Shown one piece after another: positions 1 to 36,864 of a stretch of DNA of 36,864 nt. The notes below the pieces were generated by a model. The model did no database searches, was not told the DNA's origin, and saw only the letters and a program-made list of their open reading frames with translations. A program made the position numbers and the translations under genes. Source of the stretch: Kiritimatiellales bacterium (GTDB lineage: Bacteria; Verrucomicrobiota; Kiritimatiellia; UBA8416; JAIOPI01); contig CAMFEP010000004.1 in assembly GCA_945949405.1 (NCBI GenBank), forward strand, positions 1-36,864, written 5' to 3'. Numbering within the stretch: the first letter of the stretch is position 1; each line of letters starts with the position of its first letter.

Positions 1-1
1 C

Positions 2-133
2 ACAGGGGCGTCGCCGCCGCCGTTTACGGAGAGCGTGCCGACATTTGGGGTCAAGGTTGCGGGCGGGCGGGTGTTGGTGGATCCGCGGCCGAATGCGGCG
101 GGGACGCGGGTGGAGCCGGCAAAAATAGGATAG
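2..133 (+). CDS. C-terminal fragment, possibly a Rieske-type [2Fe-2S] protein
   Basis: An open frame enters from the left edge and stops at TAG 131-133; 43 codons are visible. The residues contain a TG-x-S-P-P-P turn followed by PTFGVKVAGGRVLVDP. This resembles the last strands of Rieske ferredoxin domains, where a 'TG...P...tf.VkV..g.v.V' pattern follows the second Cys-x-x-His box. The iron-sulfur ligands themselves would lie outside the window, so the family is an inference. A second Rieske gene lies about 1.2 kb downstream on the same strand, which fits a redox cluster that starts before this window. The ending (NAAGTRVEPAKIG) is not diagnostic. Confidence 0.5.
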   Translation, partial: TGASPPPFTESVPTFGVKVAGGRVLVDPRPNAAGTRVEPAKIG

Positions 134-137
134 GCAT

Positions 138-208
138 TTGTCATTTGTCATTGGGAAGGGAAAGGCGGGGACGTCATTTGCTTTCTAATGACTAATGACC
201 AATGACAA
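138..208. repeat. Imperfect inverted repeat built from (A/T)TGTCATT units
   Basis: Arms 138-154 (TTGTCATTTGTCATTGG) and 192-208 (CTAATGACCAATGACAA) are complementary at 15 of 17 positions. Each arm is made of short direct repeats of TGTCATT or AATGAC. The right arm supplies the ATG at 195 that opens the next gene. This looks like a small dispersed palindromic element rather than an operator, but no second copy of the whole element was seen in the window. Confidence 0.6.
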
Positions 209-986
209 TTTTTATATTGGGTATCGCAAGCAAATGCCGCCGGGGGTGGCGGTGTTTTTGCGTGGGCGCGTTGTGGTGCTGATGGTGATCGCGGCGGGAC
301 TCGCGGTATTTCTGGTGGCGTGGCAAAGGCCGTTTGCCGCGGGGCGGTTTGAGTTTGGGGTGGTCAAGACCTTCAGCGGGATCGTGGGCGAGCATCCGTA
401 TCCCACGCTGATTTTGCAGAGGCCGGTGGCGGATGGGGGCGGCGGGTCGCTCACGCTCCCCGCTACGGAAATGCGTTCACGCTATTATCTGGTGGCGCAG
501 GGCAAGCATGGCGCGCAGGATCTTGTGCGCGGGAGGGAGGGGCAGCGCGTGACGCTGAAGGGTTCGTTGATTTGGCGCGACGATCAGACCATGATCGAGG
601 TCTTGGCGGATTCGGTCGTGGGCGTGGACGGAACGTCCGCTGGAGCGCACGATTCCGTCCCTTCCTTGGCGCTGGGCACGTTTACGTTGCGTGGTGAAAT
701 CGTGGACAGCAAGTGCTATCTCGGGGTGATGAAGCCGGGCGAGTTGAAGCCGCACAAGGCGTGCGCGATCCGATGCATCAGTGGGGGGTGCACGCCGGTG
801 CTGGTGGTGCGCGATGCGGGTGGTCTGGCGGCGTATTTCATGCTGGCCGGGGCGGATGGGCGGGCGGTGAACCGGGAGGTGCTGGGCATGGTGGCCGAGC
901 CGTTGGAGATCACGGGGGTCGTGGAGCGGCAGGATAATCTGCTGGTGCTCAAGGCGGAGCCGGGAACGTATCGCCGGTTGGAGTAA
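195..986 (+). CDS. Membrane-anchored protein with conserved Cys/His motif, redox cluster
   Basis: 263 residues. One hydrophobic segment (about residues 24-43) anchors an exported domain. Near the C-terminus lies a motif I recognise from uncharacterised homologues: KCYLGVMKPG (Cys174), then HKACAIRC (Cys190, Cys194) and GGC (Cys199), followed by PVLVV. Its spacing suggests a metal or cofactor site, but no function is established. The start at 195 is preferred over ATG 234 because the leader 'FYIGY...PPGVA' is also how I remember relatives beginning. There is no Shine-Dalgarno sequence, and the start codon lies inside the inverted repeat at 138-208. Residues SLTLPAT (around 85-91) are encoded by a dispersed repeat at 442-466. 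It precedes a small membrane protein and a Rieske-flavodoxin fusion on the same strand, which suggests an electron-transfer role (inference). Confidence 0.75.
   Translation: MTNDNFYIGYRKQMPPGVAVFLRGRVVVLMVIAAGLAVFLVAWQRPFAAGRFEFGVVKTFSGIVGEHPYPTLILQRPVADGGGGSLTLPATEMRSRYYLVAQGKHGAQDLVRGREGQRVTLKGSLIWRDDQTMIEVLADSVVGVDGTSAGAHDSVPSLALGTFTLRGEIVDSKCYLGVMKPGELKPHKACAIRCISGGCTPVLVVRDAGGLAAYFMLAGADGRAVNREVLGMVAEPLEITGVVERQDNLLVLKAEPGTYRRLE
442..466 (+). repeat. Dispersed palindrome inside a gene (stem + CTAC tail)
   Basis: Arms GCGGG (442-446) and CCCGC (459-463) flank TCGCTCACGCT, followed by TAC. The 12-mer TCGCTCACGCTC (447-458) recurs exactly at 20423-20434, in the same reading frame of another gene; both copies translate to SLTL-x-AT. 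It is a coding-embedded member of the stem-plus-CTAC family described in the findings. Confidence 0.6.
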
Positions 987-1048
987 TCCGGAGCCCGCGC
1001 CCGGAGGTCACGGGCCACCTCGGCGCAGATTGGTGGAGGAATTTATGT

Positions 1049-1312
1049 TTGAACGTCCTCATGAATCGTTGTTGCCGCTTTGCGCGCGGCGTGTTGGTGG
1101 GGCTCGGGCTATTGATCGGGTCTCTGGCGGTTGGCATGATGGGGTACCATTGTTTCGAACACATGTTCTGGTTGGATGCCTTTGTCAATGGGTTGGCATT
1201 TACCGCCACCCTGGGGTTCGTATTCGTGCCGGTGGTGCATCGCTTGATGCATCGGTTCCACATTGGATCTCCCGCAGAGACGGGGAGTGGGCAGAGAGAT
1301 AACCAGGAGTAG
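1049..1312 (+). CDS. Small membrane protein, possibly internally shortened family member
   Basis: 87 residues with a TTG start, or 83 from ATG 1061. A hydrophobic segment (residues 14-31) is followed by GYHCFEHMFWLDAFVN, a second hydrophobic stretch, and VVHRLMHRFHIG. Relatives that I remember run GYH-x-x-E-x-x-x-WIDA-x-LN, then about 35 residues around GGMGPV and ASFYALFSG, before the same HR-x-x-HRFH ending; here that middle part is absent. Start choice is awkward. GGAGG (1034-1038) is well spaced for ATG 1045, but that frame gives an unconvincing non-membrane peptide, while TTG 1049 gives this frame. It sits between the Cys-motif protein and the Rieske fusion. Function unknown. Confidence 0.65.
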   Translation: MNVLMNRCCRFARGVLVGLGLLIGSLAVGMMGYHCFEHMFWLDAFVNGLAFTATLGFVFVPVVHRLMHRFHIGSPAETGSGQRDNQE

Positions 1313-1316
1313 CACC

Positions 1317-2417
1317 ATGGCGAAGTGGCATGATCTGGGGGCGAGCGAGGCATTTACCAAACAACCGGTGACGGAAGCGCATGTGCAGGGGCAGGCGTAC
1401 GCAATTTCGTACGTCAATGGGCAGTTTGGTGCGATCAGCGGGGTGTGCAACCATGTGGGGGGGCCATTGGGGCAGGGGCGGGTGGAGGGGGAATACGTGG
1501 TGTGCCCATGGCATCATTGGAAGTTCCACTGTCGGACGGGCAAGGGCGAGCCGGGGTACGAGAAGGACGCCGTGCCGATGTTCGAGGTCAAGGCGGAGAA
1601 CGGCCATCTCTGGATCGATCTGGAGGCCGCCACGAAGCGCAGCCACCTGCCGCATCCGCCGCATGCGCTGGCGCGACCGATTGTGCGCGCGCCCGGGCCG
1701 GTGCGTGTCGTGGGGATATCCACGACGGCGATGGACGAGGCCAATCCGCGCTACTCGACGTCCGAGGTGCTGTTGGAGGCGGCGCTTGATCATGCGCGCG
1801 CCGGGTTGAAGGCTGAGACCCAATTGATTCGTTTGAGTGAGTTGAAATTCCGCAACTGCGAGGGGTATTACTCCAAGTCCGCGCGGGCCTGCACCTGGCC
1901 GTGCTCGATCACGCAGATGGACAAGCACGACGAGATGGAGCAGGTTTACGAGGCGCTCGTACACTGGGGCGACGTGGTGATCATGGCCACGCCGATTCGC
2001 TGGGGTGGGGCGAGTTCGCTGTATTTTAAAATGGCCGAGCGTTTGAACTGCGTGCAAAACCAGGTCACGATCGCGGACCGGGTGATGATTCGCAACAAGG
2101 TGGCGGGGTTCATCATCACCGGCGGCCAGGACAACGTGCAGGGCGTGGCGGGCAGCGTGCTGGGCTTTTTCGCGGAGCTGGGATTTTTGTTTCCGCAGTT
2201 TCCGTACATTGCGCACTCGCGCGGGTGGTCGGCGGAAGACATGGAAAACAACATGGCCTTCGTGGCGAACAGCAAAGAACTGCGTGACGGTGCGTGCGAG
2301 CTGGTGGAGCGGGCGGTGGAGCTTTCCAAGACCCTGCTGGCGCACACCGAGGCGCAGGAGGCGGTGGCGCGCGGCGGGCGCAAGGCGCATCGGATGGAAG
2401 GTGTGGGGAAGGGGTGA
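1317..2417 (+). CDS. Rieske [2Fe-2S] - flavodoxin-fold fusion protein
   Basis: 366 residues from ATG 1317, preceded by AGGAG at 1305-1309; an upstream in-frame codon lacks this site. Residues 1-105 form a Rieske domain with ligands Cys44-x-His46 and Cys63-x-x-His66 (CPWHHW). From about residue 127 the chain is an NADPH-dependent FMN reductase/flavodoxin-like fold (VRVVGIS...; ATPIRWG near 224-230 matches the family's second flavin-binding loop). Three further cysteines (181, 192, 196) lie in a CEGYYSK...ACTWPC segment between strands, and could bind metal or form a redox-active disulfide. The protein has no signal peptide, so it should act in the cytoplasm, passing electrons between flavin and the [2Fe-2S] centre. 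Substrate is unknown. Confidence 0.88.
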   Translation: MAKWHDLGASEAFTKQPVTEAHVQGQAYAISYVNGQFGAISGVCNHVGGPLGQGRVEGEYVVCPWHHWKFHCRTGKGEPGYEKDAVPMFEVKAENGHLWIDLEAATKRSHLPHPPHALARPIVRAPGPVRVVGISTTAMDEANPRYSTSEVLLEAALDHARAGLKAETQLIRLSELKFRNCEGYYSKSARACTWPCSITQMDKHDEMEQVYEALVHWGDVVIMATPIRWGGASSLYFKMAERLNCVQNQVTIADRVMIRNKVAGFIITGGQDNVQGVAGSVLGFFAELGFLFPQFPYIAHSRGWSAEDMENNMAFVANSKELRDGACELVERAVELSKTLLAHTEAQEAVARGGRKAHRMEGVGKG

Positions 2418-2430
2418 TCCGCGCCTGCAG

Positions 2431-2459
2431 TTGACCTGCCGCAGATCGGCCCCTAACAT
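2431..2459 (+). promoter_or_regulatory. Candidate sigma-70-type promoter for the ORF6N gene
   Basis: TTGACC (2431-2436) and TAACAT (2454-2459) are separated by 17 nt. Transcription would begin near 2466, about 32 nt before the ATG at 2498. It lies between the stop of the Rieske fusion and the ORF6N gene, so the latter can be transcribed alone. Confidence 0.4.
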
Positions 2460-2497
2460 CGCCGTTCCATGCCATTAATCTCACGGGTTGATACACT

Positions 2498-3049
2498 ATG
2501 AGCAAAAATGTGATTCCGGTGGAACGCATCGAGACGAAGATCCTGCTCCTTCGAGGGCAGAAAGTGTTACTCGATCGGGATCTCGCGGAACTGTACGGCG
2601 TTTCGACGAAAATTCTGAAGCGGGCGGTGACACGAAATCTCGAACGCTTTCCGCTCGATTTTATGTTTGTGCTTGATAGGCAAGAGGTTGCAACTTTGAG
2701 GTGCCAAATTGGCACCTCAAAAACCGATCCTCGCGGCGGAACGCGCTATACCCCGATGGCTTTCACCGAGCAGGGGGTGGCCATGCTTTCCGGTGTGCTC
2801 AAGAGCCCACGGGCGATTCAAGTCAACATTGCCATCATGCGCGCGTTCGTGCGCTTGCGCGCTCTGCTGGCCGGGCATGCCGAGCTGGCGGAGCGGCTCG
2901 ACGAACTGGAGCGGAAATACGATGTGCAGTTTCGGGCGGTTTTTGATGCGATTCGGGAATTGATGACACCGCCGGAGCCGGCGCATAAACAGATTGGGTA
3001 TCATGTCCGTGAGCGCCGCGCGGTTTACCGTGTTCGCTCAGAAAGGTAG
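2498..3049 (+). CDS. ORF6N-domain DNA-binding protein
   Basis: 183 residues. The N-terminal ~110 residues match the ORF6N (KilA-N-like) domain: IETKILLLRGQKVLLDRDLAELYGV, then NLERFP-x-DFMF, LRCQIGTS and YTPMAFTEQGVAML are hallmark blocks. The C-terminal part (about 120-160) is a helical, probably coiled-coil segment (ELAERLDELERKYD). Such proteins are phage-derived or chromosomal, and are presumed to bind DNA. No phage or transposon genes flank it. No strong Shine-Dalgarno sequence precedes ATG 2498. A perfect palindrome (2695-2721) lies within the LRCQIGTSK codons. It may be a self-standing gene inserted between the redox and transport clusters; the ABC gene begins only 9 nt after its stop. 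Confidence 0.88.
   Translation: MSKNVIPVERIETKILLLRGQKVLLDRDLAELYGVSTKILKRAVTRNLERFPLDFMFVLDRQEVATLRCQIGTSKTDPRGGTRYTPMAFTEQGVAMLSGVLKSPRAIQVNIAIMRAFVRLRALLAGHAELAERLDELERKYDVQFRAVFDAIRELMTPPEPAHKQIGYHVRERRAVYRVRSER
2695..2721. repeat. Perfect 13-bp-arm palindrome inside ORF6N gene
   Basis: TTTGAGGTGCCAA (2695-2707), one central A (2708), then its exact reverse complement TTGGCACCTCAAA (2709-2721). It encodes the conserved LRCQIGTSK block. It could serve as a binding site for the protein itself or as a target site; see findings. Confidence 0.9.
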
Positions 3050-3058
3050 ATTTGTTTC

Positions 3059-4147
3059 ATGGCCGTTTCCGTTGATATTGACAAGGTCAGCAAGCGGTTT
3101 GGCGAGGCGCGTGCGGTGGATGGGGTGTCGCTGCGCATTGAGCCGGGCGAGTTGTTTTTTTTGCTGGGGCCGAGCGGGTGTGGGAAGACCACGTTGCTGC
3201 GGTGTGTGGCGGGGTTTTACACGCCGGATGGCGGGACGATTCGCATCGGCGAGCGTGATGTGACGCAGCTGCCCCCGCATGTGCGCGACACGGGCATGGT
3301 GTTTCAGAGTTACGCGTTGTGGCCGCACCTGACGGTGAGTCAGAACGTGGCCTTCGGGCTGGAGATGCGGCATGTGGCGCGGGGCGAGGTTGATCGCCGC
3401 GTGGCCGAGGCGCTGGAGCTCGTGCGCATGACCGACCGCGCGAAGCACAAACCCAATCAGCTTTCGGGCGGCCAGCAGCAACGCGTGGCGCTGGCGCGGG
3501 CGCTGGTGATCCGGCCGCAGTGCCTGCTGCTTGACGAGCCGCTATCGAATCTGGACGCCAAGCTGCGGCTGGAGATGCGCGCGGAAATCCGGCGCATCTG
3601 CAAAGAGGCGGGGCTGACGGCGATCTACGTGACGCATGACCAGAAAGAGGCGCTATCGATCGCCGACCGGCTGGCGGTGATGCATGAGGGGCGGCTCCTG
3701 CAGGTGGGGGCGCCGCGCGAGGTTTATCTGCGGCCCGCGAACCGGTTTGTCGCCAATTTTATTGGCGAAACGAATTTTCTGCCCGCCGAGGTTGCGGAGG
3801 TGGGGGGAGGGCGTGTGCGCATGCGCACGGCGATCGGGATTCTGGAGAGTGCCATGCCGGCGGCAGCGGTCACGCAGGGCTCCAGGGTCACGCTCTCGAT
3901 TCGCCCGGAGGTCATCCGTTTCGACGTGCCACCGGCGGGCGCCCCGAACGTGCTGACGGGCACGGTCCATGACACGGTGTATCTGGGTGAGGTGGCCCAG
4001 CACCATGTGCGCATCGAGTCGCGAGAGGGCGGCGGCGATATGCAATGGAAAGCCTTCGATCTGAACCCACGCATCCTGGCGCGTGACCGGGTGGAAACGG
4101 CGCGCATCTGGATTGCGCCGGAGGATGTGGCGGTATTGACGGAGTGA
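3059..4147 (+). CDS. ABC transporter ATP-binding protein (FbpC/PotA/AfuC type)
   Basis: 362 residues. The nucleotide-binding domain shows Walker A GPSGCGKT (37-44), Q-loop Gln83, signature LSGGQ (135-139), Walker B CLLLDE (155-160) and the switch His193 (VTHD). The FANFIGETNFL region (about 248-258) leads into a C-terminal TOBE-type substrate-sensing domain (LSIRPE near 281). These features place it with importer ATPases of the iron/polyamine/2-aminoethylphosphonate/hexose-phosphate group. It heads a four-gene run with an MFS organophosphate antiporter, a binding protein and a fused permease, and is the cytoplasmic motor for that permease. AfuC of Actinobacillus, once thought to handle iron, belongs to the same group and serves hexose phosphates; the phosphate-ester reading here rests on the MFS neighbour. 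Confidence 0.93.
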   Translation: MAVSVDIDKVSKRFGEARAVDGVSLRIEPGELFFLLGPSGCGKTTLLRCVAGFYTPDGGTIRIGERDVTQLPPHVRDTGMVFQSYALWPHLTVSQNVAFGLEMRHVARGEVDRRVAEALELVRMTDRAKHKPNQLSGGQQQRVALARALVIRPQCLLLDEPLSNLDAKLRLEMRAEIRRICKEAGLTAIYVTHDQKEALSIADRLAVMHEGRLLQVGAPREVYLRPANRFVANFIGETNFLPAEVAEVGGGRVRMRTAIGILESAMPAAAVTQGSRVTLSIRPEVIRFDVPPAGAPNVLTGTVHDTVYLGEVAQHHVRIESREGGGDMQWKAFDLNPRILARDRVETARIWIAPEDVAVLTE

Positions 4148-4186
4148 CGGGCCGGGCGGATAATCGACAAATTCCATGAGGAGCAT

Positions 4187-5578
4187 ATGACACAAGGTGC
4201 GCCCAGTCACGCGCGTGATCAGTTCACGGTGCACCATCCGCCGGGGTTCCGTGCGCGCCGCGGATTGAACTGGGTTTCGCTCGGGCTGCTCTACGCCTCG
4301 TATTACATGTGCCGTTACAATTTCCGGTTTGCCACGCCGGGGATGATTGCAGAATTCGGATTCACCAAGACCCAGATCAGCGACATGCTGGCGATCTGGT
4401 CGCTGGCCTACGGCACGGGACAGCTCATCAATGGATTGCTGTGCGACCGGATTGGCGGCAAGCGCTCGATGCTGATCGGGGCGGTGGGGACGATCGTGCT
4501 CAATTTGTTCTTCGGTTTCGGCTCCTTCGTGGGGACGTTCTCCACCTTTTCCCTGATTTGGCTGATCAACGGCTGGTTTCAATCCTTCGGCGCGCCGGGC
4601 ATGGTCAAGATCAACGCGGCGTGGTTTCATCGCACGGAGCGCGGGACCTTTGCGGGTATATTTGGGTTCATGATCCAGATGGGGCAGGTTGCGATCAGCC
4701 GGCTGGCGCCGGTGATCCTGGCGGGCTTTACGTTTGGCGTCTATGTGGTGGCCGAGGGCGAGTGGCGCTGGCTGTTCCGGATTCCGCCGCTCTTCACTGC
4801 GGCGGCGGCGATTTTCATGGCGCTGGCCGCCAAGCAGACACCTGACGAGGCGGGGTATCCGGGGGTGGTGCAGGATGAGTTGGACAATTCGCACGGCGTG
4901 ACCGTGAAGCTGGCCGACTCGTTCAAGACCATCTTTTGCCACCCGTTGGTCTGGTTCTACGCCGCGGCGTATGCGTGTACCGGCGCCGTGCGCTCCAGCA
5001 CGGACCAACTGGCGATTCTCTATTTTCAGGAGCAGCTTGGCATGGACATGAAGACCAATATTCCACGCATGGCCAAGGAGACGCTCACACTGATGCCCCT
5101 GGTGGCGGTGGCGGGGTCGTTGATCTCGGGCTATATCTCGGACAAGTTCTTCAAGGGGCACCGGTCGCCGGTGGCGATGGCGCTGTATTTCATCGAAGCG
5201 GTGGTGATTGCCGTCGCGGCCGCGATCCTCCTGACCGGGGCGGTGGGCCCGACTTCCAGCGGCATTCTGATCGGCTGCGTGATTCTGGTGGCGATTTCCT
5301 TCACCGCGAATTCAACGCATTCCATTGTGGGCGCCGCGGCGCCCATGGATATCGGGGGTAAAAAGATGGCGGGCTTTGCGGCGGGGGTGATCGATTCTTT
5401 TCAGTATTATGGCGCCGCGATTTCGCTGGCGCTCACCGGGCGCGTGCTGGATGCAACCAAGGCGCAATACGGGTGGACGTTCTGGTATGTGATCATGTCC
5501 GGATTCGGCATCCTGGGTGGAATTTCCATGTGGCTGGTGATCCGCAAGCAGAAACGCATAACGGCGGCGTTGGTGTAG
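4187..5578 (+). CDS. MFS transporter, organophosphate:phosphate antiporter family (GlpT/UhpT/UhpC-like)
   Basis: 463 residues and about 12 hydrophobic segments. The block YASYYMCRYNF (36-46) matches the first-helix signature of the OPA family. Arg43 aligns with the phosphate-binding arginine of GlpT, and Arg269 (ACTGAVRSSTDQ) sits where the second phosphate-binding arginine of helix 7 is expected. Retention of both suggests transport or sensing of a phosphate ester in exchange for phosphate, across the inner membrane. GAGGAG just before ATG 4187 is a good ribosome site; the gap to the ATPase gene is 39 nt, and the next gene starts 4 nt after its stop. Whether it is a transporter (GlpT/UhpT) or sensor (UhpC) cannot be decided, but no UhpA/UhpB two-component genes are present. 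Confidence 0.88.
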   Translation: MTQGAPSHARDQFTVHHPPGFRARRGLNWVSLGLLYASYYMCRYNFRFATPGMIAEFGFTKTQISDMLAIWSLAYGTGQLINGLLCDRIGGKRSMLIGAVGTIVLNLFFGFGSFVGTFSTFSLIWLINGWFQSFGAPGMVKINAAWFHRTERGTFAGIFGFMIQMGQVAISRLAPVILAGFTFGVYVVAEGEWRWLFRIPPLFTAAAAIFMALAAKQTPDEAGYPGVVQDELDNSHGVTVKLADSFKTIFCHPLVWFYAAAYACTGAVRSSTDQLAILYFQEQLGMDMKTNIPRMAKETLTLMPLVAVAGSLISGYISDKFFKGHRSPVAMALYFIEAVVIAVAAAILLTGAVGPTSSGILIGCVILVAISFTANSTHSIVGAAAPMDIGGKKMAGFAAGVIDSFQYYGAAISLALTGRVLDATKAQYGWTFWYVIMSGFGILGGISMWLVIRKQKRITAALV

Positions 5579-5582
5579 GCGC

Positions 5583-7490
5583 ATGTTGCAACGGCTCACC
5601 ATTCTGCTGGCAATCGCGATGATCGTGGGGCTGCCGTTTTTGTTCCGGCGCGAGGAATTGGCCGATGATTGGGCGCCGGGCGATCCGGAACTGGTGATCG
5701 TGACGCCGCACAACGAGGCGATCCGCTACGAGTTTGGGCGGGCCTTTTCCAAGTGGTATCGCGCGAAGCACGGGCGATCCGTGCGCGTGGACTGGCGCGT
5801 GGTGGGCGGCACCTCGGAGATCATGCGCTATCTCGAAGCGGAATACGTGGCCGCCTTTCGCGCATGGTGGATGGAAGGCGGCCATGCCTGGCCCGCGGGC
5901 GGCGGGGAGACCGTGCTCGACCGCAAGTTCGATCCGGCGCGGCCACCCGCGGATGCGGCGACCAACGCCGCCGTGCTGGCGGCTTGGGAAGCAACGCGCG
6001 AGTTTCACCAAGCCTTCCGAAAGACCGATGATGCGGCGGCGTTTTCGAGCAAGGTCGACGTATTTTTCGGAGGCGGCACGTACGATCACGACAAGGCGGG
6101 CGGCGAGGGGCTGACCGTGCCGGCCTGGCCGACCGGCCAGCCGCCGCCGGGCACCTTGTTCGATGGCGATGGCCGCACGCTGATTCCCGCGGCATTGAGC
6201 GGGGAAATCTGGCGTAGCGACACCTATTACGGCACGGTCTTGAGCACGTTTGGCATCTGTTACAACCCGGACCGGTTGCGCGATTTGGGTGTGCGCGAGG
6301 CGCCGCAGCGCTGGGAGGATCTGGCGAATCCGGCGTTGATCGGGCAGGTGGCCATGGCCGATCCCTCCAAGAGCGGCAGCATCGCCAAAGCCTTCGAAAT
6401 GATCGTGCATCAGCAATGCTGGGAGGCAGTCCGCGCGGCGGGATTCGGCGGCAACGATGTGACGCACTTCGAAGGGCTGATCAAAGCAGCCAAGCTGGCG
6501 CCGGGGAAGATGCCGGAGGGTGTGCCGATCGTGTATCAACAGGCCATCGAGGATGGCTGGCTCAAGGGGCTTCGCCTCGTGCAGCGCATCGGGGCGAATG
6601 CGCGATATTTGACCGATAGCGGTGGAAAAGTGGCCATTGATGTCAGCGTGGGCGACGCGGCGGCGGGCATCGGGATCGATTTCTTTTCGCGATACCAGTC
6701 TGAGTTGAGCCGTGCGCCGGATGGCACGGAGCGCCTGGTGTATGTCACACCGCGTGGCGGGTCCAGCGTCAGTGCCGATCCGGTCAGCCTGTTGCGCGGG
6801 GCGGCGCACCGGGAACTGGCGTTGGAGTTTATTGCGTTCGTGCTGGGGGAGGACGGGCAGAAGTTGTGGAATTACGAGCCGGGCACAGCGGGGGGACCCG
6901 AAAAGTTCGCCCTGCGGAGGCTTCCGATCCGGCGCGATTTTTATCCCACCACGCCGGATGCGCGCGATGAGCCATCGAATTACCCGGAACACCAGGCGCA
7001 CTATACCGACGACCTGGGCAGTCCCGAGGTGAATCCGTACCAGCTGGGCGCGGCGTTCGTTTATCAGCCACGCTGGACGGGCGCCCATTTCAACGTGATG
7101 CGGGATCTCGTGCGAGTCATGTGCCTGGATGCCGGCGATGAGTTGCGCGAAGCCTGGAGCGTGATCCAGAGTCAGGGCGGCCCCGCGGAACAGGCGGAAG
7201 CGCTGGCCCTGCTGGGGCGCATGCCGGACAGCCCTGTTCCGCTGACCTGGGTCAGTGCGCTTTCGATTCCCCGCGAGTATGATCGTATCGATTACATGCG
7301 CGAATGGACGGTATTTTTTCGAAAAAGTTGTCGGGAGGCCAAGGAGAGGAGTCAACGGTCTAAAGTCGAAGGGCAAAAGTCGGGGAGCGCGGAACAAAAA
7401 TTTGGGCAGTTTGAGATGTCCCTGAACCGGTCTCAATTCCGGGCCTTGGACCTCGGACTTTCGACTTTCGACATGCGGAGGCTCTTATGA
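5583..7490 (+). CDS. ABC transporter substrate-binding protein with repeat-derived tail
   Basis: 635 residues, much longer than the ~340 usual for FbpA/AfuA-type binding proteins. A hydrophobic N-terminus (6-21) exports or anchors it; no lipobox Cys follows. The body (LVIVTPHN near 37-44, FFGGGTYDHDKAGG about 160-173, DTYYGTVLSTFGICYNPDRLRDLG about 216-239, MADPSKSGS about 258-266) follows the periplasmic type-2 binding fold of iron/phosphonate/hexose-phosphate importers. The last ~45 residues are Ser/Arg/Lys-rich and are encoded by an inverted repeat (7359-7471), so this tail is probably acquired rather than ancestral. The stop overlaps the permease start as ATGA (7487-7490), implying translational coupling. 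Ligand unknown; phosphate esters are suggested by context. Confidence 0.85.
   Translation: MLQRLTILLAIAMIVGLPFLFRREELADDWAPGDPELVIVTPHNEAIRYEFGRAFSKWYRAKHGRSVRVDWRVVGGTSEIMRYLEAEYVAAFRAWWMEGGHAWPAGGGETVLDRKFDPARPPADAATNAAVLAAWEATREFHQAFRKTDDAAAFSSKVDVFFGGGTYDHDKAGGEGLTVPAWPTGQPPPGTLFDGDGRTLIPAALSGEIWRSDTYYGTVLSTFGICYNPDRLRDLGVREAPQRWEDLANPALIGQVAMADPSKSGSIAKAFEMIVHQQCWEAVRAAGFGGNDVTHFEGLIKAAKLAPGKMPEGVPIVYQQAIEDGWLKGLRLVQRIGANARYLTDSGGKVAIDVSVGDAAAGIGIDFFSRYQSELSRAPDGTERLVYVTPRGGSSVSADPVSLLRGAAHRELALEFIAFVLGEDGQKLWNYEPGTAGGPEKFALRRLPIRRDFYPTTPDARDEPSNYPEHQAHYTDDLGSPEVNPYQLGAAFVYQPRWTGAHFNVMRDLVRVMCLDAGDELREAWSVIQSQGGPAEQAEALALLGRMPDSPVPLTWVSALSIPREYDRIDYMREWTVFFRKSCREAKERSQRSKVEGQKSGSAEQKFGQFEMSLNRSQFRALDLGLSTFDMRRLL
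7359..7471. repeat. Inverted repeat forming the 3' end of the binding-protein gene
   Basis: Arms TCTAAAGTCGAA (7359-7370) and TTCGACTTTCGA (7460-7471) are complementary at 11 of 12 positions. The intervening sequence also looks non-coding in style. Repeats of GTCGAAAGTCCGAGGTCC type are usually intergenic in this kind of genome; here one is read in frame through to the ATGA junction. Confidence 0.5.
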
Positions 7491-9196
7491 TGCGCCGTTC
7501 CACAGCGTGGGGGATTTTTCTGTTGGCCAGCGTGATTCTGGGGGTGTTTTTCGTCTGGCCGCTGGCGCGGGTGATCAGCGGCGGATTTTTTCATGAAGGG
7601 CGCTTCACGCTGCGGTATCTGATCGGGGTGTTTCAGAATCCGATTTACGCGGAGGGGTTGCGCAACAGCCTGCTGCTGGGCCTGGGCACCACGGTGCTGG
7701 CGGTAGGGATCGGGTTGCCGCTGGCGTGGCTGGCCAACCGTTACGAGTTTCCGGGCAAGACCTGGCTGACCGGGCTGCTGCTGGTGCCCATGATCCTGCC
7801 GCCGTTCGTGGGGGCCATTGGCTTGCAGCAAATTCTTGGGCAGTACGGCGCGCTCAACACGGCGCTCGGGCTCGGGCCGGTCGACTGGCTGGGACAAGGG
7901 CGCTACTTCGGCGTGATCCTGCTGCAGGCGCTGGGTCTCTATCCGATTCTGTATCTCAACGCCGCGGCGGCGCTGGCCAACGTCGATCCGGCGATGGAGG
8001 AGGCCGCCGAAAATCTGGGGTGTTCCGGTTTTCGGAAATTCCGGCGCATCACGCTGCCCTTGATCATGCCCGGGCTGTTCGCGGGCGGGACGATCGTTTT
8101 CATCTGGAGTTTCACCGAATTGGGAACGCCGCTGATCATGAATTATACGCGTTGCGCGCCCGTGCAGGTGTACGACGCGCTGAAGGAAATCGGGTCCAAT
8201 CCATTTCCATTCGCGCTGGTGTGCGTGATGCTCGTGTGCAGCGTGTTGCTGTACACCGCGAGCAAGCTGCTGTTTGGGCGACAGGCCTATGCGATGCAGA
8301 GCAAGGCCGCCGTGGTGTTTGCGGCGCGTCGTGTGACGGGTTGGCGCGCGCTGATCGTGGCGCTGCCGTTCGTCGCGGTGATCGCTGTGGCATTGCTGCC
8401 GCACGCCGGGGTGATTCTGACGAGCTTCGCCGCGCCGGGCAGCTGGTACCGCAGCGTGCTGCCCGAAGTCTGGACCACGGGCAATTATGTGGAGGCGCTC
8501 GGCCACGGCATGACCGTGGGCAGCATTCGCAACAGTTTGCTGTTTTCCGGGCTGGCGGTGCTGGTGAACGTGGGGCTGGGGATCGCGATTGCCTTCGTGG
8601 TGGTGCGTTCCAATCTGCGCCTGCGCGGCGTGCTGGATGCACTGGCAATGCTGCCGCTGGCGGTGCCCGGGCTGGTGATGGCGTTTGGCTATCTCGCGTT
8701 GAGTTCGATGTTGAGCAACACGGCGCTGGTCAAGGGGAGCGTTCCCTTGCAACACCTGCTGGACGTGCGCGTGAATCCGACGCTGTTCCTGGTGATTGCC
8801 TATGCGATGCGCCGGTTGCCCTACGTGGTGCGCGCGGCGGTGGCCGGGTTGCAGCAGACCTCCGTGACGCTGGAAGAATCGGCGGCCAACCTGGGCGCCG
8901 CGCCGTTGACCGTCGTGCGCCGGATCACCTTGCCGCTGATCATGGCCAATTTGATCGCCGGGGCCCTGCTGGCCTTTGCCTTCAGCATGCTGGAGGTATC
9001 GGACAGCTTGATGCTGGCGCAGCGCATGGACTACTATCCCATCACGAAGACGATCTACGAACTCTTCCAAATGATCGGCACGGGCAAGTTCGTGGCGGCG
9101 GCGCTGGGCGTGTGGGCGATGCTGTTTCTGGCGGTGACGATTCTGGGCAGCAGCCTGTTGTTGGGGAAAAAGCTCGGCGCGATTTTCCGCGTTTGA
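7487..9196 (+). CDS. ABC transporter permease, two fused BPD_transp_1 domains (FbpB/AfuB type)
   Basis: 569 residues, about 12 membrane segments in two homologous halves. Each half carries the cytoplasmic EAA loop that docks on the ATPase: EEAAENLGCSGFRKFRRITLP (near 168) and EESAANLGAAPLTVVRRITLP (near 464). Fusion of the two permease halves is typical of the ferric/AfuB group. It overlaps the binding-protein gene by ATGA and is the last gene of the transport run. It forms the inner-membrane channel. It is followed by a hairpin (9219-9238) before an unrelated gene. Confidence 0.93.
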   Translation: MMRRSTAWGIFLLASVILGVFFVWPLARVISGGFFHEGRFTLRYLIGVFQNPIYAEGLRNSLLLGLGTTVLAVGIGLPLAWLANRYEFPGKTWLTGLLLVPMILPPFVGAIGLQQILGQYGALNTALGLGPVDWLGQGRYFGVILLQALGLYPILYLNAAAALANVDPAMEEAAENLGCSGFRKFRRITLPLIMPGLFAGGTIVFIWSFTELGTPLIMNYTRCAPVQVYDALKEIGSNPFPFALVCVMLVCSVLLYTASKLLFGRQAYAMQSKAAVVFAARRVTGWRALIVALPFVAVIAVALLPHAGVILTSFAAPGSWYRSVLPEVWTTGNYVEALGHGMTVGSIRNSLLFSGLAVLVNVGLGIAIAFVVVRSNLRLRGVLDALAMLPLAVPGLVMAFGYLALSSMLSNTALVKGSVPLQHLLDVRVNPTLFLVIAYAMRRLPYVVRAAVAGLQQTSVTLEESAANLGAAPLTVVRRITLPLIMANLIAGALLAFAFSMLEVSDSLMLAQRMDYYPITKTIYELFQMIGTGKFVAAALGVWAMLFLAVTILGSSLLLGKKLGAIFRV

Positions 9197-9218
9197 TTGT
9201 TTGTCCGGGCGGGTGGGA

Positions 9219-9243
9219 GGCGGCGCGGCAGCGCCGCCCTACC
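9219..9243 (+). repeat. GC-rich hairpin with CTACC tail after the transport operon
   Basis: Arms GGCGGCGC (9219-9226) and GCGCCGCC (9231-9238), loop GGCA, then CTACC (9239-9243). No T-run follows, so it is not a classical intrinsic terminator, though it could slow or end transcription. It belongs to the stem-plus-CTAC family. Confidence 0.65.
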
Positions 9244-9270
9244 GTCCGTGCTGTCGGAATGTCCACCACC

Positions 9271-10134
9271 ATGAGATTTGTGAAGGATCGTCGACGGTTG
9301 GCTGTGGCCTTACTAGCCCTCATTTCGCTCTGTTGCGCGGATGTGGCCGAGGCGGCGGGCAAGTGGCGCACGTTCCCGGACTGCCGCATGATTTCCGGCG
9401 AGTATTACGACGGCGACAGTTTTCATGTGAAACGCGGGCGGAAGCACGACATCTACCGGTTGTACTTCGTGGACACGGCGGAAACGGACGAAGAACTGGA
9501 AACGCGCATCGACGACCAGGCCGACTACTGGAAGTTGGCGCCGGATCAAATGCACAAGCTGGGGGAGGAAGCCAAACGGTTCACGGCGGATTTCCTCAAG
9601 GACGGCTTCACGGTGGAGACGCGGTTCGAAGACGCGCGCGGCAACAGCAAGCTCAAGCGCAGCTATGCGTTTGTCCGCACCGGCGAGGAGGACGAGGATG
9701 ACCTGGCGGTGGCGCTGGTGGAGGCGGGGCTGGCGCGCATCTATGGGAACATGGTGGACCTCCCCGATGGCACCTCGGAACAAAAATATCTGGCCCGGCT
9801 GCGGGCCGCAGAACGCCATGCGCGCCAGCAGAAACTCGGGGCCTGGGGCGTGGAGCGGAAGGACGTGCAGCCCCTCCGTACCCAGACTATTGCGGCGGCC
9901 CTGGTGTCGCCCGGCGCCCCGGCCGCGTGGACGAATGTCGTGCCACAAAACATCGTGATCACCCGCCCGCTTGCGTTATATTCCCTGCATTCGTCAGCAT
10001 TCGTCAGCACAATGACGGCGGGCAGCACGGTGCGCGTGTTGCGGGCCGAGTCGCCCAGCATGGTGCGGATACGATTTGCCCGGGACGAAAAAATCTACGA
10101 GGCAAAATGCCGACGGGTGGAGCTGGGATTGTAG
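9271..10134 (+). CDS. Exported thermonuclease (SNase-fold) protein with C-terminal SH3-like region
   Basis: 287 residues from ATG 9271 (CGGAA about 11 nt upstream); ATG 9259 is an alternative giving four more residues. Residues 1-29 are a signal peptide (basic start, LAVALLALISL core). The nuclease domain has YYDGDSF (Asp47, Asp49), Arg63 (YRLYFVD), DTAE with Glu71, and Arg130 (KRSYAFV). These sit where staphylococcal nuclease keeps its Ca-binding aspartates and its Arg/Glu/Arg triad, so it is probably active on nucleic acid outside the cytoplasm. An insertion rich in acidic and helical residues (about 72-110) separates these sites. The last ~65 residues resemble an SH3b-like domain. A tandem 10-bp repeat (9989-10008) lies in this part. 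Confidence 0.82.
   Translation: MRFVKDRRRLAVALLALISLCCADVAEAAGKWRTFPDCRMISGEYYDGDSFHVKRGRKHDIYRLYFVDTAETDEELETRIDDQADYWKLAPDQMHKLGEEAKRFTADFLKDGFTVETRFEDARGNSKLKRSYAFVRTGEEDEDDLAVALVEAGLARIYGNMVDLPDGTSEQKYLARLRAAERHARQQKLGAWGVERKDVQPLRTQTIAAALVSPGAPAAWTNVVPQNIVITRPLALYSLHSSAFVSTMTAGSTVRVLRAESPSMVRIRFARDEKIYEAKCRRVELGL
9989..10008 (+). repeat. Tandem duplication of ATTCGTCAGC
   Basis: Two exact 10-bp copies, 9989-9998 and 9999-10008. Because 10 is not a multiple of three, the two copies are read in different frames of the nuclease gene (SSA then FVS). It may be a slippage product or a degenerate dispersed repeat. Confidence 0.7.
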
Positions 10135-10173
10135 ATCGATGGATGTTGGGAGAGGCTGCGGTCACGCGGGCCC

Positions 10174-10199
10174 AGGGCGGCCAGGCGGCCGCCCCTCCC
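10174..10199 (+). repeat. Dispersed 26-bp palindromic repeat, copy 1
   Basis: Arms GGGCGGCC (10175-10182) and GGCCGCCC (10187-10194), loop AGGC, tail CTCCC. It is nearly identical to copies at 27520-27545 and 30199-30224, differing by one loop base. It lies between the nuclease gene and the deaminase gene. Confidence 0.9.
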
Positions 10200-10237
10200 G
10201 GTGGGTTGCTGGCGGTTACACGGCTATGGGAGGAATA

Positions 10238-10831
10238 ATGAAACACCGATTCCCGTCGATCACGCTGGGGTTGCCCGAATGGATGGATGACAGTGTTCCC
10301 CATGGCGGCGTCACGCTGACCTCTGCGGATGCGCGCATGGAATTCGTGATCATGCTTTCGAAGCGCAACGTGGAAGAAGGGACGGGAGGGCCTTTTGGCG
10401 CCGCGATTTTCGAGCGCGACAGCGGGCGGCTGATTGCCCCTGGTGTGAATCGCGTGGTGCCCGCATCCTGCTCCGTGGCACACGCGGAAATGATGGCGAT
10501 CATGGTGGCGCAACAGGTGTTGGGGGTGTTCGATCTGGGCGGCGAGGGGCTGCCGGCCTGCGAGCTGGTGACCACCACCGAGCCTTGCGCGATGTGCCTT
10601 GGCGCCATACCTTGGTCGGGGGTGCGGCGGCTCGTATGCGGGGCGCGCAAGGAGGATGCCGAGGCGCATGGGTTCGACGAGGGTGACCGCGTTGTGCGCT
10701 GGGTGGATGCGCTCGCGGGCCGGGGCATTGACGTGATCCAGGATGTGCGCCGCGAGGAGGCCGCCGAGGTGTTGCGGCAATACAACGCCATGGGCGGGCT
10801 CATGTATAATGGGCGGCTTGGGGACGGGTGA
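10238..10831 (+). CDS. Zinc-dependent nucleoside/base deaminase (CDA superfamily)
   Basis: 197 residues from ATG 10238, with GGGAGGAA (10228-10235) as ribosome site; the longer in-frame reading upstream runs through the repeat and is not coding. It carries His82-Ala-Glu84 (zinc ligand and proton-shuttling glutamate) and Pro116-Cys117-Ala-Met-Cys120 (zinc ligands). It belongs to the cytidine/deoxycytidylate deaminase superfamily, in the branch of guanine deaminases and small nucleoside deaminases (GGPFGAAIF near 50-58, YNGRL-like ending). The exact substrate is undecided. It stands alone and converges on a large exported-protein gene. Confidence 0.87.
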   Translation: MKHRFPSITLGLPEWMDDSVPHGGVTLTSADARMEFVIMLSKRNVEEGTGGPFGAAIFERDSGRLIAPGVNRVVPASCSVAHAEMMAIMVAQQVLGVFDLGGEGLPACELVTTTEPCAMCLGAIPWSGVRRLVCGARKEDAEAHGFDEGDRVVRWVDALAGRGIDVIQDVRREEAAEVLRQYNAMGGLMYNGRLGDG

Positions 10832-10851
10832 AGGGGGGCGGCTCGGCGCAG

Positions 10852-10865
10852 CCCGCCGCGGCGGG
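10852..10865. terminator. GC palindrome between convergent genes
   Basis: CCCGCCGCGGCGGG is a perfect 14-nt palindrome in the 52-nt gap between the convergent deaminase and exported-protein genes. It could help stop transcription from both sides. There is no T-run, so the role is an inference. Confidence 0.3.
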
Positions 10866-10883
10866 TAAACCTCGTCCTCCAAT

Positions 10884-13800
10884 TTACGGATACACGGGTT
10901 CCATGACGCCGATGCGGTAGAAGAAGGTACGGTTTGTGCCGAGTGTGCTGGGGTAGGTGTTGATGGGCGGCGTGGCGGGCAATCCGCCCTGGATCAGGCC
11001 GTATGGGCCCGCCACGTTGGTGCGGCCGAAGACCGAGTAGATCCGGTTCGACAGGCTGTCCCATTGCAGCAGGTGGCCGGTTACCGTGAGCGTCTCCTGG
11101 GTCTCCACGATCGTCACGGTGCCCGTGCTCGCGAAGACGTCGATCATGAAGAAGGCGGCGGCGCTGGTCGGATCCGTGCCCGCCCAGTACTCGGCCTGGT
11201 TGGACTGGCCATCCCCATCGCTGTCCACGTTGGGAGCGCCGTTGGTGGTGCCGCCAAAATATTGCTGCTCCCATGTATTGGGGAGTCCGTCGCCATCCTG
11301 ATCGTAGGGGAAGGGGTAATTGGGGCGTCCTGGGGTGAGCACGCCGCCGGACGGGAAGTTCGTGCTGGCGATGGCGGCGTTGTAGGTTTTGCCGAGCGGG
11401 TCGCCGCCCGTCGTAATCACGTCACCGTTGAACCATGCCGAGGCGTCCTGGGGCACGCGGTTGGTTTGCAGGCGGCTGGCGCCGTCGGGCCAGTCGCTGG
11501 TTTGGGCCAGGGTCGCCGGGACGTAGACGCTGTCGCCCACATCGCCATCCCGCCAACCCACGCCGTCGAGCAGCGCGCCCCAGGGCGCGCCGTCGAGAAT
11601 GCCGTTGTTGTCGAGATCGAGGTCGGCGCCCACGAACACGGAGGCGAGGCAGTTTTGTACGAGGAGGAGGGTGATTGATGTGTTTTGCAGTGTGGCGGGG
11701 ACATAGTCGGCATCGCCCAGGCCGGTATGCGGCGAGACGTGATTCGACCAGGATCCGCCTGCCGTGGTGTTATAATTGTCACCCACGAGCAGCAAGCCGT
11801 TGGTGCCGAAGGCCAGGCCATCCAGATTCCACCGTCCGTAAACAAAGCCGCGATCGATCAGGTTTCCGCTGATCTCAATGACGGACAGATTGGTGGCGCT
11901 GCCGCCGCCCGCGACCTGCAACAATTCGATGAATTCAAAATCGTTCGTGTCGAGCAGCCCGACCGGGTTGACGAGGACTTCGTTCAACAGGACCGCGCCT
12001 TCGCGGGCGACGGTGACCTGCGCGGAAGCCAGGCGCCCGACTTGATTGGTGGCGCGCACGGTGATGGTGTTGATGCCTGGCACGATGGGCAGGGCGGCGG
12101 CCAGCCAGTTGGTGCCCGCAGGGGTGGTGCCCGTGGCGCCAGTCAAGGCGTTGGACCAGGTGATGAGGCCGCTGACGACGGCGTTGGCGGTGCCGCCGAC
12201 CTGACGCGAGGTGATGCTGTTTGCCAGCGTCACGGGGCCGGAGGGATCGGTGATGGTCAGGGTTGGGGCGGGGATGCGATAAATGTTTACGGTCGCATTG
12301 GTGCTACGGCTGACGATGTTACTGGCGGTGACGGTGATGGTGTTGGTGCCGAGGTTGAGGGCGATGCCCGCGAGGGACCAACTGGTCGAGGCTGGTCCGC
12401 TGCCGGAGCCGCCGGTGAGATTATTGGTCCAGCGCAGCAGGCCGCCGACGACGTCGTTGGCGGTGCCGGAGAGGGTGGTGTTGGTGACGAGATCCGAAAC
12501 TGCCGAGAACGTGGCGGGGTTGGTGATGGACAGGAGCGGCGCGTCCACGCGATAGACTTGGACGGTGGCGGTGTTGGCGCGGCCGACGATGTTGCTGCCG
12601 GTGACAATGATCGCGTTGGTGCCGAGGCCGAGCGGGATGTTGAGGATCGACCAACTGGTGGAGGCGGTGGCGGAGCCGCTGCCGCCGGTCAGGTTGTTGG
12701 TCCAGCGCAGCAGGCCGAAGATTTCGCCGCCGGCGGTACCCGACAAGTTTGTGGCGAGCACGTCGTGTGCGACGGCAGTGCCGTTCGCGGGGTTGGTGAT
12801 GGCCAGCGTGGGGACGGGGACGCGGTAGATATTGACGGTCGCGTTGGTGCTGCGGTTGACGCTGTTGCTGGCGGTGACGGTGATGGTGTTGGTGCCGAGG
12901 TTGAGGGCGATGCCCGCGAGGGACCAACTGGTTGAGGCAGGTCCGCTGCCGGAGCCGCCGGTGAGATTATTGGTCCAGCGCAGCAGGCCGCCGACGACGC
13001 CGTTGGCGGTGCCGGAGAGGGTGGTGCTGGTGACGAGATCCGAAACTGCCGAGAACGTGGCGGGGTTGGTGATGGACAGGAGCGGCGCGTCCACGCGATA
13101 GACTTGGACGGTGGCGGTGTTGGCGCGGCCGACGATGTTGCTGCCCGAGACGACGATGGCGTTGGTGCCGAGGCCCAGCGGGATGTTGAGGATCGACCAA
13201 CTGGTGGAGGCGGTGGCGGAGCCGCTGCCGCCGGTCAGGTTATTGGTCCAGCGCAGCAGGTCAAAGATTTCGCCACCGGCGGTACCCGACAAATTGGCGA
13301 CCAGCACGTCATGCGCGACGGCGGTGCCGTTCGCGGGGTTGGTGATGGTGAGGGTAGGGACGGGGACGCAATAGACGCTGACGCTGGCGTTGGTGGATTG
13401 CTGGAGAATATTGGTGCCCGTCACGGTGATCAGATTCGTGCCGAGTGCAAGGGGGATACCGGGGATTGACCAGTTGGTGCTGGCGGACGACGTGCCGCTG
13501 CCGCCGGTGAGGTTATTGGTCCAACGCAGCAGGCCGCTGACAAAGGCGTTGGCGGTGCCATTGACGGTCACGGCGACGGCGGTGTCCGGGACATTGGTGC
13601 TGGCGGGCGGTGAGGTGATCGACAGCACCGGGAGCAGCACGCGGTTGATCTGCACGCTGGCGGTGTTCGTGCTACCGACGGTGTTCGTGCCGATCACCGT
13701 GATCGTGTTCACGCCGGCACCCAGCGAGAGACCGGGAATGGTCCAGTTGGTGGAGGCCGGGATGGTTCCCGTGAGGCCGGTCAGTCCATTCGTCCACACG

Positions 13801-14609
13801 ATGTTCCATACGACGCCGAAATTGGCGGTTCCCTGCACGTCGTAGTTCGTCACCGCTTCGCCCACCACAATGTTCGTGGCGGGGTTGGTGATCGTGATGC
13901 TGGGGGTGATGGCGTCGCCGGTGATGCGGATGTCGTCGAAGAGCGCCTCTTCCGACGTGCTGCTCATTAAGAGGAGGGCGCGCACTTGCAGTCCCGTGCC
14001 TAGACTGGAAAGCAGGTATTGAAAATCGGCGAAAGTATGGGTGAGGGTGGTGCCGTTGCCAATGCCGTCCTGGTTTGTATCTTCCTGCAAATATCCCGAG
14101 CCGGCCGGGCCGCGAAAAATGGACAGATTGGTCCAGGCACCGGCATTCAACGCGGCTTGTAGAATCATGTAGTCGGCGCTTTCATAGGGGGTGCCTCCAA
14201 AGGCCGCATCGCGTCCGATGCCGAGTGCCCAAGTCACGCGCAGGTTCTGGAAACCGCGCACATCCACCGCACCCAGCGTGACGTTGCACTCGCCGGGGCC
14301 GCTCAAATCGGTGTCCTCGCCGCCCCAGAAATTGGAGCCGTGCAGTCCGGCCATGGCCTGTCCCAGGGCAAAATCGGTATTGCCGCCGCGTTTAAAATAC
14401 TGATTCACGGCGGCCGAGTTGGTGCCATGCTCACCGAGCACCGTGTAATTCGTGCCATCGGTGGCGCTCTCAAAATTTTCCTGGCGCAGTGTGATGGCGA
14501 AGAGGGACAGGGGCGCCAGCCAGAGCAGGGACGCGAGCGCGTGACGGACAGCGCGGACCTGGCGGGTGAAACGACCGACAATCTTCGTACGAGTACCGAT
14601 ATCCTGCAT
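10884..14609 (-). CDS. Large exported protein: seven Ig-like repeats, lamin-tail-like domain, Ca-binding-type segment
   Basis: 1241 residues from the ATG at 14609, with GGGAG 8 nt upstream; a longer reading frame lacks that site. Residues 1-38 are a signal peptide. An N-terminal globular region (about 39-233) precedes seven ~91-residue repeats, each with a TITNP start, LLRWTNNLTGGSG centre and a GTN-x-ITV ending. They resemble bacterial Ig-like modules. Next comes a lamin-tail-like domain (LLNEVLVNP...FEFIEL), then DQDGDGLPNTWEQQYFG and DSDGDGQSNQAEYWAGTDP, as in thrombospondin-3-type calcium repeats. The C-terminus has the SNRIYSVFGRTN...FFYRIGV ending common in exported proteins of this group. 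Probably cell-surface or secreted; partner unknown. Repeats 3-4 and 5-6 are a recent duplication. Confidence 0.85.
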   Translation of the reverse strand: MQDIGTRTKIVGRFTRQVRAVRHALASLLWLAPLSLFAITLRQENFESATDGTNYTVLGEHGTNSAAVNQYFKRGGNTDFALGQAMAGLHGSNFWGGEDTDLSGPGECNVTLGAVDVRGFQNLRVTWALGIGRDAAFGGTPYESADYMILQAALNAGAWTNLSIFRGPAGSGYLQEDTNQDGIGNGTTLTHTFADFQYLLSSLGTGLQVRALLLMSSTSEEALFDDIRITGDAITPSITITNPATNIVVGEAVTNYDVQGTANFGVVWNIVWTNGLTGLTGTIPASTNWTIPGLSLGAGVNTITVIGTNTVGSTNTASVQINRVLLPVLSITSPPASTNVPDTAVAVTVNGTANAFVSGLLRWTNNLTGGSGTSSASTNWSIPGIPLALGTNLITVTGTNILQQSTNASVSVYCVPVPTLTITNPANGTAVAHDVLVANLSGTAGGEIFDLLRWTNNLTGGSGSATASTSWSILNIPLGLGTNAIVVSGSNIVGRANTATVQVYRVDAPLLSITNPATFSAVSDLVTSTTLSGTANGVVGGLLRWTNNLTGGSGSGPASTSWSLAGIALNLGTNTITVTASNSVNRSTNATVNIYRVPVPTLAITNPANGTAVAHDVLATNLSGTAGGEIFGLLRWTNNLTGGSGSATASTSWSILNIPLGLGTNAIIVTGSNIVGRANTATVQVYRVDAPLLSITNPATFSAVSDLVTNTTLSGTANDVVGGLLRWTNNLTGGSGSGPASTSWSLAGIALNLGTNTITVTASNIVSRSTNATVNIYRIPAPTLTITDPSGPVTLANSITSRQVGGTANAVVSGLITWSNALTGATGTTPAGTNWLAAALPIVPGINTITVRATNQVGRLASAQVTVAREGAVLLNEVLVNPVGLLDTNDFEFIELLQVAGGGSATNLSVIEISGNLIDRGFVYGRWNLDGLAFGTNGLLLVGDNYNTTAGGSWSNHVSPHTGLGDADYVPATLQNTSITLLLVQNCLASVFVGADLDLDNNGILDGAPWGALLDGVGWRDGDVGDSVYVPATLAQTSDWPDGASRLQTNRVPQDASAWFNGDVITTGGDPLGKTYNAAIASTNFPSGGVLTPGRPNYPFPYDQDGDGLPNTWEQQYFGGTTNGAPNVDSDGDGQSNQAEYWAGTDPTSAAAFFMIDVFASTGTVTIVETQETLTVTGHLLQWDSLSNRIYSVFGRTNVAGPYGLIQGGLPATPPINTYPSTLGTNRTFFYRIGVMEPVYP
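12280..13371 (-). repeat. 546-bp tandem duplication inside the exported-protein gene
   Basis: Two adjacent units of 546 bp (about 12280-12825 and 12826-13371; edges approximate) are nearly identical, with runs of over 100 identical bases. For example, the stretch reading 'agatccgaaactgccgag' recurs exactly 546 bp apart. Each unit encodes two of the ~91-residue Ig-like modules. The flanking modules are clearly more diverged. Confidence 0.9.
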
Positions 14610-14674
14610 GTCTGGGTCTCCCGCCGAGCCTTCATGCCGTGATGGCGTCGCGCTTGCAGTCAAATCAAATGGTA

Positions 14675-14703
14675 AGGATAACGTGAACGAAGCCCAAAGT
14701 CAA
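14675..14703 (-). promoter_or_regulatory. Candidate promoter for the large exported protein
   Basis: On the minus strand, TTGACT (14703-14698) and TATCCT (14680-14675) are 17 nt apart. A start of transcription near 14668 would leave about a 59-nt leader with the GGGAG site before ATG 14609. Confidence 0.5.
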
Positions 14704-14739
14704 AACGGTCGCGTGGAGGGTGGTGGGCCTTTTTGGAAT

Positions 14740-14762
14740 AGCCGCACACCGTGCGGCTCTAC
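14740..14762 (+). repeat. Hairpin with CTAC tail
   Basis: Arms AGCCGCAC (14740-14747) and GTGCGGCT (14751-14758), loop ACC, tail CTAC. It is a member of the stem-plus-CTAC family and shares CACACCGTG with the neighbouring hairpin at 14789-14810. Confidence 0.75.
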
Positions 14763-14788
14763 AGGTTCCACGATGGCCCCAATTCGTT

Positions 14789-14810
14789 GTAGCGCGCCAC
14801 GGTGTGGCGC
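14789..14810 (-). repeat. Hairpin with CTAC tail, opposite orientation
   Basis: Read on the minus strand: arm GCGCCAC (14810-14804), loop ACC, arm GTGGCGC (14800-14794), then GCTAC (14793-14789). It has the same loop as the hairpin at 14740 but a different stem. Confidence 0.75.
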
Positions 14811-14862
14811 ACTGCGGATTTCAAAAGAGCCCACGACCGCGTGGCGCCTCGCAAGAATCGGC

Positions 14863-14891
14863 TTGTTGCGTGGGAACGCCTCGTCTAGCCT
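14863..14891 (+). promoter_or_regulatory. Candidate promoter for aroE-prepilin peptidase
   Basis: TTGTTG (14863-14868) and TAGCCT (14886-14891) with a 17-nt spacer. The expected start of transcription is near 14898, about 45 nt before the aroE ATG. Confidence 0.35.
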
Positions 14892-14942
14892 TTGCGCCGC
14901 ATGTCCACAATCAGGACGCGGACGGCAAGCGGGTGAAAGCGC

Positions 14943-15812
14943 ATGAAGTTAAGCGGGCATACAAAACCTTACGCGGTACTTGGCCATCCGATTGGCCATA
15001 CCTTATCCCCGGTGATGCACAACGCATCCTTTCAGGCGCTGGGACTGGACGCCATTTATCTTGCCTTCGATGTGCATCCGGACCGGTTGCTGGCGGTTCT
15101 GGCATCCATGCGCGACATGGGGTTTGGCGGCGTGAATCTGACCGTGCCACTCAAGGAATTTGCGTTCCGGGGCTTGCAGAATCTGGATGTGACCGCGCGC
15201 CGGCTTGGTGCCGTCAACACGGTGGAGTTTCTGGCGGACGGCACGCTCAAGGGATACAACACGGACGGCGGCGGTTTTTTGACGGCGGTGGAGGAGGCCT
15301 TCGCCACGCGGGTGGGGGGCAAGCACCTGTTCGTGCTCGGGTGCGGCGGGGCCGGGCGCGCCGTGGCGCTCACGGCGGCAGCCGAGGGTGCAGCGCAACT
15401 GGCGCTGGCGGATGTTGACGCGGCGCGCGTGGAGCGGCTCGCGCAGGAAATTCGCAATGAGTTTCCTGCGTGCGCGCTGGTGTCCGCCGCGGGCAGCGAC
15501 GCATGGGCCCGGGCCAGCCGCGAGGCCGAGCTCGTGGTGCAGAGCACACCGGTCGGGATGAAGCCCACAGACGCCACGCTATTGGGGCCGGACGCGTTTC
15601 GCCCGGGCCAGATGGTGTTTGACCTTGTCTATATGTATCCGGAAACCGCATTCATGAAGGCGGCCGCGGCAGGCGGGGCGCGCACCAGCAATGGCCTCGG
15701 CATGCTGTTGCATCAGGGCGCGCGCGCGTTCAAAATTTGGACTGGCACGGATGCCGATGTGGCGGCGATGCGCCGGGCGCTTGAGGCGTCGGTCTACGGC
15801 GAAAAACCATGA
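14943..15812 (+). CDS. aroE: Shikimate dehydrogenase
   Basis: 289 residues, normal length for AroE. It reduces 3-dehydroshikimate with NADPH in aromatic amino-acid synthesis, in the cytoplasm. TLSPVMHN (20-27) is the shikimate-binding SLSP-type motif. NLTVPLK gives the catalytic Lys71, and Asn92 and Asp108 (YNTDGGGF) complete the active site. The cofactor loop is GCGGAGRA (133-140). NGLGMLLHQGA near the C-terminus is also family-typical. The stop overlaps the prepilin peptidase start (ATGA 15809-15812), so the two are translated together. GGGTGAA upstream is a modest ribosome site. Confidence 0.95.
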   Translation: MKLSGHTKPYAVLGHPIGHTLSPVMHNASFQALGLDAIYLAFDVHPDRLLAVLASMRDMGFGGVNLTVPLKEFAFRGLQNLDVTARRLGAVNTVEFLADGTLKGYNTDGGGFLTAVEEAFATRVGGKHLFVLGCGGAGRAVALTAAAEGAAQLALADVDAARVERLAQEIRNEFPACALVSAAGSDAWARASREAELVVQSTPVGMKPTDATLLGPDAFRPGQMVFDLVYMYPETAFMKAAAAGGARTSNGLGMLLHQGARAFKIWTGTDADVAAMRRALEASVYGEKP

Positions 15813-16690
15813 CTCCAGAACAGGCACAGCAGTCCCTTGCGCTCTGGTGGGCGGCTTTTTCCGTGATTGCCTTTGCCTGGGGGGCTTGCATCGGCAGTTT
15901 TCTCAACGTGTGCATTTATCGAATTCCCCGCGAGGAATCCATCGTGCGCCCGCGCTCCCACTGTCCACACTGTGGCCGCGCGATTCCGTGGTATCTGAAC
16001 ATTCCCATCGTCAGCTACATCCTTTTGCGCGGCCGTTGCGCGGATTGCCGCAGGGGGATTTCGCCCCGATATGTGCTGGTTGAACTACTGGTGGCGGTGC
16101 TGTTCTGGATGGTGTGGCAGCAGTTCGGCTACGCCGGCGATCATCCACCCTTGGGGATGGTGCCCATTGCGGTCGAACATATGGCCCTGGTCCCTATTGC
16201 CTGGCTGATCATTGGCGGGCTGGTGCTGGGCACGTTCGTGGATTTCGAGCACCTCATCATTCCCGATCGCGTCACGCTGGGCGGGATCGGGGCTGGGTTG
16301 GTGTTGAGCGGGGTGTTTCCCGAAATGCAGGGGCAGTCCACGGCGCTGGGGGGGCTGGCGCAAGCGGCCATCGGCGCGGGATTGGGTTGGGGCATCCTGT
16401 GGGCCGTGGCGGTGGCGGGGAAACTGGTCTTCCGCAAAGACGCCATGGGCTTTGGCGACGTCAAGTTACTTGGGGCCATCGGGGCCTGCCTCGGCTGGCG
16501 CGCGGTGTTGTTTACCCTGATCCTTTCCTCATTCATGGGATCGCTGGCCGGGATTATGATGGTGCTCGCGGGACAAAAGCAGATGCAGAGCCGGATTCCC
16601 TTTGGTCCGTATCTGGCGTTGGGCGCGGTGCTCTGGATGTTCTGGGGTCCGACGTGGTGGCAGGCCTATCTGGAGTTGATGACGCCTTGA
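15809..16690 (+). CDS. Type IV prepilin peptidase / N-methyltransferase
   Basis: 293 residues, polytopic inner-membrane aspartic protease of family A24. It cleaves and methylates type IV prepilins or pseudopilins of type II secretion. The N-terminal cytoplasmic domain has two zinc-type pairs, Cys52-x-x-Cys55 and Cys77-x-x-Cys80, as in the bifunctional PilD/GspO form. The catalytic aspartates are Asp145 (VDFEHLIIPD) and Asp217 (GFGDVKLL). The start overlaps the aroE stop by 4 nt. The stop lies in a tandem repeat (16676-16706). No pilin gene with the usual processing motif is visible in the window, so its substrates lie elsewhere. Confidence 0.94.
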   Translation: MTPEQAQQSLALWWAAFSVIAFAWGACIGSFLNVCIYRIPREESIVRPRSHCPHCGRAIPWYLNIPIVSYILLRGRCADCRRGISPRYVLVELLVAVLFWMVWQQFGYAGDHPPLGMVPIAVEHMALVPIAWLIIGGLVLGTFVDFEHLIIPDRVTLGGIGAGLVLSGVFPEMQGQSTALGGLAQAAIGAGLGWGILWAVAVAGKLVFRKDAMGFGDVKLLGAIGACLGWRAVLFTLILSSFMGSLAGIMMVLAGQKQMQSRIPFGPYLALGAVLWMFWGPTWWQAYLELMTP

Positions 16691-16706
16691 TGACGCCTTG
16701 ATGACG
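16676..16706 (+). repeat. Tandem TTGATGACGCC repeat at the gene end
   Basis: Two full 11-bp copies (16676-16686, 16687-16697) and a 9-bp partial copy. It straddles the stop codon of the prepilin peptidase gene; its TGA supplies the stop. Confidence 0.85.
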
Positions 16707-16743
16707 ATTGGCCCGGCGATCCCGATGAGAGTTCCAAATACCG

Positions 16744-16772
16744 TTGCGGACACAGCGTCGCGGGTGTAGCAT
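16744..16772 (+). promoter_or_regulatory. Weak promoter candidate with almost no leader
   Basis: TTGCGG (16744-16749) and TAGCAT (16767-16772), 17-nt spacer. Predicted transcription start is about 16779, at or a few bases before the possible GTG (16779) and ATG (16785) starts of the next gene. Confidence 0.3.
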
Positions 16773-16784
16773 TTTCCCGTGAGA

Positions 16785-17516
16785 ATGACTACACGCTGCA
16801 TCCTTGCCGTGATCCTTGCGAACGCAAGCTTGAGCGTCACAGGCCGTGCCGCGATGACGCACCCCGATTTCTCGCACTACGAAATTATTTTGCAGCGCAA
16901 ACCGTTTGGCGCGCCGCCCCCCGTGGTGATTGTTCAGCCGCCCCAGCCGACGATCGCGCCGGAAGATGCGTTCATCAAAAACCTGCGCTTGTGCGCCATC
17001 ACGGAAGACGATGATGGCATTCGCGTGGGGCTAGTGGACTTGATGGCCAAACCGCCCAAGAGTTACTTCCTCTATGTGGGCGACATCGAAGATGGCATCG
17101 AATTGGTGCAGGCGGACTATGCCAAGGAGAGTGCCCTGCTGCGCAAAGGCGTGGAGGAGTACTGGATATCGATGGTCGATGACAAAGGGATGGTGATTGC
17201 CACGCCGGCGTCAACGCCGACGCCCACCGGCGGCATTGGGGAGCCCTCGGGCGTCGTCATGCCACCGGGTGTTGGCGTAGCGACGGAGCGGCGGCTTTCC
17301 TATGCGGAGCGGTTGCGCAAGCGTCGCGAGGCCGAAGAGGCGCGGATGCAGGAGATCGCGGCCCGCCCCCAACTGGAACCGGAGGAGATGGAGAAAAAAT
17401 TGCAGGATTTCCAGATGCAGGTGATCCGTCGCGGCGAACCGCCCTTGCCAATTCCCCTGACGCCCGAGATGGATGATCAACTTGTGGCGGAGGGGGTCCT
17501 GCCGCCGTTGGAATAG
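16785..17516 (+). CDS. Exported protein of unknown function (beside prepilin peptidase)
   Basis: 243 residues from ATG 16785; GTG 16779 would add two. A signal peptide (ILAVILANASLSVTGRA) is followed by FSHYEIILQRKPFG, a proline-rich linker, and a compact domain (about 50-125: AFIKNLRLCAI...GIRVGLVDL...SYFLYVG...GIELVQADYAKESALLRKG). The second half is low complexity, then Arg/Glu-rich helical (YAERLRKRREAEEARMQEI), with a proline-rich end. I recall similar small exported proteins in this bacterial group but know no function. Proximity to a prepilin peptidase allows a link to type IV pilus or type II secretion assembly, as a periplasmic scaffold (speculative). No Shine-Dalgarno sequence is seen. 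Confidence 0.75.
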   Translation: MTTRCILAVILANASLSVTGRAAMTHPDFSHYEIILQRKPFGAPPPVVIVQPPQPTIAPEDAFIKNLRLCAITEDDDGIRVGLVDLMAKPPKSYFLYVGDIEDGIELVQADYAKESALLRKGVEEYWISMVDDKGMVIATPASTPTPTGGIGEPSGVVMPPGVGVATERRLSYAERLRKRREAEEARMQEIAARPQLEPEEMEKKLQDFQMQVIRRGEPPLPIPLTPEMDDQLVAEGVLPPLE

Positions 17517-17646
17517 GGCAATACACCCAAAATAAAAACCCCTTGTGAAGCGTTGTTGAAAAAGGTAAGATAATCGGCAGTTGGGATGAGTTGGAGACGG
17601 TGGCATCACGGAGCCATCAAAAAACAAAAAACAAGTGTTTTTGCCG

Positions 17647-17675
17647 TTGACCGTGGTTATCGGTTTTTCTAAAGT
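17647..17675 (+). promoter_or_regulatory. Candidate promoter for the 17723 gene
   Basis: TTGACC (17647-17652) and TAAAGT (17670-17675) with a 17-nt spacer, in a locally AT-rich stretch. Transcription from about 17682 leaves a ~41-nt leader that includes the GGAGG at 17713-17717. Confidence 0.5.
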
Positions 17676-17722
17676 ATAGTTGTTCAGTCAGAAGCAGACG
17701 CGTTAAACGTACGGAGGCTACA

Positions 17723-18424
17723 ATGAAGCGGAGTTTGATGGGATTGTTTGGCTGCCTGTTGGCGACGAGCGCACTGGCGCAAGGGCCGGTGTACAGCGTC
17801 AACATCGTTGGTTTTAACAAGCACGTTTTGGAACGCGGCAAATTGTACATGATTGCCACTGCGTTTGAAGACGTCGGCACTGATGGCGTTTTGGCTTTGC
17901 GCGCGAACGACGTCTTCGGAAATCAATTACCGAACGGCACCACGGTGAACTATTATCACCCCTCCAGCACAAACGATCTCACGCCGTACGATCAGGATGC
18001 GAAGAACTTTGCAGGTTGGAGTTCCAACATCGTGTTTCAAGGATTCATGGGTTTCTGGGTCAAAACTCCAGCTACGCCTGCCGGTGCTCCCTACGAGTTG
18101 GTCATGAAGGGGCAGGTTCCGATGGACGGCTCATCTTCAAACCTGGTGGGCGGGGGGTTGAACATGTTGGGCTATCCCTATACTGCCGATGTGAAGTTTA
18201 CGAATACGGGTTTGTTCGCGAGTTCAATCAACGGGGACCAGTTATTTGTTTGGGATGGGGCCATAACCAATTACAATCCACCGGCTGGATTTTCCAAAAA
18301 TTTCGCTGGTTGGGGCCCAGCCACGAACCTGACGTTGCGCATGGGAGTCCCCTTTTGGTACAAGCGAAACAGCGGTTCGCCAATTTTGGAGACGGAAGTT
18401 AGGCCCTATCCTCCGGCAAACTGA
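17723..18424 (+). CDS. Exported two-repeat protein of unknown function
   Basis: 233 residues, with GGAGG (17713-17717) ideally placed before ATG 17723. Residues 1-19 are a signal peptide ending ALA-Q. The mature start (GPVYSVNIVGFNK) is shared by exported proteins I associate with Kiritimatiellota/Verrucomicrobiota. The body is two similar halves. Each begins with a hydrophobic LYMIA or LNMLG strand and ends with KNFAGW...GFWVK (about 94-114) or KNFAGW...PFWYK (about 193-214). That suggests a duplicated beta domain. No catalytic motif or sorting signal is evident. It is followed by a PEP-CTERM gene 50 nt downstream. Base composition is visibly less GC-rich than its surroundings. Confidence 0.82.
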   Translation: MKRSLMGLFGCLLATSALAQGPVYSVNIVGFNKHVLERGKLYMIATAFEDVGTDGVLALRANDVFGNQLPNGTTVNYYHPSSTNDLTPYDQDAKNFAGWSSNIVFQGFMGFWVKTPATPAGAPYELVMKGQVPMDGSSSNLVGGGLNMLGYPYTADVKFTNTGLFASSINGDQLFVWDGAITNYNPPAGFSKNFAGWGPATNLTLRMGVPFWYKRNSGSPILETEVRPYPPAN

Positions 18425-18474
18425 TTTAAGTCTGACATGACGTGCAGGCGGTAAAGAAACAGGAGCAATATTCA

Positions 18475-19083
18475 ATGAAGATGATGAAACTTATGGTGGT
18501 GATGGGGGCCTTGTGTGGTACGGCGTCCATGGCGTCGGCCGCTTCAATCAGCCTGTCCCTGTTGACATCCCAGGGACTTTTCATGGATGCAGGCTTAACC
18601 ACGTTGGTGCCGGCCGGTGCCTACTATCAGGTATACTGGTCAGCAGACTCCACCTATGGTGGGAACAGTATCCTGGAATCTGACGCCGATTTGGGTGTCG
18701 ACGGAACGACTCCGGCTTCATTTGGGGACTATGTTATCTTTACAGGAAACACGGACATTGATGGTGGATTAAGTTCACCAGTGGCCACCGGAGCGTTGGG
18801 TAATTCGGCGGTGGGTGGTTCCACCATTTCATCCGGGTTCGTGTATATGTACGTGTACGAGGATGGGAGTCCAGACGTTGGTGATTCCTATGTGCGAAGC
18901 GAGGTCTACGGGAACACATGGGGAGACCCCGGTGCGGCGCTTCCCCCCCCTCCGGACGCCATTGACGTGGCAGCGACGGAGCCCGCCGTCATGGGTTCAT
19001 TTTTTGTCACTCCCGAACCCGGGACGATGGCGTTGTTCGGAATTGGTATTCTGACTATGGCCGCCCGCCGGCGCCGGAAGTAA
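18475..19083 (+). CDS. PEP-CTERM sorted exported protein
   Basis: 202 residues from ATG 18475, with AGGAG 9 nt upstream. A signal peptide (to ASAA, about 23) precedes a beta-rich body with many Gly/Ser/Asp. The C-terminus has the three-part PEP-CTERM signal: TPEPGTM, a hydrophobic helix (ALFGIGILTMA) and the basic ARRRRK end. Such proteins are processed by an exosortase at the inner membrane and usually moved to the surface or into exopolysaccharide. No exosortase gene lies in the window. A strong terminator follows 39 nt after the stop. Confidence 0.92.
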   Translation: MKMMKLMVVMGALCGTASMASAASISLSLLTSQGLFMDAGLTTLVPAGAYYQVYWSADSTYGGNSILESDADLGVDGTTPASFGDYVIFTGNTDIDGGLSSPVATGALGNSAVGGSTISSGFVYMYVYEDGSPDVGDSYVRSEVYGNTWGDPGAALPPPPDAIDVAATEPAVMGSFFVTPEPGTMALFGIGILTMAARRRRK

Positions 19084-19122
19084 TATCGACTGTCGTTCAC
19101 TGTACGTTAAACGCGAAGTATG

Positions 19123-19158
19123 GAAGCCTCGATAGCAATATCGAGGCTTCTTGCTTTT
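19123..19158 (+). terminator. Rho-independent terminator
   Basis: A perfect 12-bp stem, GAAGCCTCGATA (19123-19134) with TATCGAGGCTTC (19139-19150), closed by a GCAA tetraloop of the stable GNRA type. It is followed by TTGCTTTT. It ends the 17723-19083 transcription unit. Confidence 0.88.
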
Positions 19159-19171
19159 AAAGGACAGAGTC

Positions 19172-19774
19172 ATGTGTGCTTTACGCATTCCGACGTTTGT
19201 ACTTGTCCTCCTGTCTGTCGTTACACGGAGTCTAGCGCAACAGTCCGAATTTTCGGGTTCAAAAGTGCAGATCCTGATTGCCGGAGAAATCGGGCAGCGT
19301 TGGGAAGGCCAGATTCGTGAATATTTTCATGAAAATCTTTGGATTCAATCGGATTTTCGCCGTATCGACGCCATCACAAATGGCGTTGCATCCCATATGC
19401 CGTCTTGCTGCCTGGAGTCCCCCTTGGCAAGAAATACCGTGACCGTGTGTATCGTGGATGGTCCTGTGCCAGCGTGTGGCGCCAATGTGGGCGCCTTTGA
19501 TCTCTTTCCGGAACAGCGCTGTGGCGTTGTGTGGGCGGCGTGCCTAAAGCCAGAGGAGGAGGCAGGCGATCCGGGTGCGGATGGCGTTTGGCTGGCGCGT
19601 ATTCAAAAACAAACGTTGTTTGTCGCGGCACGCTTGATGGGAAAAATTGAATGCCCTTTCTGGCTTTGTGTCATGCATGCTGATGAAACGATTGAGGATG
19701 TGGATTTCAAAGCACGCGGCTTTTGTCCACCTTGCCGTGAACGAATGGGCACACTGGTGGGCTTTCCAAATTGA
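19172..19774 (+). CDS. Exported archaemetzincin-like protein lacking the zinc/catalytic site
   Basis: 200 residues from ATG 19172, with AAAGGA about 8 nt upstream; an in-frame TTG at 19151 lies at the foot of the terminator. Residues 1-22 are a signal peptide (LVLLSVV...LAQ). The C-terminal part has the cysteine framework of archaemetzincins (M54): Gly157-x3-Cys161-x4-Cys166-x-Met168, then 16 residues and Cys185-x-x-Cys188 (family usually 17), with EDVD-x-K between. Exactly where HExxH should be, the residues are Phe150, Val151 and Arg154. The fold and structural cysteines appear kept while both zinc histidines and the catalytic glutamate are gone. It is therefore read as a secreted pseudo-protease. 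The assignment is from motif spacing alone. Confidence 0.65.
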   Translation: MCALRIPTFVLVLLSVVTRSLAQQSEFSGSKVQILIAGEIGQRWEGQIREYFHENLWIQSDFRRIDAITNGVASHMPSCCLESPLARNTVTVCIVDGPVPACGANVGAFDLFPEQRCGVVWAACLKPEEEAGDPGADGVWLARIQKQTLFVAARLMGKIECPFWLCVMHADETIEDVDFKARGFCPPCRERMGTLVGFPN

Positions 19775-19804
19775 TCCCGGGTTCGAGAACAGGCGGCTGA
19801 GACC

Positions 19805-22738
19805 ATGAGGCGGGTGCTGCCGCTTGTTTTTTTGTCGGGCTTTTCCGCCCTTGTTTACGAATTGCTCTGGTTCCGTCAACTGGGACTGGTGTTCGGCAAC
19901 ACCGTTCAGGCCGCCAGCACCGTTCTGGCGGCCTACATGTTGGGGATGGCGGGCGGGGCCGCACTGGCGGCTGGCCACACCGGATGTCTGCGCAAACCGC
20001 TACGAACCTTCGTTTTGCTTGAACTTGGCATTGGGGTTAGTGCGGCGATTCTGCCCACGTGTTTTGCCGTGGTGCAGAACTCCGGGTGGCTCGCGGTGTT
20101 TGGAGTCTGTTCCGGAAATGAAATTGTCCTCCCGCGCTTTGGGTTGAGTCTGGCCCTCCTGCTGGCGCCGACCCTGTTGATGGGGGCGACACTTCCAGTG
20201 CTCGCCAGCGGGTTCCTGCATGACCGGAAACATTTTGGCGCCCAACTCGGGCACTTGTACGGAATCAATACCCTTGGCGGTGTCGCCGGAGTCTTGTGCG
20301 CGGGCTTTTACGGCTTGCCGGTGTGGGGGATCCGCGGCACCACGCAGGCGGCGATCGGAGTCAATCTTGCGGTGGCGTTGCTGGCCATGGGACTGAATCG
20401 CACCGCTCCGGCACCGCACCGCTCGCTCACGCTCGCGGCTACAGTGGAATCCTTGCCTTCCACCACACGCAGCTTCCGCGGCATTTTACTGGCGGCAGCC
20501 GCCCTCTGTGGATTTTTGGCGTTGGCCTTCGAAACCGTCTGGTTCCGTGCCTTGATCCTGGTGTTTGGTTCCACGACGTATTCGTTCTCCTTGATGCTCG
20601 CCGTCTTTCTGGCGGGGATTGGACTCGGTGCGGCGCTCCTTGGCCGGCTGGCCGATCGATGCCGCCAGCCGGTAGTGCTTCTGGTTGCCGCACAAGTGGG
20701 CGTTGGGCTGTGGACGCTGGGGTCTTTATACATGTTCCCTGCGGCGCCTGGCCTGTTCCTTGAATATTTGGTCCACACCCAGTTTACCTGGATCGGTCTG
20801 GTGGTCGGCAAAACCTTGGCGGCGGTTGCCTTTTTGTTTCCGCTGGCATTCTTGTTCGGGATTTCGTTTGCCACGGTGGCGTCTTGCATGCGGGCAGAGA
20901 ACGTGTCGGCGGCACGGGCCGTTGGCATGGCCAGCATGGCCAATACCGCCGGCGCGGCCATTGGTGCCACCATCGCGGGCTTCTGCCTGTTGCCCTGGCT
21001 GGGGCTGGCAAAATCCGTCATGCTGCTCGCGCTGCTGGCCCTGGCGCTTGCCGCATTCATCGCGCTTGCCGCGCGTGCGGCAATGTGGCTGCGTGTGCTG
21101 GCGGCCTGCGTCGTTCTGGCGGCGGGTCTTTGGGTCTGCGCGTGGCCACCGCGTTGGGAGCCGTTGATGCTTTCGGCGGGAGCCCATTTTGCACCTTGGA
21201 ACTATGTGGAGGGTAAGCGCATCACGCTGCGCGAACACCTGCGCAACGAGCGGTTGCTATTCTATCGCGAGGGTGTTTCCGTGACCGTGTCCGTCACGCA
21301 GACCGTCGATGAAAAACTTTTTTTCTGCAGCGACGGCAAGGTGGAGGCGGACACATCGCCACGCAGCATGGTGCTGCAGCGCATGATCGGGCATTTGCCG
21401 ATGTTGTGCCACCCGGCGCCGAAACGCGTTTTGAACATCGGCCTGGGGGCTGGCGTTACGCTGGGGGCGCTCGCCTGCCATGCGCCGGAAGCACTTGAGG
21501 TGGCGGAGATCGAACCGGCGGTTACAAATGTCGCCATGCTGTGGTCTGCGTGGAATGGCGCGGTGCTTTCACATCCCAATCTCCGTTTGCATGTAAACGA
21601 TGGCCGCAACCATTTGCTGGTGACCACCAGCCGCTACGATGTGATCACCTCCGACCCCTTCGAACCCGTGATGGCCGGGGCCGGGAACCTGTACACCGTC
21701 GAACACTTCGCCCTCGCCCGCCGGCGCCTGGCACCGGGTGGCATCATGGGGCAGTTCCTGCCGCTTTATGAACTTTCCGCCGAGGATTTGCGGATCATCA
21801 TGCGCTCGTTCATGCACGTCTTTCCGCATGCCGCGATCTTCTTCACCGGTTACGACACGATTCTGCTCGGGTTCACCGAAGGCGCAGGAATCGACATGGC
21901 GGTGATCGCGCGAAACGCCTCCCGGCCCGTGGTGCGTGAGTCACTGGCAGCGACAGGATTTGAGCACCCCGAACAGATTCTGGAAATGCTGGTGCGGGAG
22001 ACCATGGACGGCGCGCGTTTTATCGAGCCGGGCATGCGCAACACGGATGACCGGCCGGTGATTGAATTCTCCGCGCCCCGCAGCGCGCTTGATTATCAGC
22101 CCGACGCCAATCAGCGGGTGCTACTCGCGTTATTTCAGCAGGCTCCTGAGTATTCCTGGATGGGTTTGACGGAGGAACTCATTACGCAGGTGCAGCGAGG
22201 ACGGGAGGCGATGCGACATGTCTTGCAGGCTAACATCATCAGGGCATCCGGAGATTTGCAGGGCAATATTGACTTGATAATGAAGGCGCACCAGGAGGCC
22301 CCAGGTAATCCCGTCATTCGCAACGAGCTCGCCGCATCGCTCGCGTCCGTTGCAGGATTGTTTTTGCAACGTGGGGAGTTGCAGAAAGCAGCGGTGCAAT
22401 TTGAGGTTGCGTTACGCGTACAGCCCGGCGATTTTTGGCCGCTGTACCACCTGACACACCTGGCCATGTCAGCGGGTCAACGCGAAGCCGCGGAGGCCAT
22501 GTTGCAACAAGGGCTGATCGCGTATCCCGACGCGCCACTCTGGATTGCGTTGCGGGGGAAAATCGCCGGCGAAGGGGGTGACGCGGCCGCTGCCTGCCGC
22601 GATTTGCGCGTGGCGTTGGAGGCGTTGCCGCGCAACCCCGAGTTGTGGGAGCAATACGCGCACTATTTGGATAAGGCCGGCGAGGTGGCGGCAGCGCGCG
22701 ATGCCCATGCGCATGCCGCGCAATTGCAGCAGCGCTAG
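19805..22738 (+). CDS. Polytopic spermidine-synthase-like (SAM-fold) protein with TPRs
   Basis: 977 residues. The first ~440 residues are hydrophobic with about 12-14 membrane segments (FLSGFSALVYELLWFRQ is the family opening). It is repeated in weaker form near residue 238 (LALAFETVWFRALIL). Next is a spermidine-synthase-type Rossmann domain: RVLNIGLGAGVTLGAL (about 540-555), EIEPAV, VNDGRNHL and SDPFEPVMAGAGNLYTVEHF. Enzymatic aminopropyl transfer is unproven in such fusions, and the usual GGGDG glycine run is altered to GLGAG. TPR-like helices fill the last ~230 residues. A dispersed repeat encodes SLTLAAT in the linker between the two membrane halves. Likely an envelope protein; partner unknown. 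It leads a run with a glycosyltransferase and a UDP-sugar enzyme. Confidence 0.85.
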   Translation: MRRVLPLVFLSGFSALVYELLWFRQLGLVFGNTVQAASTVLAAYMLGMAGGAALAAGHTGCLRKPLRTFVLLELGIGVSAAILPTCFAVVQNSGWLAVFGVCSGNEIVLPRFGLSLALLLAPTLLMGATLPVLASGFLHDRKHFGAQLGHLYGINTLGGVAGVLCAGFYGLPVWGIRGTTQAAIGVNLAVALLAMGLNRTAPAPHRSLTLAATVESLPSTTRSFRGILLAAAALCGFLALAFETVWFRALILVFGSTTYSFSLMLAVFLAGIGLGAALLGRLADRCRQPVVLLVAAQVGVGLWTLGSLYMFPAAPGLFLEYLVHTQFTWIGLVVGKTLAAVAFLFPLAFLFGISFATVASCMRAENVSAARAVGMASMANTAGAAIGATIAGFCLLPWLGLAKSVMLLALLALALAAFIALAARAAMWLRVLAACVVLAAGLWVCAWPPRWEPLMLSAGAHFAPWNYVEGKRITLREHLRNERLLFYREGVSVTVSVTQTVDEKLFFCSDGKVEADTSPRSMVLQRMIGHLPMLCHPAPKRVLNIGLGAGVTLGALACHAPEALEVAEIEPAVTNVAMLWSAWNGAVLSHPNLRLHVNDGRNHLLVTTSRYDVITSDPFEPVMAGAGNLYTVEHFALARRRLAPGGIMGQFLPLYELSAEDLRIIMRSFMHVFPHAAIFFTGYDTILLGFTEGAGIDMAVIARNASRPVVRESLAATGFEHPEQILEMLVRETMDGARFIEPGMRNTDDRPVIEFSAPRSALDYQPDANQRVLLALFQQAPEYSWMGLTEELITQVQRGREAMRHVLQANIIRASGDLQGNIDLIMKAHQEAPGNPVIRNELAASLASVAGLFLQRGELQKAAVQFEVALRVQPGDFWPLYHLTHLAMSAGQREAAEAMLQQGLIAYPDAPLWIALRGKIAGEGGDAAAACRDLRVALEALPRNPELWEQYAHYLDKAGEVAAARDAHAHAAQLQQR
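20419..20442 (+). repeat. Dispersed palindrome inside a gene (stem + CTAC tail)
   Basis: CCGC (20419-20422) pairs with GCGG (20435-20438), followed by CTAC (20439-20442). The inner 12-mer TCGCTCACGCTC is the same as at 447-458 and in the same frame. Confidence 0.55.
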
Positions 22739-22925
22739 CAGCCTGTTGAATAACCACGCATACGTTTCATGTCCTCGGCGTCGGGGCCCGCCGCCCTCCA
22801 AAGCACCGGCAATTTCGCAGACTGTTGAATGGTGAGGCCCAGTTTCTGAAAACGCGCGAATCGTGTGGGCCCTCGCGCCCCTTTGAGATTGTCAGTTTTG
22901 GTGGGGTCGTGTATACGAAACCCCC
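22739..22925. other. Intergenic region ahead of the DUF2723 gene
   Basis: 187 bp with no gene. CTGTTGAAT occurs twice (22743-22751, 22822-22830). The right end holds the promoter candidate at 22889-22917, immediately before the next start codon. No terminator is obvious for the upstream gene. Confidence 0.5.
22889..22917 (+). promoter_or_regulatory. Promoter candidate producing a leaderless or near-leaderless mRNA
   Basis: TTGTCA (22889-22894, five of six consensus bases) and TATACG (22912-22917, four of six), 17-nt spacer. Only 8 nt separate the -10 box from ATG 22926, and no Shine-Dalgarno sequence is present. Confidence 0.5.
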
Positions 22926-25900
22926 ATGGAAACGACACGTGCAAACAGGTGGGATGTCCTGCTTTCGGTTGTTTTGGGCCTGCTGGCTTTTGTTGTGTAC
23001 CTGATGACGCTGGCTGTCGGCGCGTTTCCCGGCGAGTTTTCCGCAATCCTCACCCAAAGCGCCGGCCTTTTTCCACGGCTTGGGCCCGATTATCCGCTTT
23101 GGTTTGGTCTTGGCAAGGGCTTGCAACAATTGCATGCCGCTGATCCGGCCGCCCCGTTCAATATCGCGAGCGCCGTGGCGGGCGGCATGTCGGTCGGGCT
23201 TGTCTGCCTGGTCATGATTCAATTGATTCTGGGCGTGATGCGCGAGGACGAGGACAACGACACCCACGCACGCAGCGCCGCGCGCCTGGCCGGTGCCGGT
23301 GCGGCCCTGACGCTGGCGTTCTGCATTCCATTCTGGGTGGTTTCCACACGCTGCCATTGGGCCGGGATGCATGTGGCGCTGTTTCTTCTCACCACGCATG
23401 TATTTCTTCGCGCGGTGTTCGGAGGCACGCGCTGGACGGTGTTGCTCTTTGGCCTGCTGTATGGCGTCGGGGTCGTGGAGTATCCCACCATGATGGTGTT
23501 CGGGCCGTTGTATGCGATTGTCCTGCTCTTGGCCCTTCACCATCGCGAGGAACTTGAATTTCGCAATTGGGCACCCGGAATTGCCGGTTTTATTGCCGGG
23601 TTGAGTTTGTATGGCATTGCCGTGTGGTGCTTTGTTGGAACGCCTGGCTATGCGTTGTGCGAGTATCATGGTTTTTACGATGTGCTGTGGGCGTTGTGGC
23701 GGAATCAGTGGTTGTTGTTGTCCCGCAGTCTGCCCAGCCAGGGGTGGCTGGTGGTGCTCGTGGTCACCATTTTACCGGCGGTCGTGGCGTTGCTGGTGGC
23801 GCGCCGTGCCCTGAACGCCGAGCACGACTGGACGTATTATGTATTGCATGTGGTGCTGACACTGCTGGCGGTGGTGGTGATTCTAAACGCATTCACGATC
23901 GGTGGGTTCCAAGTGGCGGTGTCGCCTTGGGCGCTGATGGGATACCGGCGCATTCTGGTGATGCCCTATGTGCTGCTCGCCGCCCTGGTTGGCTACCTGC
24001 TCGCCTACTGGTATTTGCTGCCCGCGCCCTGGCTGCATGCGCGGTCGCGTGGCATTGGCCGCGCGGTGCGCCACATCGCCGGGCCTGTCATGGTGGCCGC
24101 GGGTTTCGTGCTGCTGGGCGTGACGGTGTTCCGCAACCTGCCCCTTGCCGATGGTCGTGCCTCGACGATGATCCGCCAGGTGGCTGCGGAAACCGTGCGC
24201 TGTCTCGATGGACGAACGTGGTTGGTCACGGATGGTTCGCTCGACGGCGCCTTGCTGGTTGAAGCACGCCGGCAAGGCGTTGCGTTGCGGCTGATTGATC
24301 TAAACGCCGAACAAAGCCCGATAATGAAGCGTTACATTGCCAGCGCATTTACGAATTCTCGCATGCAAAATCTGGCGCTGTTGGGCACGCACACCATGCT
24401 GCGTAGCTGGATCGAGCAGGATGCGGGGACTCTCGACCGTGTTGCCACCATGGTGAATCCAAACCTTTGGAGTGGCGCAGGCTATCAGGCCATCCCGAAC
24501 GGCCTGATTTTTCTCGGTGCGCGCACTGGGAGCAGCCTTGATCCAGTTGCCATGATGGGCCGTCATCGTGAACTTTGGAAGGGCCTGCTGGCGATACCCC
24601 ATCGCGCGGTGTCCGGACGCATCGGCCCATTGGATATGTACTGGGGGCACATCCGGCGCCAAGCCGGTATCGTGGCGAACAACCTGGGCGTGTTAATGGA
24701 AGACCACGGGCGCAAGACAGAAGCCTACGAAGCGTACACGATGGCGCGCACGTTCGTACCACAGAACAGCAGCGCACTTATGAATCAGTACACCATGGTG
24801 CAACAAGGTTTTCCCGCTTCCGATGCTGAGGCTGTGCGCAAGGATCTGGCGGCGTGGGGGCAGTCTATCGAGGGCCACAAACCGAAGATCAGCACCTTAA
24901 TGCAACGGCATGGCGATGTGAGGTCTCCGATGTCATTTGCCAGCCTGGGGTATGAGTGGGCCATGGCCGGGCAGCCAGAATTAGCGGCGTCAGGTTTGCG
25001 TCGAGCGATGGGGCTGGTTCCGGAAAAAGGGCGGAAGGGCTACAAGCAGGCGCTGGCCGGTCTGTATTTGATGCAGAACCAAGACGATGAAAGCGAGGCC
25101 TTGTTTTACGAGTTGCTGGTGGAAAATCCCGCGAACCAAACCGCGCTCCTTGGAATGGCGCGCATTGAACAGCAACGTGACAATTCCGTCAAAGCCCGCG
25201 ACTATCTCGTCCGCGCCGCGCAGGCGGGGGTTCCCGGGGATTTGATGAATCTGGAATGGGCGGCGTTCTACGTTTCCACCGACGACCTCAAGCAGGCCAA
25301 GGCATTGCTGCGTAAGACGTTGGAGAAACAACCGGACCTCATCCGTGCCCTGGCGATGCTGACGACGATCAACATCCAGGAACGCGATGCCCTCGGGCTC
25401 GTCGACACGATCCGGGGCATCAACCGCGCGAAACAGGGCAACGCCGAGTTGCTGTCGATCGCCAATGGATACCTTGCGATCATGCAGGATGACCTGGGGG
25501 GGGCGTCGATTGCGTTTGAAAAAGCGCTGGCGATGCGTCCAGGTGACAAGCAACTTTTGGAGTGGCTAGTGCGACTGGATATTCTGCAGGGGCAAACCGA
25601 GCCCCTTGAACGCCGCCTCAACCAATTGTTGCGCGTGGATCCCTCCAATGCCCAGGGAAACTTTCTGCTGGCCGCGATCCAGAGTGCGCGGGGCGAATCA
25701 GCACTGGCGAGAGATTCACTCATGGAAAGCCTGAAAACCCAGCGCACTCCCGAGGCCTTGAATGATCTGGCGTGGCTGCTGCAGGAAAGCGGTTTATACA
25801 AGGAGGCGGAAGCGCATGCTCGAGCGGCCCTGGAAATGCGCGCCGATATTCCGCAGATTTGGGATACCCTGGGAACAATCCTCTTCAAAACCGACCGCCT

Positions 25901-26102
25901 GGAAGAATCGCGGACGGCGCTTGAGAAGGCGCTCGCACTTGAGGCGGACAGCATCCCGATTATCCTGCACCTGGCCGAGTTGGATCTGAAACAAGGCCGC
26001 CGCGACGTCGCCGTCCGGCGGCTGGACGAACTCACGGCGCGGCGTTCGGACATGAGCACCGCCGATCGCGAGGCGTTGGATGACTTGCAGCGGCAATTAT
26101 AA
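22926..26102 (+). CDS. DUF2723-like membrane glycosyltransferase with TPR domain
   Basis: 1058 residues. About 12 membrane segments fill residues 10-420. The first loop (VYLMTLAVGAFPGEFSAILTQSAGLF...PDYPLWFGLGKG) corresponds to the acidic catalytic loop of the DUF2723/PMT-like lipid-linked sugar transferases. Here the usual D-x-GE reads FPGE, so the Glu is kept and the preceding Asp is not. The second half is a soluble region with at least eight TPR-like helix pairs (EALFYELLVENPANQTALLGMARIE and following), probably docking partners in the periplasm. It is probably an envelope or protein glycosylation enzyme using a lipid-linked sugar, but the altered loop leaves activity open. It is followed at 24 nt by a UDP-sugar pyrophosphorylase. 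Confidence 0.82.
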   Translation: METTRANRWDVLLSVVLGLLAFVVYLMTLAVGAFPGEFSAILTQSAGLFPRLGPDYPLWFGLGKGLQQLHAADPAAPFNIASAVAGGMSVGLVCLVMIQLILGVMREDEDNDTHARSAARLAGAGAALTLAFCIPFWVVSTRCHWAGMHVALFLLTTHVFLRAVFGGTRWTVLLFGLLYGVGVVEYPTMMVFGPLYAIVLLLALHHREELEFRNWAPGIAGFIAGLSLYGIAVWCFVGTPGYALCEYHGFYDVLWALWRNQWLLLSRSLPSQGWLVVLVVTILPAVVALLVARRALNAEHDWTYYVLHVVLTLLAVVVILNAFTIGGFQVAVSPWALMGYRRILVMPYVLLAALVGYLLAYWYLLPAPWLHARSRGIGRAVRHIAGPVMVAAGFVLLGVTVFRNLPLADGRASTMIRQVAAETVRCLDGRTWLVTDGSLDGALLVEARRQGVALRLIDLNAEQSPIMKRYIASAFTNSRMQNLALLGTHTMLRSWIEQDAGTLDRVATMVNPNLWSGAGYQAIPNGLIFLGARTGSSLDPVAMMGRHRELWKGLLAIPHRAVSGRIGPLDMYWGHIRRQAGIVANNLGVLMEDHGRKTEAYEAYTMARTFVPQNSSALMNQYTMVQQGFPASDAEAVRKDLAAWGQSIEGHKPKISTLMQRHGDVRSPMSFASLGYEWAMAGQPELAASGLRRAMGLVPEKGRKGYKQALAGLYLMQNQDDESEALFYELLVENPANQTALLGMARIEQQRDNSVKARDYLVRAAQAGVPGDLMNLEWAAFYVSTDDLKQAKALLRKTLEKQPDLIRALAMLTTINIQERDALGLVDTIRGINRAKQGNAELLSIANGYLAIMQDDLGGASIAFEKALAMRPGDKQLLEWLVRLDILQGQTEPLERRLNQLLRVDPSNAQGNFLLAAIQSARGESALARDSLMESLKTQRTPEALNDLAWLLQESGLYKEAEAHARAALEMRADIPQIWDTLGTILFKTDRLEESRTALEKALALEADSIPIILHLAELDLKQGRRDVAVRRLDELTARRSDMSTADREALDDLQRQL

Positions 26103-26103
26103 A
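26076..26103 (+). promoter_or_regulatory. Weak promoter candidate for the UDP-sugar enzyme
   Basis: TTGGAT (26076-26081) and TATAAA (26098-26103), 16-nt spacer, overlapping the end of the previous gene. The -10 box is good and the -35 box poor. Confidence 0.3.
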
Positions 26104-26126
26104 TCCGAGCATCCGGAGAACGCCCC

Positions 26127-27509
26127 ATGAATTTCGATGACGCAACACCATTGCTAGCCCAGCACGATCAGTCCCATGTGCTACGCTTCTGGGAGCGCCT
26201 CGATGCGTCGCAGCGCGCGGGGCTTCTGGCACAGATTGCCACGCTGGATTTTGCGAGTATACGCCGCATGCGCGGGATGCTTGCAGCCAAAGCCGAAGCG
26301 CCGGGATTGGGGCCGATTGCGCCTGCGCCGGTGACGCGACTGGACGAGGCCGGGCGGTGCGAGGCGCGCGCGCGCGGTGAGGACGCCTTGCGCGCGGGCC
26401 AGGTGGGCGTGATCCTGGTGGCGGGCGGGCAGGGGTCGCGGCTAGGCTTTGATGGGCCCAAGGGCGCCTTCCCGATCGGTCCCGTTTCCAACGCGCCGCT
26501 GTTTGCCATTCATGCCCGCAAGGTGCTGGCCCTGCAACGCAAGTATGGCAAGCCCGTGCCGCTCTATATCATGACATCCGATGCCAATGACGCCCAGACC
26601 CGGGACTTTTTTGCGAAGCATGCGTTTTGGGGACTGGCGCCGGAACACGTCCATTTTTTTGTGCAAGGTATGTGGCCCGCCTTGACGGAGGACGGGCGAA
26701 TCATCCTGGATCGTCCCGATCACATCTTCATGAGCCCGGACGGGCATGGCGGGACGATGTCCGCCCTGCGCGCATCGGGCATGATTGCGAACATGGAAAA
26801 ACATGGACTGGGCCTGCTGTTTTATTTTCAGGTGGACAATCCCCTGGTGGACGTTGCCGATCCCGCGTTCCTCGGATTTCACCTTTCCCATGGCGCGGAC
26901 ATCTCGATCAAGGTCTGCGCGAAGCGTGACCCGGAGGAAAAACTGGGGGTTGTGGTGGCGCGCGGCAGTCGCTGCGCGATCGTGGAATATACGGAGCTGA
27001 CGCCGGCGCAAAAACATGCCGTTCTGCCCAACGGGCAGTTACAGTTCCGCCACGGCAGCGTGGCGATTCATATTTTCAGCCGCGATTTTTTACGCGCCCA
27101 ATCCGAGGCGGATCTGCCGTTGCATCTGGCGCACAAGAAGGTTCCGTATTGCGGGGACGACGGTGCGCTGGTCACGCCCGCCAAGCCCAACGCCTACAAG
27201 TTTGAAAAATTCATTTTCGACGTGATTCCCAACACGGAACGCGCGTTCAGCCTGGAGTTTTCCCGGGACGACGAGTTCTCGCCGGTGAAGAACAGCGAAG
27301 GCGAGGATTCGCCCGCCAGCGTGATGCGCGACATGGTCCTGCAATTTTCCCGGTGGCTGGAAGGCGCCGGGGTGCAGGTGCCGAAGGGCGCGGATGGCGC
27401 ACCACGATATCGCATCGAGATCGACCCCTTGTACGCATTAACCGCCGAGGATGTGCGGGGCAAGGTTTCCCGGGATTTGAAGATTACCGGGGATTTGCTG
27501 CTGAAGTAA
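26127..27509 (+). CDS. UDP-N-acetylhexosamine/UDP-sugar pyrophosphorylase (UDPGP family, UAP1-like)
   Basis: 460 residues, the length of eukaryotic-type UAP1 rather than bacterial GlmU. The nucleotide-binding motif is LVAGGQGSRLGFDGPKG (97-113), and VPLYIMTSDAND, GHGG (SPDGHGGTMSAL) and FQVDNPLVDVADPAFLG follow in the family order. The enzyme joins UTP to a hexose or N-acetylhexosamine 1-phosphate, making an activated sugar for envelope or polysaccharide synthesis; the precise sugar cannot be read off. GGAG about 10 nt upstream is a usable ribosome site. It is the last gene of a same-strand run with two TPR-bearing membrane proteins, suggesting a shared surface-polymer job. Confidence 0.9.
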   Translation: MNFDDATPLLAQHDQSHVLRFWERLDASQRAGLLAQIATLDFASIRRMRGMLAAKAEAPGLGPIAPAPVTRLDEAGRCEARARGEDALRAGQVGVILVAGGQGSRLGFDGPKGAFPIGPVSNAPLFAIHARKVLALQRKYGKPVPLYIMTSDANDAQTRDFFAKHAFWGLAPEHVHFFVQGMWPALTEDGRIILDRPDHIFMSPDGHGGTMSALRASGMIANMEKHGLGLLFYFQVDNPLVDVADPAFLGFHLSHGADISIKVCAKRDPEEKLGVVVARGSRCAIVEYTELTPAQKHAVLPNGQLQFRHGSVAIHIFSRDFLRAQSEADLPLHLAHKKVPYCGDDGALVTPAKPNAYKFEKFIFDVIPNTERAFSLEFSRDDEFSPVKNSEGEDSPASVMRDMVLQFSRWLEGAGVQVPKGADGAPRYRIEIDPLYALTAEDVRGKVSRDLKITGDLLLK

Positions 27510-27519
27510 GGGCACGCGC

Positions 27520-27545
27520 AGGGCGGCCGGGCGGCCGCCCCTCCC
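27520..27545 (+). repeat. Dispersed 26-bp palindromic repeat, copy 2
   Basis: Arms GGGCGGCC (27521-27528) and GGCCGCCC (27533-27540), loop GGGC, tail CTCCC. It lies in the 57-nt gap between convergent genes, where it may act as a two-way transcription barrier. It is identical to copy 3 across 26 bases. Confidence 0.9.
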
Positions 27546-27566
27546 GGGGGCGGGGGTGCAAATACT

Positions 27567-28994
27567 TTATTTACCCTGGCTGGCGACGATGCGGAAGCCG
27601 ATCACGTCGTCCTTCACCTCGGGCCGGTCGAATCCGATGGCGCTGATGCGCAGGTTCGGTTCGCCGTCAAAATCCCACGCGCCGCCGCGGCGGATCTTGT
27701 AGCGCTTGTCACCCCAGTAGGTGTCCGCGGACCACTCCCAGACGTTGCCGGCCAGGCCGTAGATGCCCCACTCGTTCATGCCGCTCTGGGACACCGGACA
27801 AGTTACCACCGAACCGTCGTCATAACGGGTGATGCCATTCCATTCAGTCAGGTTCTCACGCGCGGTAAGATCCGCGAAGTTGCCGTAGGCAGGGGGCCAG
27901 CGGTTGCCCCATGGGTATTTGCGATTCTCGCCGCAACGGGCGAGGTAGGTCCATTCGACGGAATAGGGGAGCCGGAAAGAAAAGTCCCTGGGGAGCCGGT
28001 CCTGGTAAGTGCGATTCAACCAGGTGCAAAAATCCTGGGCATCCTGCCAGCTCACGAAAACGGCGGGTTGGTCATCGGCGTTCAGCGTGAAGTTTTCGCG
28101 GAATTGGCTGTCGTGGGTCAGCCGGTAGCGCCGAAATTGACCGTTGGTGATTTCGTATTTTCCCGCCCACAGTCCGATCGGCCTGATCCATTCAAAGACG
28201 AGGGTTTGGCCGAGGCCGATGTTGACGATCAACGCGCGGTTCTGGTTGGTGCCCTGGGTTGCGATGTAAATGTCTGTTTGTTCAAGTGGCGAGGGGCCCG
28301 CCGGCGCGGGCTCGGGCATCAGGTCCGGCGATGGTTCCGCTTGCGCTTCCGGCGATGATTCAGTCCCAGAATCAAACACCACGTTGGTGCGCTCCGATTC
28401 CATCTGGACTGAAACGATGCGATCCGCGATTAACACGGCGGTGTCTTCATGCGCGTTGAGATGTGCCCAATGGATGGGTTGGGCCCCGGTATCCGTCTGT
28501 GCCGCAATATCGGCGCCGGCATCCAGCAGCAGGGCGACAACATTGGTCGCATTACGATTCGCGGCCCAATGCAGAGGGGTGATGCCTTTGGACGATCGGG
28601 CGTCCAGGTTGGCTCCATGTTCGATTAAGATGACTGCCGCGGCAATGGCGTCGCGGCTGGCGGCCCAATGCAGGGGGGTGAATCCATCATCGGTCTGGGC
28701 GTCAATGGCAGCGCCATGTTCAATCAGGAGTTTAACGGCTTCGTCGCGGTTCAATGCCGCCGCCAGGTGCAGCGGCGTCACGCCACGTCCAGTGGTGGTA
28801 TTGACAAACGCGGGGTCCGCGTTCACCAACAGGTCCTGCAGGTAACCGATATCATTGTCGCGCACGGCTTTAGGTACATCCGCCGGGACTGGCGCCTTGG
28901 CGTTGGCGGCAAGTGGCATGAGGGTGAGCAGAAGCGCGCCCATGGCTTGGATTGCCCATGGTGCACGGAAAAGGATGTGACCGTTGCCGTTCAT
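27567..28994 (-). CDS. Exported ankyrin-repeat + SUMF1/FGE-fold protein
   Basis: 475 residues from ATG 28994; a longer in-frame reading to 29051 would place its start upstream of the promoter candidate. Residues 1-31 are a signal peptide (LLLTLMPLAANA). Four to five ankyrin repeats follow (about 35-180: TPLHLAAALNRDEAVKLLIEHGA and two TPLHWAA copies). After a Pro/Glu/Ser linker comes a formylglycine-enzyme-like (C-type-lectin) domain: WAGKYEITNGQFR, PAVFVSWQDAQDFCTWLN, RLPYSVEWTYLAR, NEWGIYGLAGNVWEWSAD, RRGGAWDF and GFRIV. The paired catalytic cysteines expected after RRGGAW are absent, so it should bind rather than make formylglycine. It lies 84 nt downstream of the bat-like operon. Confidence 0.87.
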   Translation of the reverse strand: MNGNGHILFRAPWAIQAMGALLLTLMPLAANAKAPVPADVPKAVRDNDIGYLQDLLVNADPAFVNTTTGRGVTPLHLAAALNRDEAVKLLIEHGAAIDAQTDDGFTPLHWAASRDAIAAAVILIEHGANLDARSSKGITPLHWAANRNATNVVALLLDAGADIAAQTDTGAQPIHWAHLNAHEDTAVLIADRIVSVQMESERTNVVFDSGTESSPEAQAEPSPDLMPEPAPAGPSPLEQTDIYIATQGTNQNRALIVNIGLGQTLVFEWIRPIGLWAGKYEITNGQFRRYRLTHDSQFRENFTLNADDQPAVFVSWQDAQDFCTWLNRTYQDRLPRDFSFRLPYSVEWTYLARCGENRKYPWGNRWPPAYGNFADLTARENLTEWNGITRYDDGSVVTCPVSQSGMNEWGIYGLAGNVWEWSADTYWGDKRYKIRRGGAWDFDGEPNLRISAIGFDRPEVKDDVIGFRIVASQGK

Positions 28995-29017
28995 ATTCGT
29001 GTGGACCAAGTCCTCGT

Positions 29018-29046
29018 AGATTAGAGGGCGGGCCACGTCTTTCCAA
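29018..29046 (-). promoter_or_regulatory. Candidate promoter for the ankyrin/SUMF1 gene
   Basis: On the minus strand TTGGAA (29046-29041) and TAATCT (29023-29018), 17-nt spacer. A start near 29011 gives a leader of about 17 nt before ATG 28994 and argues for separate transcription from the bat genes. Confidence 0.35.
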
Positions 29047-29078
29047 TGCAAAAAGCGGAGGGATTGTGGCCATCACGA

Positions 29079-30269
29079 TCAGCGGGAAACGGCATCTGCT
29101 GGAATCCAGCCGCGCCGCGAACCGCGTGACACGCACAACCATGTGCCCCAGGTTTCGGTCACCTGTACCTGGTCCCCCGAGGAAACGGTTCCCGAAGCCC
29201 TGGCGGAATCGGAAGGGGCCAGCCGGGCGGTGACCTCGCGCAGCACCGTGCATGACTGCGTCGCAGCGCGCCAGGCACCGATGGCCGTTGCGGGTGGTGG
29301 CGTGGACGGCAGGCCATTCGAGGAAATTATGGGCGCTGAGATAGTCAGTTGGGTATTGGTGGTGTCGGGCCGGTAGGGCGTGAAGGCTGGTGCGGCTTCG
29401 CGCGAATGGAAGTGGATGGGGAGTGCGCCGGCGGAGAGGGTGCGGTAGGCGCCATCAAGGGGGTCGAAAAATGAAAAATGCGAGTCCGGCGTGACCACGG
29501 CATTGGTGCTTTGCGGAATCACGATCTGCTCGAAGCGCAAGGTTCCGGCTTCCGGGGTGGCGGAGAGGCGGGGCGGATAGGTTTTGAAATGGGGGTTGGG
29601 GGAGAGCGGGGGGCAGGCGAGGCCATCCAGCGTACCATCTCCGGAAATGGTCAGGGTCATGGTCACCAAATCGCCCACGGCCGCATCTTGTGGCGTGGCG
29701 GTGGCGGTGAAGGTGAAGCGCCCCACGGCGCCGGAAAAATCCGCGGGGCGTCCTTCGGGCGGCAGTGGCGCAATCGTTAACGCCAGCGGGACCACGGTGA
29801 TGCTGCGCGTGGTCTGGAATGTGGTGGTCCCGAAAAACGTGCGCTCGTGGGTGAGTTGCTGATAGCGCAGGGTCGACGCGAGATTAAAAAGTCCGGGACG
29901 AATGGCCTGGGCGATGGAGCGGAAACGATGGATTTCCACAAGCTGGTTGCCATCGCCTTCCCGCGTCGGGGACAATTCCTGGAAAGCCCCGAGCGAGACG
30001 GCATCGCCGAGATTGATGCCATCGAGGTTGAAGTTCTTCCCCAGCGTGATGCCTTGGGCGCGGATCGTCAGGACAAGCTCAAACGTCTGGCCCGCATACA
30101 CGCGCTCGGGGAGCACGCCCAAGGTTGCCAACACGCCGGGTTCGGTGGGTTGTTGCGCGCGCAAAGGGTAGCCGACAACACAGAGTAGCAGAATCACGAG
30201 GGCGGCCGGGCGGCCGCCCCTCCCATTGGGTTGTGGGCGATAGTCGGTCTTATGGGGTGGGGTGCGCAT
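29079..30269 (-). CDS. Second BatD-like protein with C-terminal SH3-like domain
   Basis: 396 residues from ATG 30269, which overlaps the 3' end of the preceding TPR gene by 20 nt. A signal peptide (LVILLLCVVGYPLRA) is preceded by a Gly/Arg-rich leader encoded by dispersed repeat copy 3. The body has BatD-type beta domains: VYAGQTFELVLTI, FSGAVGRFTFTATATPQDAAVGDLVTMTLTISGDG, LRFEQIVIPQ. Unlike BatD at 30954 it lacks the C-terminal membrane helix. Instead it ends with an SH3b-like module (TARLAPSDSARASGTVSSGDQVQV...W) that could bind peptidoglycan. It is likely a periplasmic partner of the VWA proteins. Function in the complex is inferred from neighbours. Confidence 0.8.
   Translation of the reverse strand: MRTPPHKTDYRPQPNGRGGRPAALVILLLCVVGYPLRAQQPTEPGVLATLGVLPERVYAGQTFELVLTIRAQGITLGKNFNLDGINLGDAVSLGAFQELSPTREGDGNQLVEIHRFRSIAQAIRPGLFNLASTLRYQQLTHERTFFGTTTFQTTRSITVVPLALTIAPLPPEGRPADFSGAVGRFTFTATATPQDAAVGDLVTMTLTISGDGTLDGLACPPLSPNPHFKTYPPRLSATPEAGTLRFEQIVIPQSTNAVVTPDSHFSFFDPLDGAYRTLSAGALPIHFHSREAAPAFTPYRPDTTNTQLTISAPIISSNGLPSTPPPATAIGAWRAATQSCTVLREVTARLAPSDSARASGTVSSGDQVQVTETWGTWLCVSRGSRRGWIPADAVSR
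30199..30224 (+). repeat. Dispersed 26-bp palindromic repeat, copy 3, inside a coding region
   Basis: Arms GGGCGGCC (30200-30207) and GGCCGCCC (30212-30219), loop GGGC, tail CTCCC. On the minus strand it is translated as GRGGRPAAL in front of the hydrophobic core of a signal peptide. Confidence 0.9.
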
Positions 30270-30957
30270 GTTGGGGTTCCGGTGGTTTGGGCGGGGAGGC
30301 GGTTGGTCCTGCCGCGTAGAGGGTGCGCGCGCGTGTGCGATCACGCGACTCCGCATGCAGGGAAGCGACAACGCTGGAGCCGAATAGGCTCAGGACAAGG
30401 ATGCCCACGACGCGCGCGAAGAGGCCGAGGTCGCGCCAGTGGCAGAGCTGCAGGACGAAAGAGGCACAGATGAGGGAAAACGCGGCCAGCGCGATCACGA
30501 TCCGCGTCGAGAGGCCCAGGCCGTAGTGCCAAAACACCAGGATGCGATACCAGGGGAGAGTGGCTTGGGCGCGATCCTGCGGTTCATTTTGTGCGGCACG
30601 TTCCGTCGCCAGGAGAATATTCTGGCGAATGGCGGGGCTGCTACCGGAATAGCGCTCGGCGCGCAGAAATTCGCGAAAGGCTTCGGTCGGGTGTCCCGCT
30701 TCCAGCAACGCGATGCCATGGTTGTAAAAAAGTGGCGCGTTACAGACGCCTTCGCGAATCAACTCCTGGTAGAGCCCGACGGCCTCTGAAAAATCCGCCG
30801 GTTTGGCGGCCGTGGCCATGCGTGTGTTGGCGCGGTCCCACATGAAACGCTGAGCCGTGGCCGGGGTGTTGTCAGTTTGTGCGGCAACGCGATGTTCCGC
30901 GAGGAGCATCGCTCCCAGCAGGAGCGCGATATATCGGATGATGCCTTTCATGCTCAT
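30250..30957 (-). CDS. BatE-like TPR membrane protein
   Basis: 235 residues. A signal peptide (YIALLLGAMLLAEHRVAA) is followed by a TPR-like pair (FSEAVGLYQELIREG...NAPLFYNHGIALLEAGHPTEAFREFLRAERY). Then come two membrane helices (about 145-163 and 178-197) and a Pro-rich tail. That is the BatE plan. It starts by ATGA overlap with the batD stop (30954-30957), so translation is coupled. Homologues in Bacteroides-type aerotolerance operons act as envelope scaffolds beside the VWA proteins, but the mechanism is unknown. The C-terminal 'QHAHPTP' residues overlap the start of the next gene. Confidence 0.75.
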   Translation of the reverse strand: MSMKGIIRYIALLLGAMLLAEHRVAAQTDNTPATAQRFMWDRANTRMATAAKPADFSEAVGLYQELIREGVCNAPLFYNHGIALLEAGHPTEAFREFLRAERYSGSSPAIRQNILLATERAAQNEPQDRAQATLPWYRILVFWHYGLGLSTRIVIALAAFSLICASFVLQLCHWRDLGLFARVVGILVLSLFGSSVVASLHAESRDRTRARTLYAAGPTASPPKPPEPQHAHPTP

Positions 30958-32906
30958 GCAGCATTCTCTGTGTGCGGACGTTTGCGGCTGGATTTATCCG
31001 CGGTTCGAAAGGCGGCGTCGAGTTCATCGAGCAGATCGCGCACGTTGTCGACCGTGTCTATTTCCGGGCGCGCGCCGTCGCCCGAAAATTGCGCCAGGAA
31101 AAGGCGTTCATAGAGTTCGCAACAACGCGTTGCGAGGGGGGCAGGCACTTCCGTGCGTTTCGTCAACTCGTGATGCACATCCGATGGTGTGAGGCCCTGA
31201 GGCGGCACCTGAAGGCGGTCGCCAAGATAGAGCGCCAGGGCGTTGCGCAGGTTTGCACCACGGTGCGTGGGGTCGGCATCCCGTGCGACGTGGGCGAGCG
31301 CGTGGGCGGCGGCTTTGCGGGCACCGCGCGGGCGGCGTGTGTGCGCCAGCTTTTGGGCGAAGCGGCGCCCGCCCCTGACGGTCAACGCCAGTGCGAGCAA
31401 AGCGGGGCCGATGCCGCCGGCCACACCATGCACGCGCCAGTTCATCAGCCGCATGGCTACGGCACCTTCAGGGCTCATGGTGATCGGAGCGGGATAGGAT
31501 TCCTCCCCGGCGCGGGAAAAGGCGATATCCGTGGTGGCGTTTGTGGCGGAGCTTAAAATCATGCCGCCGCCCACTTGCGCAGATTCGTTGGCACGAATCG
31601 GGATCGGGTCGGTGTAGACCGTGCGATAGGTTCGCGCGCGGCTATCGTAGTAGGATACGGCGATCGGGGGCAGCTCATAGGTGCCCGCCTGCGTCGGCCG
31701 AAGCGTGTAGCGATAGGTTTTCCCCCGGTCGCGTGAGTCCGTGCGCACGGTGTCGTCGTAGATGCGAAATCGGCTGGCCAGCTCGGGCTGGCGGTTCAAC
31801 GCCGGCGCCGAAAGATTTTGCAGGCTGATGTCCCCGTCGATTGTGAGCGTCAAGGTGAGCGGGTCGCCGACGTTGCAGGTTTGCGCGTCGAGGCTGGCGG
31901 TTGCCACGAGATTGGAGCCGATGGCGCCGACAAAGCTAGGGGGGCGTCCAGTCTCCGGCGGGGGAACGACGTGGACGATCACGGTGGGCGCGACGGCCAG
32001 CACCGGCCGCGTGGTGATTTGCCCTGCTGCATCCACGAAGATGATGGGGCGGCCTTTGAATTCCACGGGTCCGAAGGTGTAGTCGCCTTCCTTTTTCGCG
32101 ATGTAGGTGAAGCGCATGCTATACACATGGTAGGAGCCGCGGGCATCGACCACGGTCTGGCGTGGAAACATGAACCGCGCGATCATCTGGTTTCCCATCC
32201 CCATGGGGCCGAAGTTGAACATGTTTGCGAAGGGATCGACATTCACCGTGAAGCTGTTGATCGCGAACCCGGGCTGGTCCTGTTGCTGGACCAGATGCTG
32301 TTGAAGAATGGTCTGCATGTCAGGACCCGCGAGTCCCGATGGCAATGCGTTCATGAACGGCACCGAAAGTTTGGGCGGGTCCCGTGGATCGAGCGGCGTA
32401 TTATCCGTGTAGGGCGGGTTCAACTGGCGCAGACCGAGCGCAAGTTCGATCTCGAACGATTCATCCACCAGGACCGAGTCCCGCGAGGCGCTGATTGCGA
32501 GCGTCACCCAATCCTGGGCTTCCACGCCGCGCACATGGATCGTGGGGCCGGGATCAGAAAGCACATGGCCGTCGACCTCAATACGGATGGGGCCGGCCAC
32601 AAAAGCCCCTGTCTGCGTGGGCGTGAGTGCAACCGGGTAGGTGATCCACTGGCGGGAGGCCCCATTAATCCTCGTGAACTGGCGTTGGGCGCCATTCAAC
32701 TCCGCCGTGCAATTGGCGATACCTGATAGATCTGGTGCTGAAGCACTCTGCGTTCCATGCACGGTGACGTTGAGGAGAACCGCATCCCCGATGTAAATTT
32801 CGGAGCTATTGGCGGTGACCTCCAGCGTGATCTCCGCGCGTGCGAAGGCGGCGAGGCTGATCAGCCCAGCCGTCAGCACGATTGCGTTTGGGAACCATCG
32901 ATGCAT
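30954..32906 (-). CDS. batD: BatD-family protein
   Basis: 650 residues from ATG 32906, 22 nt after the batB-batC stop; an in-frame TTG at 32918 is possible. A signal peptide (LISLAAFARA) is followed by several beta-sandwich domains (ITLEVTANSSEIYIGDAVLLNVTVHG is the family opening; DSVLVDESFEIELAL; ATASLDAQTCNVGDPLTLTLTIDGD). There is one membrane helix near residue 500 (GIGPALLALALTV) and a cytoplasmic helical tail. BatD is an envelope protein coupled to the VWA proteins BatA and BatB. The next gene starts within its stop codon (ATGA). Confidence 0.88.
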   Translation of the reverse strand: MHRWFPNAIVLTAGLISLAAFARAEITLEVTANSSEIYIGDAVLLNVTVHGTQSASAPDLSGIANCTAELNGAQRQFTRINGASRQWITYPVALTPTQTGAFVAGPIRIEVDGHVLSDPGPTIHVRGVEAQDWVTLAISASRDSVLVDESFEIELALGLRQLNPPYTDNTPLDPRDPPKLSVPFMNALPSGLAGPDMQTILQQHLVQQQDQPGFAINSFTVNVDPFANMFNFGPMGMGNQMIARFMFPRQTVVDARGSYHVYSMRFTYIAKKEGDYTFGPVEFKGRPIIFVDAAGQITTRPVLAVAPTVIVHVVPPPETGRPPSFVGAIGSNLVATASLDAQTCNVGDPLTLTLTIDGDISLQNLSAPALNRQPELASRFRIYDDTVRTDSRDRGKTYRYTLRPTQAGTYELPPIAVSYYDSRARTYRTVYTDPIPIRANESAQVGGGMILSSATNATTDIAFSRAGEESYPAPITMSPEGAVAMRLMNWRVHGVAGGIGPALLALALTVRGGRRFAQKLAHTRRPRGARKAAAHALAHVARDADPTHRGANLRNALALYLGDRLQVPPQGLTPSDVHHELTKRTEVPAPLATRCCELYERLFLAQFSGDGARPEIDTVDNVRDLLDELDAAFRTADKSSRKRPHTENAA

Positions 32907-32928
32907 GCCCGTGGTCAAACGTCAGGGT

Positions 32929-35676
32929 TTACCAGTCCCGCTCGACGGGGGATAGCGGCACGAATTCCTGGCGGCGTTTCTCGGCTTCGTGCTCCCGTTC
33001 CCGTTCCAGCGCGCGTTCCAGCATGCGTTCCACATCCGCCGGCACGGCTGGCTGCTTGTCGCCATCCTGCGGCTCTGGCTGTTCTTCCTGTGTTTCCTGC
33101 TGATCTTCCTGCGCCTGTTGCTCGGGCTGGGACTTGGGTTGCTGCTGCGCATTGTCCTGTTGTTGGTCCTGTTGTTGATCTTGCTGTTGATCTTGGGACT
33201 GCTGGTTATGCTGCTGGTTCTGCTGTTGGGATTTAGGCAGCAAAGATTCGATTTCCTTAAGGATTTTGTAACTCAACTCCTGTTGCATGCGCGCACTTGG
33301 CAGATCATCGGTGCCGATGAAATTCAGGGCGGCCGATTGGGCGGACGTGGCCTGGCGGGCAAGGTCGAGGATTTTCGCGCGGTCAATGTTCGTGTCGGTA
33401 TTGCTTACCGGTATGTTGGGCTGATTGGTGCTGCCCGGCGCGAGACCGCTGGGCAGGGGACCGATTCCCAGCCCGCCTTGCTGTTCGGGAACCTGTTGGG
33501 TGAAGCGTTCCGTAAAGAGTTCCGTGAGGATGTGCGCCTCCTGTTGTTCGGCTTCCTGTCGATTTTGCGCCGCGCCGGCGTCGAGGGCCATGAGCGCATT
33601 GGTCTGCCGAAATAGATCTTCCTGCAAGACCGCATCATAGGGAGCGGCGGCTTTCCAGAGCTGATAGATCGTGGCTTCCGCGAGGGTGGACTTTTGTGCA
33701 GCGGCGGGATCGAGATCGCGCAGTTGCTGTGCGGAAGCCAGCATGCCGTCGCGCGTCAATTCGATGACCTGCTCCAGTTGCGCCGCGTTGGCGGGGCCAT
33801 TCGTGCCCATGGAAGCCCCGGCTTCCAGCAGACGCCCCTTGAGCGGTATCCAGAGGTCGGCCGTTTCCCGCTGCTGTTTGCCCAATGCTTCCATCTCACG
33901 GATGCGTGATGGCGAGGCATTGGTGACGCTGGCGGCGATGCCGGCGTTGATGCGGCGCTGGGCGTTGAGCATATCCGAGGCGATGCGCCCGGCATCCGCG
34001 CCCTGGTAGCGTTCGAGCAAGCCGGTGATGCGCGCGGCAGCCTCGCGTTCGCCCAGCGCCCGCATGGCCACGGCGGCGTCGTGCAGCGCGGTGGTTTTCG
34101 CTGATGCGGTGCGCGCGGCGCGGCGAAAGGCCTCCGCGGCTTCGCGCGTCAACTTAGCCTGTTCCTGAAGGACCTTGGCATCCTGCGCGTTGGTCGTGCT
34201 GGCGGCCTGATAGAGCGAGGCGCCCAATCCCGCGCTGATGTCGGCGGTGATCGCGGCAGAGGGCTCGTCGCCGTTCTCTTCCAGCGTCTTCAACAGGGCG
34301 GCGGCTTCCTTGAATTGCCCCGCGTGATAGAGGGCAATCGCGGCATTGTAGCGGAAATCGCGCTGTGATGTATCCGTGGCGCCCTGGGCGGCGGCCAGAT
34401 AGGTTTGCGCAGCCGCGGCGTAACTACCTTGTTCATACAGGCGTTGGGCGATGCGGGCGCCCGAACGACCGGAAGGAATATCGGGAAGTGCGGTGGAATT
34501 TGTGGCCGCAACCGAGGGAGGCGGCGTGTTTGTTTGCGCGCCGAACACGATGCCTGTGGACAGACCACCGAGCACGATCAGCAGCGTAACCGACTTAAGC
34601 GGGAGTGGCGGAGGACGAGTGATACGAGCCTGATTCTCCGGCGTCGCGGCGCTCCGCCCTCCCCGCTGCGCGGCGAGGCGGCCCCGGCTAAAGACCGTGG
34701 CGGCGAGCATGCACAAAAATCCCGGGAACAAAAACCATTGGAAGCGTTCCACGTAGCGGCGCTGCAAGCGCTCCTCGATGTCCTGCTCGCTGATGTTGCG
34801 CAAATGATCGCGGTAGAGGGTGCCGAGGGTCATGGTGGTCATGCTGGCCGTTTCCACCGGGACGTAGGCGCCGTGGGTCAGCGTGGCGATTTCATGCAGC
34901 GTCTCGTTATTCAGGCGCGTGCGCACGGGTTCACCCTGGTAGGTGGTGACGCCGGTTTCCTGTTTCGCGTCGGGAATTGCCGTGCCATCGCGGCTGCCCA
35001 GGCCGACGGTGAAAATCACGACGCCGCGTTTGGCGGCGTCCTCGGCCGCGGCGCGCGCGCCGCCCATCAGGTCTTCGCCATCGGAGATCAGGATGATCGC
35101 CTTGTGTGCGCCACCTTCGGATTCGAAGGCCTGCATGGCCTCGCGGATGGCCACGCCGATGTCTGTTTCTCCCGCGGGGGCGGAGTCGGGGGCAGCGCCT
35201 TCGAGGGCCTGGGTGAAATAGGCATAGTCCGTGGTCAAGGGACAAAGCAGGGTGGTGCTGCGTCGGAAGGCCAGCAGCGCGGCCCGGTCGCCGCGCAGTT
35301 CCTTGACGAGATCGAGAATGTCCGCCTTGGCGCGTTCCAGGCGGTTGGGACGCACATCGGTGGCCAGCATCGAACGGGAGACGTCCAGGGCCACGACGAG
35401 ATCGCGCCCGCGTTGGAAGACGGTTTCCTCCTGTTGGCCCCATTGCGGGCGCGCCGCCGCCACGACGCAGAGGGCCAGCCCCAGGCTGAAGAGGGAGAGT
35501 TGCGCCAGGAAGCGGTGGCGCGAGCTGGCGGGGCGCAACTTGCGCTGCAAGTCTGGCGCCATGAACTGCGTCAGCACGCGTTCACGGCGCGCCTCGGTGG
35601 TGTACCACCAGGCCGTGACCGCAGGCACGAGCCAGAGCAGCAGGAGCATTTTGGGGCTGGCGACTTGAAAATCCAT
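32929..35676 (-). CDS. BatB-BatC fusion: VWA domain protein + TPR domain
   Basis: 915 residues. Two N-terminal membrane helices flank a von Willebrand A domain with the metal-site motif Asp98-x-Ser100-x-Ser102 (DVSRS), then GETD and SDGED. That is BatB. A third helix (about 310-330) and a Gly/Arg-rich linker (AAQRGGRSAATPE) lead to another membrane helix and several TPR-like repeats. Next is a long Gln-rich tract and a Glu/Arg helix ending PVERDW, a BatC-like terminus. These are usually two genes; here they are one. The VWA domain probably binds ligands in a Mg-dependent way, and the TPR part docks other envelope proteins. A GC-rich repeat-like stretch (about 34640-34690) encodes the joining linker. 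Confidence 0.88.
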   Translation of the reverse strand: MDFQVASPKMLLLLWLVPAVTAWWYTTEARRERVLTQFMAPDLQRKLRPASSRHRFLAQLSLFSLGLALCVVAAARPQWGQQEETVFQRGRDLVVALDVSRSMLATDVRPNRLERAKADILDLVKELRGDRAALLAFRRSTTLLCPLTTDYAYFTQALEGAAPDSAPAGETDIGVAIREAMQAFESEGGAHKAIILISDGEDLMGGARAAAEDAAKRGVVIFTVGLGSRDGTAIPDAKQETGVTTYQGEPVRTRLNNETLHEIATLTHGAYVPVETASMTTMTLGTLYRDHLRNISEQDIEERLQRRYVERFQWFLFPGFLCMLAATVFSRGRLAAQRGGRSAATPENQARITRPPPLPLKSVTLLIVLGGLSTGIVFGAQTNTPPPSVAATNSTALPDIPSGRSGARIAQRLYEQGSYAAAAQTYLAAAQGATDTSQRDFRYNAAIALYHAGQFKEAAALLKTLEENGDEPSAAITADISAGLGASLYQAASTTNAQDAKVLQEQAKLTREAAEAFRRAARTASAKTTALHDAAVAMRALGEREAAARITGLLERYQGADAGRIASDMLNAQRRINAGIAASVTNASPSRIREMEALGKQQRETADLWIPLKGRLLEAGASMGTNGPANAAQLEQVIELTRDGMLASAQQLRDLDPAAAQKSTLAEATIYQLWKAAAPYDAVLQEDLFRQTNALMALDAGAAQNRQEAEQQEAHILTELFTERFTQQVPEQQGGLGIGPLPSGLAPGSTNQPNIPVSNTDTNIDRAKILDLARQATSAQSAALNFIGTDDLPSARMQQELSYKILKEIESLLPKSQQQNQQHNQQSQDQQQDQQQDQQQDNAQQQPKSQPEQQAQEDQQETQEEQPEPQDGDKQPAVPADVERMLERALEREREHEAEKRRQEFVPLSPVERDW
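33139..33237 (-). repeat. CAG/CAA-rich low-complexity tract (Gln-rich)
   Basis: About 100 bp of imperfect (CAA/CAG) and GAC codons encode Q-Q-Q-D type repeats near the C-terminus of the fused BatB-BatC protein. Length is likely to vary between strains. Confidence 0.7.
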
Positions 35677-35691
35677 CTGCGAACTCCTTGT

Positions 35692-35716
35692 GGGCGCTTC
35701 ACAGAAGCGCCCCTAC
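35692..35716 (+). repeat. Hairpin with CTAC tail between bat genes
   Basis: Arms GGGCGCTTC (35692-35700) and GAAGCGCCC (35704-35712), loop ACA, tail CTAC. It lies in the 44-nt gap between batA and the batB-batC fusion, so it could act as an intra-operon mRNA processing or stabilising stem. Confidence 0.8.
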
Positions 35717-35720
35717 AACT

Positions 35721-36770
35721 TCAAATCATTCGTCGTGCCCAGAGCATGTTCAATCCCGCGCCGAGGGCGACCAGCGCCAAGCCGGGGGCGAGTGCGAAGC
35801 CAAACAGTTCGTTGTACTGCTGATAGACCTCGCGCTCGACGCGCGTCGTTTCGAGCGAGCTGATGTCGCGCATCGCGCGTTCCAGGCCCTTGGGGTCGCG
35901 CACGTTGAAGTATTTGCCGCCGGTCGTGTCCGCAATGCGCTTGAGCAGGGCTTCGTCCAGGACGACCCGTGCCCATTGGATGGCCTCGCGGCCGAAAATG
36001 TCCCGCGCGGGGAAGGGGGCGTCGCCATTGCTGCCGACGCCGATCGTGTAGATCTTGAAGCCCATCTTGCGGGCGAGTTTGGCCGCGTCATCCGGCGGGA
36101 TGATGCCGGTGTTGGATTCGCCGTCACTCAAAAGCACGATGATTTTGGATTTGGGTTCCGCATCCCGGAGGCGCGCGCAGGCGGTGGCGAGGGCATCGCC
36201 GACGGCGGTCATCAGTTCCTCCTGGCTGGTCATCGCGCCGCTGGCGTCCTGGGCGGGTTTGGGGATTTCCACGCCGGACAGAATATGGGCGAGGGCGTCG
36301 TGGTCCGAGGTCAGCGGGCAGCGCGTCGAGGCAAAGCCGCCGAAGGTGACGAGGCCGATCAGGTCATCGGGGCGGTCCTTGATGAACTCGGCGAAGGTTT
36401 CCTTCACGGCATCGAGACGGTTGCGCTTGCGGACGAGCCGGTCGCCTTCGACTTCGGACAAGTCGAGTGCCTCCATCGAGCCTGACATGTCGACCACCAT
36501 TTCGATGGCGATCGCGTTCACCGACCGGTGCATGCGCGAAAAGACGGTGCGCGGGCGGGCGAGGGCCACCAGCAGGAGGGCCAGGCCGAGCAGGGTGAAG
36601 ACCGGCAGCAGAAGGGTCATGCGTGTGCGCCAGGTGGCAGCGCCTTCGCGGCAGGCATGGGCCTTGGCAAACACGATGCCCGTGTGGATGCGTCGCCGAT
36701 AGACCCAGGCGCTGGCGACGGCCAGCGGGAGGAGCAGCAGGAAATAGTAGGGGGAGGCGAAGGTGAACAT
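35721..36770 (-). CDS. batA: BatA-like VWA domain protein
   Basis: 349 residues from ATG 36770, with GGAGG 9 nt upstream; the longer reading frame to 36836 would translate a palindrome and is rejected. One membrane helix near the start (FLLLLPLAVASAWVY), a second at about 52-72, then a VWA domain with Asp94-x-Ser96-x-Ser98 (DMSGS) and LLSDGESNTG. A C-terminal helix (about 325-345) follows. It is the first visible gene of the bat operon on the minus strand. The usual MoxR and DUF58 partners would lie beyond the right edge. Confidence 0.9.
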   Translation of the reverse strand: MFTFASPYYFLLLLPLAVASAWVYRRRIHTGIVFAKAHACREGAATWRTRMTLLLPVFTLLGLALLLVALARPRTVFSRMHRSVNAIAIEMVVDMSGSMEALDLSEVEGDRLVRKRNRLDAVKETFAEFIKDRPDDLIGLVTFGGFASTRCPLTSDHDALAHILSGVEIPKPAQDASGAMTSQEELMTAVGDALATACARLRDAEPKSKIIVLLSDGESNTGIIPPDDAAKLARKMGFKIYTIGVGSNGDAPFPARDIFGREAIQWARVVLDEALLKRIADTTGGKYFNVRDPKGLERAMRDISSLETTRVEREVYQQYNELFGFALAPGLALVALGAGLNMLWARRMI

Positions 36771-36808
36771 TAGAAGCGGCCTCCGCAGGGATTGGAGGGA
36801 GTTAGCCC

Positions 36809-36838
36809 GGATGTTGCACGAGTACTCGTGCAACATCC
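36809..36838. repeat. Perfect 30-nt palindrome upstream of batA
   Basis: GGATGTTGCACGAGT (36809-36823) is followed directly by its exact reverse complement (36824-36838), with no loop. It lies about 40 nt upstream of the batA start codon. It could be an operator or a dispersed palindromic repeat; a single copy is visible here. Confidence 0.9.
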
Positions 36839-36864
36839 GCCCGTAGGGCTTCGACGCGCCCCTG

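Follow-up and report, generated by a model that had tools for sequence, protein, structure and literature searches.

The window analysed here, 36,864 nucleotides of a Kiritimatiellales bacterium (contig CAMFEP010000004.1), contains a run of genes on the forward strand that leads from a prepilin peptidase, through a PEP-CTERM gene, to a large TMEM260-like membrane protein. Between the last two lies an intact reading frame of 200 codons whose product we call pAMZ, for exported pseudo-archaemetzincin. The features of the locus are the following.

15809..16690, forward: type IV prepilin peptidase (A24), in the same order in genome G001
16779..17516, forward: u245, a conserved neighbour from a family with no Pfam or NCBIfam match
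17723..18424, forward: u233, a secreted-looking conserved neighbour, likewise from a family with no Pfam or NCBIfam match
18442..19083, forward: PEP-CTERM sorting-domain protein (PF07589, TIGR02595), start codon uncertain
19122..19151, forward: terminator-like hairpin between the PEP-CTERM gene and pAMZ, with its end some 20 nt short of the pAMZ start codon
19172..19774, forward: pAMZ coding sequence, 200 aa, from the ATG at 19172 to a stop codon ending at 19774; supported by M54 matches, relatives and fold
19172..19237, forward: signal-peptide-like N terminus of pAMZ, residues 1-22, MCALRIPTFVLVLLSVVTRSLA; supported by its sequence, a helix at residues 5-27 of the AF2 model and the hydrophobic N termini of relatives
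19619..19651, forward: degenerate counterpart of the HExxHxxGxxH active site, reading F150-V-A-A-R154-L-M-G157-K-I-E160, from an alignment with 12 HExxH enzymes
19652..19735, forward: retained frame C161-x4-C166-x-M168-x16-C185-P-P-C188, equivalent to the Cys4 site of archaemetzincins, from sequence and alignment
19805..22738, forward: fused MFS/spermidine-synthase-like protein with TPRs, which separates pAMZ from the TMEM260-like gene in some genomes
22926..26102, forward: TMEM260-like (DUF2723) membrane protein with TPRs, a divergent paralogue linked to pAMZ
23013..23042, forward: first-loop segment of the TMEM260-like protein, AVGAFPGEFS, where the paralogue has TLEDSGEL

The gene order u245, u233, PEP-CTERM, pAMZ, with or without the MFS/spermidine-synthase-like gene, and then TMEM260-like recurs in this bacterial order. 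A divergent TMEM260-like gene lies within about 4 kb on the same contig in 13 of the order's 16 pAMZ genomes; in one of the exceptions (G011) pAMZ is near a contig end. The same neighbour occurs in other orders (G056, G041, G345), and at 20 loci from many other families a seryl-tRNA synthetase gene (serS) follows pAMZ; G345 combines both arrangements as TMEM260-like, pAMZ, serS. An old gene order is by itself no proof of shared function. Since every one of the order's 31 genomes has TMEM260-family genes, the joint presence or absence of the two genes is uninformative, and the divergent form is also found in genomes in which pAMZ was not detected nearby. Elsewhere in the window, the reverse strand at 10884-14663 encodes a 1259-aa protein made up of many near-identical repeat units of the type TITNPANGTAVAHDVLVANLSGTA.

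The hairpin upstream of pAMZ has a 13-pair stem and a T-rich tail, and the segment 19110-19180 folds at -30.1 kcal/mol (z=-5.8). Strong hairpins with a different stem sequence occupy the corresponding interval in six other genomes (G001, G002, G007, G017, G020, G004). Because little promoter space is left after the hairpin, read-through is the simplest reading of pAMZ transcription, and the position of the hairpin suggests that read-through would yield a lower level of pAMZ. A search of the literature on PEP-CTERM proteins or exosortases in Kiritimatiellota found nothing usable.

Archaemetzincins have the fingerprint HEXXHXXGXXHCX4CXMX17CXXC (PMC3427221). Of this, pAMZ retains G157-x3-C161-x4-C166-V-M168, followed by D178-F-K180 and C185-P-P-C188, with 16 residues between M168 and C185 in place of 17. 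The first half is gone: the three histidine ligands and the glutamate of HExxHxxGxxH are all absent (F150, V151, R154 and E160 take their places). The preliminary description had already read F-V-A-A-R at the position of HExxH, with ligands and catalytic glutamate lost and the C-x-x-C pair off by one, and the alignment bears out each of these points. It also placed the gene directly downstream of a PEP-CTERM gene in a less GC-rich stretch, as is the case (54-56% around pAMZ versus about 62%), and proposed a signal peptide; MCALRIPTFVLVLLSVVTRSLA, followed by Q, resembles one, and a hydrophobicity heuristic agrees. The possibility of a genuine M54 peptidase was rejected, as FVAARLMGKIE occupies the HExxHxxGxxH position.

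The profile search and the structural comparison proposed in the preliminary description both lead to archaemetzincins, and neither of the two outcomes that it named as refuting occurred. The Pfam model of the M54 family (PF07998) matches residues 139-192 with E=4.4e-4 and 20.8 bits, slightly below its cut-off of 24.4 bits. The NCBIfam archaemetzincin model matches with E=1.3e-7, far under its own cut-off, and NF033824 (non-proteolytic archaemetzincin-like), which from its name we take to be the model of CarG, matches with 2.6e-5 and 24.1 bits, short of its curated cut-off of 250 bits. Ten of the 19 aligned relatives match M54, several of them above the Pfam cut-off (e.g. G001 with 34 bits and G052 with 32.6 bits), and a sequence search of the PDB gave weak matches to solved archaemetzincins and to nothing else. 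An AF2 model of the window protein, whose input included six relatives, has a mean pLDDT of 77 and a pTM of 0.74; its five Foldseek matches below 1e-3 in the PDB are all archaemetzincin chains (2x7m, 3lmc, 3zvs A and B, 4axq). The model of one relative (mean pLDDT 85.7) has the same five chains on top, down to 5.5e-10, and next ADAM10, another metzincin. pAMZ is therefore predicted to have the archaemetzincin fold.

Relatives of pAMZ are numerous and diverse. Those in the same genus share 35-37% identity with it, divergence within the genus spans 32-37% identity, and others are spread across the class. At E<=1e-3, a profile built from 19 members has matches in 143 of the class's 346 genomes and in 71 of its 121 genera (the class is probably Kiritimatiellia); some TPR-linked forms and HExxH enzymes, though few, are among those counted. 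The family is large, and about one third of the class genomes, if not more, carry it. Named relatives come from MAGs of Verrucomicrobia, Lentisphaerae and 'Victivallis', and none were found on the viral contigs searched. In a phylum-wide sample, 12 of 75 matched genomes lie outside the class, and the 11 sequences read from these are ten HExxH enzymes and one TPR-linked degenerate form. A set of longer exported paralogues (L058-L068, L073, L077, L185, L187-L189) was also collected, many with a conserved C-terminal GWAPxPTNDxQKAIW and with up to seven matches in a single genome (G228). Weak matches to family f48, suspected of being something else, turned out to be such longer degenerate paralogues.

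HExxH is present in none of the 86 core relatives and none of the 17 members of the longer sub-family, which answers the search for orthologues with HExxH suggested in the preliminary description: the enzymes that keep it lie across a supported branch (below). The first histidine position is arginine in 70/86 core proteins and in all 17 longer ones; the glutamate position is mostly Ala, Ser, Gly or Val in the core proteins, and the third histidine is most commonly replaced by Pro. Among these 86 and 17 proteins there is no conserved His, Glu or Cys left that could build an alternative catalytic site. Other parts of the frame are retained, with the aspartate D178 in 83 of the 86 core proteins and the first and second prolines of CPPC in 86 and 82, respectively. 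The structural cysteines remain in the window protein, as the preliminary description stated, but this does not extend to the family: the core patterns are CCCC (44), xCxx (23), xxxx (16) and three intermediates, so that about half lack three or all four cysteines, almost as all or none; L132 and L160 are examples of Cys-less relatives. The Cys4 state requires six changes on the tree; a contrast test of coupled cysteine loss comprised four to five independent contrasts in total, one of them starred, and does not amount to a statistical demonstration. Because about half of the family has lost the cysteines as well, neither metal site is needed for its persistence. The reading frames of the relatives listed are intact, with no stops. 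By a simple rule, 85 of the 86 core proteins have a strongly hydrophobic N terminus, the single exception being borderline, and a loose lipobox pattern occurs in 9/86, several of them clear (e.g. L056, L142, L151).

Archaemetzincins that keep the active site are also present in these bacteria. One ordinary enzyme in the same order (L071, HELGHTFGLTHC) has no signal peptide; an exported archaemetzincin with HExxH (L103) occurs in the same class, and nine of ten further HExxH enzymes, found elsewhere in the phylum in other classes, are hydrophobic at the N terminus. The proteins in which an export signal seems to accompany the complete HExxH are L103, L120-L122 and L124-L129, and the view in the preliminary description that the known family is cytoplasmic does not hold for this phylum. 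A quick tree, which has no outgroup to root it and leaves many forks open, separates all 79 pAMZ rows from the 12 active enzymes and the four TPR-linked proteins with a degenerate domain by a branch with an SH-aLRT of 97. It favours a single origin of pAMZ without proving it, and this separation makes the loss of the catalytic residues, which is family-wide, an ancient one. The TPR-linked proteins (L072/L099, L100, L076/L115, L119) are large, with the degenerate archaemetzincin domain at the C terminus, and some are apparently exported. They group with the active enzymes and not with pAMZ, so they probably represent a separate, second loss of the active site.

The TMEM260-like neighbour has lost a motif of its own. 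Besides a TMEM260 gene that scores strongly, genomes of this order commonly carry a divergent paralogue. TMEM260/DUF2723 proteins are O-mannosyltransferases; the acidic first-loop residues of TMEM260 are predicted to be catalytic (PMC11292533), and in PMTs a DE motif in that loop catalyses transfer (PMC12705809). Canonical paralogues (L202-L211) have LED-GEL...HPPGYP in the first loop in 10/10 inspected (TLED-GEL; GLEDSGEL in L210). The divergent copies, linked to pAMZ (L027, L078-L084, L086, L087, L092-L094) or not (L190-L201), mostly have G-A-[FY]-P-G-x-[SA] here, without the acidic pair; the loss of the acidic residues between TM1 and TM2 applies to the window copy as well as to the linked ones. 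The neighbour may therefore be non-catalytic, possibly a pseudo-glycosyltransferase.

Our main reading, to which we give a probability of about 0.7, is that pAMZ is an exported pseudopeptidase of archaemetzincin fold, without zinc-protease function, that would be retained for binding as a member of a large class-wide family. Sequence and prediction give good support to the existence of an exported, non-catalytic archaemetzincin-fold family, and it is at this level that the fold, the family-wide catalytic loss, the export signals, the long-term conservation and the conserved gene order are established. From here we infer a binding role, in which pAMZ would be a small module of the cell envelope, located in the periplasm or at the surface, that holds a protein partner via the former substrate cleft or via the part of its surface near the conserved R143, D178 and P186-P187. 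The first partner candidates, and in this order of bacteria the likeliest, would be the product of the TMEM260-like/TPR neighbour or its clients, such as PEP-CTERM surface proteins. Against this partner stand the serS neighbourhood elsewhere, by which genes may keep their order without being functionally coupled, and the presence of the divergent TMEM260-like gene where no pAMZ is detected; the fast divergence of pAMZ among members of the genus would also fit a role under weak constraint. That pAMZ and the TMEM260-like TPR protein, as two adjacent pseudoenzymes, work together in an envelope complex that serves PEP-CTERM or other exported proteins as a receptor or chaperone, without catalysis, is a tentative and somewhat doubtful extension.

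The four cysteines with their CPPC motif, in an exported protein, could instead point to a periplasmic redox or metal-carrier protein to which the loss of the active site is irrelevant, and the near-set loss of cysteines is as expected of one unit. However, about half of the family lacks them and still keeps the rest of the frame, both prolines included; redox or metal carriage is for that reason not the common function of the family, though it could be that of the Cys4 members, and we regard this explanation of pAMZ as unlikely. Catalysis by other residues on the same fold, as a hydrolase or another kind of enzyme, e.g. by the arginine that replaces the first histidine, is quite unlikely: the prevalence of this arginine hints that selection acts on the former active site, but the window protein has phenylalanine there. 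Of the polar residues, R143 and D178 alone are nearly invariant, and they look structural because HExxH enzymes carry both.

It is very improbable that pAMZ is a once-active exported archaemetzincin now decaying. Active exported forms do exist in the phylum and identity among relatives is low, but the frames in the listed matches are free of stops, residues, signal peptide and gene order are conserved over the whole class, and the supported pAMZ branch makes the loss ancient. Convergence or chance as the source of the archaemetzincin likeness is the least credible of all: the window protein does fall just under the Pfam cut-off, but relatives exceed it, Foldseek ranks archaemetzincins first for two AF2 models, and the Cys4 spacing and the beta-sheet frame are held in common.

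Even in their role as enzymes, archaemetzincins are poorly understood. Here a class-wide exported form has discarded the catalytic site, and several lineages have lost the second metal site too, while the scaffold is kept; the family offers a natural series for asking what roles the fold has besides proteolysis. It may also point to a novel envelope complex in a mostly uncultured group.

Compared with the solved M54 archaemetzincins (2x7m, 3lmc, 3zvs, 4axq), pAMZ has the predicted fold, the methionine of the Met-turn and the Cys4 frame in common and lacks the HEXXHXXGXXH half. The exported HExxH archaemetzincins of the phylum resemble it in export signal and domain, but keep all ligands and the glutamate and lie across the supported branch; the TPR-linked degenerate forms likewise have no HExxH, and are long and TPR-containing where pAMZ is not. 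M54 is absent from a review of inactive metallopeptidases (PMC11266112), and no description of an exported inactive archaemetzincin family was found in the open-access library searched. For inactive archaemetzincins as such there is a precedent in CarG. More distantly, animal ADAM11/22/23 are metzincin-fold pseudopeptidases that act by binding, but belong to another family with another domain architecture (PMC11266112).

CarG of Myxococcus xanthus, reported from myxobacteria only, is an established inactive archaemetzincin with HQxxH and two bound zincs, which works with CarD in transcription (PMC8156234, PMC3427221). Like pAMZ, it has the archaemetzincin frame without protease function; its spacing C-x4-C-x-M-x16-C-x2-C is that of pAMZ, and its gene lies beside that of its partner (carD-carG) (PMC8156234, PMC3427221). 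In contrast with the window protein, which has no ligands and bears an export signal, CarG is cytoplasmic and keeps HQxxH and its zinc ligands, and the putative signal peptide of pAMZ would speak against a CarG-like cytoplasmic role with CarD.
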